A stretch of DNA of 53,194 nt from Microthrixaceae bacterium (GTDB taxonomy: Bacteria > Actinomycetota > Acidimicrobiia > Acidimicrobiales > Acidimicrobilacustridaceae), in contig CANFQA010000016.1 of NCBI GenBank assembly GCA_947449015.1, positions 1 through 53,194 on the forward strand, read 5' to 3'. The notes under the pieces are model-generated. The model worked only from the letters and a program-made list of their open reading frames with translations, was not told the origin of the DNA and made no database searches. The position numbers were made by a program, and so were the translations under genes. Of this stretch, positions 1-53,194 are shown piece after piece; position 1 is the stretch's first letter, and the number at the start of each line of letters is the position of its first letter.

Positions 1-1676
1 TGATCGAGAAGGTGACGCCGGAGGGGACGCTGTCGATCGTCGCCGGCACCGGAACCGGTGGTGCTCCGACGCCTGGTCCGGCCACCAGCTCTGAACTCTC
101 CTCTCCCTACGGCGTGGCGGTGGACAGTTCGGGCAACCTGTTCATCGCCGACTCCTTCAACAGTGTCGTGGAGAAAGTGACCCTTGCGGCTCCGCTCCCA
201 CATGCCATCACCGACACCATCGACATCCAGCGCATGCCGCAAGGTCTGGCGGTCAGCCCGGACGGGACGCGCCTCTACGCGACCGTCAAACTCCGCGAAG
301 ACCCTGGTGAACTTCGGGTGATCAACACGGCAACAAGCACAGTGCTCAGGTCCATCACCGTGGGGCACTTCCCTATCGGTGTGGTGGTCAGCCCCAACGG
401 TTCTCGGGTCTATGTAGCCAACCTCGACGACGGCACCGTGAGTGTCATCAACACCATCACGAACCGGGTCATCAAGACCATCACCGTGGGGAGCGGACCG
501 CGGAACCTTGCGATGAACGCGAGCGGTACACGGCTCTATGTGGCCAACAGTGGTAGCGGCAACATCAGCGTGATCAACACCGCCACCAATGCCGTGACCT
601 CGACGATCACCGGCTTCGACGGCGTCAACAGTGTGACGCTGAGCCCCGACGGAACACGCCTCTACGCCACCAACGGCAAGTACCACGGAGGAAGCCTGTA
701 CATCGTGGCCACCGCGACCGGAACCATCACCGACACGATCTCCGTCGGCGCCCAGCCCTCTGGTCTCGCTGTGACCCCAGATGGCGGACGCATCTACGTG
801 ACCCATCAGGACCGCAACTGGCTCACTGAGGTGAACACGGTGACGAAGTCCGTCACCAAAAACATCACGGTTGGGTGGAACGCCACGAGTGTCGCGGTCA
901 GCGCGGATGGCAACCGGGTCTACGCGCCAAATGCCGATGACTGGAACATGAGTGTTATCGACACCACCGATGACACGGTGATCGAGACCGTGGCCACTGG
1001 ACCCGACGCCACCAAGCTTGCAGTGAGTCCCGACGGCAGGCGCATCTACGTGGGCAATCCACAGACCAACTCAGTGCTCGTGTTCTCCGAACTCGCTCCG
1101 AGCGCACCGACCGCCCTGGTTGCCACCGCCGGTGACGGATCGGCCTCGATCGAGTTCACCCCGGGCGACGCCGCGTCCATCTCGAAATACCAATTCTCCA
1201 TCGATGGTGGCGCCACCTGGGCTGATGCTGATGCCGGTACCACCTCGCCGGTGACGGTGCACGGTCTCGTCAATGGTTCTACCTACGCACTGAAGCTCCG
1301 TTCGGTTTCCGGCTCCGAGTTCGGCGGGGCATCGCCCTCGGCTGCGGTGGCGTTGCCGTTCCGAGCACCGGTGGTCGCGAGTCCATCGGTTAGCGCAACT
1401 CCTCACCGGATCCTGGTGTCTTGGGCACTACTGGAACCGAATCGGACCGCCGCACGGGTGCGGTCCTACCGGGCCAGGGCATATCTGAAGGGGAGCAGCA
1501 CCATTTTGCGATCCTGTGTGGCCCGTTCGCCGATGACCTCGTGCACAATTCTCGGGCTCGACCAGGGAGTCGCGTACGACGTGTCGGTGTTCGCAGTCCT
1601 CGTCACCGGATCCGGTGCGGGACGACAGGTGTTCGGTTCGCCGGACTCAGCGGCGCAGTCGATCACTCTGCCCTGA
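1..1676 (+). CDS. Secreted beta-propeller (NHL/YVTN repeats) with fibronectin type III domains, 5'-truncated
   Basis: The open frame enters from the window edge (first full codon at base 3), so the GTG at base 12 is probably an internal valine and the true start lies upstream. The first ~55 visible residues look like an NHL repeat (YGVAVDSSGNLFIADS). They are followed by about seven YVTN-type blades with the recurring pattern V-S-P-D-G-x-R-x-Y (VSPDGTRLYA, VSPNGSRVYVAN, VSADGNRVYAPN, VSPDGRRIYVGNP). From about residue 370 come one or two Fn3-like domains (LVNGSTYALKLRSVSG). No C-terminal membrane anchor or sorting signal is visible. Proteins of this architecture are normally extracytoplasmic and used for adhesion or surface display. 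The exact role cannot be read from the sequence. The gene is convergent with the next one, 23 bp away. Confidence 0.8.
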   Translation, partial: IEKVTPEGTLSIVAGTGTGGAPTPGPATSSELSSPYGVAVDSSGNLFIADSFNSVVEKVTLAAPLPHAITDTIDIQRMPQGLAVSPDGTRLYATVKLREDPGELRVINTATSTVLRSITVGHFPIGVVVSPNGSRVYVANLDDGTVSVINTITNRVIKTITVGSGPRNLAMNASGTRLYVANSGSGNISVINTATNAVTSTITGFDGVNSVTLSPDGTRLYATNGKYHGGSLYIVATATGTITDTISVGAQPSGLAVTPDGGRIYVTHQDRNWLTEVNTVTKSVTKNITVGWNATSVAVSADGNRVYAPNADDWNMSVIDTTDDTVIETVATGPDATKLAVSPDGRRIYVGNPQTNSVLVFSELAPSAPTALVATAGDGSASIEFTPGDAASISKYQFSIDGGATWADADAGTTSPVTVHGLVNGSTYALKLRSVSGSEFGGASPSAAVALPFRAPVVASPSVSATPHRILVSWALLEPNRTAARVRSYRARAYLKGSSTILRSCVARSPMTSCTILGLDQGVAYDVSVFAVLVTGSGAGRQVFGSPDSAAQSITLP

Positions 1677-1699
1677 ACCGGTCATCGGGGAGCGGTGCT

Positions 1700-2872
1700 T
1701 CAGACGCCGAGTGTGCGGAAGAACCCGTCTGGGGCGGTCACATCATCAGGGGTGAGTTCGTTGACATGCGACTTGCCGAGTCCCAGCAGGCAGGCATCGA
1801 TGCCGCCGCGCAGCACGTCAAGCACGTTCTCAACGCCGGCCTGACCGTTGATCGACAGGCCCCACAGGTACGCGCGACCGATCATGACGGCCTTGGCGCC
1901 GAGAGCAACAGCCTTGACAACATCACTGCCGCGACGGATGCCACCGTCGAGCACGACATCGATCTCGCCACCAACAGCTTCGACAATGGAAGGCAGCACC
2001 CGGATCGGGGCCGGCGTGCCATCAAGGTTGTTGCCGCCATGATTTGAAACCGAAAGTGCGCTGGCCCCGAGATCGCGCACGCGCTTGGCGTCGTCGACTC
2101 GGCACACACCCTTGACCATGAACGGACCGTTCCACTGGGAACGAAGCCACGCGATGTCGTCCCAGCTCGGCGGCGTGCTCTGCATCCATTCGTAGTAGGC
2201 ACCGAAGAATGCTGGTGGTTTCTGTCCGGGTGCCGCCATGTTCGGCGCCGAGAGATCGGGCAGCGTGAAGGTCTTCAGGTACGTCATCAGCCACTTGGGA
2301 CGGGACAGCGCCTGTGGTGACAACTTGATCATCGTCTTGAGGTCGAGCTTCTCGGGGATCCAGGGGCTGCCCCAGTCACGACCGTTGGAGAACGACCAGT
2401 CGAGTGTGAGGATGATCCCCTTGGCGCCAGCTGCCTCGGCACGTTGCAAGCGCTGCACCATGACATCGCGGCCACCCGACCAATACATCTGGTGGAAGAC
2501 CTGGTTGTTGACGGCGCAGACCTCTTCGATGGACTTGGATCCGAAGGAACTGAGACCCATGGGAATGCCGCGGTTGGCAGCAGCACGGCCGACGGCAACT
2601 TCACCCTCGGGGTGTACGGCCTGCACACCAGTGGGCGAGATGATCACCGGCATAGAAAGGTGCTGGCCCATGACCTCAACTTCCATGCCTCGCTCGGCAT
2701 GGAGTCCGGCCACATGGGGGGCAAGTCCCAGCTGGTCGAAGGCGGTGAGATTGTCGTTCAGGCTCAGGCCCTTCTCGGCACCGCCGATGATGGCGCCGTA
2801 GACCGAGCCCGGCAGGCGCTTCTCGGCGCGTCGTTGCGCAACGGCAACAGTCTCGAACCACGTATTCGCCAT
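1700..2872 (-). CDS. mftD: FMN-dependent alpha-hydroxy-acid oxidase family, MftD-like (pre-mycofactocin synthase)
   Basis: A 390-residue TIM-barrel flavoprotein of the lactate dehydrogenase/glycolate oxidase family. Landmarks are SPTGVQAVHPEGEVAV near the N-terminus, the FMN/catalytic stretch SVSNHGGNNLDGTPA, and LDGGIRRGSDVVKAVALGAK plus MIGRAYLWGL near the C-terminus. From memory, these and the N-terminal ETVAVAQRRAEKRLP match the mycobacterial mycofactocin-locus member (Rv0694 type) far better than ordinary L-lactate dehydrogenases. In that pathway MftD oxidatively deaminates the cyclised peptide precursor to the redox-active pre-mycofactocin. The start ATG has GGAGG nine bases upstream. 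None of mftA, B, C, E or F lies in this window, so the gene is either an orphan or works with a locus elsewhere. A generic 2-hydroxy-acid oxidase remains possible. Confidence 0.85.
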   Translation of the reverse strand: MANTWFETVAVAQRRAEKRLPGSVYGAIIGGAEKGLSLNDNLTAFDQLGLAPHVAGLHAERGMEVEVMGQHLSMPVIISPTGVQAVHPEGEVAVGRAAANRGIPMGLSSFGSKSIEEVCAVNNQVFHQMYWSGGRDVMVQRLQRAEAAGAKGIILTLDWSFSNGRDWGSPWIPEKLDLKTMIKLSPQALSRPKWLMTYLKTFTLPDLSAPNMAAPGQKPPAFFGAYYEWMQSTPPSWDDIAWLRSQWNGPFMVKGVCRVDDAKRVRDLGASALSVSNHGGNNLDGTPAPIRVLPSIVEAVGGEIDVVLDGGIRRGSDVVKAVALGAKAVMIGRAYLWGLSINGQAGVENVLDVLRGGIDACLLGLGKSHVNELTPDDVTAPDGFFRTLGV

Positions 2873-3008
2873 CGGGTCAACCTCCAGAAGTCGGGCGGAA
2901 GACTACCGCCGAGGGTTCTCGCGTCCCGAATCAGCGGCATTCACCAATGCAGGCGCCGCTGAGCGAAATGGTTTCCGCTCAGCATGGAAAGGCCGCGAGA
3001 CTGGAACC

Positions 3009-3551
3009 ATGCAACCCACCGTCGTGAGTCTCCACCGCAATGCAGAGCACACGTTCTCGAAGGATTCGGTCGACGAGGTCACCCTCATCGCCGGGATTGG
3101 CGTGGAGGGCGATGCCCATGCCGGTGCCACCACACAGCATCTGAGTCGTCAGAAGAAGGATCCCAACCGGCCGAATCTGCGCCAGGTGCATCTGGTGGCC
3201 CGTGAGGTGCATGAGGGATTGCTGGCTGATGGTTTCGACGTGCCCGGTGGTGGGTTCGGCGAGAACCTCACTACCCGCGGTCTCGAGCTCGGCGAACTGC
3301 CGGTGGGAACCACGCTGCGGCTTGGCACCGACGCCATCATCGTGCTCACCGGATTTCGAGACCCCTGCGCCCAGATCGATCGGGCGCATGAGGGGTTGCG
3401 GGCAGCGGTGTCATTCAAACCTGAGGTCGGACCGATGCTGTTCCGCAATGGCGTCATGGCCATGGTGGTGCGCGGCGGCATTGTGCGGGTGGGCGACCCG
3501 ATTGGTGTGGCGCTGCCCACTGAACCGCACCAACCCATGCAGAAGGTTTGA
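3009..3551 (+). CDS. MOSC domain-containing protein
   Basis: A 180-residue stand-alone MOSC domain, the sulfur-carrier domain shared with the molybdenum-cofactor sulfurase C-terminus. Visible landmarks are IGVEGDAHAG near residue 30, GGFGENLTTRGLELGELPVGT in the middle, and FRDPCAQIDR carrying the conserved cysteine expected to hold the persulfide. The family transfers or binds sulfur on molybdenum-cofactor or related substrates, and the substrate of stand-alone members is usually unknown. The TGA stop lies inside the TTGA that may start the next gene, suggesting translational coupling. A molybdo-enzyme-like gene occurs in this window at 29446, but the two are not linked. Confidence 0.85.
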   Translation: MQPTVVSLHRNAEHTFSKDSVDEVTLIAGIGVEGDAHAGATTQHLSRQKKDPNRPNLRQVHLVAREVHEGLLADGFDVPGGGFGENLTTRGLELGELPVGTTLRLGTDAIIVLTGFRDPCAQIDRAHEGLRAAVSFKPEVGPMLFRNGVMAMVVRGGIVRVGDPIGVALPTEPHQPMQKV

Positions 3552-4561
3552 GGTTTCGCTCCTTGACGAAGCGCGGCGCAATCGTTCTGTTCGCTGCGTG
3601 TGCGTTCCTGCTCGTTGCGTGTTCGAAACAGCCTCCGGAGTCGCTGTCATTGACGACTTCGTCGATCTATGACCCATACGCGGGCACCGCGCCGGCCATC
3701 GATCCGGTCGGTCAGGTGCAGACCGGTTCCATCACCACTCCCGACGGGAGGGTGCGCACGTATCGGCTCTATGTTCCCACCGCTGCAGAAGCGGGCGGGC
3801 GGCTGCCACTGTTGGTAGCGCTTCATGGCGGGCTCGGGTGGGGAGCCCAGTTCGCGACCAACAGTGGGTTCGACGGTCTGGCCGAAGCGAACCGGTTCAT
3901 CGTGGTGTATCCCGATGGCACCAATAACCGTCCTGATGACACAAGGCTGCTCACCTGGAACGGCGGACTCTGCTGCCGACCGGCCGCTGATCAGCAGGTC
4001 GACGATGTTGGATTCCTTCGATCGCTCATCGATCGCCTCGAAGCCGAGCAGCCGGTGGATTCGAGACGTGTGCTCGCAGCCGGGCATTCGAACGGGGCCA
4101 TCCTCGCCTATCGGCTGGCCTGCGAGCTCAGCGATCAGATCCTTGCGATTGGCGTGCAGTCGGGGGTCATCGGTGTGCCCTGTCACCCGTCGCAGCCGGT
4201 GAGTGTGTTCCATTTGCATGGGCTGGCTGACTCCAACATCCCCATCGATGGCGGACGTGGATCCGGACCGTCGGCTGTCGAGTTCCCATCGCCGCGCGAG
4301 GCGGCTTCAGGGTTCGCTGCTCTTGATGGCTGTCAGGCCGGCCCGATCGAGCAATCCGATGCCAGCAATGCCGATGTCCGGAGTCGGCTGTGGTCGCAGT
4401 GCGCTGGGGGGTCGACGGTCAGATTCGTCACCGTCGCCGGCGCGAGCCACGCTTGGATGGGGCATCCGACCTCGGCGCAGAACCTGGTGGGCCCCCCGTA
4501 CATGGCGCTTGATGCCAGTCGTGCGATCTGGTCGTTCTTGGCTGGTGTCGCGGCTCGCTGA
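3548..4561 (+). CDS. PHB depolymerase/LpqC-family esterase lipoprotein
   Basis: A 337-residue alpha/beta hydrolase with an N-terminal lipoprotein signal: basic residues, a hydrophobic core, then the lipobox LLVAC at about residue 24. The oxyanion region is LLVALHGGLGWG, the nucleophile elbow AAGHSNGAILAY (Gly-His-Ser-Asn-Gly), a probable acid is in LHGLADSNIP, and the histidine is in GASHAW. The pattern matches the poly(3-hydroxybutyrate) depolymerase/feruloyl esterase (LpqC) family, but the substrate is unknown. The nominal TTG start at 3548 overlaps the MOSC stop. A second TTG at 3563 lies 16 nt after an AGAAGG sequence, so the exact start is uncertain. Confidence 0.82.
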   Translation: MRFRSLTKRGAIVLFAACAFLLVACSKQPPESLSLTTSSIYDPYAGTAPAIDPVGQVQTGSITTPDGRVRTYRLYVPTAAEAGGRLPLLVALHGGLGWGAQFATNSGFDGLAEANRFIVVYPDGTNNRPDDTRLLTWNGGLCCRPAADQQVDDVGFLRSLIDRLEAEQPVDSRRVLAAGHSNGAILAYRLACELSDQILAIGVQSGVIGVPCHPSQPVSVFHLHGLADSNIPIDGGRGSGPSAVEFPSPREAASGFAALDGCQAGPIEQSDASNADVRSRLWSQCAGGSTVRFVTVAGASHAWMGHPTSAQNLVGPPYMALDASRAIWSFLAGVAAR

Positions 4562-4582
4562 TCCACGGGAGGTTCTCGACGC

Positions 4583-4614
4583 GAAGATGCCCAGAGGTGA
4601 GTCCGGGCATCTTC
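4583..4614. terminator. Bidirectional hairpin terminator candidate
   Basis: A 10-bp perfect stem (GAAGATGCCC/GGGCATCTTC) with a 12-nt loop. It lies between the plus-strand esterase stop (4561) and the 3' end of the minus-strand tRNA-Phe (4624). There is no T-tract on either side, which is common in high-GC actinobacteria. Confidence 0.6.
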
Positions 4615-4623
4615 AACATGCTG

Positions 4624-4699
4624 TGGTGGTCGGGACCGGCGTCGATCCGGTGACCTATCGCTTTTCAGGCGACCGCTCTGCCAACTGAGCTACCCGACC
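4624..4699 (-). tRNA. tRNA-Phe (GAA)
   Basis: A full cloverleaf can be folded by eye. The acceptor stem GGTCGGG pairs with CCCGACC, the D arm is GCTC/GAGC, and the anticodon stem GTCGC/GCGAT closes a CTGAAAA loop, giving anticodon GAA. The T stem is ACCGG/CCGGT. A 3' CCA is encoded at 4626-4624. It is the last of three tRNA genes transcribed leftward. Confidence 0.95.
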
Positions 4700-4754
4700 T
4701 TGTGACCTGAACCTTCGTTCTGGTCAGGCTCGCCCTCCCTTTCGGGAAGATGAG

Positions 4755-4832
4755 TGGCGGTCCCGACGGGATTTGAACCCGCGACCTCCGGCTTGACAGG
4801 CCGGCGTGCACTCCAAACTGCACCACGGGACC
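4755..4832 (-). tRNA. tRNA-Asp (GTC)
   Basis: The acceptor GGTCCCG pairs with CGGGACC, with G as discriminator base as expected for Asp. The anticodon stem CCGGC/GCCGG closes a CTGTCAA loop, giving anticodon GTC. The T arm is GCGGG-TTCAAAT-CCCGT, and CCA is encoded. It sits between tRNA-Glu and tRNA-Phe. Confidence 0.95.
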
Positions 4833-4846
4833 AGAACTGATTTGCG

Positions 4847-4919
4847 CACCCCCAACGGGATTCGAACCCGTGTTACCTGCGTGAAAGGCAGGCGTCCTAG
4901 GCCGCTGGACGATGGGGGC
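4847..4919 (-). tRNA. tRNA-Glu (TTC)
   Basis: The acceptor GCCCCCA pairs with TGGGGGT (one G-U at the end), with discriminator G. The anticodon stem CCTGC/GCAGG closes CTTTCAC, giving anticodon TTC. The T arm is ACGGG-TTCGAAT-CCCGT. CCA is not encoded (CGC follows), so it must be added post-transcriptionally. It is the first gene of the Glu-Asp-Phe cluster, an arrangement common in actinobacteria. Confidence 0.95.
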
Positions 4920-5041
4920 TCTCCTGCCGCTAGGGCCTGTGAACCATAGCAGCAGGCCCTACCACTAGCGCCAATGCGCCATCTGTGACGCCGTCTTCGG
5001 CGCCGGCCCGAGTGCGAACCGCTGCGCGAACCGAGCTTGGC

Positions 5042-5521
5042 TCAGAGTGTGGACATCAGCGAGCGCACGATCGACTCGACGATGCCGCCAAGGAACTCGT
5101 AGACGGCCCAGGCCACAACCTCGGGATCGTCTGGCTCGAGTTCAGGCTGACCGTCTTCGCTGACATCAAGACGCGTGCCGAGCACCAGGCGAACCGTATT
5201 GAGTCCGATCATCCACGCATCGATCGCCTCACGGTCGAGGTCTGTGTCATCCACGGTGGCGACAACTCGTTCGAGCACGGTGCGTCGTGAGGTCACCAGA
5301 TCTCCGTGCACCATCTCCTGATAGGCGGCGTCGATTTCGGCATCTTCTGCGTGGGCAACTGGGTAGAGGCGGCGCAGTAGCGGTTGGGCGACGGGATCGT
5401 CGAGTGCACTGAGGAGGTCCTCGCAGACCGCGCGCACCACAGCTCGCTCACGTTCACCAAGGTTGATGATGAAGCGGTTCTCGCCCTTTGGCTGAAACGG
5501 TCGTCGGAATCCGAACGCCAT
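5042..5521 (-). CDS. DUF2017 family protein
   Basis: A 159-residue soluble, acidic, mainly helical protein. The start chosen is the ATG at 5521 (MAFGFRRPF), one base after the clpS stop. A longer upstream reading in the same frame lies wholly inside clpS and is unlikely to be translated. Recognisable stretches are NLGERERAVVRAVCEDLLSAL and a region ending in a DAWMIGLNTVRLVLGTRLDV-type helix. DUF2017 proteins sit directly after clpS in many actinobacteria, which suggests but does not prove a role linked to Clp proteolysis. No catalytic motif is visible. Confidence 0.78.
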   Translation of the reverse strand: MAFGFRRPFQPKGENRFIINLGERERAVVRAVCEDLLSALDDPVAQPLLRRLYPVAHAEDAEIDAAYQEMVHGDLVTSRRTVLERVVATVDDTDLDREAIDAWMIGLNTVRLVLGTRLDVSEDGQPELEPDDPEVVAWAVYEFLGGIVESIVRSLMSTL

Positions 5522-5522
5522 C

Positions 5523-5837
5523 TCAGTCCTGCTGCATCGTGGCCCAGAGGCCATGTTCGTGGAGACGGAACACGTCGAGTTCAGCCTTCTCCTTCGTCCC
5601 ATTGGAGACCACCGAGCGACCGTTGTTATGTACCTCGAGCATCATCGCTTCGGCCTTCTCGCGGCTATAGCCGAACACTTTTTGCAGCACGAAGGTCACG
5701 TAGCTCATGAGGTTGATCGGGTCGTTCCACACCAACACAATCCAGGGCCGATCGATATCGAGGGTTTCGTCGATATCGGGGTCGCGCACATTGACTGGTG
5801 CATCCGAGAGTCGAGCAGGCTGCGTTGACAATCTCAT
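5523..5837 (-). CDS. clpS: ATP-dependent Clp protease adaptor ClpS
   Basis: A 104-residue adaptor that recognises N-degron substrates and delivers them to ClpAP/ClpCP. The ClpS core is clear: [19 protein letters not shown], then [19 protein letters not shown], then [18 protein letters not shown]. The Asn-Asp-Pro and His-Asn motifs are those that form the N-end residue pocket. The start codon overlaps the ctaA stop by four bases (ATGA), so clpS is translationally coupled to heme A synthase. The unstructured N-terminal ~30 residues are typical of the family. Confidence 0.95.
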
Positions 5838-6811
5838 GCCAGCGGAACCTGAGGTTCGGTCGGTTCGGTGGAATGTGCAGTGAGATCAAGGCGGAATGCA
5901 AGGGCGGCCAACCACACGGTGACGCTCCCTGCGACATGCAGTAGCACGAACGGGGTCGGGACCCCGGTGAAGTACTGCGTGTACCCGATGGTGCCCTGGG
6001 CGAGGATGGCGACGACAAGGATCCTGGCGTCACGGTCGATGATGGCGGCGCTGCCCCGCCGGCGCAGCGCCACGAGGGTGATGATTGCGGTGGCGAGGAA
6101 CAGCCACACCGACGCACTGTGGATCTTGGCCACGGTCGTGATGTCGAAGGAGAGTCGGATGGCTTTTTCATCGCCGCCGTGCGGACCGGTGCCAGTGACC
6201 ACAGTGCCGGTCAGCACCGCCAGCGAGGCAAAGACAACCAGTGCGTTGCCGAGTCTGCGGATCTGGGCGGGTACCAGCGGCAGTCCGGCAGCGCCGTCAT
6301 GGCCTGCTCGATGATGCAGAACAAACGCGTTCCAAACCAGCACCATCGAGAGCACGAAATGCCCGATCACGAATGGTGGTCGCAGTTCGAACAGCACCGT
6401 GAGCCCGCCAAGGACGATCTGTCCCACCACGCCGGCCACGAGACCGAGCGACAACCAGGTGAGGTCGCGCCGCCGGGGCGTTCGTAGGAGCGATCCGAGA
6501 ACCGCGACGATGACCATCACCGAAACGAGACCGGTGATGGTGCGATTGATGAACTCCACCATGGCGTGATATTCGAGTGGCGCAACCAGACGATTCGACT
6601 CGCAGGTGGGCCAGTCAGAGCAGCCAAGTCCTGAGCCGGTCAGTCGGACCGCAGCTCCAGTGACGATGATGAACACCAGCGCAACCAACGCGAGCAGCGT
6701 GATGCGCTGATACGCCCGGGGGGAGAGTCGAGGCAAACGCACCTTGACGATGGTACGGGAGCCCTGTCGGGTTCCCCAACCGGCGGAGGCCGGATGAGTC
6801 GTTGCTCCCAT
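5834..6811 (-). CDS. ctaA: Heme A synthase (CtaA/COX15)
   Basis: A 325-residue polytopic protein that oxidises the C-8 methyl of heme O to the formyl group of heme A. It has about eight membrane helices in two similar halves. The family stretch [20 protein letters not shown] is followed by heme-ligand histidines in [28 protein letters not shown] and VLLHVAGS. I chose the ATG at 6811 over the ATG at 6850. It leaves room for a promoter in the divergent spacer with ctaB, and GACAAT lies seven bases upstream, fitting a leaderless start. The gene is the first of a ctaA-clpS-DUF2017 operon and supplies heme A to the caa3 oxidase encoded on the opposite strand. Confidence 0.93.
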
Positions 6812-6818
6812 TCCCACG

Positions 6819-6824
6819 ATTGTC
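6819..6824 (-). promoter_or_regulatory. Candidate -10 of ctaA (leaderless)
   Basis: GACAAT on the minus strand, seven bases before the ATG at 6811. There is no Shine-Dalgarno sequence. It is not a perfect TANNNT. Confidence 0.4.
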
Positions 6825-6844
6825 GGCCCTGATCCGGACGCCTC

Positions 6845-6850
6845 TAGCAT
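6845..6850 (+). promoter_or_regulatory. -10 of ctaB (leaderless)
   Basis: TAGCAT, eight bases before the ctaB ATG, with no Shine-Dalgarno sequence. It is divergent from the ctaA promoter within about 50 bp. Confidence 0.6.
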
Positions 6851-6858
6851 CGTGATCG

Positions 6859-7755
6859 ATGGAATCCGCCGCGCACCCCACCTCTCTGGCGCGGCTGAAG
6901 GGCTATATCGCCCTCACCAAGCCCCGCATCATTGAACTGCTGCTCATCACCACCGTCCCCACGATGGTGGTCGCCGAGCGCGGTCTGCCCTCGTTATGGC
7001 TCATCCTCGCAACGGTTCTTGGCGGCACCATGGCTGCCGGCGGGGCCAACGCCATCAATATGTACGTCGATCGCGATATCGACGCCATCATGAAGCGCAC
7101 CCGAAACCGACCGTTGGTTACCGGGCTCATTGCCCCTCGCAATGCCCTGATCTTCGCCATCGCCCTTGAATGCGTGGCCTTTCTCTGGCTCTGGGCCTTC
7201 GTCAACCTGCTGAGCGCCGCTCTGGCCGTGGCCGCCTGCCTGTTCTACGTGTTCGTCTACACGCTGTGGCTCAAGCGAACCTCTAAGAGCAACATCGTGA
7301 TCGGCGGCGCCGCCGGTGCTGCGCCGGTGCTGATCGGCTGGTCAGCGGTCACCAATTCGGTTGGCTGGGCTCCGATCCTGCTGTTCGCCATCATCTTTTA
7401 CTGGACCCCGCCGCATTTCTGGGCCCTCGCGATTCGTTATAAAGACGATTACGCGGCGGCTGACGTCCCGATGTTGCCGTCGGTGGTCACGTTGCATGAG
7501 ACCGCTGTCCGGATTCTCATCTACACGGTGTGGTTGTGGTTCCTCACGCTCGTGTTCGCACCGGTTGGCGCCATGGGTGTCATCTACTGGGTCGCGGCAA
7601 TTGTGCTTGGAGCGGTGTTCACAGCGTTCTCTGTGCAGCTGTTGCGCGACCCCACCCCGAACCGGGCGATGCGGCTTTTCACGTGGTCGATTACGTACAT
7701 CACGTTGTTGTTCGGAGCCATGGCACTCGATCAGTTGGTTAGGTCCGGGTTGTGA
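6859..7755 (+). CDS. ctaB: Protoheme IX farnesyltransferase (heme O synthase)
   Basis: A 298-residue UbiA-superfamily membrane prenyltransferase that attaches a farnesyl group to heme B. The first Asp-rich motif is NAINMYVDRDIDAIMKRTRN (residues ~63-82, N-x3-D-x3-D type). The second conserved region is DDYAAADVPMLPSV, preceded by FYWTPPHFWALAIRYK. About nine membrane helices are expected and fit the hydrophobicity. Its product is the substrate of CtaA, encoded divergently, and both feed the oxidase genes that follow. Start: ATG 6859, supported by a leaderless -10 hexamer. Confidence 0.96.
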   Translation: MESAAHPTSLARLKGYIALTKPRIIELLLITTVPTMVVAERGLPSLWLILATVLGGTMAAGGANAINMYVDRDIDAIMKRTRNRPLVTGLIAPRNALIFAIALECVAFLWLWAFVNLLSAALAVAACLFYVFVYTLWLKRTSKSNIVIGGAAGAAPVLIGWSAVTNSVGWAPILLFAIIFYWTPPHFWALAIRYKDDYAAADVPMLPSVVTLHETAVRILIYTVWLWFLTLVFAPVGAMGVIYWVAAIVLGAVFTAFSVQLLRDPTPNRAMRLFTWSITYITLLFGAMALDQLVRSGL

Positions 7756-7921
7756 GCTCGGCGCGCCTAGGGTTTTCCACCAGCCGGGGGTTTTCGAACG
7801 CCCGCGCACCGCTGTGTAGAGTCCAGAGTTGTTCTGTCGTCCCGCAAGGGGCGTCTCTCCCATGGTCCGGTTCGGCCTGTGCCGGCCCGAGTGCATCCGC
7901 TCGAACGAGGTCCCAACTGAC

Positions 7922-9490
7922 ATGTCGATAACCGACTCGAGACCAGCGTCCGCCACTGCCTCTCATGAGGCAGCCACGGCAGCCGCTCCGGTCTCCGGCT
8001 CACTTCTTGGATCCGGTGATCACAAGGCCATCGGCCTTGTATATGTGGTCCTTTCGCTGCTGTTCGGTGCCGGTGCGCTCGTGGCGTTCCTTCTGGGCAA
8101 TCTGCACCTCGTGCAGTCCGGCTTCCTTTCGCCGAGCGCCTCGGACACCCTGCTGAATGCCTCCGAACTCGGTTTCGTGCTGCTTGTGGCCGTTCCGCTG
8201 TTCATTGGTCTGGCTACCTATGTCACTCCGCTGCAGGTTGGCGCGAACACCATCGCCTTCCCCCGGGCCGCCGCCATGGCGCTGTGGACCTGGATCCTTT
8301 CGAGCGGCCTGTTCATCATTGCTAACTGCGTCGATGGCGGCATCGGCGGCGGTCGCGACCGTGCGGTCGACCTGTGCCTACTTGCCATTGTCGGTCTGGT
8401 TCTGGCTCTGCTTTTGGCCACTGTTTGCGTGATCACCACAGTCATCACGCTCCGTTCGCCCGGCATGAGCCTTGATCGGGTCCCGATGTTCAGCTGGTCG
8501 ATGTTTGTGGCCGGGTCGGTCTGGATGCTCACGTTGCCGGTGCTTGTTGCCAACATCGTGCTCATCTACGTCGACCACCACTACGGCCGGCCCAGTGAAT
8601 TCGGTGTCAGCAGCGTCCAGGGCCTCCAGATCGGGTGGGTCATCTCCCAGCCGCAGCTGTATGCCTATGCGATCCCTGTGTTCGGCATTGCCGCCGATGT
8701 CATCGCCACGTTGAGCGGTCGTCGTCAGCCAAACCGCAGCGCCCTGCTTGTGGCCATCGGCGCCTTCGGTGCCCTCAGTGTCGGCGCCTATGCCCAGACC
8801 TACTTCTTCCCCGAGGTCCGCGATCAGATCGTGTGGGCAGCCATGGGCGTGCTCATCATCGTGCCGGTTCTGGCGATTCTCGGCGGATGGGCCGCACTGC
8901 TGAAGGACGGTCGTCCGGCGCTGAAGAGCCCGCTCGGCCTGTCACTGGTGTCGGTTGTGCTCGTGTTGCTTGCGGTCGTCGCCGGCGCACTCGCCACAAT
9001 CACCCCGCTGCAGCTGCGTGAAACCCCGCTGGTTGCCATTGGTCAGTTGGCTCTCATCATCGCTGCAGTTCTCGCCGCCGGTGTTGCCGGCGTCGTCTAC
9101 TGGGCTCCCAAGTTCACCGGCCGCTTCGCCAACGAGCCGGTTGGCCTGCTTGCCGTACTTGTCCTGCTTGGCGGCGGCGTGCTTGCCGGTCTGCCGTTCG
9201 TGGTGCTCGGCTTCTCCACCAAGTTCACGGGTCTCGACAGTGCTTCCGACGCCCTGCAGTACGTCGCCGTTGTTGGCGATGGCCTCGTCGCTCTCGGCGC
9301 GGTTCTTGGTCTTCTGGCCCTCGGCAGTGCCATGCGTGGCGCAGCTGCAGAGGCCGATGCTTGGGGCACGGGCCAGACTCTCGAGTGGATGTGCTCCTCG
9401 CCGCCCGCTCCGGAAGATTTCTCCGAACTCGTCACTGTCACGTCCGCTGAGCCGCTTCTTGATGCGGCCGCCGGCACCCAGGAGGCCTGA
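7922..9490 (+). CDS. Degenerate cytochrome c oxidase subunit I-like protein without heme/copper ligands
   Basis: A 522-residue protein with about 12 membrane helices, alignable by eye with the true CtaD at 12397. Shared scaffold: TYVTPLQVGANTIAFPR (CtaD: NYLMPLQIGARDVAYPR), R-x-PGM-x-L-x-R-x-P-x-F-x-W (~178-192), IPVFGIAADV (LPAFGLVSDI), VYWAPK (YYWPK) and the tail TLEWMCSSPPAPEDF (TIEWMIPSPVPEYNY). Every metal ligand is replaced: the helix II His by Asn79, HPEVY by QPQLY (Gln243, Tyr247 kept), the His-His pair by Gln-Thr (292-293), and the helix X HFH histidines by Gly and Leu. The K-channel lysine is also gone. It therefore cannot bind heme a, a3 or CuB in the known way. The frame is intact with no internal stops, so it is probably functional in another role. 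Start ATG 7922 follows CGAGG. Confidence 0.85.
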   Translation: MSITDSRPASATASHEAATAAAPVSGSLLGSGDHKAIGLVYVVLSLLFGAGALVAFLLGNLHLVQSGFLSPSASDTLLNASELGFVLLVAVPLFIGLATYVTPLQVGANTIAFPRAAAMALWTWILSSGLFIIANCVDGGIGGGRDRAVDLCLLAIVGLVLALLLATVCVITTVITLRSPGMSLDRVPMFSWSMFVAGSVWMLTLPVLVANIVLIYVDHHYGRPSEFGVSSVQGLQIGWVISQPQLYAYAIPVFGIAADVIATLSGRRQPNRSALLVAIGAFGALSVGAYAQTYFFPEVRDQIVWAAMGVLIIVPVLAILGGWAALLKDGRPALKSPLGLSLVSVVLVLLAVVAGALATITPLQLRETPLVAIGQLALIIAAVLAAGVAGVVYWAPKFTGRFANEPVGLLAVLVLLGGGVLAGLPFVVLGFSTKFTGLDSASDALQYVAVVGDGLVALGAVLGLLALGSAMRGAAAEADAWGTGQTLEWMCSSPPAPEDFSELVTVTSAEPLLDAAAGTQEA

Positions 9491-9492
9491 TC

Positions 9493-10083
9493 ATGGCTGC
9501 CCACGCCCTTCCGGCGGCTCCTCCCGTCCAGCGCCCCCGCGTGCTGGTGGTCGGCTCGGCCTTCGTATCCGCCGCCACCATCATGACTTTCGTCGGTCTG
9601 ATCGGCATCTACCTCACCCAGCGGGCGGCCATTCTTGGCGCCGGTGATACCTGGTTGCCCAAGGGCGTCACCATTCCGCTGCAGCAGCCCAACACCATGC
9701 TGTTCACCCTGCTCATGTCGGTGGTCACCATGCAGTGGGCAGTTCATGCCATCGCCAACAACGATCGCACCAACGCCTATCTCGCACTGGCCATCACCAT
9801 GTTCTTCGGGTTCGCCACCGTGGTGATGACTTGGTACCTCTACGGCCTCATGAAGCTCGACATCTCCGCCAGTTCGCAGGCGGTGCTGATCTACAGCATC
9901 ACCGGACTCCACCTGCTGTTGCTGGTGGTGGCGATGCTGTTCATTGCTCTTATGGCCTTCCGGGCCCTCGCCGGCAGCTTCGACGGCCGGCAGCACGATG
10001 GCATCACCGCAGCAGCATTGTTCTGGTACGCGGTGGTCGCCATCTATGTCCTCATCTGGATCACCATCTACGTGACGAAGTAG
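9493..10083 (+). CDS. Heme-copper oxidase subunit III-like membrane protein (divergent)
   Basis: A 196-residue, five-helix protein starting two bases after the preceding stop. It aligns with the true CtaE (14435): PNTMLFTLLMSVVTMQWAVHAI matches the CtaE stretch SSFVLLMSSLTMVLAVSAIE, YSITGLHLLLLVVAM matches YTLTGFHGVHVTVGI, and FWYAVVAIYVLIW matches YWHFVDVVWIFIF. Residues conserved in true subunit III are lost, including the Glu of LASECLLF and the His/Asp of YWHFVDVVW. With its neighbour it forms a second, non-canonical subunit I/III pair upstream of the genuine caa3 genes. Confidence 0.75.
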   Translation: MAAHALPAAPPVQRPRVLVVGSAFVSAATIMTFVGLIGIYLTQRAAILGAGDTWLPKGVTIPLQQPNTMLFTLLMSVVTMQWAVHAIANNDRTNAYLALAITMFFGFATVVMTWYLYGLMKLDISASSQAVLIYSITGLHLLLLVVAMLFIALMAFRALAGSFDGRQHDGITAAALFWYAVVAIYVLIWITIYVTK

Positions 10084-10089
10084 GTCTCC

Positions 10090-10953
10090 ATGCTCCAATC
10101 GCGCGTTTTCACCCCAGCCTTCCGATTCTTCGCCGGCCTCGCGGTCTTCGCATTTGTCGCGGCCTTGGTTGTCGGGTTCTCGAGCACCGTCCAGAGTCCC
10201 ATTGACCGGGTTCTCGGCCCGCTCACCCTCGGTTGGAAGGGCGGAGTCGGCAACCATGTGGCCTACGTCTTCTTCGTCGGCCTCTTCGGTCTCTCCGCTG
10301 GCCTTGCCGGCATCCTTGTGGCCTTCCGCGACGCCGATGCTGAGGCTGAGGCCCAGGTCGTGCACACCGAGAGCGTCCCGCTCACCCGAGCACCTGTCGG
10401 ACAGAACTTCATGCCGGCACTGGCGGCCTTCGGGTTCGTTTTGATGCTGGTCGGACTGGCCACCCAGACCCCGCTCTACGCCACGGTCGGCCTTGTCCTC
10501 GCATTGGTCGCCGGCTTCGTGTGGACCCTGCGCACCTGGGCCGAGCGGGCCACCGGTGACAACAGCGCCAATGCCGAGCTGTACCACCGCTTTATCGACC
10601 CGCTGCGTACCCCAGTCATTGCCATTCTTTCCGTTGGGGTCGTGGCCATCGGCCTGTCACGAGTGCTGCTGGCAGTTTCCAAATCCAACTCGGTCATCGT
10701 GTTCGGCGTTGTGGCTGCGCTGTTCTTCGTCGTTGCCACGGTGCTCGCCCTTCGCCCCAACTCAGCTCGTTCGGTCACGACAGTTCTGGTCATCATCGGT
10801 GCCCTCGCGGTCATCATCGCCGGCGTCTTTGGCGCTGTGCATGGAGAGCGCAAGTTCGAAGAGCACAATTCGACCTCAACCGAGCAGGGTGCCCTGGCTC
10901 CATCGACCACTGCAGGTATCACCATCGTCATCGGCGAGGTTCAGCAGGCATGA
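10090..10953 (+). CDS. Seven-helix membrane protein of the oxidase-like module, function unknown
   Basis: 287 residues with predicted helices at about 12-30, 54-78, 106-124, 127-147, 174-195, 201-221 and 229-250, and a polar C-terminal tail of ~35 residues. I do not recognise the family. Residues ~104-150 (QNFMPALAAFGFVLMLVGLA...VAGFVWTLR) resemble the two-helix C-terminal extension of CtaD (PSYWPIVASFGMPIVAYGL...GALFGWVLE). The helix positions, aromatic/proline start and closing Phe-x-Trp are similar, so the protein may derive from an oxidase accessory segment. The gene starts six bases after the subunit III-like gene, and all three appear co-transcribed. No heme- or metal-binding motif is visible. 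Confidence 0.6.
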   Translation: MLQSRVFTPAFRFFAGLAVFAFVAALVVGFSSTVQSPIDRVLGPLTLGWKGGVGNHVAYVFFVGLFGLSAGLAGILVAFRDADAEAEAQVVHTESVPLTRAPVGQNFMPALAAFGFVLMLVGLATQTPLYATVGLVLALVAGFVWTLRTWAERATGDNSANAELYHRFIDPLRTPVIAILSVGVVAIGLSRVLLAVSKSNSVIVFGVVAALFFVVATVLALRPNSARSVTTVLVIIGALAVIIAGVFGAVHGERKFEEHNSTSTEQGALAPSTTAGITIVIGEVQQA

Positions 10954-11117
10954 CCTCGCGTGACGAACATGTCGCAGGAGTGGCGCGCAGCGCGCACAGT
11001 GGTGGACACTTCTCATCAGTCCTTTTGTGCAGTCGCAGCAACATCGGAGCGAGTGTCTCGCCCACATCAGTTCGTTCGCCCCGAGGCGGGTTTATCCCGA
11101 CCTCTCGAGGAGAGTAA

Positions 11118-12344
11118 ATGTCTCGTCGTTCGCTTGGTCTGCGCATCTTCGGAGCCGTCGTCTTCGCCGTTATCGTCACGCTGTTCGCGGCGCTGATCTA
11201 CGCGGCATTCCAGAACGACGGGAAGCCGCTCGACACCTTTGTCCCGGGTGGCCCGTCGTCGAAAGAGATCCAGAATCTCGTTATCCCAGTGTTCGCTATC
11301 GCCGGCGTTGTGTTCGTTGGCGTTATGGGTGCGGTACTGCTCATCACCTGGAAGTTCCGCACCAAGGCCACCGATGACCCCGAGGAATTCCCCGAGCAGG
11401 TGCATGGTCGAACTGGTCTCGAGATCGGCTGGACCATCCTTCCGGCGCTCATCCTCGCCGGTGTCGCCGTGGGAACTGTGGCCACGATCATCAATCTGAA
11501 CAAGAAGGAAGACAAAGCCATTGAAGTTCAGGTGGCCGGTCAGCAGTGGTGGTGGCAGTACAAGTACGACATCAACGGTGACGGAAACTTCGACGGACCC
11601 GAGGACATCACCACCGCCACAGAGATGGTCGTTCCCGCAGGGCGTGCCATCCAGGTCACGACGACCTCCAATGACGTCATCCACTCCTTCTGGATCCCAG
11701 GTCTCAACGGCAAGAAAGACGCCGTTCCCGGCTTGCGCAGCCCCCTCAAGCTTCAGGCTGACACGCCCGGCGTGTACCGGGGCCAGTGCACCGAGTACTG
11801 CGGCTTGTCGCACGCCAACATGCGCATGCTCGTACGAGCGGTCTCAGCCTCGGACTACGAGGCGTGGGTTGCCAATCAGTTGAAGGATCATGCGGCTGAC
11901 CCCACCGATGCCAAGGCACTTTCGGGCAAGACCACCTGGAAGGCGCTCTGCGCCCAGTGCCATGTGATCAAGGGCGTGAATGACGAGAAGATGAAGACCG
12001 CCAAGGTCCCGCTCACCTCCGGTGTCGCTCCTGATCTCACCCATCTCATGACCCGCGGCACGTTTGCCGGTTCCATTCTCAATCTCTACGACCCGGTCGA
12101 CCCCAACGATCCCTCGGTCACACTGCCGGCCAGCGACATTGCTGCTGCTGGGTATCCCGGGGCGGCACTTACCGGTGGCAACGTTGACGTTTCCAGAGTC
12201 AATCGGGTATCGCTTGAGGCCTGGTTGCGCAATCCTGCCGCCATCAAGCCGAACTATGCCCAGGGTGGACGCGGTATGCCCAACCTTGGTCTGACCGAAG
12301 CCCAGATCGACGAACTCGTCGCCTATCTCGAGACCCTCAACTAG
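11118..12344 (+). CDS. ctaC: Cytochrome c oxidase subunit II with fused cytochrome c (caa3 type)
   Basis: 408 residues: two N-terminal membrane helices (~8-30 and 53-78), a CuA cupredoxin domain, and a C-terminal cytochrome c domain. CuA ligands are in QCTEYCGLSHANM, with the Trp-rich electron-entry motif QQWWWQYKY upstream. The heme c site is CAQCH (~residue 282) with a likely axial Met in GRGMPNLGL. This fusion defines a caa3 oxidase that takes electrons through its own heme c. Unusually, the CuA domain carries DINGDGNFDGPE just after the Trp motif, an exact EF-hand-type Asp-x-Asn-x-Asp-x-x-x-Asp-x-x-Glu loop. A good Shine-Dalgarno (GAGGAGAG) precedes the ATG. The 164-bp spacer upstream probably holds its own promoter. 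Confidence 0.96.
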   Translation: MSRRSLGLRIFGAVVFAVIVTLFAALIYAAFQNDGKPLDTFVPGGPSSKEIQNLVIPVFAIAGVVFVGVMGAVLLITWKFRTKATDDPEEFPEQVHGRTGLEIGWTILPALILAGVAVGTVATIINLNKKEDKAIEVQVAGQQWWWQYKYDINGDGNFDGPEDITTATEMVVPAGRAIQVTTTSNDVIHSFWIPGLNGKKDAVPGLRSPLKLQADTPGVYRGQCTEYCGLSHANMRMLVRAVSASDYEAWVANQLKDHAADPTDAKALSGKTTWKALCAQCHVIKGVNDEKMKTAKVPLTSGVAPDLTHLMTRGTFAGSILNLYDPVDPNDPSVTLPASDIAAAGYPGAALTGGNVDVSRVNRVSLEAWLRNPAAIKPNYAQGGRGMPNLGLTEAQIDELVAYLETLN

Positions 12345-12396
12345 GTCTCACCAATGAACCCACTTCGCACCGCCCTCGCCATCAACGGAGCACGTC

Positions 12397-14442
12397 ATGG
12401 CAATCATTGAAGCCCTGCCCACCGACCAGCTTGCCCTCCCGGGTGCAGTGACGTCCGACTACAAGCCAGCGGGTGTGTTCACGCGTCCCAAGGCGGGTGG
12501 CACCGGTTGGAAGTCTTGGCTCACCACTGTCGATCACAAGAAGATCGGCATCATGTACGGCGCCACCGCGCTTGTGTTTCTGCTTATCGGTGGGTTCGAA
12601 GCCATCCTCATCCGCGTGCAGTTGTGGTCGCCCCGCGGCACCCTGCTGAGCGCAAATGCCTACAACCAGGTGTTCACCATGCATGGCACCACCATGGTGT
12701 TCCTGGTGGTTATGCCCATTGGTGCGGCGTTCGCCAACTACCTCATGCCTTTGCAGATCGGCGCCCGTGACGTCGCCTATCCGCGCATCAACGCCTACAG
12801 CTACTGGATGTATCTCTTCGGTGGCATCTTCCTCAACACCAGCTGGCTGCTTGGCGGCGGTGCCGATGGCGGTTGGTTCAACTACGCCCCCAATAACGGC
12901 ATCCTTTACTCACCAAGCCATGGCATCGACTTCTGGAACCTTGGCCTGATCATCACCGGCATCGCGTCGCTCGCCGGTGCAGTCAACCTCATCGTCACCG
13001 TGCTCAATATGCGAGCACCGGGCATGACGCTTATGCGCATGCCGATCTTCACCTGGATGACCCTTGTCACCCAGTTCCTGCTTCTTTTCGCCATCCCCGT
13101 GCTCACCGTTGCCCAGGTGCTGCTCATGATGGACCGCACTTTCCACGCCAACTTCTTCAATGTGGCCAAGGGTGCCAATCCGCTCTTGTGGGAGCACCTG
13201 TTCTGGATCTTCGGTCACCCTGAGGTGTACCTGATGATCCTTCCGGCATTCGGTCTTGTCTCCGACATTCTTCCGACCTTCGCCCGCAAGCCCATCTTCG
13301 GTTACCCGTTCATCGTGTTCTCGGGTGTGGCCATTGGTTTCATGGGTTGGGGCGTGTGGGCTCACCACATGTTCGTGTCCGGCATCGGACCGATCTCAGT
13401 CACAGCCTTCTCGCTCACCACGATGTTCATCGCCGTGCCGACCGGCGTGAAGATTCTCAACTGGACCGCCACGATGTGGGGCGGCAAGTTGCGGTTCACC
13501 TCGCCGATGCTGTTCTCGATCGGCTTGGTCACCATGTTCACCATCGGTGGTCTCTCGGGCGTGACCCACTCGGTTGCCCCTGCTGACACCCAGCAGACTG
13601 ACACCTATTACATCGTGGCTCACTTCCACTATGTGCTGTTCGGTGGCGCCTTCTTCGGCTTCATCGGCGGGTTCTACTACTACTGGCCCAAGGTGTTCGG
13701 ATACATGCTCAATGAGAAGTTGGGCAAGACGAACTTCTGGTTGATGCTGCTTGGTTTCAACCTCACTTTTGCTCCGATGCACATCCTTGGTCTGCAGGGC
13801 ATGAGCCGTCGTATCTACACCTACGACGCCGGCTACGGGTTCGATCTTTGGAACAAGGTGGCCACCATCGGTGCGTTCACCCTGGCCAGCAGTGTGTTCC
13901 TGTTCATCTTCAACATCTTCTACAGCCGCTCAAAGGCCAAGTCTTTGCCGCCGGTTGGCGCTGATCCTTGGGATGCCCGCACTATCGAGTGGATGATCCC
14001 CTCGCCGGTGCCGGAGTACAACTACGACCCGATCCCCACCATCACCCGCGTTGACGACTTCTGGTACCGCAAGTACGGCGAGACCAAAGACGGCAAGCTC
14101 GTGCGTATTGCTGCCACCGAAGATGTGGTGCAGCAGCGCTCCGATGGCAAGCACATCCATCTGCCTTCACCGTCGTACTGGCCAATCGTGGCGTCGTTCG
14201 GCATGCCGATCGTTGCCTACGGCCTCATCTTCAACCTGTGGCTCTGCCTTGTCGGCGGCATCATCGTTGTTGGTGCACTGTTCGGCTGGGTGCTTGAGCC
14301 ACCGGATGATCCTGATGCCGCCCATGAGGATCACGACCCCGCTGCGCATGGATCCGACGACGGCACTGTCGTTGTGAACGCTGGTGAGGTTGCCGAGGCT
14401 GGCGATGTCGCCGCTGAGAAGGAGCCTGAGACCGTTGGCTAA
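12397..14442 (+). CDS. ctaD: Cytochrome c oxidase subunit I (caa3 type) with C-terminal extension
   Basis: A 681-residue catalytic subunit that reduces O2 and pumps protons. All canonical ligands are present: the heme a His in MHGTTMVF, CuB His, proton-path Glu and cross-link Tyr in FGHPEVY, the CuB His-His in WAHHMF, and the heme a/a3 histidines in AHFHYV. The K-channel lysine is in PTGVKILNW. After the usual 12-helix core, ending near EWMIPSPVPEYNY, there is an extra two-helix segment (PSYWPIVASFGMP to LFGWVLEPPDDP) and an acidic tail. Such extensions occur in caa3 enzymes. ctaE begins inside the last eight bases, so the two are translationally coupled. Confidence 0.97.
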   Translation: MAIIEALPTDQLALPGAVTSDYKPAGVFTRPKAGGTGWKSWLTTVDHKKIGIMYGATALVFLLIGGFEAILIRVQLWSPRGTLLSANAYNQVFTMHGTTMVFLVVMPIGAAFANYLMPLQIGARDVAYPRINAYSYWMYLFGGIFLNTSWLLGGGADGGWFNYAPNNGILYSPSHGIDFWNLGLIITGIASLAGAVNLIVTVLNMRAPGMTLMRMPIFTWMTLVTQFLLLFAIPVLTVAQVLLMMDRTFHANFFNVAKGANPLLWEHLFWIFGHPEVYLMILPAFGLVSDILPTFARKPIFGYPFIVFSGVAIGFMGWGVWAHHMFVSGIGPISVTAFSLTTMFIAVPTGVKILNWTATMWGGKLRFTSPMLFSIGLVTMFTIGGLSGVTHSVAPADTQQTDTYYIVAHFHYVLFGGAFFGFIGGFYYYWPKVFGYMLNEKLGKTNFWLMLLGFNLTFAPMHILGLQGMSRRIYTYDAGYGFDLWNKVATIGAFTLASSVFLFIFNIFYSRSKAKSLPPVGADPWDARTIEWMIPSPVPEYNYDPIPTITRVDDFWYRKYGETKDGKLVRIAATEDVVQQRSDGKHIHLPSPSYWPIVASFGMPIVAYGLIFNLWLCLVGGIIVVGALFGWVLEPPDDPDAAHEDHDPAAHGSDDGTVVVNAGEVAEAGDVAAEKEPETVG

Positions 14443-15067
14443 CGCAGTCCAGACCCATGAGTCGGTCGCCGCGGCCGACGCCCATGCCCCGCATGCGCAT
14501 ATCGATCACGACACCAACACCGGAATTTCCAACACCAAGCTTGGCATGTGGCTGTTTTTGGCCTCGGAGTGCCTGCTTTTCGGTGGTCTGATCACCACGT
14601 ATCTGCTTTACAAGCATCCACTCGAGGGTCCGACCCCGAAGGAAATCTTCGACATTCCCTTCACTTCGACCTCCTCGTTCGTGCTGCTGATGAGCTCGCT
14701 CACCATGGTGTTGGCCGTCTCGGCCATTGAGCGAGGCGACCATCAGCGTCTGCGTATCTGGCTTGGCGCAACTGCTCTGCTTGGTGCCACGTTCATCTCC
14801 GGTCAGATCTACGAGTTCACCGTGTTCGTGCGTGAGGGCCTTGGCTTCACCACAAGCCGGTTCAGCTCGGCGTTCTACACACTCACCGGGTTCCATGGCG
14901 TGCACGTCACCGTTGGCATCATCATGCTGATGTCGCTGGTGTTGCTGTCACTGCGCGGCAAGCTTCCCGAACACCGTGCCGAGACCGTTGAGATCATCGG
15001 CCTCTACTGGCACTTCGTCGACGTGGTGTGGATCTTCATCTTCGCCGTCGTCTATCTGATCCCCTAG
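14435..15067 (+). CDS. ctaE: Cytochrome c oxidase subunit III
   Basis: 210 residues and five membrane helices, with the subunit III landmarks GMWLFLASECLLFGGL (conserved Glu), TGFHGVHVTVGI and YWHFVDVVWIFIF. I chose the TTG at 14435, which overlaps the ctaD stop and has GAGAAGGAG about ten bases upstream. An in-frame upstream start at 14384 lies deep in ctaD and lacks such a site. Subunit III stabilises subunit I and supports proton uptake. Confidence 0.93.
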   Translation: MANAVQTHESVAAADAHAPHAHIDHDTNTGISNTKLGMWLFLASECLLFGGLITTYLLYKHPLEGPTPKEIFDIPFTSTSSFVLLMSSLTMVLAVSAIERGDHQRLRIWLGATALLGATFISGQIYEFTVFVREGLGFTTSRFSSAFYTLTGFHGVHVTVGIIMLMSLVLLSLRGKLPEHRAETVEIIGLYWHFVDVVWIFIFAVVYLIP

Positions 15068-15075
15068 GAGTTCCG

Positions 15076-15432
15076 ATGGCCATCACTTCGCACGACCCAA
15101 TTCCGACCTCGCAGCTCGACGGTGCCGTCAAGGACTACTCGCGCGACAAGGTCTATGTGCTGACCGCGCTGTTCCTCGCCGCGCTCACGGTTATTGAGAT
15201 CATGACCTATGCGTTCCCGGATTTCCCGGTCTGGTCTGGCAATCTCGTCATCGCCGTTCTGATGATCCTCATGGCCATCAAGTTCTTCACGGTGGTGTAC
15301 ATCTTCATGCACCTTCGTTTCGATAAGCCCATCCTCACGTGGATTTTTTGGGCGGGTGTCACTCTCGCGGCCGGTGTGTACTTGGTCGCTCTGTGCACCT
15401 TCCGAATCTTCTGGCCGGGCCACCACGGGTGA
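15076..15432 (+). CDS. ctaF: Cytochrome c oxidase subunit IV (prokaryotic COX4/CtaF-type)
   Basis: A small 118-residue protein with three membrane helices and a polar N-terminus. The motif FFTVVYIFMHLRFDKP, with its charged Phe-Met-His-Leu segment, is typical of the prokaryotic subunit IV family (Pfam COX4_pro). It starts eight bases after ctaE with TAGGAG just upstream of the ATG. It is a non-catalytic, structural or assembly component of the caa3 complex. Confidence 0.9.
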   Translation: MAITSHDPIPTSQLDGAVKDYSRDKVYVLTALFLAALTVIEIMTYAFPDFPVWSGNLVIAVLMILMAIKFFTVVYIFMHLRFDKPILTWIFWAGVTLAAGVYLVALCTFRIFWPGHHG

Positions 15433-15462
15433 TCCCCTCCGCCATGGCGCATTCGTGACGCC

Positions 15463-16368
15463 GTGATCATCGCTACCAACACCATTCCGGCGTTCGCGCC
15501 GCATCTTGAGGTGTGGTTGCTGTCGGCCGCCGTAGTCGTTGGCGGTGTTTATGTCGTCAAGGTGATCGGCCCCAAGGTGGTGCCGGCCGGCGAGCCGGTT
15601 GTGACACGGCGACAGATCGGATTCTTCGCCGCTGCAGTGGCACTGATGACGCTCATGGCCATCTGGCCGATGCATGACATTGCCGAGCAGCGTCTCTATT
15701 CGGCCCATATGTTCCAGCATCTGGTGCTCACCCTCATGGTGCCACCGTTGTACTGGCTGTCATGTCCAGGCTGGTTGGCTGATCTTGTGGTCGGAACCGA
15801 TGGCTGGGCCTGGAAGGTGGTTCGCTGGGTGGGCCGACCGGTGATGGCTTGGGGCATTTTCAATGCCTTCAATCTGTTCAGTCACTGGGCTCCCTTCGTA
15901 AACACCGCAGTGACCAATGGCCCATTCCATTTCGGTGCGCATGTGCTGTTCGTCCTCACTGCGCTCATCATGTGGATCCCGGTCTGTGGCCCGTGGCCGC
16001 AACTGCGGCTCTCATTGCCGGGACAGATGGTGTATCTGTTCCTTCAGTCGGTCGTGCCCACTCTTCCGGCGGCGTGGTTGGCGAACTCTGAGTCGGTCAT
16101 TTACTCCTCCTATGACCAACCGATTCGGCTCTGGGGCATCAGTGCGCTCGACGATCAGATCGCTGCGGGAATCGTGATGAAGCTGCTTGAGGTGGCGTAC
16201 ATATGGGCGATCATCATCGGTTTGTTCTTCAAATGGGCTGGCCGTCACCTTGAGACCGATCGTCAGGGACGCACCCTCACCGAACGCGAGATCCTCGAAT
16301 GGGAGGGCGGTTCGGGCGGATTGAGTGCGTCGCCAGTGGCCGACCCGGTGACACGGTCGGACTCATAA
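15463..16368 (+). CDS. ctaG: Cytochrome c oxidase assembly factor CtaG (caa3 type)
   Basis: A 301-residue polytopic protein of the CtaG_caa3 family, needed in Bacillus and other Gram-positives for active caa3 oxidase, probably in CuB delivery. Landmarks are HMFQHLVLTLMVPPLYWL, the pattern SHW-x-PFVNTAVTNGPFH, a WPQLRLSLPGQMVYLFLQ helix, and GLFFKWAGRH near the C-terminus. The histidines in the first two motifs are candidate metal contacts. The GTG start lies 30 bases after ctaF, making this the last gene of the cta block. It is convergent with the ABC permease gene. Confidence 0.88.
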   Translation: MIIATNTIPAFAPHLEVWLLSAAVVVGGVYVVKVIGPKVVPAGEPVVTRRQIGFFAAAVALMTLMAIWPMHDIAEQRLYSAHMFQHLVLTLMVPPLYWLSCPGWLADLVVGTDGWAWKVVRWVGRPVMAWGIFNAFNLFSHWAPFVNTAVTNGPFHFGAHVLFVLTALIMWIPVCGPWPQLRLSLPGQMVYLFLQSVVPTLPAAWLANSESVIYSSYDQPIRLWGISALDDQIAAGIVMKLLEVAYIWAIIIGLFFKWAGRHLETDRQGRTLTEREILEWEGGSGGLSASPVADPVTRSDS

Positions 16369-16383
16369 CTCATCCTCAGGCCG

Positions 16384-17112
16384 TCATTCCCAGCGGAAGA
16401 ATCGGGCGGCGGCCACCGGCGCTGCGACGGCCCAGATGGCAAGCACGAGCCAGGAACTTCCAGCACTCGGTGCGCCATCACGAAGGGTTGATTGCAGGAG
16501 TTGACTTAGCGCGCCCGAGGGCAGAAGCCGGCCAATCGCACCGATGGGTCCGGGCATCTGATCGAAGGGGATGATCATGCCGCCGAGGAGCAGTAACACC
16601 AGATAGAGCCCATTGGCGAGGGCGAGTGTGAGCGTTCCACGCAAGGTGCCGGCCATGAGCAGCCCGATTCCGGCGAACGCTGCCGCACCAAGCAGCATGG
16701 CCAGCGGTGCGAGCAGTGGTGTGCCACCGGGGTTCCATCCGAGCGCGCATGCCGCGGCACCGATGACCAACGTTTGGATGACAAGCAGGCACAGCACCAT
16801 GGTGATCTTGGCGCCGACCCAGCGGGATCGTCCGAGTGGTGTGGCCCCGAGTCGCTTAAGCACCTTGTACTGACGCTCGAAGCCGGTGCCGATACCAAGC
16901 GAGACCATGGCACTGGACATGACGGCGAGGGCGAGGATTCCCGGAGTGAGGAACTGCACGCCTTTGTCGACCCCGTCGGGTAGCGGCAGCACATCAACCA
17001 GCGAGAAGAACACAAGCAGCAGCAACGGAATGGCGATGCTCACCAGCAGTTGCTCACCGTTGCGCAGGCTGAGCATGAGTTCGGTGCGGGTCTGCGCGAA
17101 GAATGCTTTCAT
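16384..17112 (-). CDS. ABC-2 type transporter permease
   Basis: 242 residues and six membrane helices, typical of ABC-2 export permeases (drug or polysaccharide efflux). The first helix is IAIPLLLLVFFSLVDVLPLP, and the pattern TPGILALAVMSSAMVSLGIG follows. The ATG at 17112 (MKAFFAQTRTE) overlaps the ATPase stop by four bases (ATGA). A longer reading back to 17289 would lie in the ATPase gene and was discarded. The substrate is unknown. Confidence 0.88.
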   Translation of the reverse strand: MKAFFAQTRTELMLSLRNGEQLLVSIAIPLLLLVFFSLVDVLPLPDGVDKGVQFLTPGILALAVMSSAMVSLGIGTGFERQYKVLKRLGATPLGRSRWVGAKITMVLCLLVIQTLVIGAAACALGWNPGGTPLLAPLAMLLGAAAFAGIGLLMAGTLRGTLTLALANGLYLVLLLLGGMIIPFDQMPGPIGAIGRLLPSGALSQLLQSTLRDGAPSAGSSWLVLAIWAVAAPVAAARFFRWE

Positions 17113-18125
17113 CCTCGGCTCCGACGGGAACGTCCAGTGCGCCGCGAGCCTCTGGAAGTGGACCCGGATTCGTCTGTGTCGACTGCGGCGGCCGCTGACG
17201 CGGATTCGGTCAGCCGGAGAAAGACGTCCTCGAGGGTTTGTCGGCCGACACGTAAGTCTCCGAGGGGCAGGTCGTGTTCGGCCAGCCATGCGGTGAGCGA
17301 TGCGATGAGGGTGGGTGTGCCGGAGGCGCCGACGAGGTATTCGCCGGGACTTACCTCGGTAACAGGCGCCTGCAGGCGGTCGGCCAATGCACCTGCGTCG
17401 AGTTCGCCCGGAGCGCCGAACCGCACCTCGTGGGTATCGGAGGTTTGCATGAGCTCAGTTGGGGTGGCGTCCGCGAGGAGTCGACCGTGGTCGATGATGA
17501 CCACCTGATCAGCCAGTTTTTCGGCCTCATCAAGATCGTGGGTGGTGAGCAGAACGGCAACGCCTTCAGATCGCAGATCGGAGACAACACGCCGGATCAA
17601 TTGTCGTCCGGTGGGGTCGATACCGGCAGTGGGCTCGTCAAGGAAGGCCACTTCAGGACGACCAATGAGCGCCAGTGCCAGCGAAAGTCTCTGCTGCTCC
17701 CCACCTGAGAGCGATCGCCAGGTGGAGCGTTGACGATCGGCAAGACCGACGAGATCGAGCAGTTCTGCGGGATCGGCGGGGTTGTCGTAATAGGAGGCGA
17801 ACAACCGCAGCATCTCAAGCGGCCGGATGCCGGTGTACACACCACCGCTCTGGAGCATGACGCCGATTCGGGCCACGAGATTGGCATGGTCGCGTTGTGG
17901 ATCGAGTCCGAGCACCCGGACCCGACCGCTGGTGGGAGTGCGATAGCCCTCGAGTGTCTCCACTGTGGAGGTCTTACCGGCACCGTTGGGCCCGAGCAGA
18001 GCCGTGATGCGTCCAGGTTCAGCCCGAAAACTCAATCCAAATACGGCCACGTGGTCGCCGTAGCGGATTGTGAGGTCATCGACCTCGATGGCGGGGACCG
18101 CGCTGGCGCCTGTCGGGAAACTCAC
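17109..18125 (-). CDS. ABC transporter ATP-binding protein (DrrA-type exporter)
   Basis: A 338-residue cytoplasmic ATPase. Walker A is GPNGAGKTST, the signature LSGGEQQRLSLALAL, Walker B VAFLDEPTAGID, and the switch histidine is in LLTTHDLDEAE. A C-terminal ~100-residue extension (DALADRL...LEDVFLRLTE) resembles the DrrA/NodI-type regulatory tail. It pairs with the ABC-2 permease just downstream. GTG start with TAGCGT six bases upstream (leaderless), back to back with serS. Confidence 0.92.
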   Translation of the reverse strand: MSFPTGASAVPAIEVDDLTIRYGDHVAVFGLSFRAEPGRITALLGPNGAGKTSTVETLEGYRTPTSGRVRVLGLDPQRDHANLVARIGVMLQSGGVYTGIRPLEMLRLFASYYDNPADPAELLDLVGLADRQRSTWRSLSGGEQQRLSLALALIGRPEVAFLDEPTAGIDPTGRQLIRRVVSDLRSEGVAVLLTTHDLDEAEKLADQVVIIDHGRLLADATPTELMQTSDTHEVRFGAPGELDAGALADRLQAPVTEVSPGEYLVGASGTPTLIASLTAWLAEHDLPLGDLRVGRQTLEDVFLRLTESASAAAAVDTDESGSTSRGSRRTGRSRRSRG

Positions 18126-18131
18126 GATCGG

Positions 18132-18137
18132 ACGCTA
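18132..18137 (-). promoter_or_regulatory. -10 of ABC exporter operon (leaderless)
   Basis: TAGCGT on the minus strand, six bases before the GTG at 18125. The serS -10 lies only 13 bp away on the other strand. Confidence 0.6.
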
Positions 18138-18150
18138 TCGGGCCGAGGAC

Positions 18151-18156
18151 TACGGT
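18151..18156 (+). promoter_or_regulatory. -10 of serS (leaderless)
   Basis: TACGGT, eight bases before the GTG at 18165. There is no Shine-Dalgarno sequence in the 39-bp divergent spacer. Confidence 0.6.
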
Positions 18157-18164
18157 TCAGAACC

Positions 18165-19460
18165 GTGATCGACGTCCGCAGAATCCGAACTGACTACGAC
18201 GCAGTTGCCGCGGCGCTTGCCCGCCGGGGCGGAAGCCTCGAAGAACTCGAGCAGGTTCGTGCCTTGGATGTCTCATTGCGAGAGATCACCGGCGAGCGCG
18301 ACCAGATTCGCTCCGAGGTGAACGCCATCTCCAAGGAGGTGGGTTCCCTTCGACGCGACGGTCGCACTGATGAGGCCGAGGCCAAGCAGGCGCAAAGTCG
18401 TGCGCTTGGGGACCGCGAGAAGGAACTGGCCGATCTCACCGATGACATCGGTGCTCGCACCCGCGACCTGTTGCTGCATATCCCGAACCTTCCATCCGAC
18501 GACGCGCCCGATGGTGCGCATGCTGAGGACAACGTCGAGATCAGGCGTGTCGGACCCGGCGATGACGCCTCGGCCTGGGCCGATCATCAGCGTGTGCCTC
18601 ATTGGGACATCGGTACCGAACTCGGCATTCTCGATCTTGAACGGGCAGTGAAGATGTCCGGCGCGATGTTCACGATGTTCCGCGGCGCCGGGGCAACCCT
18701 GTCGAGGGCACTGTGCCAGTTGGCGTTGGATCACAACAGCGATGCGTTCGAAGAGGTTCGTCCTCCTACCGTCGTGCTCACCGACACCATGATCAGCACG
18801 GGGCATCTCCCGAAGTTCGCCGACGACGCCTATCACCTTGAGCGTGATGATCTCTGGGCGATTCCGACCGCCGAGGTTCCGCTTACTTCGCTCGCTCGTG
18901 ACGAGATCCTTGAAGGTGCTGAACTTCCGATGCGGCTTATGGCCCAGACCGCATGCTTCCGACGCGAAGCCGGCTCGGCTGGCCGTGATACCCGCGGACT
19001 GTTGCGTGTTCATGAGTTCGACAAGGTTGAGATCCTCGCGTATGCCGCTCCCGAGCAGGCCGCAGAACTGCACGCGGAACTCCTTGCTCGTGCCGAGAGC
19101 CTTATCACTGCATTGGGACTCACCCATCGGGTGCTTGATTTATGCACTGGTGATCTCGGGAACTCCTCAGCGCGAACTTTCGATATCGAGGTCTATGCGC
19201 CTGGTGTCGATCAGTGGCTCGAGGTGTCATCGGTCTCGTGGTTCAGCGACTACCAGGCACGTCGGGCCAACATCCGTTTCCGCCGTGCGGGCGAAAAGGG
19301 AACCGAGATTGCGCACACCCTGAATGGCTCAGCGCTCGCTGTTCCCCGTGTGTGGGCAGCAGTGGTCGAAACCCATCGCCAGGCGGACGGTTCAGTGAAG
19401 CTCCCGGAAGTGCTGCATCCCTACTTCCGCGGAAACACCGAAATTCGCGCCAAGAACTAG
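18165..19460 (+). CDS. serS: Serine-tRNA ligase
   Basis: A 431-residue class II synthetase that charges tRNA-Ser. The N-terminal ~110 residues form the long antiparallel coiled-coil arm rich in Glu, Arg and Lys. The catalytic core follows with motif 1 near LCQLALDHNSDAFEEVRPP, motif 2 TACFRREAGSAGRDTRGLLR, and motif 3 NGSALAVPRVWAAVVE. Length is normal (420-430). The GTG at 18165 gives a first residue two positions before the family's usual DVRRIR start. A far longer open frame running back to 17730 lies antisense to the ABC ATPase and is not used. Confidence 0.97.
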   Translation: MIDVRRIRTDYDAVAAALARRGGSLEELEQVRALDVSLREITGERDQIRSEVNAISKEVGSLRRDGRTDEAEAKQAQSRALGDREKELADLTDDIGARTRDLLLHIPNLPSDDAPDGAHAEDNVEIRRVGPGDDASAWADHQRVPHWDIGTELGILDLERAVKMSGAMFTMFRGAGATLSRALCQLALDHNSDAFEEVRPPTVVLTDTMISTGHLPKFADDAYHLERDDLWAIPTAEVPLTSLARDEILEGAELPMRLMAQTACFRREAGSAGRDTRGLLRVHEFDKVEILAYAAPEQAAELHAELLARAESLITALGLTHRVLDLCTGDLGNSSARTFDIEVYAPGVDQWLEVSSVSWFSDYQARRANIRFRRAGEKGTEIAHTLNGSALAVPRVWAAVVETHRQADGSVKLPEVLHPYFRGNTEIRAKN

Positions 19461-19476
19461 CGAATCTCTCTGGGTT

Positions 19477-20775
19477 TCAGGCGATTGGATCGGCCGGAGT
19501 GGGATCGTCGCCTGAGAAGCCGGTGCGGAGGAATCGTCGTCGGTGCGTGGGATAGATGCTTCGGTGTGTACTGAAGATGTAGGCCACGACGCAGGTAACC
19601 GCAGCAGCTACGGCGATATGCCCGCCGAACAGTTCGACTGCGATGAGTGTGCAGGTGATCGGAACATTGGCCGCGCCGGCAAACACGGCGACGTATCCAA
19701 GTGAGGCAACCAGCGCGATGTCGAGGCCGAACACTGAGGCCAACCACGCGCCAAGGGTCGAGCCGATGACGAATAACGGCGTGACCTCACCGCCGTAGAA
19801 ACCAAAACCAAGTGTGACCACGGTGAACAGCAATTTGAGAGCGAAGACTGATGCCGAGGTGTGGTCACCAGCGAGCGCCGAGCTGGCTAGTGGCAAGGAG
19901 AGACCGAGATAGTCGCGGGTTCCAACGAGCAGCATGAGCGCAAGGATCACGATGCCGCCCAGAAAGGGCCGTAACGGGGTCCAGCGGAGGAATTTGGCGG
20001 CGATCTGTTTCAACACTCGCACCGCATGGATGAACAGCGCGCTGACCAGACCGAAGATCGCACCGATGAGCGCGACTTTGAGCAACACAACCGCGTCGGT
20101 AGGGAACGGGGCGATTGCCGATGCCGCGAGGTGTTTCACGCCGAGAGCGCGGACCAGAAGATCGCCGACGATTGATGCGGTGAATGCCGGAACAATTGCC
20201 TCATACTTCACGCGGCCAATGCTCTGGATCTCAAGTCCGAACACTGCACCCGCAAAGGGAACACCGAACAGTGCGCCGAATCCGGCCGACATGGCAGCGA
20301 TCATCAAGATGCGCCGCTGCTCGCGGGAAACAGGGAGGTATCGCGCCATCGAATCGCTCAAACCCACCGAGAGTTGGATGCCAGTTCCCTCCCGGCCGGC
20401 GGAGCCGCCAAAGAGTTGGGTGACGAATGTGGAGAAGAAGATCAGAGGCGCCATGCGGCGAGGGACACCGGCTCGCGGTTCGCGAATCTCGTCAATGATG
20501 AGGTTGTTTCCCTCAGCGGCTCGTCCACCGCTGTAGTGATAGAGGCTTCCGGTCAGGAGCCCGGCAACCGGGAGGAACCAGACGATCCATCCATGGTCAA
20601 CGCGGGTATCGGTAGCCCATGTGAGCGATGCGAGCAGCGCGGCTGCGGAGAATCCGGCGATGATGCCCACAGCAATGCCGAGCAGGACCCAGCGAACCAG
20701 CCACACCACCATGCCGGCGCCGCTGCGTGGTGCACCAGCCAGCCGACTGAGGAGGCTCCGCCAGGCGCTGGACAT
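19477..20775 (-). CDS. CLC-family antiporter, probable fluoride/proton type (CLC-F)
   Basis: A 432-residue CLC membrane protein. Where chloride CLCs have the selectivity motif GSGIP, this one has GNNLI (residues ~89-93), and the gating-glutamate motif is GREGT (~127-131) rather than GREGP. From memory, both changes are hallmarks of the CLC-F clade, which expels fluoride in exchange for protons. The gating Glu itself is present. No cytoplasmic CBS domains follow. The start at 20775 is supported by TACATT six bases upstream. I found no fluoride (crcB) riboswitch in the 60-bp spacer before it. An ordinary chloride CLC is less likely given both motifs. Confidence 0.85.
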   Translation of the reverse strand: MSSAWRSLLSRLAGAPRSGAGMVVWLVRWVLLGIAVGIIAGFSAAALLASLTWATDTRVDHGWIVWFLPVAGLLTGSLYHYSGGRAAEGNNLIIDEIREPRAGVPRRMAPLIFFSTFVTQLFGGSAGREGTGIQLSVGLSDSMARYLPVSREQRRILMIAAMSAGFGALFGVPFAGAVFGLEIQSIGRVKYEAIVPAFTASIVGDLLVRALGVKHLAASAIAPFPTDAVVLLKVALIGAIFGLVSALFIHAVRVLKQIAAKFLRWTPLRPFLGGIVILALMLLVGTRDYLGLSLPLASSALAGDHTSASVFALKLLFTVVTLGFGFYGGEVTPLFVIGSTLGAWLASVFGLDIALVASLGYVAVFAGAANVPITCTLIAVELFGGHIAVAAAVTCVVAYIFSTHRSIYPTHRRRFLRTGFSGDDPTPADPIA

Positions 20776-20781
20776 GGGGCG

Positions 20782-20787
20782 AATGTA
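20782..20787 (-). promoter_or_regulatory. -10 of CLC gene (leaderless)
   Basis: TACATT on the minus strand, six bases before the ATG at 20775. Confidence 0.55.
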
Positions 20788-20835
20788 TCGCGGGCTGGGT
20801 TGGCACTTTGGGCTGCGGCGGAGTGGACTTGGGAG

Positions 20836-21489
20836 ATGAGCGCTTCGCCGGATCTCGATGCACGTCGTCTCGAACTGCAACAGCGAGGCGTCTCAGAACG
20901 TGATCTCGCAACTGACCCGTTCGTGCAGTTCCACCAGTGGTTTGATCTTTGTGTTGCCGAAGGAATGCATGAGCCCGAGGCGATGATCCTGTCTTCGGTG
21001 AACGAAGCCGGCCAGCCCTCCTCTCGACATGTCCTGCTGCGCGGTGTTGATCATGGTTTCGTGTTCTTCACCAACTATGAAAGTCAGAAGGGTGTGGAGC
21101 TCACTGAACATCCGCAGGCAGCAATTTGCTTCCCCTGGAATGTGATTGCTCGACAGGTGCGAGTGGCTGGAACGGTGGAGAAGGTTTCCGCCTCGGAGAG
21201 CGATGCCTACTTCGCTACACGACCGCGCGGATCGCAGATCGGGGCATGGGCATCGCGCCAAAGTGACGTCATTGCTGATCGCTCCGTGCTCGAGGGTTGG
21301 TACGCCGAGATCGAAGCGCGTTTCGCCGGCATTGAGGTCACACGACCTCCGCATTGGGGAGGCTTCCGGGTGCTGCCGGTGGAGTTTGAGTTCTGGCAGG
21401 GCCGCGAGTCACGTCTCCATGATCGATTCCGGTATCGCCATGATGCCGACCAATCCACAGGTTGGTGCGTGGAGCGACTTAGTCCGTGA
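20836..21489 (+). CDS. pdxH: Pyridoxine/pyridoxamine 5'-phosphate oxidase
   Basis: A 217-residue FMN enzyme that makes pyridoxal 5'-phosphate, the last step of vitamin B6 salvage. FMN-binding stretches are SSRHVLLRGVDHGFVFFTNY and RQVRVAGTVEKVS, followed by FATRPRGSQIGAWASRQS. The C-terminal signature (RLHDRFRYR) and HWGGFRVLPVEFEFWQG complete the family pattern. The ATG at 20836 is preceded by CGGAG and by the divergent CLC promoter. The last 11 bases overlap the convergent glycosyltransferase. Confidence 0.95.
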   Translation: MSASPDLDARRLELQQRGVSERDLATDPFVQFHQWFDLCVAEGMHEPEAMILSSVNEAGQPSSRHVLLRGVDHGFVFFTNYESQKGVELTEHPQAAICFPWNVIARQVRVAGTVEKVSASESDAYFATRPRGSQIGAWASRQSDVIADRSVLEGWYAEIEARFAGIEVTRPPHWGGFRVLPVEFEFWQGRESRLHDRFRYRHDADQSTGWCVERLSP

Positions 21490-22486
21490 TGCTGGGACCC
21501 TGATCACGAAGCGTCCAGGTCGGAAGCTCCGGTGAGATCTGTGGTGTCATCTCCCGCCAATCGATGACCTCGATACCGGGTTTGGAGCGCAACGGATGGT
21601 GATTCATCACCTTCGCCCAGTCGTAGGTGTAAATCGCATCGATCGATGCCAAGCGCTCTGTGTAGTTGCGTTGATAGCTCCCGATCTTCGCTCGGCCATC
21701 CATTGCCAGTCGTCGCTCGGTGGCTGCGCGGTTGCGCCACTGGATGTGGTGAATCACCAGATCCAGATCTGCTTCGGGGATTGGTCCCGCTGCGCAGGAG
21801 ACGGAATGGAATCCGCTCAGAGCCTGTAGAGGAACTGCGCCACGATCCCAGCGTTGGAGCGGATGCTTACGGTGGTGTTTGCGACAGAACCAGATGTCTT
21901 GCTCATGCGCCATGAGTTGGTATGAGGCCGGGTGAACGCCCGGGACATACTCGGGCTGCCCGGGTGTCGGATAGTGATTGATCGAACGTGCACCGACGAG
22001 ACGGACTTCCCGGTCGAGCTGCTCAAGTGTTTGCCGGATTGTTCCACCCTGCGCAGGACGGGGGAATTCGTCGGCGTCGAACCACAGCCACCAGATGTGG
22101 TCGTGTTCTGAGTTGCTCGAAACCTCGTCGACAACTGCGTTCATCAGGTCGATGCGCGCCATCTCGTGAAAGGTTTCGTGGTCGAAGGAGGCGACGAGTT
22201 CGGCGCCATTGTGAACGGCACGTTCAACGGTGGCATCGGTGCTGCGGTGATCAATGAGAAGTACGCGGTCGGCACCTTGGGCGAAGGCATTGGCAATGGA
22301 ATCGGCAATGACCTCTTCCTCGTCACGAGTCATGACCAGCGCGTAGAAGCCGAATGACTCGAGCGGTATGGGCCGTGCTGGTGTCGCCACGATTCTCGAG
22401 AGGCGCAGAGAACGGCGGGTGTTTCGCAGGTGGTTAATCCGAAGCCTGAGTTTGGCGGAGAAGGAGAGCTTCCGACCCGTATCCAT
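21479..22486 (-). CDS. Glycosyltransferase family 2 protein
   Basis: A 335-residue GT-A fold transferase. An N-terminal basic segment is followed by ALVMTRDEEEVIADSIANAF (nucleotide-binding start), then DHRSTDATVERA, and the metal-binding D-x-D in WFDADEFPRP. The C-terminal ~150 residues, rich in His and Trp, are family-variable. The acceptor and sugar are unknown. I set the start at the ATG at 22486, which has TAGGGT six bases upstream. The TTG just before it is then part of the spacer. There are no neighbouring cell-wall genes, so the pathway cannot be inferred. Confidence 0.82.
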   Translation of the reverse strand: MDTGRKLSFSAKLRLRINHLRNTRRSLRLSRIVATPARPIPLESFGFYALVMTRDEEEVIADSIANAFAQGADRVLLIDHRSTDATVERAVHNGAELVASFDHETFHEMARIDLMNAVVDEVSSNSEHDHIWWLWFDADEFPRPAQGGTIRQTLEQLDREVRLVGARSINHYPTPGQPEYVPGVHPASYQLMAHEQDIWFCRKHHRKHPLQRWDRGAVPLQALSGFHSVSCAAGPIPEADLDLVIHHIQWRNRAATERRLAMDGRAKIGSYQRNYTERLASIDAIYTYDWAKVMNHHPLRSKPGIEVIDWREMTPQISPELPTWTLRDQGPSITD

Positions 22487-22492
22487 CAATTC

Positions 22493-22498
22493 ACCCTA
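22493..22498 (-). promoter_or_regulatory. -10 of glycosyltransferase gene (leaderless)
   Basis: TAGGGT on the minus strand, six bases before the ATG at 22486. Confidence 0.55.
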
Positions 22499-22569
22499 GT
22501 GGTCGTTGCTCATGGACCGACCTCGGCGCCGCTTTGGGATCGGCCGGGACGAGTCTGTGGCACCGGTGT

Positions 22570-23502
22570 TCAGGGAAGGAGGTCCAGCACCTCGTCGGCC
22601 ACCAGCGCGAGATGCTCGAGATCATCCAGATCGAGCATTTGCAAATAGATGCGGGTGGCGCCTGCTTCGGCGAACGAAGCGATCTTTTCGAGCACCTGTG
22701 CGGGAGTGCCGCCAGCTCCGTTGGCAATGAGTTCGTCAGTGGAGCGTCCGATTCGTTCAGCGCGTCGGGCTATTTCGGCATCGTCCTTGCCGCAGCACAG
22801 GACGAGTGCTGCCGAGTAAACGAGTTCCTCAGGATCGCGTCCGCGGGTCTCACATGCGGCACGCACGCGGTCACACTGAATGCTGAACAGGTCGATCGGC
22901 GCGAAGGGCAGGTTGAACTCACTGGCGTACTGCGCCGCGAGCCGCGGAGTACGCACGGCACCGAATCCACCGATGATGATGGGAGGCCCGCCAGCCTGCA
23001 CGGGCTTTGGGATAGCGGGCGACCCGACGATGCCGTAATGGTCGCCCTCGAAGGAGTATTCGCTGTCAGCCGGCGTGTTCCACATGCCAGTGATGATTTC
23101 GAGCTGCTCGGTGAGCATGTCGAATCGCTGACCAAGCGTCGGGAATGGAATGCCGTAGGCGGTGTGTTCGGTGTCGAACCAACCGGCCCCGAGACCGAGT
23201 TCGATCCGACCGTTACTCATATCGTCGATCTGGGCGACGGCGACCGCGAGCTGTCCGGGCAGGCGGAATGTGGCCGAGGCCACCAGCGTGCCGAGACGGA
23301 TCCGGCTGGTTTCTCGGGCGATTGCGCCCAGGGTGACCCAGGAATCGGTAGGCCCGGGATTCGCATCGCCGGGTCCCATGCGTAAGTAATGATCGGAGCG
23401 GAAGAAGCCGTCGAACCCGAGCTGTTCGGCGGCTTGGGCCACGTGCAGCTGCTGCAGATAGGAGGCCCCTTGCTGGGGTTCGACAAAAACGCGCAGTTCC
23501 AT
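22570..23502 (-). CDS. LLM-class F420-dependent oxidoreductase
   Basis: A 310-residue bacterial-luciferase-like TIM barrel. Typical landmarks are AEQLGFDGFFRSDHY, SRIRLGTLVASATFRLPGQLA, RIELGLGAGWFDTEHTAYG and GGPPIIIGGFG. Actinobacterial members with this pattern generally use deazaflavin F420, but FMN users exist and the substrate is unknown. The ATG start is six bases after TAGCCT, whose first three bases are the TAG stop of ccdA upstream. It can thus be expressed separately from the ccdA operon. Confidence 0.87.
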   Translation of the reverse strand: MELRVFVEPQQGASYLQQLHVAQAAEQLGFDGFFRSDHYLRMGPGDANPGPTDSWVTLGAIARETSRIRLGTLVASATFRLPGQLAVAVAQIDDMSNGRIELGLGAGWFDTEHTAYGIPFPTLGQRFDMLTEQLEIITGMWNTPADSEYSFEGDHYGIVGSPAIPKPVQAGGPPIIIGGFGAVRTPRLAAQYASEFNLPFAPIDLFSIQCDRVRAACETRGRDPEELVYSAALVLCCGKDDAEIARRAERIGRSTDELIANGAGGTPAQVLEKIASFAEAGATRIYLQMLDLDDLEHLALVADEVLDLLP

Positions 23503-23508
23503 GCGTCG

Positions 23509-23514
23509 AGGCTA
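23509..23514 (-). promoter_or_regulatory. -10 of LLM oxidoreductase gene, overlapping ccdA stop
   Basis: TAGCCT on the minus strand, six bases before the ATG at 23502. The TAG is also the ccdA stop codon. Confidence 0.5.
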
Positions 23515-24366
23515 TCGGTCGTCAAACCTGCGGCGGGACCCAAGCGCAACGAGCACTGCGATGGCGATCACCAGTCCAAGAATGAGACCCAAGCGAGTGG
23601 GTCCGACCTCGTTGATCCAGCGGCTGATGGACGAGTTGATCTCGAACGCCCATTGCGCCACGCCGCCACCGCTGGTGGTTCCGTTGAATACTCGTAGCTC
23701 GTACCAGCCGTAATAGATGACGTAAAGCCCCGCGAGCACGAGCAGCCCGCCCGATACTCGGTTGATGTACGGCAGGACTTTTCTGAGGTTCTTCACGAGG
23801 GACTGTCGGGCAAGCGCGATGGCCAGTGTGATGACCATGAGCACGAGTCCCATGCCAAGGCCATAGGCGAGGAACGCGAGCATTCCGAGCATCAGATTTT
23901 GGTCCTGCACCGTGGTTGAGATCGCCGCGGTGAACAACGACAGTGTGCAACTCAGTGACACCATTGCATACGAAATACCGAACAGGAACACTGAGGACAG
24001 TTCGCGGGACTCAGGTCCCCGGCCGAACTTGGGGAGGCGTACCGAAAGTGTTCGCCCAGCGAGCATCGCCACACCAAGTACGAAGAGCACAATGCCGAGC
24101 AGGATGGTGACCCACGGAAGGCGGCGGTTGATTGTGCTGAGTGCGGGTTCGAGGGCGAGGCCCAGCACACCGAAGACCACCAGGAAGCCGGCGGTCATCG
24201 ATGCCCCAACCGCAAGCGCCCGCAGGATGCTGGCATCAGGCGCCGCGTCCTGTTCACCTTCGAGGCCGAGGAAGTACGAAAGGTACGCCGGCAGCATGGC
24301 GAACCCGCATGGGTTAAAGGTGGCGACCATGCCGACCCCGAAGGCATAGGCCAGCGAACCGTTCAT
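23512..24366 (-). CDS. ccdA: Cytochrome c biogenesis protein CcdA (DsbD-type thiol transporter)
   Basis: 284 residues with seven to eight membrane helices. The redox cysteines are in the first helix (ATFNPCGFAMLPAYLSY) and the fourth (VSLSCTLSLFTAA), the usual CcdA pair. CcdA passes reducing equivalents across the membrane to extracytoplasmic thioredoxin-like proteins, which reduce apocytochrome c before heme attachment. The gene is four bases after the tlpA-like gene, an operon that suits maturation of the CtaC heme c. The C-terminal ~50 residues form an extra helix after a polar loop. Confidence 0.92.
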   Translation of the reverse strand: MNGSLAYAFGVGMVATFNPCGFAMLPAYLSYFLGLEGEQDAAPDASILRALAVGASMTAGFLVVFGVLGLALEPALSTINRRLPWVTILLGIVLFVLGVAMLAGRTLSVRLPKFGRGPESRELSSVFLFGISYAMVSLSCTLSLFTAAISTTVQDQNLMLGMLAFLAYGLGMGLVLMVITLAIALARQSLVKNLRKVLPYINRVSGGLLVLAGLYVIYYGWYELRVFNGTTSGGGVAQWAFEINSSISRWINEVGPTRLGLILGLVIAIAVLVALGSRRRFDDR

Positions 24367-24370
24367 CGTC

Positions 24371-25063
24371 CTAGTTCACCAGAGCAGGAGCGATGAATGC
24401 TTCGATTCCGGCGGCATCGAGCTGACCGGCGTGGGTGGCGAGGATGGTGCCATCGGAACCCACGAGCACACTGAACGGCAGTGCGTTGCCGCCGAGCGAA
24501 CGCAGCAGCGTTCCCCGTGGGTCACGACCCACGGCGTAGGTGACACCGGTTCGCGTGATCATGGCCTGACCCAGCTCGGGAACTTCGAGATAGTCGATGC
24601 CGACGATCGTGATTTCGCCGAGGTGCGCGTTCTGAGCGTCTTCAAGGGCTGGCATTTCCTTGATGCACGGCGCGCAGGTGGAGGACCAGAAATTGATGAG
24701 CACTGGGGTGTCGCCGGCATGCAGATCTGCCTGGTTCCCGTCGAAGGTGAGATAGGTGACCCCGTGCACGGATTTTCCAACCACATCGGTGCCACCAGTG
24801 AGACCGTTGAACGGTTCGGTGGCGTTGGGGTCGAGCTTGATGACCCCGGAACTTGAGTTGTGTGGGCGGAAGGTGAGCACGATGCCAATCGCCAGCAGGA
24901 CCGAGGCGGCTGCGACCAGTGTGATGGCGGTTCGGGAGACTGAGCGTCGTGCCGGACGCGACTGCTTCGGATCGGCAGTTCGATCCGGGGACTGATCGGG
25001 GGGGAGCGGCGTGGTTTCCATGGATTGAGGGGCCCGTCGGGCGATGCGACGGTACCCCTGCAT
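24371..25063 (-). CDS. TlpA/ResA-type membrane-anchored thioredoxin
   Basis: About 230 residues: a basic cytoplasmic segment, one membrane helix (~50-70), then a thioredoxin fold with active site WSSTCAPCIKEMP (Cys-Ala-Pro-Cys) and a cis-Pro region near NALPFSVLVG. It is likely the periplasm-side partner of CcdA for apocytochrome c reduction. I chose the ATG at 25063 because GGGAG lies eight bases upstream. The ATG at 25021 (METTPLPPDQ) is an alternative with no clear site. Confidence 0.85.
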   Translation of the reverse strand: MQGYRRIARRAPQSMETTPLPPDQSPDRTADPKQSRPARRSVSRTAITLVAAASVLLAIGIVLTFRPHNSSSGVIKLDPNATEPFNGLTGGTDVVGKSVHGVTYLTFDGNQADLHAGDTPVLINFWSSTCAPCIKEMPALEDAQNAHLGEITIVGIDYLEVPELGQAMITRTGVTYAVGRDPRGTLLRSLGGNALPFSVLVGSDGTILATHAGQLDAAGIEAFIAPALVN

Positions 25064-25173
25064 CCACGCCGCTCCCAATCACCAACGTTGAAACGTCGGT
25101 ATCGCCACATCGGCCACCCGGCAGGGGGAACCGGCGCTGATCGCTGCGGTTCCCCCCGGGGTTTGGCCAAGGC

Positions 25174-25518
25174 TCAGGCGGATCGGACGAGATCTCGCAA
25201 GTGAACGGGCACGGGGAGATCAGGAAGTTGATCTTCCGGGCGGGCAATCTTCGGCGGGCGACCCCGGCGGCGCTTGCTGGCCAGGATGCGGCCGTTGATG
25301 AACATCTGCCCACCCCAGACTCCCCAGGGTTCGTGGCGCGCCACGGCTCCTTCGAGGCACTCGAGCATCACCGGGCAGCTGGCACAGATGCTCTTTGCCG
25401 CAGCGATGTCTTGGAGTTCCTCGGAGAAGAAAATGCCGGTGAGTGACCCTTGGAGGTCATTGCATGCGGCATCGGCTCGAACGGCCGGTGAGATGTCGTC
25501 GATCGTCTCGGCGAGCAT
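25174..25518 (-). CDS. WhiB-like (Wbl) transcriptional regulator
   Basis: A 114-residue actinobacterial Fe-S regulator. The four cluster cysteines are in ACNDLQG (~19), ICASCPVMLEC (~44, 47, 53), with the turn motif GVWGG after them and a basic DNA-binding segment KRRRGRPPK near residue 83. Wbl proteins hold a [4Fe-4S] cluster and work with the primary sigma factor. Length and layout are standard. AAAGGA lies seven bases before the ATG. The leader upstream carries the 16-bp tandem repeat and a GC hairpin described below. Confidence 0.95.
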   Translation of the reverse strand: MLAETIDDISPAVRADAACNDLQGSLTGIFFSEELQDIAAAKSICASCPVMLECLEGAVARHEPWGVWGGQMFINGRILASKRRRGRPPKIARPEDQLPDLPVPVHLRDLVRSA

Positions 25519-25556
25519 CGGTGTGTCCTTTCGCTAGGTGAATCTGGGCGGGGCCG

Positions 25557-25636
25557 GATGGAAGTGGGGCCAGATGGAAGTGGGGCCAGATGGAAGTGGG
25601 GTCGGATGGATGTGGGGTCAGATGGAAGTGGGCGCA
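25557..25636. repeat. Five tandem 16-bp repeats upstream of the whiB-like gene
   Basis: Five head-to-tail copies of GATGGAAGTGGGGCCA starting at 25557, 25573, 25589, 25605 and 25621. The first two are identical, the others differ at one to three positions, and a decayed copy may precede them (25541-25556). The array lies 38-118 bp upstream of the whiB-like start, within its leader or promoter region. There are no spacers, so it is not CRISPR. Confidence 0.9.
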
Positions 25637-25646
25637 CAACGAGAAG

Positions 25647-25671
25647 GGCCGCCGGTGGAATCCCGGCGGCC
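25647..25671. terminator. GC-rich hairpin next to the 16-bp repeats
   Basis: A perfect 9-bp stem GGCCGCCGG/CCGGCGGCC with a 7-nt loop. It could be a terminator or attenuator in the whiB-like leader (minus) or a stop for plus-strand transcription. No T-tract follows. Confidence 0.45.
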
Positions 25672-25885
25672 TCATGGAGCGTTGCGCAGTGCGGTGCGTC
25701 AGCTCGGAGTTCGCCGGGTGGCGTGCTTATGACCGAAACCGTTGAACACGGTGGCGGTCGGCACGTACCAGGTGGTGATGGTCACGTTGGAGGAAATGCG
25801 CGACGACGCGAAGGAACCCGAAGGGGTCACTGATGCGCAGGCGGCGGAAGACGTGAACATGGGTTCAACGGAACCACGCGGAGAA
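25672..25885. other. Intergenic region, no gene recognised
   Basis: About 210 bp between the whiB-like leader and the thioesterase promoter region. Short open frames cross it on both strands, but none has a start signal or recognisable sequence. The whiB-like promoter probably lies here on the minus strand. I could not place it with confidence. Confidence 0.4.
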
Positions 25886-25914
25886 CCCCGATGTCAATTG
25901 ATTAATTGTCGGGG
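25886..25914. promoter_or_regulatory. Nested inverted repeat upstream of thioesterase gene
   Basis: CCCCGA/TCGGGG flank an inner CAATT/AATTG pair, with a 3-nt bulge and 4-nt loop. It ends 17 bp before the TATCGT -10 of the next gene. It is AT-rich inside a GC-rich genome and suits an operator or a terminator. Confidence 0.45.
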
Positions 25915-25931
25915 TGGCGAACCACGGCCGG

Positions 25932-25937
25932 TATCGT
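25932..25937 (+). promoter_or_regulatory. -10 of acyl-ACP thioesterase gene (leaderless)
   Basis: TATCGT, seven bases before the GTG at 25945. Confidence 0.6.
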
Positions 25938-25944
25938 CGGCTTC

Positions 25945-26781
25945 GTGACCCCCTCCGACCCCGTCATTGACCGTGCCAACGGGGCCGAGGAACTGCTCCC
26001 GATCCCTTCTGTGGGACGGGTTTTCCGGTGTTTGCGGCAGGTTCGGTGGGCCGATGTCGACAGCGGCGGTCGCCTCCGGCTCGATGCTCTTGCCCGTCTG
26101 CTCCAGGACGTGGCCACTGATGACACCGCCGAGCTCGCCCTTCCCGATGCTGAGGCTTGGGTGGTGCGGCGAACCCTGATCGAACAGGTTCAGGCTGCTG
26201 AACATGATGAAACCTTGGAACTGGCCACGTTCTGCTCCGGCATTGGGGGTCGTTGGGCCGAGCGTCGTATTTCCATCACGGGAGAATTCGGCGCCCGCAT
26301 CGAAGCTGTTGCGCTGTGGGTTCATCTCGATCCGCTTTCGGGCCGCCCGAAACGATTACCGGCCCGATTCGGCACCGAGTTCGCAGCTGCCGCAGCCGGC
26401 CGTGAGGTCACAGCGCGCCAGACCATTGCATTGGTTCCGCGTCACGCGCCTGATGTGTCGGTCCGTCCGTGGTACCCCCGCTCGACAGATATCGACATTC
26501 TCGATCATGTCAACAACGCCATCGGCTGGTCTGTTGTCGAGCAGGTCCTCGCCGATCAGTTGATGCACACCGGATTCAACCCCGGCTCAGCTGGTGATCC
26601 GCGCGCCGGTGCGTTCCGTGCCGCAGTGGAGTTCCGTGATGCCATTGGACGCGAACTGGTGGAGTCGGGATTGCCGCTGTCGGTCACGACAGAGGTGATC
26701 GACCGTTGCACCAACCTCACGTTGTGGTCACCCGATGGCACCACACCGCATCTCAGTGCGCAGTTCGAGCCACTGACCTGA
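25945..26781 (+). CDS. Acyl-ACP thioesterase family protein (double hotdog)
   Basis: A 278-residue protein with two hotdog-like halves. The first contains RQVRWADVDSGGRLRLDALARLLQDVA, and the second PRSTDIDILDHVNNAIGWSVVE, where D-x-x-x-H-V-N-N resembles the catalytic Asp/Asn/His region of plant and bacterial acyl-ACP thioesterases. Such enzymes release free fatty acids from acyl carrier protein. Chain specificity is unknown, and a general acyl-CoA thioesterase role is possible. The GTG start is set by the leaderless -10. A reading from 25906 would begin upstream of that promoter. Confidence 0.75.
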   Translation: MTPSDPVIDRANGAEELLPIPSVGRVFRCLRQVRWADVDSGGRLRLDALARLLQDVATDDTAELALPDAEAWVVRRTLIEQVQAAEHDETLELATFCSGIGGRWAERRISITGEFGARIEAVALWVHLDPLSGRPKRLPARFGTEFAAAAAGREVTARQTIALVPRHAPDVSVRPWYPRSTDIDILDHVNNAIGWSVVEQVLADQLMHTGFNPGSAGDPRAGAFRAAVEFRDAIGRELVESGLPLSVTTEVIDRCTNLTLWSPDGTTPHLSAQFEPLT

Positions 26782-26835
26782 GCAACAGAGATCGGACCTG
26801 TCTGGAATGGTCGGTCCCTGCCCCGAACTGACGGC

Positions 26836-28011
26836 TTAGGCGTCGAGGGCGTCAAGCGCGGTGATTGCCGCGTCGAGCATGCGGGCCGAACAGCCAGCCA
26901 TGGCCACTGGAGGGGCCAGTTCGTTGACGAGTCGGTCGACGATTGTGCCGAACGCATCGGCGGCAGCACCGTCGCGCAAAGAAATGGGCGAACCGATGTC
27001 ACCACCCAGCGATACCGCTGGTTCGAGCGGGATTCCGCCGATGAACGGGATATCAGCCTCAGCGGCGAGCGCCTCGCCACCACCTTGACCAAACAGCGGG
27101 TAGCTCTCGCCGTGGGCGCAAGTGAATGCGCTCATGTTTTCGATGACGCCGAGCACGTGCAGGTGGCTCTTGCGCGCCATGGTCACCGCACGGGTGGCGA
27201 CACGTTGTGCACCGACTGCCGGCGTGGTGACCACGATCATTTCTGACTGCGGAAGCATGCGGGCCAAGCCCATCTGCACATCGCCAGTGCCTGGCGGCAT
27301 ATCGATGACCACATAGTCGAGATCAGGTGCCCAGGCGACGTCCTCGAGGAAGTGCTGCACCGCACGGTTGAGCACGAGTCCGCGCCACATGAGCGCGTCG
27401 GTTTCGTCGTCGACGAGCAGCCCCATAGAGACAACATCGAGTCGACCGGTACCGATCGCAATGGTGTGGGGAATGATGCGGCGTTCGCCGGCATCGTCGA
27501 TCTTGGCTTCCAAGCGACCTTCGACGCCGAGCATGCGGGGAATGGAGAACCCCCAGATATCGGCATCGATGACACCGACGGCGTAGCCACGTTGGGCCAG
27601 TGCTGCGGCGAGATTGGCGGAGACTGATGACTTGCCCACACCACCCTTGCCGGAGGCGATGGCCAGCACGCGAGCACCGGATGGCACTCGGTTGGGTCCG
27701 GCGGAGGACTGGGCGTTGAGACGGGCGGCGTTCATCGCGTGAGCCTTCTGCTCAGCGGTCATCTCGCCCCAGTCGATCTTGACTGACGTCACCCCAGGGA
27801 GTCCCTCGATGCGCGCTTCGATCTCGCGACGCAACTGGGCCTTAAGCGGGCACCCGGCGGTGGTGAGGGCGATCGCGACAATGACATGGCCGTCTTCGGC
27901 GATCGTGGCGCCCCGGGCCATGCCTAACTCGACGATGTCGGCCCCGAGTTCCGGGTCGATGACGCCGCGTAGTGCAGCGAGGACGTCAGTTTCGGTGGGC
28001 AGCGTGGACAC
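26836..28011 (-). CDS. mrp: Mrp/ApbC-family Fe-S cluster carrier ATPase
   Basis: 391 residues. An N-terminal MIP18/DUF59 domain (~1-100, LRGVIDPELGADIVELGM) is followed by a P-loop ATPase with SGKGGVGKSS (deviant Walker A), VIDMPPGTGDVQ and IENMSAFTCAHGE. The family carries and delivers Fe-S clusters. The usual Cys-x-x-Cys after ENMS is reduced to a single cysteine (Cys-Ala-His-Gly). GTG start with TAGCAT seven bases upstream (leaderless). It is divergent from erpA, another Fe-S assembly gene, so the two probably form a functional pair. Confidence 0.92.
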   Translation of the reverse strand: MSTLPTETDVLAALRGVIDPELGADIVELGMARGATIAEDGHVIVAIALTTAGCPLKAQLRREIEARIEGLPGVTSVKIDWGEMTAEQKAHAMNAARLNAQSSAGPNRVPSGARVLAIASGKGGVGKSSVSANLAAALAQRGYAVGVIDADIWGFSIPRMLGVEGRLEAKIDDAGERRIIPHTIAIGTGRLDVVSMGLLVDDETDALMWRGLVLNRAVQHFLEDVAWAPDLDYVVIDMPPGTGDVQMGLARMLPQSEMIVVTTPAVGAQRVATRAVTMARKSHLHVLGVIENMSAFTCAHGESYPLFGQGGGEALAAEADIPFIGGIPLEPAVSLGGDIGSPISLRDGAAADAFGTIVDRLVNELAPPVAMAGCSARMLDAAITALDALDA

Positions 28012-28018
28012 GTCGACG

Positions 28019-28024
28019 ATGCTA
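28019..28024 (-). promoter_or_regulatory. -10 of mrp (leaderless)
   Basis: TAGCAT on the minus strand, seven bases before the GTG at 28011. Confidence 0.6.
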
Positions 28025-28076
28025 CCGGTGCCGGTTCTGGTCCCGGTGGCCCAAGCCGCTGCACTGGGCTGCCATG

Positions 28077-28125
28077 CAGGGATGTTGTACAGGGATGTTG
28101 CACAGGGCCCTCACCCCGCTACTGT
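28077..28125 (+). promoter_or_regulatory. erpA promoter with duplicated -35 segment
   Basis: A 13-bp tandem duplication (AGGGATGTTGTAC, AGGGATGTTGCAC; 28078-28103) gives two -35-like hexamers, TTGTAC (28085-28090) and TTGCAC (28098-28103). TACTGT at 28120-28125 is the -10, 16 bp after the second. The predicted transcript begins near 28132 and carries GGAGG before the GTG at 28155. Confidence 0.55.
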
Positions 28126-28154
28126 TGTCCTATCCCGCTGTCATTGGAGGACTC

Positions 28155-28475
28155 GTGATCACGATTACCGAACCCGCATCCGTCAAGGTGAAGGAACTCA
28201 TCAGCCAGGAGGGCCAGGACGGCCTCATGCTGCGCGTTGCCGTGCGCCCCGGTGGCTGCAGCGGCTTCAGCTACGAGATGTTCTTCGACACCGAGAAGGA
28301 CAGCGAGGACACCGTCATCGATCAGCTCGGTGTCGCCGTCGTCGTCGACCCTTCAAGCGCGCAGCTCCTCACCGGCGCCACGCTGGATTACAAGGACGGC
28401 CTGCAGGGTGCTGGGTTTGCCATCGACAACCCCAATGCCAAGAACTCCTGCGGCTGCGGTCAGTCGTTCAGCTGA
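28155..28475 (+). CDS. erpA: A-type Fe-S cluster insertion protein (ErpA/IscA/HesB family)
   Basis: A 106-residue small carrier that inserts Fe-S clusters into target proteins. The three conserved cysteines are present in RPGGCSGFSYEMFF and at the C-terminus in NSCGCGQSF. The N-terminus (ITITEPASVKVKELI) and length match the family. The GTG start is four bases after a strong GGAGG. It is divergent from the Fe-S carrier mrp. I could not separate ErpA from IscA or SufA by sequence, since no isc or suf genes are nearby. Confidence 0.9.
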   Translation: MITITEPASVKVKELISQEGQDGLMLRVAVRPGGCSGFSYEMFFDTEKDSEDTVIDQLGVAVVVDPSSAQLLTGATLDYKDGLQGAGFAIDNPNAKNSCGCGQSFS

Positions 28476-28487
28476 TTCAGCGTCTGC

Positions 28488-29420
28488 CTAACTGACACCG
28501 GCGAGCGCGGTTCGTACTTCGCCGCGGTCGAAGATGTTGTCGAGTCGTGTCGTGATGGTTCCATCTGCGCGGGCCAGGAACAGGCTCGGTTCGAACGACA
28601 GCCCATATGACTGCACAGTGGCGGTCACGCCATCGGCTGCGGGATCCCCACCGTTATTGGGGTTGTTGTAAACCTCGGCATGCACGAACGAAACGCCGGG
28701 AAATTCTGCGCGTAACTCGAGCAGGGTGTCGAGCACTGGCCCGCAGACGCCTGTCTGGCAGAACTGTGGTGTGCTGATGAGCAGTGCCACCGGACCGCCC
28801 GCGGCGAGTACCTCACGCAATGTCCGGTCGTGCAACGGACAGTTCGGCGTGCGCGTGCAGATCGGATCCACGCCTTGGGTGTTGGTTGGAGTGGGCGAAT
28901 CAACTGGCACCATTGACTGGCCGACCTGACGCAATGACACCGTGTCAGGGGCCTGCACCATGAAACTCTGCGAGGACTCCTGACCATCAAGTTCAGTAGT
29001 GATGCTCCAAACTCCGGTCTCGGCGAAGGTGGTGAGCAGCGGGTAGTACGGGATGGGCGTGCCATCAGCATGACGGTCGAGCACGATGGGGTCGCCCACG
29101 GGCTGCTGATCCCGATGGAGTTGCACGGTAAGTGTTGCTGGCCCATCAACTGCCGGAGGCCCCTCCGGAGTGGCGATAGCGAACGGCAGTCGCTGGGGGA
29201 TGGTGCTCACCAGGTAGTCGCCGCTGTAGTTGAACAGACCGACGAGATTGCGCGCATCGGCGTTGCCCGACAACGTGAGGGTGTCGGCCGTCTTTGATGG
29301 GCTCCCGCACGCGCTTAGCAGTGTGGGGGCCGCAAGCATCAGGGCGCCGGTTCCACCGACCAGTCCAGCCCGGCGCAGGAATGCCCGCCGGTCGAGCGAG
29401 CGGGAGGTTTCGGGAATCAT
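28488..29420 (-). CDS. Tat-exported lipoprotein with thioredoxin-like domain
   Basis: 310 residues. The N-terminus has a twin-arginine signal (DRRAFLRRAG) leading to a hydrophobic segment and the lipobox LLSAC. Residues ~60-180 form a beta-rich domain of unknown type, and a thioredoxin-like segment follows with CQTGVCGPVLDTL (Cys-x4-Cys spacing, unlike the usual Cys-x2-Cys). Two further cysteines (CTRTPNC) lie before it. It is probably an extracytoplasmic redox or metal protein, function unknown. I set the start at the ATG at 29420 from TAGGTT eight bases upstream. Longer frames run antisense into the next gene. Confidence 0.72.
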   Translation of the reverse strand: MIPETSRSLDRRAFLRRAGLVGGTGALMLAAPTLLSACGSPSKTADTLTLSGNADARNLVGLFNYSGDYLVSTIPQRLPFAIATPEGPPAVDGPATLTVQLHRDQQPVGDPIVLDRHADGTPIPYYPLLTTFAETGVWSITTELDGQESSQSFMVQAPDTVSLRQVGQSMVPVDSPTPTNTQGVDPICTRTPNCPLHDRTLREVLAAGGPVALLISTPQFCQTGVCGPVLDTLLELRAEFPGVSFVHAEVYNNPNNGGDPAADGVTATVQSYGLSFEPSLFLARADGTITTRLDNIFDRGEVRTALAGVS

Positions 29421-29428
29421 CACTGCCG

Positions 29429-29434
29429 AACCTA
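29429..29434 (-). promoter_or_regulatory. -10 of Tat lipoprotein gene (leaderless)
   Basis: TAGGTT on the minus strand, eight bases before the ATG at 29420. It shares two base pairs with the plus-strand -10 at 29433. Confidence 0.55.
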
Positions 29435-29438
29435 TCCT
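29433..29438 (+). promoter_or_regulatory. -10 of [2Fe-2S]/molybdopterin fusion gene (leaderless)
   Basis: TATCCT, seven bases before the ATG at 29446. It overlaps the divergent -10. Confidence 0.55.
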
Positions 29439-29445
29439 GCGAGCG

Positions 29446-31092
29446 ATGTCCGACCGCCCCGCCCCCCACCTAGCGCGTTTGCAGTTCGTCGTCGACGGTC
29501 GACAGGTTGAGGTTGTCGATACCGGGTTTTCCTTGCTCGCCGCATTGCGAGGGCAGCTTGGTGAGCGGTCACCGAAGGCTGGGTGCAACCCGCAGGGTCA
29601 ATGTGGTTGCTGCACGGTGCTGGTCGATGGCTCGCCGCGAGTCGCGTGTGTGACTCCTGCGCGCCGGGTGGCTGGTCGCACAATCACCACCGTCAGTGGA
29701 TTGTCTGAGGAGGTTCGCACTCTGTGGTCAGAAGCATTCCTCGCCACGGGCGCGAGTCAGTGCGGTTTTTGTACGCCGGGGATTCTCTGTCGGCTGGAGG
29801 GGCTGCGCACGAGCGGCACTGAGGTGGATGATGACGCGGCGCTCGACAAGGCACTTGCTGCACATCTGTGCCGCTGCACCGGATGGCAGACCATTGGTGA
29901 GGCATGGAGGATCGCCATGGGTGCGGGCTCAGAGGTTGAGGTCCCGATGCTGGGTACCCGTGATCTCGATGCGGCGTCGCGTCGGGCCACCATCGAAGGT
30001 CATGCCGACCAGCGGGTCGCTGCTGACATCGCGCTTGGCTGCGGTGGATTCGCCGAGGACACTGCGCCGGCCGGTGCCCTTGTCGCTATGCCCCGCGCTG
30101 ATGCTGATCGTTTTGATGACCCTGAGCAGTGGGCGGTGGCGGCATCGTTGCCCGAGGCCCGCGCACTCGCCGGCAAGGTGCAGGGGCGCCGGGGCACCGC
30201 GGGTGCGCGACCGCCGATCGAGTTGCCTGCTGGAGACTGGGACCTGGTCCTGCGCACCAGTTGGGTTGAGCCTGCCTATCTGGAGACCGATTCCTCATGG
30301 TGCGAGCCCGGAGGTGAGCCGGCGCCGGTACTGGCCAATGGCGGAGCTTTCGGTGGCAAGCATGCGACGGTGGTCAGCGAGATGGCCCGGCGTCTGGCCG
30401 ATCTCCATGGTCAACCAGTTCGGGCGGTGTTCTCCCGCGAGGATGTCGTTCGTATGGGACCCAAGCGTCCGCCCATCGCTGCTGCGTTGTGCACCGATGG
30501 CACCGGGATCGTTCGTGTTGCCCGCACCGAGGGCATTGCCGCGGCCATTGCCTCGGTGCTGCCCGGTGTTGTGGTTGAGGAAGTCGATCTTCCCGGTCCC
30601 TCCACCTCGGTCACTCTCCGAGCTGCCGGTTGGGCCGAAGCCGCAGTGCTGCGGGCGGTTCTCGATGCTCGAGGCGACGCGGGCAGTGCCAAGGTCGACC
30701 CGGTTGTCACGGTGATCGCTCCCAATGGTTCGCAGGCCGAAGCCTCAGTCGGCCCCGATGGTGCTGTGCGCGTGGCGGTGCGCTGCGGTCAGGTGCTGGA
30801 TTCGGTCGTGCTTCGGTCCTATGTCATCGGCGCAGCACATATGGCAATGAGTTGGGTGCGCACCGAAGGACTGGCGGTGGATGCCGATGGCGTCATTGGC
30901 GACCTCACCATTCGCTCCTTCGGAGTGATGCGCTCCGCTGACATGCCGCTCATCGAGGTCGTGCTCAACGATGAGGACTCCGAACCGGTCAACGGGTCCG
31001 ACGCCGCGTTTGCCGCGGTCGCTGCCGCGGTGTGGTTGGCCGATGGCTGCGTTACCGACTGGCCCACCGGGACGATCTCGCCGCACTCCTGA
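29446..31092 (+). CDS. Xanthine dehydrogenase-family fusion: [2Fe-2S] subunit plus truncated molybdopterin region
   Basis: 548 residues. The first ~160 form a complete two-cluster [2Fe-2S] unit: CNPQGQCGCCTVL plus a later Cys for the plant-type cluster, then CGFCTPG and CRCTG for the second. The rest (~390 residues) resembles only parts of the molybdopterin subunit. GGAFGGKH (~298) is the cofactor-contact motif and IRSFGVMRSADMP lies near the end, but normal subunits have ~750 residues. The N-terminal substrate-domain half and the usual Glu active-site end are not recognisable. No FAD subunit is nearby. It may be a compact specialised enzyme or a decaying one. The intact frame argues for function. 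Its substrate is unknown. Confidence 0.72.
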   Translation: MSDRPAPHLARLQFVVDGRQVEVVDTGFSLLAALRGQLGERSPKAGCNPQGQCGCCTVLVDGSPRVACVTPARRVAGRTITTVSGLSEEVRTLWSEAFLATGASQCGFCTPGILCRLEGLRTSGTEVDDDAALDKALAAHLCRCTGWQTIGEAWRIAMGAGSEVEVPMLGTRDLDAASRRATIEGHADQRVAADIALGCGGFAEDTAPAGALVAMPRADADRFDDPEQWAVAASLPEARALAGKVQGRRGTAGARPPIELPAGDWDLVLRTSWVEPAYLETDSSWCEPGGEPAPVLANGGAFGGKHATVVSEMARRLADLHGQPVRAVFSREDVVRMGPKRPPIAAALCTDGTGIVRVARTEGIAAAIASVLPGVVVEEVDLPGPSTSVTLRAAGWAEAAVLRAVLDARGDAGSAKVDPVVTVIAPNGSQAEASVGPDGAVRVAVRCGQVLDSVVLRSYVIGAAHMAMSWVRTEGLAVDADGVIGDLTIRSFGVMRSADMPLIEVVLNDEDSEPVNGSDAAFAAVAAAVWLADGCVTDWPTGTISPHS

Positions 31093-31129
31093 GATGGGGC
31101 AACCTCCTCGGCTGTGCAACCATGAACCC

Positions 31130-31486
31130 ATGAGTACACCGATCGGTCCCTACAGCCCCATCGTGCGTGCCGGCGATCTTCTTGTGGTCTCCGGCCAGTT
31201 GGGACTTCGTGAAGGCGTGATGGTCAGCGGCGGTGTCGTCGCTGAGACCAGCCAGGCGCTGGCCAACCTCGCTGCCCTGCTTTCCTCGGAGGGTGCGTCA
31301 ATGAACGATGTCATCAAGACCACCGTGTTCCTTCGCCATATGCGTGACTTCGACAGTATGAACGAGGCCTATGTGGCGGCCTTCGGCGAGCATCGCCCGG
31401 CTCGTAGCGCCTTCGCCGTGGCTGAACTTCCTAGGGTGGCACTTGTCGAGATTGAAGCGTGGGCCTATGCCCCGTCGGGCCGGTAA
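31130..31486 (+). CDS. RidA/YjgF family protein
   Basis: 118 residues with the RidA pattern: IGPYSPIVRAGDLLVVSGQLG, then ASMNDVIKTTVFLRHMRDF, and ending with RSAFAVAELPRVALVEIEAWAY, which carries the conserved Arg and Glu of the active pocket. RidA deaminates reactive enamine/imine intermediates, protecting PLP enzymes. The ATG at 31130 was chosen by homology. No clear Shine-Dalgarno or TANNNT was found. Its TAA stop is part of the -10 of the next small gene. Confidence 0.92.
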   Translation: MSTPIGPYSPIVRAGDLLVVSGQLGLREGVMVSGGVVAETSQALANLAALLSSEGASMNDVIKTTVFLRHMRDFDSMNEAYVAAFGEHRPARSAFAVAELPRVALVEIEAWAYAPSGR

Positions 31487-31489
31487 GGT
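31484..31489 (+). promoter_or_regulatory. -10 of small membrane protein gene, overlapping ridA stop
   Basis: TAAGGT, six bases before the GTG at 31496. Its TAA is the ridA stop codon. Confidence 0.5.
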
Positions 31490-31495
31490 TTCGGC

Positions 31496-31675
31496 GTGCC
31501 TGGAGTCATCATCATCTTGTTCATCCTTCTGGTGGCAATCCCCGTGGGATTCCTCATGACCATGACCATCGTTGCCGGTGTCCTCGGCTGGACCGTGGAG
31601 TCCGAGGTCGACGCGGCGTTTGTGGGCACTGAGGAGCACACGCTGGCCTATCCCAGTGCGGAGCCTTCCGCCTGA
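31496..31675 (+). CDS. Small single-span membrane protein
   Basis: A 59-residue open frame. Residues ~3-31 form a strongly hydrophobic helix (PGVIIILFILLVAIPVGFL then MTMTIVAGVLGW), followed by an acidic tail with three Glu and one Asp. I do not recognise the family. Support comes from the perfect leaderless start signal, the clean membrane-protein composition, and its tight position after ridA. Its short length would hide it from many gene callers. Confidence 0.65.
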   Translation: MPGVIIILFILLVAIPVGFLMTMTIVAGVLGWTVESEVDAAFVGTEEHTLAYPSAEPSA

Positions 31676-31905
31676 CACTGCTTGCTGTCGCAGCGATCTG
31701 AGTACGTTTGGATCGCTCTCGCTGCGCCTGCCGATCTCGGGCCCTCGGCCGAGTGATCTCGGATTGCTGAGGCAGTGATTCGTGGTCCATTCGGCCTCCA
31801 TATGAGGTCCCTATCGCTTTCTTGGCCGATCGGGGCTAGCGTTCTGATCGTTAGTTAACGCAGGGAAGGTCTTCCGACCCCGCAGGACAGAAAGGGCAGT
31901 CGGAA
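31676..31905. other. Structured spacer and cspA leader
   Basis: This region holds several hairpin-capable sequences: AGCGATC/GATCGCT (31692-31698 with 31711-31717), GCAGC/GCTGC around it, and the palindrome CTCGGCCGAG near 31744. The first could terminate the small membrane gene. Nearer the cold-shock gene there is CGTTA-GT-TAACG (31849-31860). A leader of some tens of bases probably precedes the cold-shock ATG. I could not fix its -35/-10 pair (TAGCGT near 31837 is one candidate). Confidence 0.4.
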
Positions 31906-32106
31906 ATGGCTTCCGGTACCGTTAAGTGGTTCAACGCAGAAAAAGGCTTCGGCTTCATCTCACGTGAGGGAGGCCCCGACGTGTTCGTGCATTACAGCGC
32001 GATCGGCGGTTCGGGTTACCGCTCTCTCGAAGAGGGTCAGGCCGTCGAGTTCGAGGTCACCTCGGGCCCGAAGGGCGATCAGGCTCAGGACGTTCGTCCG
32101 GTCTGA
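31906..32106 (+). CDS. Cold-shock domain protein (CspA family)
   Basis: 66 residues forming one OB-fold that binds single-stranded RNA or DNA. RNP1 is KGFGFIS, and RNP2 is DVFVHYSAI. The start [14 protein letters not shown] and end [10 protein letters not shown] are typical of actinobacterial Csp proteins. GAAAGGGCAG lies just upstream as a Shine-Dalgarno. It is likely highly expressed, with a strong terminator downstream. Confidence 0.97.
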
Positions 32107-32130
32107 GATTCCTCTCAACCAAGTTGTACG

Positions 32131-32156
32131 AAGAGCCGCTCCTCGGAGCGGCTCTT
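32131..32156 (+). terminator. Intrinsic terminator of cspA gene
   Basis: An 11-bp perfect stem AAGAGCCGCTC/GAGCGGCTCTT with a 4-nt loop, followed by CTCGTTG. It also faces the end of the convergent NRPS-like gene, so it may act both ways. Confidence 0.8.
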
Positions 32157-32179
32157 CTCGTTGACGGGTTGAGTTCGAT

Positions 32180-34783
32180 TCAGTCCTTGGACAGAAGGTC
32201 GTGCGACCGAAGGATGGCGAGAAGCGATTCGCTTAATGGCTTCGGGTCCCAGAGAAGTTCTCCGTGTTCACCTGGGACACGCAGGATCGTCGGGGTTGAG
32301 GTGAGGCCAGCATTGGTCATGGGGGTTCCACCGGCCGCAGCGAACTCGTCGGACCAGATGACCTCCGTGACCCCGGCGTAGGGAATCATCTGATGCTTCA
32401 AGGCCAGCCGGGTGTGTCGGTTCACCACTCGAGTCACAAGTTCTTCTGTATCGGAGCTGTCAAAGGGGTGGTGAAGCTCGGTGTTCCGTTTTCGCAGCTG
32501 ACGCAGGAACCATCTCGGATGTCGCAGCGAGGATCGCAGAGAGATCTTCTTTGCGAAGTCGGTGATGGATTCGATGGTGGGTGGGTCGATGAGGATCAGG
32601 AGATCGGGGGTTGCGCCACGGCGGCTCAGGGCGCAGGCCGTCTCTAGCGCGAGGACCGTGCCGACGGAGTAGCCGATGATGACGGTGTTGGTGCTGCGCA
32701 CGGGTTCGATGGTGTTGGCGTTGACTTTGCCGATAGCGGTGATGGACCGCAGGAGTCGTTCGCTCGGGGCGGAGCCAATGACCTTTGTGCAGAAGGAACG
32801 GATTGGTGCGGTGAGTTGTGCCAGTCGGGCAGGTCCGAAGCTTTCGTCCGCTCCGAGCACCCAGAATGCAGTCGTGGGGTGGTCGCTGTCGAAGAGGGTG
32901 AGCAGCCCTGGCTGCGTGTCGTCCGTAAGGCCGTTTCTCATCAGTTCAGCGAGTTTCGCTGCGGTGGGGTGGGCGACCAGTTGCGCAGGACTGATGCGGA
33001 TTCGGAACTCATCAGCAAGCGCCTCGATGAGTTCGACGGCCAAGAGAGAGTCGGCGCCCATGGCGAAAATGTCGTCGGTAAACTCGACGTTCATCTCGAG
33101 CAGATCATTCAACACGCTGAGGACTGCCGCCTCGCCGATGGTTCGTCCGCTGTTGGTCGTGGGCAGCGGCTGCGCAGTTGCCAATTCGGAGAGCTCGGCG
33201 AGGGCAGCCATGTCGTGTTTGCCGCGGGTGGTGGTCGGGATGTGGTCGACGAACACGATGTGGCGGGGCAGGGCGTGCAACGGCAGGGCCTGGGCAAGCA
33301 TGAGGCGCAGTGCGGGTTGGGTAGTGCTGGGGTCGTCAGGGTTGGTGGGGACGACGATGGTTCGCAGGTGCGTTGGTGCGTCGTGGGGTACGGCGATAGT
33401 GATGGCGGCGCCGATCCGGGAATCAGCGAGAAGGAGGGTGTCGACCTCGCGTGGGTTGACGAATCGGCCGCGGATCTTGACTTGGTCATCAGTGCGTCCG
33501 AGGACGGTGAGGACGCCGTTGTCGTCGAATTTTCCGATGTCGCCGCTGAGGATCCAGATGCGCCCGTCATCGGTGGTGAGGATGCGGCTGGCGGTGAGTT
33601 CGGGGTTGCGCCAGTAGCCGAGAAATGGTTGGGAGAGGCGCAATGCGATTCGACCGGTCTCACCACTTGGGACGGGTTGGTTGTCTTCGTCGAACAGGTC
33701 GAGGGCATGTCCGGAGTCGGTGTGTCCGGCAGGGATGGGCCCTGGCGGTGGCAGTTCGCCGGTGGGCGAGTAGTCGATCGTGGCAATTCGTCCGGCCTCG
33801 GCGCTGCCGTAGATGTTTCGGATTCGGGCATTCGGAAATGCCAGCCGGAATTGCTCGAGATCGGCTCGGGTGGTGGGTTCGCCACCCAGATCAATCCCCC
33901 ACAGCGAGGTAATGGGGGTGTCGAGAGAAACTTTCGCCAGTTCCCGAACGTGGGTGGTGGTGCCGGTGAAGTGATTGAGCATCTGCGCGATGGCGATGTC
34001 GTGCAGCTGCGCGGGGGTGTTTGCGTTGAGATCGAGGTAGGTGCCGGTTCCGCCCTTGGCAAGGGCCAGCAGCGTCTGGAGCATGGATGCAAAGAACGAC
34101 GGAGGGCTGGTGATAGCGGCGACGTCCGTTTCGCCGGTGCCAGCGAACTGGGCGGCGTCGACCAGCTGCGAGTGGGGGACGAGCACACCCTTCGGCGTTC
34201 CAGTCGACCCGGAGGTGAAACACAACAGCGCAGCGCCATCAGGATCAGCGGCCAGATCGCCGGTCGGGCAGACCAGTTGTGTCGATGGTGCAGCGAGTAG
34301 CGCGTCGAGGGTGAGGCCAGAGACGTCAACACAGCTGATGCCAGCGGCGGTGAGCGCCGAGGTCATTGTGGGGTCGAGGCAGATGACGGGTCCACCAATG
34401 AACCTGATGGTTGTGGTCAGTGACTCAACGCCTGGGGTGGTCTCCAGTGGTGCACAGACTCGTCCACTGAACAGCACCGACAACTGAAGCACCGTGCCTT
34501 CCATGCCAAGTGGGGCAATGAGGATGACGGGCGCCTGTTCGGTGGTGATATCAGCAGTGACATGGGTGCCACTGCGTGTCTCGATGTTGGTGTCGGTGAC
34601 ACCAAGATCAACCAGGCGGGCCACGCCGGCAGCTACTGCGTGACCCAACTGCTGATAGGTCAGCGTGAGTTCCCCTTGACGCAACGCAACATGATCGGTT
34701 CGGCGCGCGATCTGTGGAGTGATTGCTGATGGGATGGTCGGGAAGGAGGAAACAGAGCCGGCGTTACTCATCGTCATCGACAT
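32180..34783 (-). CDS. NRPS-like enzyme: adenylation-carrier-thioesterase (A-T-TE)
   Basis: 867 residues without a condensation domain. Adenylation (~20-520): A3 LCFTSGSTGTPKG, A5 NIYGSAEAG, A7/A8 SGDIGKFDDNG and GRTDDQVKIRGR, A10 lysine in TTRGKHD. Carrier (~540-620): MGADSLLAVEL with the phosphopantetheine Ser. Thioesterase (~640-867): nucleophile GYSVG, candidate His in PGEHGELL. In the substrate-pocket segment SFFASMLQ, Phe replaces the Asp that contacts the alpha-amino group in amino-acid-activating domains. A substrate lacking that amino group, such as an aryl, keto or fatty acid, is therefore likely. The start is 13 bp after the glnR-like stop, so it probably shares the glnA2 operon. 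No strong Shine-Dalgarno is visible, and the ATGs at 34783, 34777 and 34771 are all possible. Confidence 0.82.
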   Translation of the reverse strand: MSMTMSNAGSVSSFPTIPSAITPQIARRTDHVALRQGELTLTYQQLGHAVAAGVARLVDLGVTDTNIETRSGTHVTADITTEQAPVILIAPLGMEGTVLQLSVLFSGRVCAPLETTPGVESLTTTIRFIGGPVICLDPTMTSALTAAGISCVDVSGLTLDALLAAPSTQLVCPTGDLAADPDGAALLCFTSGSTGTPKGVLVPHSQLVDAAQFAGTGETDVAAITSPPSFFASMLQTLLALAKGGTGTYLDLNANTPAQLHDIAIAQMLNHFTGTTTHVRELAKVSLDTPITSLWGIDLGGEPTTRADLEQFRLAFPNARIRNIYGSAEAGRIATIDYSPTGELPPPGPIPAGHTDSGHALDLFDEDNQPVPSGETGRIALRLSQPFLGYWRNPELTASRILTTDDGRIWILSGDIGKFDDNGVLTVLGRTDDQVKIRGRFVNPREVDTLLLADSRIGAAITIAVPHDAPTHLRTIVVPTNPDDPSTTQPALRLMLAQALPLHALPRHIVFVDHIPTTTRGKHDMAALAELSELATAQPLPTTNSGRTIGEAAVLSVLNDLLEMNVEFTDDIFAMGADSLLAVELIEALADEFRIRISPAQLVAHPTAAKLAELMRNGLTDDTQPGLLTLFDSDHPTTAFWVLGADESFGPARLAQLTAPIRSFCTKVIGSAPSERLLRSITAIGKVNANTIEPVRSTNTVIIGYSVGTVLALETACALSRRGATPDLLILIDPPTIESITDFAKKISLRSSLRHPRWFLRQLRKRNTELHHPFDSSDTEELVTRVVNRHTRLALKHQMIPYAGVTEVIWSDEFAAAGGTPMTNAGLTSTPTILRVPGEHGELLWDPKPLSESLLAILRSHDLLSKD

Positions 34784-34796
34784 CGGGAGGGGGTTT

Positions 34797-35492
34797 TCAT
34801 TCCCCGGAAAGTCCCCAGCGGGACTGCCCGAAGCGATAGCCCACACTGCGCACCGTCTGGATCAGACTGGCGTGATGTTCGCCGAGCTTGGCTCGTAGGC
34901 GACGGATGTGGACATCCACAGTGCGGGCACCGCCGTAGTACTCGTATCCCCAGACTCGACTGAGCAGCGTCTCGCGGGTGAACACCTTGCCGGGGTTTGA
35001 GGAGAGGAACTTAAGTAGTTCGTATTCCATGAAGGTGAGATCAAGTGGTCGTCCAGCGATCGCTGCCTGGTAGGTCTCGAGATTGAGTATGAGATCGCCG
35101 TACTCCACCATCTCGGGACGGTCACTCAATCCCCCGCCGGTGCGCCAGAACAGGTGCTTGAGGCGGGCCTCCAGCTCGCGAGGGTGGAACGGTGACAGAC
35201 AGAAATCCTCGAAGAGTTCGTCGCGTTGTTCAAGTTCACCGAGCTGGGTGCCATTGACCAAAATCAGCAGCGGTGCGAGTTCGTTCTCGCTGCGTCGCAG
35301 GGAGCGACAGAGTGCGAAGGCACGCTCAGGGTCGGCGTCGGCGCAGATGATTGCGCCCGACCAGCCAGCGTTGGGAGCCAGACGGGTTGCGGCGATGTCG
35401 TCGTTGACTGCCTTCCACGGATATCCGCCAAGGTCGAGGACCTGTGCGAGTTCCGGTGGCACCGGATCGGGGAAAACGAGGATCGGCTCCAT
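34797..35492 (-). CDS. glnR: GlnR-like orphan OmpR-family response regulator
   Basis: 231 residues. The N-terminal receiver-like domain is degenerate: no clear acidic pocket around a phospho-Asp, and no kinase gene nearby. The C-terminal winged helix is strong: LDLTFMEYELLKFLSSNPG, FTRETLLSRVWGYEYYGGARTV, DVHIRRLRAKLGEHHASL and TVRSVGYRF. From memory, these match Streptomyces and Mycobacterium GlnR, an unphosphorylated global nitrogen regulator, more closely than other OmpR types. Position between glnA2 and the NRPS-like gene, facing glnA1, supports that role. It starts at the ATG at 35492, five bases after glnA2. Confidence 0.8.
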   Translation of the reverse strand: MEPILVFPDPVPPELAQVLDLGGYPWKAVNDDIAATRLAPNAGWSGAIICADADPERAFALCRSLRRSENELAPLLILVNGTQLGELEQRDELFEDFCLSPFHPRELEARLKHLFWRTGGGLSDRPEMVEYGDLILNLETYQAAIAGRPLDLTFMEYELLKFLSSNPGKVFTRETLLSRVWGYEYYGGARTVDVHIRRLRAKLGEHHASLIQTVRSVGYRFGQSRWGLSGE

Positions 35493-35497
35493 CGGGT

Positions 35498-36832
35498 TCA
35501 CCAGTTCGGAAGATAACGGTCGAGCTCGAATTGGGTGACCTGGAGTTTGTAGTCCATCCATTCGGCGCGTTTATTGCGTAGGAACCATTCGAAGATGTGG
35601 TCGCCGAGTGCTTCGGCCACCAGTTCGGATCCCTCCATGGCATCGAGTGCATCGGACAACGACTGGGGCAGTGGGCGCATGCCCATTGCCGAGCGCTCAT
35701 CATCGGTCATCTCGAACACATTCGCGGATGCTTCCGGCGGGAGTTCATAGCCCTGCTCGATGCCCTTGAGGCCAGCGGCGAGCATGACCGAGTAGGCCAG
35801 ATAGGGGTTGCAGGCCGGATCGGGGGCCCGATATTCGATGCGGGTGGAGGAGGATTTGCCGCGCTTGGTGACCGGCAGGCGCACCAGTGCAGACTGATTA
35901 TTCCGGGCCCAGGTGACATACACCGGAGCCTCGTACCCCGCCACGAGTCGCTTATAGGAGTTGACCAGCTGATTGGTGATTGCAGTGATCTCCGGCGCGT
36001 GATGCAGCAACCCGGCGATGAATTGCCGCCCAACAAGCGAGAGGCCGTAGGGGTCATCGGCGTCATGGAAGGCGTTCTCCTCGCCCTCGAACAGCGACAT
36101 GTGGGTGTGCATGCCAGAGCCCTGCACGCCGGCCAGTGGCTTGGGCATGAAGGTGGCGAACGCACCCTGCTCCATGGCGATTTCTCGCACCACTAAACGG
36201 AAGGTCATGACGTTGTCGGCCATGCTCAGGGCGTCGGTGTAGCGCAGATCGATTTCATGCTGACTGGGTGCGTCCTCATGGAAGGAGTACTCGACCGGGA
36301 TGCCCATGTTCTCGAGAACGAGCAAGGTGCGCTTGCGCAGATCGCTGGCCACATCTGCGGTGGTGAGATCGAAATAGGAACCGGTGTCGAGCGGTTCGAG
36401 CGGCTGGGAGGGCTCACCGTTCCGGAAGTAGAAAAATTCCATTTCCGGTGCGACATAGAACGAGTATCCGCGGTCATGGGCCCGATCGAGGTTGCGCTTG
36501 AGTACCTGTCGCGGGTCGCCGTCGAAGGGCGTGCCATCGGGGTTCATGATGTCGCAGAACATGCGGGCAGTGACATCGCTGCTGTCACCCCAGGGCAGGA
36601 GCTCGAAGGTGTTCGGGTCGGGCTTGGCGAGCACATCGCTCTCCTGGACCCGGCTGAAACCGTTAATTGCCGAGCCGTCGAAGTGCATGCCTTCTTCGAA
36701 GGCGTTTTCGAGCTCGTTCGGGGAGATGGCCACCGACTTGAGCTGACCGAGCACATCGGTGAACCACAGTCGGATAAGGCGGATTCCCCGCTCCTCGGCG
36801 GTGCGAAGGACGTAATCCTGCTGGCGTTCCAT
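35498..36832 (-). CDS. glnA2: Type I glutamine synthetase, GlnA2-like
   Basis: 444 residues, class GSI without the beta insertion. Landmarks are RLWFTDVLGQLKSVAI, FDGSAINGF, the Mg/ATP site APEMEFFYF, the catalytic region MPKPLAGVQGSGMHTHMSLF, and NPYLAYSVMLAAGLKG. The adenylylation loop reads NVFEMTDDER, without a tyrosine. From memory, overall similarity is to mycobacterial GlnA2 (Rv2222c type). It condenses glutamate and ammonia, though some relatives act on other amines or amino acids. Start ATG at 36832 (MERQQDYVLR), and it probably leads the operon with glnR-like and NRPS-like genes. Confidence 0.92.
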   Translation of the reverse strand: MERQQDYVLRTAEERGIRLIRLWFTDVLGQLKSVAISPNELENAFEEGMHFDGSAINGFSRVQESDVLAKPDPNTFELLPWGDSSDVTARMFCDIMNPDGTPFDGDPRQVLKRNLDRAHDRGYSFYVAPEMEFFYFRNGEPSQPLEPLDTGSYFDLTTADVASDLRKRTLLVLENMGIPVEYSFHEDAPSQHEIDLRYTDALSMADNVMTFRLVVREIAMEQGAFATFMPKPLAGVQGSGMHTHMSLFEGEENAFHDADDPYGLSLVGRQFIAGLLHHAPEITAITNQLVNSYKRLVAGYEAPVYVTWARNNQSALVRLPVTKRGKSSSTRIEYRAPDPACNPYLAYSVMLAAGLKGIEQGYELPPEASANVFEMTDDERSAMGMRPLPQSLSDALDAMEGSELVAEALGDHIFEWFLRNKRAEWMDYKLQVTQFELDRYLPNW

Positions 36833-37049
36833 TGTCGAATCCTCCCACATGGCCCCTCCGGCACCCCAAAGCGAATTCTCCCCGGGCCAGCTCGTTCATC
36901 AACCGTTCACAAAAGGGCAACACGTGGGAAAAGGCACCCTGCGAGGGTAGGAACCGTTCACCTTCGAAGGGCCCACCGTCCAGCGATAGTGTCCACCCCG
37001 TCACGCGGCCCGGAGGGTTCTCACGGTCGCACCCCATACAGGAGGAACC
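36833..37049. promoter_or_regulatory. Divergent glnA2/glnA1 control region with repeated AACCGTTCAC
   Basis: 217 bp between the two glutamine synthetase starts. The decamer AACCGTTCAC occurs twice in the same orientation, at 36901-36910 and 36952-36961. The first copy is followed by GGCAAC and GAAAAG at about half-turn spacing, loosely like a GlnR site. TAGTGT (36987-36992) is a possible -10 for glnA1. AGGAGGA precedes the glnA1 GTG. These are candidate operators for the neighbouring GlnR-like protein. Confidence 0.5.
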
Positions 37050-38474
37050 GTGCAGGAACGCACCCCAGAAGAAGTTCTCGCCTACGTCAAGGCTGAAGGC
37101 TGCGAGTTCGTCGATCTTCGATTCATCGATCTTCCCGGCATCATGCAGCACGTCACCATTCCGGCCCATGTGCTGTCGCTTGATCACTTCGAAGAGGGTC
37201 ATGGTTTCGACGGCTCCTCGATCCGTGGCTTCCAAGAGATCCAGGAATCGGACATGGTGCTCATCACCGATCCGAACACCTGCTACATCGACCCCTTCAT
37301 GAAGCACAAGACCGCGGTCATCCATTGCTACATCGCCGATCCGGTCACCAAAGAGAGCTACACCCGCGACGCTCGTTATGTCGCCAAGAAGGCCGAGGCC
37401 TATCTCCAGTCCACTGGTATCGCCGACACTGCTTTCTTCGGTCCCGAAGCCGAGTTCTTCGTGTTCGATGACGTGCGCTTCGGCACCGAGCCCAACGGTT
37501 CGTTCTACATGGTCGACTCCGTTGAGGGTGCTTGGAACACCGGTACCGACGAGGGCCCGAACCTCGGTTACAAGCCCCGTACCAAGCAGGCGTATTTCCC
37601 CGTTCCGCCGATGGATCACTACCAAGATCTTCGCGGTGACATGTCAGTCGAGCTCCACAAGGTGGGCATCGAGACCGAACTTCATCACCATGAGGTCGCC
37701 TCGGGCGGTCAGGGTGAAATTGGCATCAAGTTCAACACCCTGCTGAAGATGGCTGATCAGCTCATGACCTTCAAGTACGTGCTGAAGAACGTCGCATGGC
37801 AGAACGGCAAGTCGCTGACCTTCATGCCGAAGCCGATCTTCGAGGACAACGGCTCGGGCATGCACACCCACCAGTCGCTCTGGAACAACGGTGAGCCACT
37901 GTTCTACGACGCCAACGGCTACGGCGGTCTTTCCGATATCGCCCGCTGGTACATCGGTGGTCTTCTCCACCATGCACACGCGGTCATCGCCTTTACCAAC
38001 CCGACCACCAACAGCTTCAAGCGTCTGGTGCCGGGTTATGAGGCACCGGTGAACCTCGTCTACAGCCAGCGCAACCGTTCGGCTTCCTGCCGCATCCCGC
38101 TGGCCTCGCAGAGCCCGAAGGCCAAGCGCATTGAGTTCCGCTGCCCCGACTCGACCTCGAACCCGTACCTGGCGTTCGCCGCCATGATGATGGCTGGTCT
38201 CGACGGCATCAAGAACAAGATCGAGCCGCCGGCCCCGGTCGACGTTGATCTGTTCGAACTCTCCGATGAAGAGCGCGCCGGTATCCCGCAGGTTCCCGCC
38301 ACGCTCGAAGCCGCTCTCGATGCACTCGAGGCCGACAACGAGTTCCTCAAGGCCGGCGGCGTGTTCACCGACGATCTCATCGAGACGTGGGTTGCCTACA
38401 AGCGCAAGAGCGAGGTCGACGCGATTCGTCTGCGTCCGCACCCCTACGAATTCAACATGTACTACGACTGCTGA
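37050..38474 (+). CDS. glnA: Glutamine synthetase type I (GlnA1)
   Basis: 474 residues, the standard length of a GSI-beta subunit. Landmarks are [67 protein letters not shown] and [21 protein letters not shown]. It makes glutamine for ammonium assimilation. At the adenylylation site, normally Asn-Leu-Tyr in this class, it reads [10 protein letters not shown], with Phe in place of the Tyr modified by GlnE. It should therefore not be switchable by adenylylation. It is followed by a strong terminator, so it is probably monocistronic. Confidence 0.96.
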
Positions 38475-38499
38475 TCGACCGATCATCAGAAGTTCGGTG

Positions 38500-38529
38500 C
38501 GAAGGCCGACCCTGTGGGGTCGGCCTTCG
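38500..38529 (+). terminator. Intrinsic terminator of glnA
   Basis: A 13-bp perfect stem CGAAGGCCGACCC/GGGTCGGCCTTCG closed by a TGTG loop, 25 bp after the glnA stop, followed by TCGTT. Confidence 0.88.
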
Positions 38530-38597
38530 TCGTTCACGCTCTGAACCCAGATCGACCTGGTCTCGCACCTCGCCCGATGAGAACTGCACGGACCGCG

Positions 38598-38603
38598 TAG
38601 TCT
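38598..38603 (+). promoter_or_regulatory. -10 of nuclease lipoprotein gene (leaderless)
   Basis: TAGTCT, eight bases before the GTG at 38612. Confidence 0.55.
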
Positions 38604-38611
38604 CGTCAGCG

Positions 38612-39619
38612 GTGGACTACGGAATTGGTCGCAGAAGCGACACAGGGCGGAATCGTCTTGTCGCGGCAAAGGGCTGCGTGATCGGCGCGGTTGTTGCCGC
38701 GCTCGCGTTGCTCACGGTGGCCTGTGGAAGTTCGGCCTCCACATCCGGTTCGACCTCAACGACAATCCGAGCCACCACGTCCACGATGGGGCTTGGCCTG
38801 TTCCCCACCTCCTCCGTCGCCCCACCGGCCCCAGCAGATCGCTCTGCGCCGACAGCGCATGCCGAACTCGGCGCGCTGCAAATTGATGATCATTCGCAGC
38901 CTGGTTCGCAGTACCTCCGCGATGATTGGCCCCACTGGGCTGATGTTGACGGCAACGGGTGCGATGCCCGACAGGACGCGCTCATCGCGTGGTCGGTTGT
39001 GGCGGCCACGGTTAATCGGGCCGGAACCTGCAAGGTCATCGCTGGCTCGTGGGTGTCGCCCTATGACGGCATCACCACAACGGTTCCCGGCGATTTCGAT
39101 GTCGACCATCTCGTGCCGCTCGAGAACGCGTTCATCTCTGGCGGTTGGCGTTGGGATGTCACGCGTCGGCGGGCCTTTGCCAACAATCCCGATGAACTCG
39201 TCGTTGCATCGGCTACCTCGAACCGAACCAAGGGTTCGGATCCCCCGAACCAGTGGCGACCCCCGAATCACGACTCCTGGTGTGCGTATGCCACCGGTTG
39301 GATTGATGTGAAGGTCGCGTGGGGTCTCACCGCCACCACCGAAGAGCGTGATGCTCTCGGTCAGATGCTCGATACCTGCGGTGCCGAGGGTCCGCTCTGG
39401 CCGGGCATCGGCACAACTGTGATCGGCGGCGGTACGCCAAGCGGTTCGGCGGATGCTCCGGCACCTGCGCCACCAGATCCCGGATCATGGGGTGGAGACA
39501 ACGTGTACTACGCCAACTGCACCGCAGCTCGGGCGGCTGGGGCGGCACCGGTGTACCGCGGCCAGCCCGGTTACCGCGCTTCACTCGACCGCGATGGCGA
39601 TGGTGTGGCCTGCGAGTAA
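38612..39619 (+). CDS. Lipoprotein HNH-type nuclease (DUF1524) with excalibur domain
   Basis: 335 residues. The signal peptide ends in the lipobox LLTVAC (~residue 38), then a Ser/Thr-rich linker. The middle domain carries ADVDGNGCDARQDAL and the nuclease-like motif DVDHLVPLENAF, with NRTKGSDPPNQW downstream, as in secreted DUF1524 nucleases. The C-terminal ~40 residues form an excalibur calcium-binding module (YYANCTAARAAG, then LDRDGDGVACE). It is likely a surface-anchored DNase for nutrient acquisition or defence. The GTG start was chosen from the leaderless -10, and the frame remains open further upstream. Confidence 0.85.
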   Translation: MDYGIGRRSDTGRNRLVAAKGCVIGAVVAALALLTVACGSSASTSGSTSTTIRATTSTMGLGLFPTSSVAPPAPADRSAPTAHAELGALQIDDHSQPGSQYLRDDWPHWADVDGNGCDARQDALIAWSVVAATVNRAGTCKVIAGSWVSPYDGITTTVPGDFDVDHLVPLENAFISGGWRWDVTRRRAFANNPDELVVASATSNRTKGSDPPNQWRPPNHDSWCAYATGWIDVKVAWGLTATTEERDALGQMLDTCGAEGPLWPGIGTTVIGGGTPSGSADAPAPAPPDPGSWGGDNVYYANCTAARAAGAAPVYRGQPGYRASLDRDGDGVACE

Positions 39620-39674
39620 CTCCGATGTGAACAGTTGCGCACCGATGTCTCATTCAGGTCAGTCTGAGGTGATC

Positions 39675-39692
39675 ACGGTGATCGATCACCGT
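39675..39692. promoter_or_regulatory. 18-bp perfect palindrome upstream of nadE
   Basis: ACGGTGATCGATCACCGT, 47 bp before the nadE -10, preceded by a further GGTGATCAC half-site. It suits a dimeric repressor operator. It may instead terminate the nuclease gene. Confidence 0.5.
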
Positions 39693-39695
39693 CCC

Positions 39696-39723
39696 GAGGC
39701 GCATGGTCTGAGGCGCATGGTCT
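39696..39723. repeat. Two tandem 14-bp repeats upstream of nadE
   Basis: GAGGCGCATGGTCT at 39696-39709 and again at 39710-39723, identical, with GAGGCGG starting a partial third copy. They lie between the palindrome and the nadE -10. Confidence 0.85.
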
Positions 39724-39738
39724 GAGGCGGCGACGTCG

Positions 39739-39744
39739 TAGTGT
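39739..39744 (+). promoter_or_regulatory. -10 of nadE (leaderless)
   Basis: TAGTGT, six bases before the GTG at 39751. Confidence 0.55.
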
Positions 39745-39750
39745 TCGACC

Positions 39751-41499
39751 GTGGCAGTGATCCGACTGGGCCTCGCCCAGATCAATCCCATTGTGGGTGA
39801 CCTCGACGGCAACGTGGAGTTGATCCGCGCCGTCATCGCGGAGGCCGAGGCGGGCGGATGCGATCTGGTAGCGCTGCCCGAATTGGCGCTCACTGGGTAC
39901 CCGCCCGAGGACCTGTTGCTGCGGCCCAGCTTCATTACCGATACCCGGGCCGCACTTGATCGAGTTATCGCAGCTTCCAAACGAGCGGTCGTCATTGTCG
40001 GTTTCCCGGAGGCCAGCGGTGCTGGCGCACATGCGTCCACTCGTCATGGCGAGGCCGAGAGTGGAGACCCTCACAGTTCTATCCCCACGCTGCATAACAG
40101 CGCAGCGGTGTGTGTTGACGGTCGGCTCGTCGGCACCTATCGCAAACGCTCTCTGCCGAATTATTCAGTCTTCGATGAGCAGCGCTATTTCGTGGCCGGA
40201 GATGAACCGCTCAGGTTGTTCTCGATCGCGGGCATCGATGTTGGGGTGTCCATCTGTGAGGACGCCTGGTCGGCTGATGGCCCGATGGCTGCGCTTGGAC
40301 GCGGCGGCGCATCGCTCATTGTCAATATCAACGCCTCGCCGTATAACGCCGGCAAGGCGGTGGCCCGCGAGGTCGTGCTCGCTCATCGAGCTCTTGAGGC
40401 CGATGCATCGATCGCGTATGTCAATCAGGTTGGTGGCCAGGACGAACTCATTTTCGATGGAGATTCGATGGTCGTCGACTCCTCAGGCACGGTTGTGGCC
40501 CGGGCTCCCCAGTTCCTTTCCGGACTTCACATCGTTGATCTCACCATTGCCGAGGGCAGTCGACCAGTCTCCTTGCCGGTTCTCGCTTGCAGCTCGGCTG
40601 CCAGCCATGCCCGACCCGAAGTTCCTGCGATGAACATCGCACCCCGGCTCTCGCATGAGGCAGAGGTCTGGGAGGCGCTGGTGCTGGGCACCCGCGACTT
40701 CGTGCGCAAGAACGGCTTCACCGATGTCGTCATCGGATTGTCGGGCGGTATTGATTCAGCGCTCGTTGCCGCAGTGGCCGCCGAGGCACTCGGCGCCGAG
40801 CATGTCCATGGTGTGCTCATGCCATCGCGATACTCGAGCGACCATTCGATCTCTGATGCGGTGTCGCTTGCCGACAACCTGGGCATCGAGCATCGAAGCA
40901 TTGCGATTGAACCCGCGCATGTTGCGCTCATGGACATGCTGGAACCGTCCTATGCCGGGCATGACGTTGGTCTTGCTGAGGAGAATCTGCAGAGCCGCGT
41001 CAGAGCCGTCATCCTCATGGGTCTGTCGAATGCCTTTGGATGGATGCTTCTCAATACCGGCAATAAGAGCGAATCCTCGGTTGGGTACTCCACGCTCTAT
41101 GGGGATAGCGCAGGTGGTTATGCGGTCATCAAGGATGTCTCCAAGCTGCTCGTCTACCGCCTCTGTCGCTTTCGCAATGACATCGCCGGCCGAGAGATCA
41201 TCCCCGAGTCGGTACTTACCAAACCGCCATCGGCTGAACTTCGACCCGACCAACGCGACGATCAGAGTCTTCCTCCCTACGAGGAACTCGATCCGATCCT
41301 CGCGCTCTACGTCGAAGGCGATCTGTCAGCTGAGCAGATCATCGCTCAGGGACATGACGCGGAGGTCGTGCACCGCATCGTTCGACTCGTCGATCTCGCT
41401 GAGTACAAGCGTCGACAGTCGCCACCTGGACCCCGAGTCACATCGAAGGGTTTTGGCAAGGATCGACGTCTGCCGATCGTCAACCGCTCTCGCCGCTGA
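39751..41499 (+). CDS. nadE: Glutamine-dependent NAD+ synthetase
   Basis: 582 residues. An N-terminal nitrilase-type glutaminase domain (~1-270) has the triad Glu in ALPELALTGYP, Lys in YRKRSLPNY and Cys in GVSICEDAW. The C-terminal synthetase has the P-loop GLSGGIDSAL, followed by LMPSRYSSDHS, NTGNKSESSVGYSTLYGD and PPSAELRPDQRDDQSLP. The enzyme hydrolyses glutamine and uses the ammonia to convert nicotinate adenine dinucleotide to NAD. The glutaminase-linked form fits the nearby nitrogen genes only loosely. GTG start from the leaderless signal. Confidence 0.95.
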   Translation: MAVIRLGLAQINPIVGDLDGNVELIRAVIAEAEAGGCDLVALPELALTGYPPEDLLLRPSFITDTRAALDRVIAASKRAVVIVGFPEASGAGAHASTRHGEAESGDPHSSIPTLHNSAAVCVDGRLVGTYRKRSLPNYSVFDEQRYFVAGDEPLRLFSIAGIDVGVSICEDAWSADGPMAALGRGGASLIVNINASPYNAGKAVAREVVLAHRALEADASIAYVNQVGGQDELIFDGDSMVVDSSGTVVARAPQFLSGLHIVDLTIAEGSRPVSLPVLACSSAASHARPEVPAMNIAPRLSHEAEVWEALVLGTRDFVRKNGFTDVVIGLSGGIDSALVAAVAAEALGAEHVHGVLMPSRYSSDHSISDAVSLADNLGIEHRSIAIEPAHVALMDMLEPSYAGHDVGLAEENLQSRVRAVILMGLSNAFGWMLLNTGNKSESSVGYSTLYGDSAGGYAVIKDVSKLLVYRLCRFRNDIAGREIIPESVLTKPPSAELRPDQRDDQSLPPYEELDPILALYVEGDLSAEQIIAQGHDAEVVHRIVRLVDLAEYKRRQSPPGPRVTSKGFGKDRRLPIVNRSRR

Positions 41500-41529
41500 A
41501 ACGGACGCGATGAGCCAATCACCACGGCC

Positions 41530-41535
41530 TAGCCT
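41530..41535 (+). promoter_or_regulatory. -10 of helical protein gene (leaderless)
   Basis: TAGCCT, six bases before the ATG at 41542. Confidence 0.55.
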
Positions 41536-41541
41536 GCACTC

Positions 41542-42090
41542 ATGACCACGATGTTGTCCGCTCCGCAATCCGCGCAGGCGATCGGTCTGTGCTGCTGGTT
41601 CGAGCAGCAGGTGTTCGCGCTGCTCGGTTCTTGGATCACTGAAATCGGTGAGTCAGGTCCCAAGCTCGCAATGCTCGAACTCTCTGATCATGCGGCATGG
41701 AGGGCGCAGCGCTGGTACGAGCTGTTGCCGACCGCGCCGCCAGGAGCTGATGCGCATCTTGGCGGCACCGAGGCGCTTGAGGCGCTGGTTCTCAGCGCGC
41801 ACAGTGTCGACGGCGCCGCGAACACCATCGAGAAGTTCGTGGTGGCCGAAACCTTGCTTGGTCTGCTTGCCCAGTCGGTGGCCGAGCTTTCCGAACGCAC
41901 GACGGAGATCGCCGGGGCCGCTGTTCGCCGCATCGCAGGCATTGTCGCTACCGATCTCGACATCGATCTGGCCAGTTGCCGCTTGGTTCTGAGCGCTTCT
42001 GAGACAAGGCCCAACCCTGAACTCCTCGCCGGGTTCGACCAGCTTCGGGGCCCCTTCGAGGCCACTTCCACCTTGGAATTCCTTGACTGA
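41542..42090 (+). CDS. Helical protein of unknown function, ferritin-like fold possible
   Basis: 182 residues, almost entirely helical by composition, with no signal peptide. FEQQVFALLGSWI, LSDHAAWRAQRWYELLP and EKFVVAETLLGLLAQ look like the first helices of a ferritin-like bundle, where such Glu and His would be ligands. The complete Glu-x-x-His pattern of a di-iron site is not evident, so metal binding is uncertain. It lies between nadE and the sigma factor gene with its own leaderless promoter. The stop region carries a small tandem duplication. Confidence 0.6.
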   Translation: MTTMLSAPQSAQAIGLCCWFEQQVFALLGSWITEIGESGPKLAMLELSDHAAWRAQRWYELLPTAPPGADAHLGGTEALEALVLSAHSVDGAANTIEKFVVAETLLGLLAQSVAELSERTTEIAGAAVRRIAGIVATDLDIDLASCRLVLSASETRPNPELLAGFDQLRGPFEATSTLEFLD

Positions 42091-42104
42091 ACCTGACTGA
42101 ACCC
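42085..42104. repeat. 10-bp tandem duplication at a stop codon
   Basis: GACTGAACCT (42085-42094) followed by GACTGAACCC (42095-42104). The first copy contains the TGA stop of the upstream gene, and the second repeats the TGA. Confidence 0.75.
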
Positions 42105-42136
42105 CACAGATTCCGGCCCGCTGTGCATAACGGTCG

Positions 42137-42149
42137 TACCGGACCGGTA
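42137..42149. promoter_or_regulatory. Palindrome over a possible sigma-factor gene promoter
   Basis: TACCGG-A-CCGGTA, a perfect inverted repeat that overlaps TATCGT (42148-42153), a possible -10 about 110 bp before the sigma factor start. No good -35 was found. Confidence 0.4.
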
Positions 42150-42263
42150 TCGTGTCAGAACCCCGGTGACACTCGTGGCCGGGCAGTCAATTCGGTGCAC
42201 TCATTTTGGTGCAGTCGAATCTGGGCAGTGAATGCTGCGCAGTTGATCAGTTGAGGTGAAGTT

Positions 42264-43199
42264 GTGGCCAAGGAGCGCGTGGAACGGGACGAAGAGGATC
42301 TCGTCCGTCTATACCTCACCGACATCGGGCAGTACCCGTTGCTCACAAAGGACGACGAAGTTCGTCTTGCGCAGGCCATCGAGGGCGGTGTCGCCGCTCG
42401 TGCCGAGGTCGACGCTGGTGGAACCATCACCCCAGCGCGCAAGCGCGAACTGAAGCGAGCCATCAAGGTCGGCGATGATGCCGAGCGCACCTTCGTGCAG
42501 TCCAACCTGCGTCTTGTGGTCTCCATCGCCAAGAAGTACCAAGCCTCGGGTCTTCCCCTGCTTGATCTCATTCAAGAGGGAAACCTCGGCCTCATGCACG
42601 CCGTCGAGAAGTTCGACTGGCGCAAGGGCTTCAAGTTCTCCACATACGCCACCTGGTGGATTCGTCAGGCCATCACCCGCGGTATTGCAAACACCGGTCG
42701 CACCATTCGTCTTCCTGTCCACGCCGGCGACACACTCGCCCGTCTTCAGAAGGCCCGCGCCCGTCTTGAGCTCAAGTTCGGTCGTCCCGCCACGCTCGCG
42801 GAACTCTCGGCCGAGGTCGAGATGCCCGAGGACAAGGTCACCGAGGCGCTTCGCTTCGCTGCCGAGCCTCTTTCGCTCTCTGAGCCGCTTCGCGAGGACG
42901 GCGACGCCGAGCTTGGCGATGTCGTTGAGGATCGGTCGGCCGAGTCACCCTTCGAGGTTGCTGCAACTGCACTGCTTCCCGAGGAAATCATCCGATTGCT
43001 TTCCCCGCTTGACGAGCGTGAACGCGAGATCCTCAAGCTTCGTTTCGGTCTCGACCGCGGCGAGCCTCGCACGCTTGAAGAGGTCGGCGAGCATTTCAAC
43101 CTCACCCGCGAACGAATCCGTCAGATCGAAGCTCGGGCAATGTCGAAGTTGCGCCACCCGTCTTCGGACACCGGCGCCCGCGATCTTCTCGCGGTCTGA
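42264..43199 (+). CDS. RNA polymerase sigma factor, sigma-70 family (primary-like, group 1/2)
   Basis: 311 residues. Region 1.2 is LVRLYLTDIGQYPLLT, region 2 FVQSNLRLVVSIAKKY, LPLLDLIQEGNLGLMHAVEKFDW (core binding) and FSTYATWWIRQAITR (-10 recognition and melting). Region 3 is RPATLAELSAEV, and region 4.2 RTLEEVGEHFNLTRERIRQIE. Region 1.1 is absent, as in HrdA/SigB-type group 2 factors, although it could be the main sigma factor of this lineage. The GTG start has GAGGTGAA just upstream, unlike the many leaderless genes nearby. Confidence 0.92.
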   Translation: MAKERVERDEEDLVRLYLTDIGQYPLLTKDDEVRLAQAIEGGVAARAEVDAGGTITPARKRELKRAIKVGDDAERTFVQSNLRLVVSIAKKYQASGLPLLDLIQEGNLGLMHAVEKFDWRKGFKFSTYATWWIRQAITRGIANTGRTIRLPVHAGDTLARLQKARARLELKFGRPATLAELSAEVEMPEDKVTEALRFAAEPLSLSEPLREDGDAELGDVVEDRSAESPFEVAATALLPEEIIRLLSPLDEREREILKLRFGLDRGEPRTLEEVGEHFNLTRERIRQIEARAMSKLRHPSSDTGARDLLAV

Positions 43200-43229
43200 T
43201 CACTGCAGCGCCACGTCGGTTCGTCTCGT

Positions 43230-43748
43230 ATGACTGACGACAGCACTGCGCCGGGTACTTCACATCATCAACCTCGCCTGATCCCGCTGTGGGTCGCCGG
43301 TGTTGGCGTCTTTGTCGCGGTCATTGCGCTTCTGGTTGTGCTGGTGATTGCCAAGTCGGTGTTCAGTCAGAGTTCCACCTCGGCCCAGAAGGCTGAGAAA
43401 GAAGTGGTTGATCAGACAGGGATCGCCACCAGCACCGACAATGCTGATCATCCCCCGCAACGTGACATCCGTATTGGCACCTGTGAATCCGATGGACAGG
43501 CCGGGGTGCGAGCTGCGGGCACAATCACGAATTGGACCGACGCACCGAGTGATTACCGGGTGATCGTCTCGTTCCGCAACGACGCCGACGGTACCGAGTT
43601 CGCCGCGACATCGCTGACGCTCGATGATGTCACTGCACATCGGACCAGTAACTGGTCGACCTCGGTGCCATCACGACCCGATGTGGTGTTCACCTGCCGC
43701 ATTGTGAGCATCGATCGATGGGATGCCGGAACCCGGCCTTCGAACTGA
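43230..43748 (+). CDS. Membrane-anchored protein with extracytoplasmic beta domain, unknown function
   Basis: 172 residues: a polar N-terminus, one helix (~18-46, LWVAGVGVFVAVIALLVVLVI), a linker rich in Ser, Thr and Asp, then a beta-rich domain with IGTCESDGQ...RAAGTITNWTDAPSDY and FTCRIVSID. The pattern of two cysteines with a TITN-W turn resembles FxLYD or DUF4352 domains of actinobacterial surface proteins. It follows the sigma factor gene by 30 bp and may be co-transcribed. Function is unknown. Confidence 0.7.
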   Translation: MTDDSTAPGTSHHQPRLIPLWVAGVGVFVAVIALLVVLVIAKSVFSQSSTSAQKAEKEVVDQTGIATSTDNADHPPQRDIRIGTCESDGQAGVRAAGTITNWTDAPSDYRVIVSFRNDADGTEFAATSLTLDDVTAHRTSNWSTSVPSRPDVVFTCRIVSIDRWDAGTRPSN

Positions 43749-43820
43749 TCGGAGCGCTCAGGGCCTCCCACATGTGAGGTCTTGATTGACCCGGCAATGG
43801 AACCGGCCAATGAGCAGCCC

Positions 43821-43826
43821 TACACT
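43821..43826 (+). promoter_or_regulatory. -10 of small DLW-39-like gene (leaderless)
   Basis: TACACT, seven bases before the ATG at 43834. Confidence 0.55.
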
Positions 43827-43833
43827 CGCTGGC

Positions 43834-43908
43834 ATGAAGAAGATTCTTGTGCTTGTCGTTGTTGCCGCTCTCGCCGCCTTTGCGGTCAAGAAACTCCAGG
43901 ACGCCTGA
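43834..43908 (+). CDS. 24-residue membrane peptide, DLW-39-like
   Basis: Sequence begins MKKILVLVVVAALAAFAV and ends in KKLQDA: a short basic start, one hydrophobic helix, and a basic/polar end. This resembles the N-terminal half of the small actinobacterial DLW-39 proteins, which are ~39 residues and end with an acidic DLW motif that is absent here. A perfect leaderless start signal supports translation. The last 23 bases overlap the 3' end of the HAD gene on the other strand. It is too short for most gene finders. Confidence 0.6.
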   Translation: MKKILVLVVVAALAAFAVKKLQDA

Positions 43909-44713
43909 TCCTGCGGTGATCGCTCGTCCGTCGGTGGAGGAGCGATGCCAGGACTGCAACTGAACCGATGGCGAGAACGACGCCGATGGCGGACACGATG
44001 CGCGCGCCTTTCGTGGTCGGTAGAGCTACGCGCTCACGAAGCGGAACGCGATTCACGAACTCGACGATGGGCCAACCCTCGGCGTTGGCGACACGAGTGA
44101 GCTCGCGGTCGGGGTTCACGGCAATCGGATGACCGACGGCGCGCAGCATCGGGAGGTCGGTGGCTGAATCGGAGTAGGCGAAACTTTCGGCGAGATCTAT
44201 GTGTTCACGCTCGGAGAGTTCAGCGATTGCGTCCACTTTGTGTTCGCCGTAGCAGTAGAACGCAACGTCTCCGGTGTAGCGACCATTGGTGTCGAGGAGG
44301 GCTCGGCTGGCAATGATGCCGTCCAGACCGAGATGTTGGGCAAGCGGCGCCACGATCTCCTCAGGTGAGGCGGAGACGAGGTAGACGAGTCGCCCAGCGG
44401 CTCGGTGTGCTTCGATGAGGACGATGGCCTCGTCGTACACAATTGGATCGATGACATCAGTGAGGGTTCGCTGGACGATCGCGGTCACGGTGTTGTGATC
44501 CCACCCTCGGGTGATCTGCAGGGTGGACTCCCGGAATTTCCGCATTCGTTCTTCATCGGCACCGAATGTGCGGAACAGCAGTCCGTTCCAGAGCGTGCGG
44601 GCGAGCACCCGACGGTTGACCATGCCGGCTCGTCGGAAGGGTCCGCCGAACGCCACAAGCGCACCATGCGCGATCACGGTCTTGTCGAGGTCAAAGAAGG
44701 CGGCCGCCGTCAC
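43886..44713 (-). CDS. HAD-IB family hydrolase (SerB-like phosphatase)
   Basis: 275 residues. The HAD nucleophile motif is FFDLDKTV, motif II the SAS in YLVSASPEEI, and motif IV YSDSATDLPML. A C-terminal helix (IVSAIGVVLAIGSVAVLASLL) anchors it to the membrane, which is usual in this subfamily. The substrate may be phosphoserine or a lipid phosphate. I set the start at the GTG at 44713 because TATGCT lies seven bases upstream. In-frame starts at 44725 and 44758 have no such support. It is divergent from the Tad operon, the same arrangement as Rv3661 beside Rv3660c. Confidence 0.85.
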   Translation of the reverse strand: MTAAAFFDLDKTVIAHGALVAFGGPFRRAGMVNRRVLARTLWNGLLFRTFGADEERMRKFRESTLQITRGWDHNTVTAIVQRTLTDVIDPIVYDEAIVLIEAHRAAGRLVYLVSASPEEIVAPLAQHLGLDGIIASRALLDTNGRYTGDVAFYCYGEHKVDAIAELSEREHIDLAESFAYSDSATDLPMLRAVGHPIAVNPDRELTRVANAEGWPIVEFVNRVPLRERVALPTTKGARIVSAIGVVLAIGSVAVLASLLHRRTSDHRRIRRPGVS

Positions 44714-44720
44714 GTCTCCG

Positions 44721-44726
44721 AGCATA
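44721..44726 (-). promoter_or_regulatory. -10 of HAD hydrolase gene (leaderless)
   Basis: TATGCT on the minus strand, seven bases before the GTG at 44713. Confidence 0.5.
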
Positions 44727-44887
44727 CGAGTGTGGTGAGGATGGGCCACTGCACCCATTGCGGGTGATCGGGGTCGTCTCTATCGTGAACGAGCCTTCCC
44801 CAACTGATGAGTGCACGCTCCGAGATGCCTGTGGAGCGTGCCGAGCAGGGATGCCGCGTCCACGGCTCCCGAGCGGAGGAGTGCACT

Positions 44888-45559
44888 ATGACGACGGTTT
44901 CATGCTGGTCCGCAAAGGGCGGATCGGGAACCACGGTGGTTGCAGTCGCTATCGCCACACTGCGCGGACGTGAGTCCGAACATGGGGCGTTACTCGTTGA
45001 CTTGGCGGGCGATTGTCCGAGCGCCATGGGTCTTCCAGAACCCAATGGCCCTGGGATCTCGGAGTGGTTGGCCGCTGGCGACCAGGTGCCCGCCGATGCT
45101 TTAGGACGCATCGAGCAGCAGGTGTCCGAACAGGTGGCGCTGCTCACATCGGGTCGCGGTGCCATCGAAGGCATCGACCGCGCACGAGAGCTTCTGGATG
45201 CACTTGGGTCCGAACCTCGAGATGTCGTCATCGATCTCGGTCGTCTCGCAAGCGCCACCGGAGTGGTCTCCGAGGTGGCCGCAGTGCTTGCTGCGGGATG
45301 CGATCAGTCGCTGCTTGTCACCCGCCCTTGTTTCCTGTCATTACGACGGGCACTGGCATCGCCGGTGCGTCCAACTGGCATCGTGCTGGTCACCGAGGAG
45401 GGTCGAGCACTCGGCCGTCGGGAGGTCGAGGACATCGTCGGTGTCCCTGTGGTGGCTGAGGTACCCATCGATGCCTCGGTGGCGCGGGCAGTCGATGCCG
45501 GAACTCTCGCCATGCGGATGCCCCGAGGTTTCGAGCGCTGGTTGCGTCATGCGGCCTGA
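44888..45559 (+). CDS. TadZ/CpaE-like ATPase-fold protein (Ssd type)
   Basis: 223 residues with a MinD/ParA-like fold. The P-loop reads AKGGSGTTVVAV, where the usual Gly-Lys-Thr is Gly-Thr-Thr, so the Lys that contacts ATP phosphates is missing. DLAGDCPSAMGL and VVIDLGRLAS are the other nucleotide-fold strands. It is the first gene of the Tad operon and matches the position of mycobacterial Ssd (Rv3660c). TadZ proteins place the pilus machine at a cell pole. GGAGGAG six bases before the ATG fixes the start. Confidence 0.82.
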   Translation: MTTVSCWSAKGGSGTTVVAVAIATLRGRESEHGALLVDLAGDCPSAMGLPEPNGPGISEWLAAGDQVPADALGRIEQQVSEQVALLTSGRGAIEGIDRARELLDALGSEPRDVVIDLGRLASATGVVSEVAAVLAAGCDQSLLVTRPCFLSLRRALASPVRPTGIVLVTEEGRALGRREVEDIVGVPVVAEVPIDASVARAVDAGTLAMRMPRGFERWLRHAA

Positions 45560-46751
45560 GCCAATCGGTCGACGTGGGCAGGCCGACGCCCTTGTTGCCC
45601 GACTCCATCAGCAACTTGTGGCCGACACTTCGGAGACCGGGGACCCTGCCACCATCCATGAACTCACCCGAGCACTCGATCCGCTTCTGCCGGAGTCGAG
45701 CGTGGCTGAAGTCGTCGGTCAGGTCACTGCCCGCGTGAGTGGTCTGGGTGCGCTCGAGCCCTTCTTGGCCGAACCCGCTGTCAGCGAGGTCATGGTCAAC
45801 GGCAGTGGTGATGTCTGGATTGAACGCGATGGCCGTCTCGAACGCACCGATGTCGTCATTGATGAGCCAACCCTGCTGCTGATCATCGAACGCATCGTGG
45901 GCCCACTGGGCCTCTCGGTTGATCGGACGTCACCCATTGTCGATGCGCGCCTACCTGATGGCTCACGAGTCAACGCTGTGGTGCGACCATTGGCGGTGGA
46001 TGGTCCCTGTCTCACCATTCGACGTTTCGGTGCACGCCAGATCGATCTCGCCACCGTGTCGAGCCCCGGCACTGCGGCCATGCTGCGCTGGGCCGTGCGC
46101 AGCCGTCTCAATCTGATCGTGTGTGGTGGCGCAGGTGCGGGAAAGACCACATTGCTCAATGCGCTTGCTACTGAGATCGCTGCTGATGAGCGCGTCATCA
46201 CCGTGGAAGATGCTGCCGAGCTTCGCCTGCCGGGAAGGCACGTCGTCAGACTCGAAGCCCGTCCTGCGGGTAGTGAAGGGGTGGGAGCTCATCGTGTCCG
46301 CGACTTAGTTCGGAACGCGTTGCGTATGCGACCTGATCGCATTGTGGTGGGCGAGGTTCGTTCGGGCGAGGCCATTGACATGCTGCAGGCAATGAACACA
46401 GGGCATGAGGGTTCATTGTCCACATGTCATGCCAATGGTCCCGCTGATGCGATGCGTCGATTGGAGACCCTCGTGCTCATGGGCGACGTGGCTCTTCCAC
46501 TCCCAGCGATCCGCGAGCAACTGCGTTCGGCGATTGATCTCGTGGTGTGCATCGCCCGCCGCCCGGATGGCTCTCGCCGGGTCATGTCGGTCGGTGAGGT
46601 GTGCGAGACGCCGGGCACCGATGGGGAAGTTGGTGTCAGGGTGCTCACCGACGAAGCGGGATCGATGCGTTGGCTCCCTCGACGACGACCGCGTGCAGCC
46701 TTTGCTCCCGAGCCCTCATCGGCGTGGATTGAATCGGTGGAATCGCCATGA
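45549..46751 (+). CDS. TadA/CpaF secretion ATPase
   Basis: 400 residues. Walker A is GGAGAGKT (193-200), the Asp box [13 protein letters not shown], Walker [14 protein letters not shown], and the His box [14 protein letters not shown]. This is the hexameric type II/IV secretion ATPase that powers Flp pilus assembly. The N-terminal ~90 residues include the CpaF motif [17 protein letters not shown]. It overlaps the tadZ-like gene by 11 bases, and its last four bases (ATGA) start tadB. Confidence 0.93.
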
Positions 46752-47491
46752 TCGCCATCGTGAGTGTCGGGCTTTGCGCCGCAGTAGCAGTGGGCTGTTC
46801 GGCCCATGCGCTCGTCCTTCTCGATCAGGCTCGTGCTGTTTCGAGCGCGAAGGATCGTCTGCAGTTCGAACGCCACAGCTCCTTGGTCACCTGGCTGCGA
46901 AACCGATTTGATCTGCTGCAGAACAGGTTCGGTTTATGTATCAGTCGGGTCACTGGTTCGGATCGTCGTCGGATTGATCGCCGCATGCTGGTACTGCTGG
47001 AATCAATCACCCGTCGTTTGCGCAGCGGTTCGTCGCTACGCACCGCAGTCATTGCTGCATCGGCTGATTCACCCGAGCCCGTCGATCACTTCTTTGCCGC
47101 GTCGCTCACCGACGGAACGCCATTTGCTGATGCGCTCGACACGTGGATGACCAACGCAGCGCCGTCACGGGTGCTGGCCGGGACAGCCCTACGGCTGGCT
47201 GCGGATGCTGGTGGCGCGGTGGCCACGGTTCTTGACGGCGTTGCCGAAAGTCTCCGCGATCGCGTGCATCTTGAACGGGAAGTCGCGGCGCTCGCCTCCC
47301 AAGCCAGAGCGTCGGCAATGGTGCTCCTTCTCGCTCCGATTGGCTTTGCCATGCTGATGGCCGGTGTCGATGCGCGTATTGCCCGGTTTCAGTTCGGTTT
47401 ACCCATCGGCTGGTTGTGCTGTGCCATTGGCATCACCCTCGATGGTCTCGGAGCTTTTTGGATGTCGCGCATGATCGGTCGGGTCCGATGA
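46748..47491 (+). CDS. TadB-like inner-membrane pilus assembly protein
   Basis: A 247-residue type II secretion F domain protein. An N-terminal helix is followed by a long polar segment, the F-domain core (ESITRRLRSGSSLRTAVIAA, then VLAGTALRLAADAGG) and two C-terminal helices. Forms the membrane platform of the Tad machine with TadC. Starts and ends by ATGA overlaps with its neighbours. Confidence 0.85.
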   Translation: MIAIVSVGLCAAVAVGCSAHALVLLDQARAVSSAKDRLQFERHSSLVTWLRNRFDLLQNRFGLCISRVTGSDRRRIDRRMLVLLESITRRLRSGSSLRTAVIAASADSPEPVDHFFAASLTDGTPFADALDTWMTNAAPSRVLAGTALRLAADAGGAVATVLDGVAESLRDRVHLEREVAALASQARASAMVLLLAPIGFAMLMAGVDARIARFQFGLPIGWLCCAIGITLDGLGAFWMSRMIGRVR

Positions 47492-48021
47492 CTGGTGTGG
47501 TCGTTGTACTCATCGCTGTTGTTGTCGTACGGGTGATGCGCTCCCGTCGGGCTCGAGTTCGTGCCCAACGCAACGCTGAGGCCATCGATCAGTGTCTGCC
47601 CGATGCCATTGATCTGTTGCGACTCGCTGCGCATGCCGGCATCTCGGTCCACCAGCTCATTCCCACGGTGCTGACGCGTTTTGCCGGGCCTATCCAGGCA
47701 GCGTTTGCCGAGGTGCAGCGCCGAGTCGAACGCGGTGTGCGTCTGGGCGAAGCCCTCGATGCACTCGAGACACTCGGGGAGAACGCGGAGGCTCTATGCG
47801 CCGTGCTGCGGTCGACGGCCTTTGATGGCACGTCGCTGGCTCCAGCGCTCGAACGAGTTGCCAATGACGCCCGATTGGCCCGCCGCCGACGCGCCGAACA
47901 GATGGCCCGACGACTGCCGGTGCAGCTGCTGTTCCCGCTCGTGTTCTGTGTGTTGCCGGCGTTTGCATTACTCGCAGTTGTGCCGCTTCTCGCTGGATCG
48001 CTCGGTGCATTGGCACTGTGA
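47488..48021 (+). CDS. TadC-like inner-membrane pilus assembly protein
   Basis: 177 residues. An N-terminal helix (TGVVVVLIAVVVVRVM) is followed by DAIDLLRLAAHAGISVHQL and VRLGEALDALETLGE, the F-domain helices, and a C-terminal pair ending in FPLVFCVLPAFALLAVVPLL. It is shorter than classical TadC but matches the small actinobacterial type. The ATG overlaps the tadB stop by four bases. Confidence 0.83.
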   Translation: MTGVVVVLIAVVVVRVMRSRRARVRAQRNAEAIDQCLPDAIDLLRLAAHAGISVHQLIPTVLTRFAGPIQAAFAEVQRRVERGVRLGEALDALETLGENAEALCAVLRSTAFDGTSLAPALERVANDARLARRRRAEQMARRLPVQLLFPLVFCVLPAFALLAVVPLLAGSLGALAL

Positions 48022-48074
48022 TCAACGGCGACAACGCGCCTTCCTCCTTCATTTCAATCACAACGGAGATGTGT

Positions 48075-48290
48075 ATGAACGACTTGATGATCCGGATGTT
48101 CCTCGCCGTACATGCCCGCACCGCCGCACTCAAGCGTGACGATCGGGGGCAGACCACTGCTGAATATGCCCTCGTGATGCTCGGTGCTGCGGGGGTTGCC
48201 ATGTTGCTTCTTGGTTGGGCAACGAAGTCGGGTGCCATCGGCAAACTGTTTGATGTTGTGCTGAACGGGATCGTCGGACACGTCAAGTGA
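48075..48290 (+). CDS. DUF4244/Flp-type pilin
   Basis: 71 residues, with GQTTAEYALVMLGAAGVAML as the prepilin-like junction (Glu five residues into the mature part) and hydrophobic core, then GWATKSGAIGKLFDVVLNGI. It is probably the structural subunit of the pilus built by the Tad genes. I chose the ATG at 48075 because CGGAG lies about eight bases upstream. An earlier GTG at 48018 is coupled to the tadC stop but adds an unlikely N-terminus. No prepilin peptidase gene lies in the window. Confidence 0.83.
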   Translation: MNDLMIRMFLAVHARTAALKRDDRGQTTAEYALVMLGAAGVAMLLLGWATKSGAIGKLFDVVLNGIVGHVK

Positions 48291-48682
48291 GACGGTCACG
48301 CGACCACGGGCAGTCCACGGTCGAGTTGGCCCTGGCACTTCCCGTGGTCGTGGTGTTGTTGCTGTTTGTGGTGCAGGTGGCTCTGGTGGTTCGTGATCAC
48401 GTGCTCGTGGTGCATGCGGCTCGCGAAGCGGTTCGGGCCGGGGTCGTCGCGTCATTATCCGCACGTGCTGAAGCCGAACAACGCGGTGCTGTCTCGGCTG
48501 GGCCGCTCGATCCGAAACGGGTTCGAGTCACTGACGAGGTGCTCGAAGGCGGCGACCGTCTGCGTGTGCGTCTCGACTACGTGAGCCGTACCGATCTGCC
48601 ACTCATCGGGGTCCTGATTCCTGACGTTGATCTCTCGGGAGATGCCACAATGCGGTTGGAAGCTACTCGAGAACTGCCCTGA
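48287..48682 (+). CDS. TadE-like minor pilin
   Basis: 131 residues. The N-terminus (GQSTVELALALPVVVVLLLF) is the TadE prepilin-type segment with its conserved Glu. It is followed by the TadE extension (QVALVVRDHVLVVHAAREAVRAG) and a beta-rich extracytoplasmic part. The GTG start overlaps the pilin stop by four bases (GTGA). It is the last gene of the Tad operon. The stop codon sits in a 12-bp triplication. Confidence 0.85.
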   Translation: MRRSRDHGQSTVELALALPVVVVLLLFVVQVALVVRDHVLVVHAAREAVRAGVVASLSARAEAEQRGAVSAGPLDPKRVRVTDEVLEGGDRLRVRLDYVSRTDLPLIGVLIPDVDLSGDATMRLEATRELP

Positions 48683-48712
48683 GATTGGCCCTGAGAGTGG
48701 CCCTGAGAGTGG
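48677..48712. repeat. 12-bp triplication spanning the tadE stop codon
   Basis: CCCTGAGATTGG, then CCCTGAGAGTGG twice (48677-48688, 48689-48700, 48701-48712). The first copy contains the tadE TGA. As 12 is a multiple of three, two further in-frame TGA codons follow. Confidence 0.85.
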
Positions 48713-48740
48713 TGACGAAAACCTCGATGCAGAAGTTGCA

Positions 48741-51038
48741 TCACGAGGTAACGGAAGGCTCCGCCTCGAGCAGTGAATGAAGCAACGCGACTGCGCCGGC
48801 CTTGTCCAGTGGGTCGTTGCCGTTGCCGCATTTAGGTGACTGCACACAGGATGGACAGCCATCGGTACAGGTACAACTCTCAATGAGCTCACGTGTTGCG
48901 GTGAGGTGTCGTGCACCTGCTTCGAATCCGAGCTCCGCGATTCCGGCGCCACCCGGATAACCGTCGTAGATGATGATGGTGGCGGCGCCGGTGTCGTGGA
49001 GATACGCAGTGGAAAGTCCGCCGACATCCCATCGGTCGCAGATGGTGAACAGCGGCATCATGCCGATTGCGGCATGCTCCACAGCATGCAGTGCACCAGG
49101 CGAGGTGGTGGGCGTGAGTCCGACCTCTTCGAGGGTGGCGTCATCAATGACATACCAGAACGCGCGGGTGATGAGCTCACTCGGTGGGAGGTCGAGTTCA
49201 CAGACACCGAGTTGCTCACCGGTGTAGGTATTGAAACGGCGGTAGCCAATGACATGGGAGCGCACGAGGACCGCACCAAGATGGAGCATGGCGGTTCCCA
49301 CCTGTCGCTGCTGCTCGGTGGAGAGAATCTCGATATCGGTGGTGGCTCGTGGTTGCGTGTACTCACCGCCGTCGGCGGGTTCAACCAGCGCGACACGGTC
49401 CTCGAGGTCGAGTGATTCAACCCGCCAGGTATCACCCTGGTGCATGTAAATAGCGCCGGGATGAATGAGTCGAAGTGCGCGCGAACCGTCGACAGTACCG
49501 ATCAGTGTGCCGTCGGCCTGGGCGATACGGAACTCGTTTCCACCTGTGCCGCGCAGACTGATTCCAGCTGACGGCCGATGTCGGCCCGCCCACACCGCGG
49601 CGGGCCCTTTCCGATGCGTGGGTGGTCGGAGTTTCAACAGATCGTCGACCACAAGTGTGCGGATGCCGTCATCGAGTGCATCGCCCCACCAGAGGTCATC
49701 AGCGGGGGTCAGAGGCGATTCATAGGCAGCACAGGCGAGATGTGGGAGAAGCACATGGGGATTGTTCGGGTTGATCACCGCGGGTTCGGGTGGGCGATTG
49801 AACAGTTCATCGGGATGAGTAATGAACCAATGGTCAAGTTGGTCGTCGCCGGCGACGAGTGCCGCCAGCGTGTGTTGGCTCTGACGACCGGCGCGGCCGG
49901 CTTGCTGCCACATGGAAGCGATCGTGCCAGGAAAGCCGTTGAGGATGCAGACATCGAGTCCGCCAACATCGATACCGAGCTCCAGTGCACTCGTAGCTAC
50001 CACTCCGCGAAGTGAACCGTCGAACAGCGCCTGTTCAATCTCGCGTCGCTCGGCGCGTAGATAGCCACCGCGATACGGACGTACTGAGGCTGATAGCGAG
50101 GCGGGAAGTCGGCGGCGCACCTCGGCAGCCACGATCTCGGTGCCCTTCCGACTGCGACAGAACGTGATAGCCCGATGGCCATCGGCGACCAGTGTGCTCA
50201 TCAGCTCTGCAGCGTCGCGATTCGCCGAAACCGAGGTGGCGTCAGGATCGTCACCGGAGGGGTTCCACAGCATGAAGAGTCGTTCGCCGTGTGGAGAACC
50301 GTCCTCGGTGACTTCGACCACTGGCAGCCCGCAGAGTTCGCTCGCCAGTCGACCCGGCTGCCCGATGGTGGCTGAGGTGAAGATGAAGGTGGGATCCGAC
50401 CCATACTGCGCGCAGAGTCGCCGCAAGCGCCGCAGGATATGTGCGACATGACTTCCGAACACTCCGCGCATGGTGTGGAGCTCATCGACCACCACGTACT
50501 CGAGACGGTGAAGGAAGTTGCTCCAGTTGTCGTGAGAAGGAAGCAGCCCAGCGTGCAGCATGTCGGGGTTGGTGAGGATGACATTGGCGTTGCGTCGCAC
50601 CCAGGTGCGCTCCTCGGTTGAATTGTCGCCGTCGTAGGTGCCAGCCACGAGCCCGGGCAGGTTCAGCGAGGTGATGGACCGCAACTGATCCTGGGCCAGC
50701 GCTTTCGTGGGAAACATCATGAGTGCGGTGGCGGGGCGATCAGCGATGACCGCTTCGGCGATGGGGATCTGGAAGCACAACGACTTTCCAGACGCGGTAC
50801 CCGTGGCCACTGCGACTGAGGTCCCGGCACGGGCGAGATCGACTGCTTCGGCCTGATGTGACCACAGTCGTGGTGTGTTGAACGCAGCAACGACTGCGGG
50901 ATCGAGCGCCACGGTGGGCTCGCCATAGCGAGCCTCGCGGGCGCCAACGCGCTCAACGTGCACCAAGCGGGGATCGTTGCGTAAAGAGGCGACGATGTCG
51001 TCGAGCTCGCGAGGTGGGGGCTCGGATCGACCAGGCAT
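48741..51038 (-). CDS. DEAD/DEAH-box helicase with DUF1998 domain (MrfA/YprA-like)
   Basis: 765 residues. Helicase motifs are I (ATGTASGKS), Ia (MFPTKALAQDQ), II (VVVDELH), III (FTSATIG), V (VATSALELGIDVGG) and VI (QQAGRAGR). The C-terminal DUF1998 domain ends in the zinc-binding cluster CTCTDGCPSCVQSPKCG. MrfA of Bacillus is a 3'-5' helicase that repairs mitomycin-type DNA damage. A homologue (Rv3649) lies beside the mycobacterial Tad-like genes, so the placement here is conserved synteny. The ATG is eight bases after TACGAT (leaderless). Confidence 0.93.
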   Translation of the reverse strand: MPGRSEPPPRELDDIVASLRNDPRLVHVERVGAREARYGEPTVALDPAVVAAFNTPRLWSHQAEAVDLARAGTSVAVATGTASGKSLCFQIPIAEAVIADRPATALMMFPTKALAQDQLRSITSLNLPGLVAGTYDGDNSTEERTWVRRNANVILTNPDMLHAGLLPSHDNWSNFLHRLEYVVVDELHTMRGVFGSHVAHILRRLRRLCAQYGSDPTFIFTSATIGQPGRLASELCGLPVVEVTEDGSPHGERLFMLWNPSGDDPDATSVSANRDAAELMSTLVADGHRAITFCRSRKGTEIVAAEVRRRLPASLSASVRPYRGGYLRAERREIEQALFDGSLRGVVATSALELGIDVGGLDVCILNGFPGTIASMWQQAGRAGRQSQHTLAALVAGDDQLDHWFITHPDELFNRPPEPAVINPNNPHVLLPHLACAAYESPLTPADDLWWGDALDDGIRTLVVDDLLKLRPPTHRKGPAAVWAGRHRPSAGISLRGTGGNEFRIAQADGTLIGTVDGSRALRLIHPGAIYMHQGDTWRVESLDLEDRVALVEPADGGEYTQPRATTDIEILSTEQQRQVGTAMLHLGAVLVRSHVIGYRRFNTYTGEQLGVCELDLPPSELITRAFWYVIDDATLEEVGLTPTTSPGALHAVEHAAIGMMPLFTICDRWDVGGLSTAYLHDTGAATIIIYDGYPGGAGIAELGFEAGARHLTATRELIESCTCTDGCPSCVQSPKCGNGNDPLDKAGAVALLHSLLEAEPSVTS

Positions 51039-51046
51039 TGGAAATG

Positions 51047-51052
51047 ATCGTA
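51047..51052 (-). promoter_or_regulatory. -10 of helicase gene (leaderless)
   Basis: TACGAT on the minus strand, eight bases before the ATG at 51038. Confidence 0.55.
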
Positions 51053-51097
51053 CGACCGGGGTGTGTCTGCCACACGACTGGAACGATTGGTGACGGG

Positions 51098-51103
51098 TAC
51101 TGT
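51098..51103 (+). promoter_or_regulatory. -10 of the uORF-STAS-nhaA unit (leaderless)
   Basis: TACTGT, six bases before the ATG of a ten-codon open frame at 51110. Confidence 0.5.
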
Positions 51104-51109
51104 CACGAG

Positions 51110-51142
51110 ATGGATCGGCGACTGCGACTCCGGCTCACATGA
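51110..51142 (+). CDS. Ten-codon upstream ORF coupled to the STAS gene
   Basis: Encodes MDRRLRLRLT and stops with a TGA that overlaps the ATG of the STAS gene (ATGA). The TACTGT hexamer six bases before its ATG is the usual leaderless signal of this genome. The STAS ATG itself has no such hexamer and no Shine-Dalgarno. Translation of the STAS protein may therefore depend on termination-reinitiation from this short frame. Half of its inner residues are arginine. Confidence 0.45.
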   Translation: MDRRLRLRLT

Positions 51143-51492
51143 GCATCGAGACCGTCATTACCAAGGTCGATCGGGCGATGGTGGTCGGTCTGATCGGGGA
51201 TCTTGATCTCGCCACCGCCCCCGAGGCTCGTCAGCAACTTCTGCGGGCGGTGCATGAGTCTGCAGATCCGCCGGTTGTGGTTGTTGATCTCCTTGGCGTC
51301 GATTTCCTTGATGCTGTTGGTATCGGAGTGCTGCTGGCCGGCGTGGTGGTGTGTCGTTCTCGCGGCGGTGATCTCGCTCTCTGCCGGGCCGAACCACAGG
51401 TGCTCGCGTTGCTCGACGTCACCCGAGTGGGGGAAATCCTTCCCTCGTATCCCAGCATCGATGCCGCTCTCGCGGCACTGGCGGCTGGCTGA
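51139..51492 (+). CDS. STAS domain protein (anti-sigma factor antagonist-like)
   Basis: 117 residues with a single STAS domain: IGDLDLATAPEARQQLL, then VVVDLLGVDFLDAVGIGVLL and a helix-rich end. In SpoIIAA/RsbV-type antagonists the motif is Asp-Ser-Ser/Ala-Gly, and the Ser is phosphorylated. Here it is Asp-Ala-Val-Gly, so no phosphorylatable Ser is at that place. It could act as a constitutive antagonist or in another partnership. nhaA starts two bases downstream, a likely operon. No anti-sigma kinase is nearby. Confidence 0.85.
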   Translation: MSIETVITKVDRAMVVGLIGDLDLATAPEARQQLLRAVHESADPPVVVVDLLGVDFLDAVGIGVLLAGVVVCRSRGGDLALCRAEPQVLALLDVTRVGEILPSYPSIDAALAALAAG

Positions 51493-51494
51493 CC

Positions 51495-52889
51495 ATGGCT
51501 GATCGTTCAGCAGGTTCGGGTGATCACCCATGGTCGTTCACCTGGCTCGGTACCGATCGTCTGCTGGCCCGTCGGATCGCCCGGCCCGTCGCCAGATTCT
51601 TGGAAATTGAGGCGGCGAGTGGTTTATTGCTGCTTGCGGCCACGGTGATCGCGCTCATCTGGGCCAACTCCGGATGGAGTCACTCGTACACGACCATGCT
51701 CAACGCACACCTGGTGCTTGATGCGGGACCGATACAGCTGTCACTGACCCTGCTCGAGTTCGTCAATGACGGACTGATGGCGGTGTTCTTCTTTGTTGTC
51801 GGTCTTGAGATCAAACGTGAACTGGTCAAAGGCGAGTTGAGTGACCGTCGGGCAGCGGCGCTGCCGATCATCGCCGCTGTTGGTGGCATCTGTGTTCCCG
51901 CACTCATCTACCTGAGCATGAACGCCGGCACATCGGCGTCGAACGGTTGGGGAATTCCCATCGCAACGGATATCGCCTTCGCGGTCGGTGTGGTTGCCCT
52001 ACTCGGATCGCGTGTGCCGGTGGGCCTCAAACTGTTCCTGCTTGCGCTCGCGGTCGTTGACGACCTTGGTGCAATCGCAGTGATCGCGGTGTTCTACAGC
52101 GACTCCATCGATGCACTCTGGCTGCTTGGCGCTCTACTCATCTTCGTAGTGATTCTCATCCTGCAGCGCCTGCGGGTTTGGTACATCCCGATCTATGTGG
52201 TGCTCGGCACTATCGCTTGGTACTGCATGTTCAAATCAGGCGTGCACGCAACTGTCGCTGGCGTGGTGCTCGGATTCCTGGCGCCAGCCCGACCGCTGCG
52301 CGATGACCTCGATGCCAACACCGTTGTGGCCGATGTTCGCCATGAGAGTGAACTCGCGGCAGCTGATGTCCAAGCGGCATCGTTCTTGATCAAGGAGACA
52401 GTCTCGGTCGGTGAGCGTCTGCTTGATCGCCTGCATCCGTGGTCGAGCTTCGTGATCATTCCGCTGTTCGCGCTGTGCAATGCGGGTATCCCCCTGACGA
52501 TGGATGCATTGCAGAACGCCGCGAACTCCTCGGTCACCTGGGGCGTGGGCGTGGGCCTTGTTGTCGGAAAGACCGTCGGAGTGTTTGTTGCGGCATCTCT
52601 GGCGATCCGCTTCGGAATCGCCCGTCGACCTCGCGGTGTGTCGTCACTTCATCTGCTCGGAATCTCAATGGCTGCCGGTATTGGATTCACCGTGGCCATT
52701 TTCGTCACCGGACTGGCGTTCACTACCGCTGAGCTTGCCGATGATGCCAAGGTCGGGATCCTTGGGGCGTCTCTTGTTGCCGCCCTGCTCGCAGCAGCGG
52801 TGCTGCATTTGGCGGCAAAGCGTGCTGGCGCAGACGAGCTGGCCATCGAAGCAGCAGAAAACGCCGAACTTTTTGCACCCACCGACTGA
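51495..52889 (+). CDS. nhaA: Na+/H+ antiporter NhaA
   Basis: 464 residues and about 12 membrane helices. The ion-binding Asp pair is in LAVVDDLGAIAV, with GIPIATDIAFAVGV (unwound helix IV) upstream and FFFVVGLEIKRELVKGEL early on. The helix X lysine is likely in VGLVVGKTVGVF. It exports sodium in exchange for protons, giving pH and salt homeostasis. It is longer than E. coli NhaA (388) by an N-terminal ~35 residues and a C-terminal tail. The stop codon lies in a small duplicated sequence. Confidence 0.95.
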   Translation: MADRSAGSGDHPWSFTWLGTDRLLARRIARPVARFLEIEAASGLLLLAATVIALIWANSGWSHSYTTMLNAHLVLDAGPIQLSLTLLEFVNDGLMAVFFFVVGLEIKRELVKGELSDRRAAALPIIAAVGGICVPALIYLSMNAGTSASNGWGIPIATDIAFAVGVVALLGSRVPVGLKLFLLALAVVDDLGAIAVIAVFYSDSIDALWLLGALLIFVVILILQRLRVWYIPIYVVLGTIAWYCMFKSGVHATVAGVVLGFLAPARPLRDDLDANTVVADVRHESELAAADVQAASFLIKETVSVGERLLDRLHPWSSFVIIPLFALCNAGIPLTMDALQNAANSSVTWGVGVGLVVGKTVGVFVAASLAIRFGIARRPRGVSSLHLLGISMAAGIGFTVAIFVTGLAFTTAELADDAKVGILGASLVAALLAAAVLHLAAKRAGADELAIEAAENAELFAPTD

Positions 52890-52934
52890 GGTCGAATGAG
52901 GTTGTCTGAATGACGTTGTCCGACTGAGGTCGAA
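52882..52934. repeat. 15-bp direct repeats at the nhaA stop
   Basis: CCGACTGAGGTCGAA at 52882-52896 and 52920-52934. The sequence between them (TGAGGTTGTCTGAATGACGTTGTC) contains a further degenerate duplication. The first copy includes the nhaA TGA. Confidence 0.8.
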
Positions 52935-52939
52935 ACCGG

Positions 52940-53194
52940 TCAGTCAGCCTGCAGATAGCGCCCAAGCTCGCGACGGGCGAGCTGCATGCGATGCACCTCA
53001 TCGGGTCCATCGGCAAAGCGCAGGGTGCGCAGACCGGCGTACATACCGGCAAGGGGGAAGTCCTGCGACACGCCGCCGCCGCCGTGAGCCTGGATGGCAC
53101 GGTCAACCACCCGCAGTGCCATAGCGGGGGCGACGACCTTGATGGCAGAGATCTCGATGCGCGCGCCCTTGTTACCGACGGTGTCCATGAGCCA
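52940..53194 (-). CDS. Acyl-CoA dehydrogenase, C-terminal part (5' end outside window)
   Basis: The visible ~84 residues are the C-terminal four-helix part of an acyl-CoA dehydrogenase: [20 protein letters not shown], then [16 protein letters not shown] and [19 protein letters not shown]. The GGxGVSxDFPLA and DGPDEVH signatures are typical of the FadE-like family that uses FAD in beta-oxidation or related steps. The frame is open to the window edge, so the gene begins beyond 53194. The substrate cannot be told from this part. Confidence 0.92.

Follow-up and report, generated by a model that had tools for sequence, protein, structure and literature searches.

The sequence studied here, referred to as the window, is contig CANFQA010000016.1 (53,194 nt) of assembly GCA_947449015.1 from a Microthrixaceae bacterium of the order Acidimicrobiales. 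Its forward strand encodes a caa3 oxidase: ctaC with a cytochrome c domain for subunit II (11118..12344; COX2, Cytochrom_C and CoxB over cut-off), ctaD for an intact catalytic subunit I with all ligands present (12397..14442; COX1 6e-154, CtaD_CoxA over its NCBIfam cut-off), ctaE for subunit III (14384..15067; COX3 2.7e-21), whose listed start is a GTG and whose true start probably lies downstream, and ctaF for subunit IV (15076..15432; COX4_pro 1.6e-8). Three neighbours we take to be the heme A synthase gene ctaA (5834..6850, reverse strand), the heme O synthase gene ctaB (6859..7755, forward) and a gene for a caa3 CtaG-like assembly factor (15463..16368, forward), which follows ctaF in many of the loci compared. 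Between ctaB and ctaC, at 7922-10953 on the forward strand, lie three intact open frames that encode a paralogue of cytochrome c oxidase subunit I (COX1) of 522 aa (D-like; 7922..9490), a paralogue of subunit III (COX3) of 196 aa (E-like; 9493..10083) and a membrane fusion protein of 287 aa (the third protein; 10090..10953). The open-frame list agrees with the original prediction of three consecutive genes 2 and 6 bp apart. This trio is separated from ctaB by 166 bp and from ctaC by 164 bp, so a transcript of its own is possible.

As originally predicted, D-like resembles CtaD over most of its length: it matches Pfam COX1 (6e-38, 131 bits, cut-off 34.8) over profile positions 2-404 of 436, and AlphaFold2 predicts a many-helix fold (pLDDT 72, pTM 0.79) that, among PDB entries, most resembles subunit I of aa3- and bo3-type oxidases (top TM about 0.80), a fold match that is partly built in because the modelling alignment included CtaD and QoxB rows. 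D-like stays below the cut-offs of the NCBIfam equivalogs for CtaD_CoxA (182.5 vs 670.75 bits) and aa3-type subunit I (167.2 vs 880), and the heme-type D-like proteins of loci L147 and L148 are likewise below the equivalog cut-off (337 bits). In family alignments the window D-like has lost every one of the six histidines that would ligate heme a, heme a3 and CuB. QPQ (residues 243-245; 8648..8656) replaces the HPE motif that holds a CuB His and the gating Glu in an alignment with 39 CtaD sequences, Q292-T293 (8795..8800) replaces the adjacent CuB His pair, and Q375-L-A377 (9044..9052) replaces the heme a3/heme a His-x-His. The CuB columns are thus occupied by Q243, Q292 and T293, that of heme a3 by Q375 and those of heme a by S81 and A377. 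All six losses claimed from the sequence therefore stand, with a correction at three sites, where the Asn, Gly and Leu originally named as replacements were misplaced by one or two residues. A shift of the ligands to nearby columns is ruled out, since the protein has five His and none lies at a ligand site; profile alignment found no His aligned elsewhere. The proton-path Glu and the K-channel Lys are gone as well (Q245 and I319), as is the D-channel Asp (T110), and the active-site Tyr is retained (Y247). Among 31 crown D-like proteins, 42 of 209 CtaD-invariant positions are kept in at least 70%, and at the 50% mark 14 of 20 Pro and 0 of 8 His are kept. Judged from these columns, what D-like retains of CtaD is structural, and the trio is predicted to be unable to reduce oxygen in the manner of A-type oxidases and to have no recognisable proton path. 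The missing D- and K-path residues also weaken the earlier suggestion of a proton channel.

The E-like protein matches Pfam COX3 (1.6e-15, 58.1 bits, cut-off 23.8) and aligns with CtaE by hhalign (E 1.8e-20). Of its predicted loss of the conserved Glu, His and Asp, one part holds throughout: none of the CtaE-invariant residues E146, H176 and D215 is kept in any of 40 E-like sequences. For His the statement is only half right, because H173 of CtaE is retained in 28 of the 40, the window E-like among them. The third protein has no Pfam match above any cut-off. Its residues ~80-147 (10327..10530) align with the C-terminal extension of CtaD (hhalign probability 96%, E 3.6e-9), bearing out the two-helix segment noticed earlier, and residues ~159-251 (10564..10842) align with the three-helix anchor of a membrane cupredoxin protein that sits behind ctaG in other actinobacterial caa3 operons, outside the order (probability 98.8%, E 9e-17). 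The CtaD extension is itself a match to PF12270 (Cyt_c_ox_IV, CtaF) and aligns with the third protein, whereas the operon's own ctaF aligns with it over a single column only; against PF12270 the window protein (P0003) has no match, and weak ones are seen in 5 of 30 relatives, the best at E 0.0064. An AlphaFold2 model, built from a 4-row alignment, reached pLDDT 44 and was not used. The cupredoxin domain with its copper ligands is absent from the window protein, and the ligand motif occurs in 13 of 46 third-protein rows; Pfam Cupredoxin_1 is over its cut-off in all five tested (four from deep families and that of locus L093). Both outgroup anchor-cupredoxin proteins run on Pfam are over a cupredoxin or copper-binding cut-off, and 14 outgroup loci are uninformative by motif, as its spacing misses their Cys-x4-His. 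From these alignments and its cupredoxin-bearing relatives, the third protein is more than a CtaD fragment: in it a CtaD-extension-like piece is joined to the anchor of a membrane cupredoxin protein.

How widespread is this arrangement? A search across relatives found the third gene in 265 of the 397 genomes sampled from the order. Of the 37 genomes in the window's family, 35 have D-like and the other two have a contig edge at ctaC. In 38 of 42 annotated loci the trio and ctaC-D-E-F, seven genes in all, follow one another in this order on a single strand (L005 and L066 among these 42 are the same place); three of the other four end at contig ends and one carries a deletion. Across the loci compared the trio stands between ctaB and ctaC with ctaA mostly divergent, and the gene order is retained in 21 families. 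The window's type of CtaD (E <= 1e-180) was found in 45 of 50 genomes hand-picked, about one per family, from the 265 carriers of the third gene, and in 3 of 132 genomes without it. Most sampled relatives in the order that have this oxidase also keep the look-alike trio, which probably helps to assemble the oxidase or keep it together. Beyond the order, this type of CtaD is also found without the trio, so the oxidase does not require it in general. Two genomes break the pairing: G060 has D-like, E-like and a cut third gene with ctaC-D-E-F missing behind them and a best CtaD that is 38% identical, and G278 has the CtaD type, with its match 1066 bases from a contig edge, and no trio was found there. 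Shared descent inflates the counts of neighbourhood and of co-occurrence between trio and caa3 genes, and neither kind of count is proof that their products touch.

In a quick tree with long branches, D-like comes out, at an open fork, as one clade (support 100) lying apart from both CtaD types that the order has. A recent tandem copy of the neighbouring ctaD, as a candidate source, is rejected by this placement of one old clade. The tree took 52 of 65 distinct rows, 13 being left out for size or because they were cut; counts at ligand columns rest on these 52, those for CuB and heme a on all 65. The CuB triad is present in 0 of 65 D-like sequences. Of the deep rows, 19 of 22 still have the heme-a His pair, against 5 of 43 in the crown, and none of the six His remains in 27 of the 43 crown rows. 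Among the third proteins, 12 of the 15 deep ones have the cupredoxin, as does 1 of the 31 from the crown; this table omits 6 of the 52 tree rows, whose third gene is cut by the locus end (the truncated L071 was kept). The heme-a pair accompanies 12 of the 13 cupredoxin-bearing third proteins; a tree-aware test of this association found 4 independent pairs, too few to reach significance. This graded pattern of CuB, heme a and cupredoxin places the window trio at the end of a stepwise loss: it appears to descend from a heme/blue-copper module without CuB, whose cofactors were lost while its fold and its link with caa3 were maintained. The idea that a subunit I/III core was duplicated, stripped of its chemistry and kept as an intact operon is supported in its core, the gene set being preserved in order and under selection, and needs revision in three points: the copy is old, the stripping was stepwise and the third protein is a fusion.

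We consider it probable that the trio has no catalytic role of its own and acts in the structure or assembly of the adjoining caa3 oxidase, being a copy of an A-type oxidase core that would serve the working enzyme encoded alongside. Its ancestor may have lacked CuB but retained heme a, and probably also heme a3, carried a blue-copper domain outside the membrane and handed electrons or copper on to caa3. In the window's lineage the redox groups would then have been lost one after another, leaving a putative metal-free membrane scaffold paired with caa3. A lasting partner, one that stabilises a dimer or supercomplex, seems more likely than a platform used for assembly only, that is, a mould for heme and copper insertion into CtaD and CtaC together with CtaA, CtaB and CtaG. 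We regard this narrower version as rather unlikely: the position between ctaB and ctaC with ctaA mostly divergent fits it, and an anchor shared with the outgroup membrane cupredoxin behind ctaG makes a copper-chaperone role conceivable, but an oxidase copy of three proteins would be an expensive chaperone and the copper-donating cupredoxin is absent from the window and from 30 of 31 crown third proteins. Tentatively, the trio might even represent a new respiratory complex, in which a CuB-less heme-a/blue-copper relay was wired to caa3, lost its cofactors in most of the order and is now a pseudo-oxidase in an obligate hetero-assembly of an active beside a dead core.

Other readings separate the trio from the oxidase or leave it some chemistry. 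An independent membrane complex (a transporter, channel or sensor) that shares only its neighbourhood with caa3 would suit the flanking gaps, which hint at a separate transcript, and the one genome that keeps D-like and E-like without an adjoining caa3; co-occurrence with one CtaD type, a gene order kept in 21 families and the lost D/K-path residues speak against it, and we think it unlikely. Crown D-like proteins could still bind heme or metal as redox proteins through other residues, for example Gln or Tyr, since Gln often occupies three of the former ligand positions (CuB1 19, CuB2 22 and a3 22 of 52 rows) and Tyr or Phe occupies the active-site position in 41 of 52. But the replacements at heme a vary widely (Tyr, Gly, Ser and others), and the total loss of ligand His in 27 crown rows, as in the window, makes such binding very improbable. 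That the trio is merely a decaying duplicate or pseudogene set is hardly credible. The lost active-site residues would fit decay, as would a D-like dN/dS about twice that of CtaD, yet in three genomes dN/dS is 0.14-0.25 for D-like, 0.10-0.22 for E-like and 0.10-0.20 for the third gene (CtaD, same genomes: 0.06-0.11), and within-genus D-like pairs have a median of 0.124 (90 of 91 usable). Relaxed selection, which the original prediction had named as a sign of pseudogenes, was not what these values of 0.10-0.25 indicate; with the open frames and the order-wide distribution they lead us to reject decay.

It is their metal sites that define heme-copper oxidases, and a literature search that covered few subscription papers found no whole oxidase core kept without them. 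A non-catalytic module beside caa3 would show what use the oxidase frame has without its chemistry and offer a test bed for the roles of subunit III and the extra subunits. One clade here holds a graded series, from heme ligands and blue copper down to none, beside a working enzyme. It also carries a warning for annotation: naming by homology would call D-like an oxidase subunit I, which it is predicted not to be.

Finally, we would like to place the trio among known systems. With CtaD-CtaE of A-type caa3/aa3 oxidases it shares homology over most of its length, the subunit I fold and the gene order I-III, and D-like keeps the Pro/Gly/Trp frame and the LEW...SPP tail motif of CtaD; unlike them, the window trio lacks heme and CuB ligands, the D/K-path residues and a CuA subunit II. 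Like Caa3_CtaG, CtaA and CtaB, its products are membrane proteins from one neighbourhood that would serve caa3, but the searches made reported no homology between these and the trio. In the passages of PMC9145763 consulted, no assembly factor resembling an oxidase is named. Elsewhere in the phylum, in further orders and classes, ctaG is followed by a gene for the three-helix membrane cupredoxin, whose anchor the third protein matches; the window protein, however, lacks the cupredoxin domain and carries a CtaD-extension-like part ahead of the anchor. One such outgroup protein, that of L133, resembles Pfam SoxE at a score under the threshold. In the SoxM-type supercomplex with sulfocyanin of Sulfolobales, an active heme-copper oxidase core is reportedly served by a membrane-bound blue-copper protein. 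The deep trio, as we reconstruct it, would resemble this pairing of an oxidase core with a membrane blue-copper protein, but SoxM is an active heme-copper oxidase.

In the window, the trio lies between ctaB (6859-7755) and ctaC (11118-12344), the latter with a cytochrome c domain, and its three genes run in the same direction: D-like (7922-9490), a Pfam COX1 homologue (131 bits against a cut-off of 34.8); E-like (9493-10083), a COX3 homologue (58 bits against 23.8) that follows after 2 bp; and, after a further 6 bp, the third (10090-10953), for which a Pfam search returned nothing above any cut-off. By their profile matches, ctaC, ctaD, ctaE and ctaF behind the trio are ordinary caa3 genes. 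As listed, the ctaE open frame starts at a GTG and shares its first 59 bases (14384-14442) with the end of ctaD; its true start is likely later. A COX1 family search of the genome (86 contigs, about 97% complete) found two matches, D-like and the neighbouring ctaD.

By descent and fold, D-like is a copy of a heme-copper oxidase; by its residues, it fails the definition of one. Read from an alignment with 39 CtaD proteins of the order, in all of which (39/39) every ligand is present, the window D-like carries S81, Q243, Q292, T293, Q375 and A377 at the six histidine columns, while Q245, I319 and T110 replace the gating Glu, the K-channel Lys and the D-channel Asp. Y247 preserves the active-site Tyr. 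Among 209 CtaD-invariant core positions, 42 are retained in at least 70% of 31 D-like proteins of the crown group, to which the window's trio belongs, and 70 in 5% or fewer; with 50% as the threshold, 14 of 20 Pro, 14 of 36 Gly and none of 8 His are kept. The CtaE residues E146, H176 and D215 are missing in 40/40 E-like proteins, and H173 is retained in 28. Modelled with AlphaFold2 (pLDDT 72, pTM 0.79), D-like has its best structural matches in oxidase subunit I chains (9gy6_F, E 4e-18, TM 0.80), an outcome favoured by the CtaD and QoxB rows in the input alignment.

Across three genomes with 80-97% protein identity, dN/dS was 0.14-0.25 for D-like, 0.10-0.22 for E-like and 0.10-0.20 for the third, against 0.06-0.11 for CtaD; the median among 14 D-like genes of the genus was 0.124 (90 of 91 pairs usable). 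Of 37 genomes of the family, 35 carry D-like and two do not: ctaD begins 461 bases into its contig in G007, and the contig ends within ctaC in G029. The third occurs in 265 of 397 genomes of the order (E <= 1e-15). D-like, E-like, the third, ctaC, ctaD, ctaE and ctaF lie on one strand in this order in 38 of 42 annotated loci, and these 38 represent 21 families; the 42 comprise the window, 40 fetched loci and L005, apparently the same locus as L066. L088, L093 and L102 run out at contig ends before the set is complete. All seven genes are also found in L147 and in ten loci of the deep group, from seven further families; in the deep locus L247, 4.7 kb separates the third and ctaC.

The trio is also tied to one type of CtaD. 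Matches to the window's CtaD fall into two groups, full-length at 60-74% identity (E < 1e-240) and at most 52%, with part-length pieces in G077 (65%, 56%) and G115 (55%) outside both; the 60-74% group is the CtaD type of the trio-linked caa3 operon. Among 50 hand-picked genomes that carry the third, 45 have this CtaD, as do 3 (E <= 1e-180) of the 132 genomes of the order without the third, counts that are less independent than they appear because of shared descent. Among the five genomes lacking an intact match, contig edges fall in ctaC or ctaD in G040, G098 and G066, and in G077 the gene is split in two pieces. In the three with this CtaD and no third, D-like sits at a contig end (G210), the contig ends in ctaC (G061), or the CtaD match begins 1066 bases into its contig (G278); a search of the rest of the G278 genome found no trio. 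The counter-example is G060, where this CtaD type is missing at the trio locus: D-like and E-like are uninterrupted frames, the third is cut short after 144 residues, and the gene that follows, on the opposite strand, shares 52.5% identity over 238 residues with the window gene behind ctaG, as if a single deletion had removed the end of the third together with ctaC to ctaG. L071, the fourth annotated locus with an incomplete set, is the one with this deletion.

In a tree of 87 rows, a quick search with long branches that held 52 of the 65 distinct D-like rows, all 52 form one clade (support 100) separate from the order's two CtaD types. None of the 65 rows has a complete CuB triad (three have one His there), 29 have none of the six His, and 13 retain the a3 His; the heme-a His pair survives in most deep rows (19 of 22) and in few crown rows (5 of 43). 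On the tree, at least five changes are needed for the heme-a pair and nine for the a3 His. The thirds of deep families end in a cupredoxin with a His...Cys-x-x-His...Met motif, found in 12 of 15 deep rows and one of 31 crown rows (L093), and above the Pfam cut-off in the five proteins tested (four deep and L093). The heme-a pair accompanies the cupredoxin in 12 of 13 rows; another four rows have only the pair, and 29 lack both. With only four independent pairs, the association is descriptive and does not amount to a test. L235 has the cupredoxin without the pair, L239 the reverse. The thirds of family f7 (L146, L151, L090) have a C-terminal stretch without a copper-ligand motif, perhaps a decayed cupredoxin; a Pfam search of the L146 third gave nothing above cut-off.

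The CtaD C-terminal extension is matched by residues ~80-147 of the window's third (E 3.6e-9); residues ~159-251 match the anchor found in a three-helix cupredoxin protein (E 9e-17). The gene for this protein comes directly after ctaG in 11 of 15 loci fetched from other orders of the class and adjoins ctaG in 15 of 16 from other classes, all selected for holding an anchor-cupredoxin match. Among the matches listed from two 198-genome searches that included order members, none from outside the order covers both halves of the third; G651 and G671, of other classes, have separate weak matches to its front half. The third thus seems to be a fusion that absorbed the cupredoxin protein, with the cupredoxin lost afterwards in most of the order. 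In actinobacterial caa3 operons, a gene for a membrane-anchored cupredoxin is repeatedly found behind ctaG (L201-L216, L133-L152); read by eye, L207-L210, L213, L215, L216 and L139 seemingly have two tandem cupredoxin domains.

A comparable arrangement occurs in another order (G426), where a 715-residue open frame (L135:7593-9737, minus strand) directly upstream of ctaC joins a cbb3-kind COX1 homologue to a cupredoxin and an anchor that resembles the third's. Its COX1 part holds two His (86, 164), and one more lies before it. The D-like profile did not pick up this fusion, so the position before ctaC may have been taken twice, seemingly independently, by a ligand-poor oxidase-like subunit linked to a membrane cupredoxin. 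A relative of its COX1-like part (L278:7367-9445 in G421, minus strand, 693 aa, 41% identity) has a single His in the region that aligns and carries a c-type cytochrome part (CxxCH) at its end; caa3 profiles run on 16 kb of that locus gave a weak CtaC match inside the same frame as the sole match. The L135 COX1-like part was matched in 53 of 198 class genomes. Ten such COX1 homologues from other orders of the class (L268-L277) seem His-poor, with 2-9 His in the aligned part, which may be an artefact of weak alignment.

The window trio retains its fold, gene order and company, but neither a cofactor site nor a proton path is recognised in it. It probably acts either as a structural partner of caa3 or as a platform for its assembly. 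The ancestral module would have combined heme-a ligands and a blue-copper domain without CuB, and could have passed electrons or copper, though not reduced oxygen as an A-type oxidase does. The literature searched yielded no description of such a complex; membrane-bound cupredoxins do appear in a scheme of iron oxidisers (PMC8239418).
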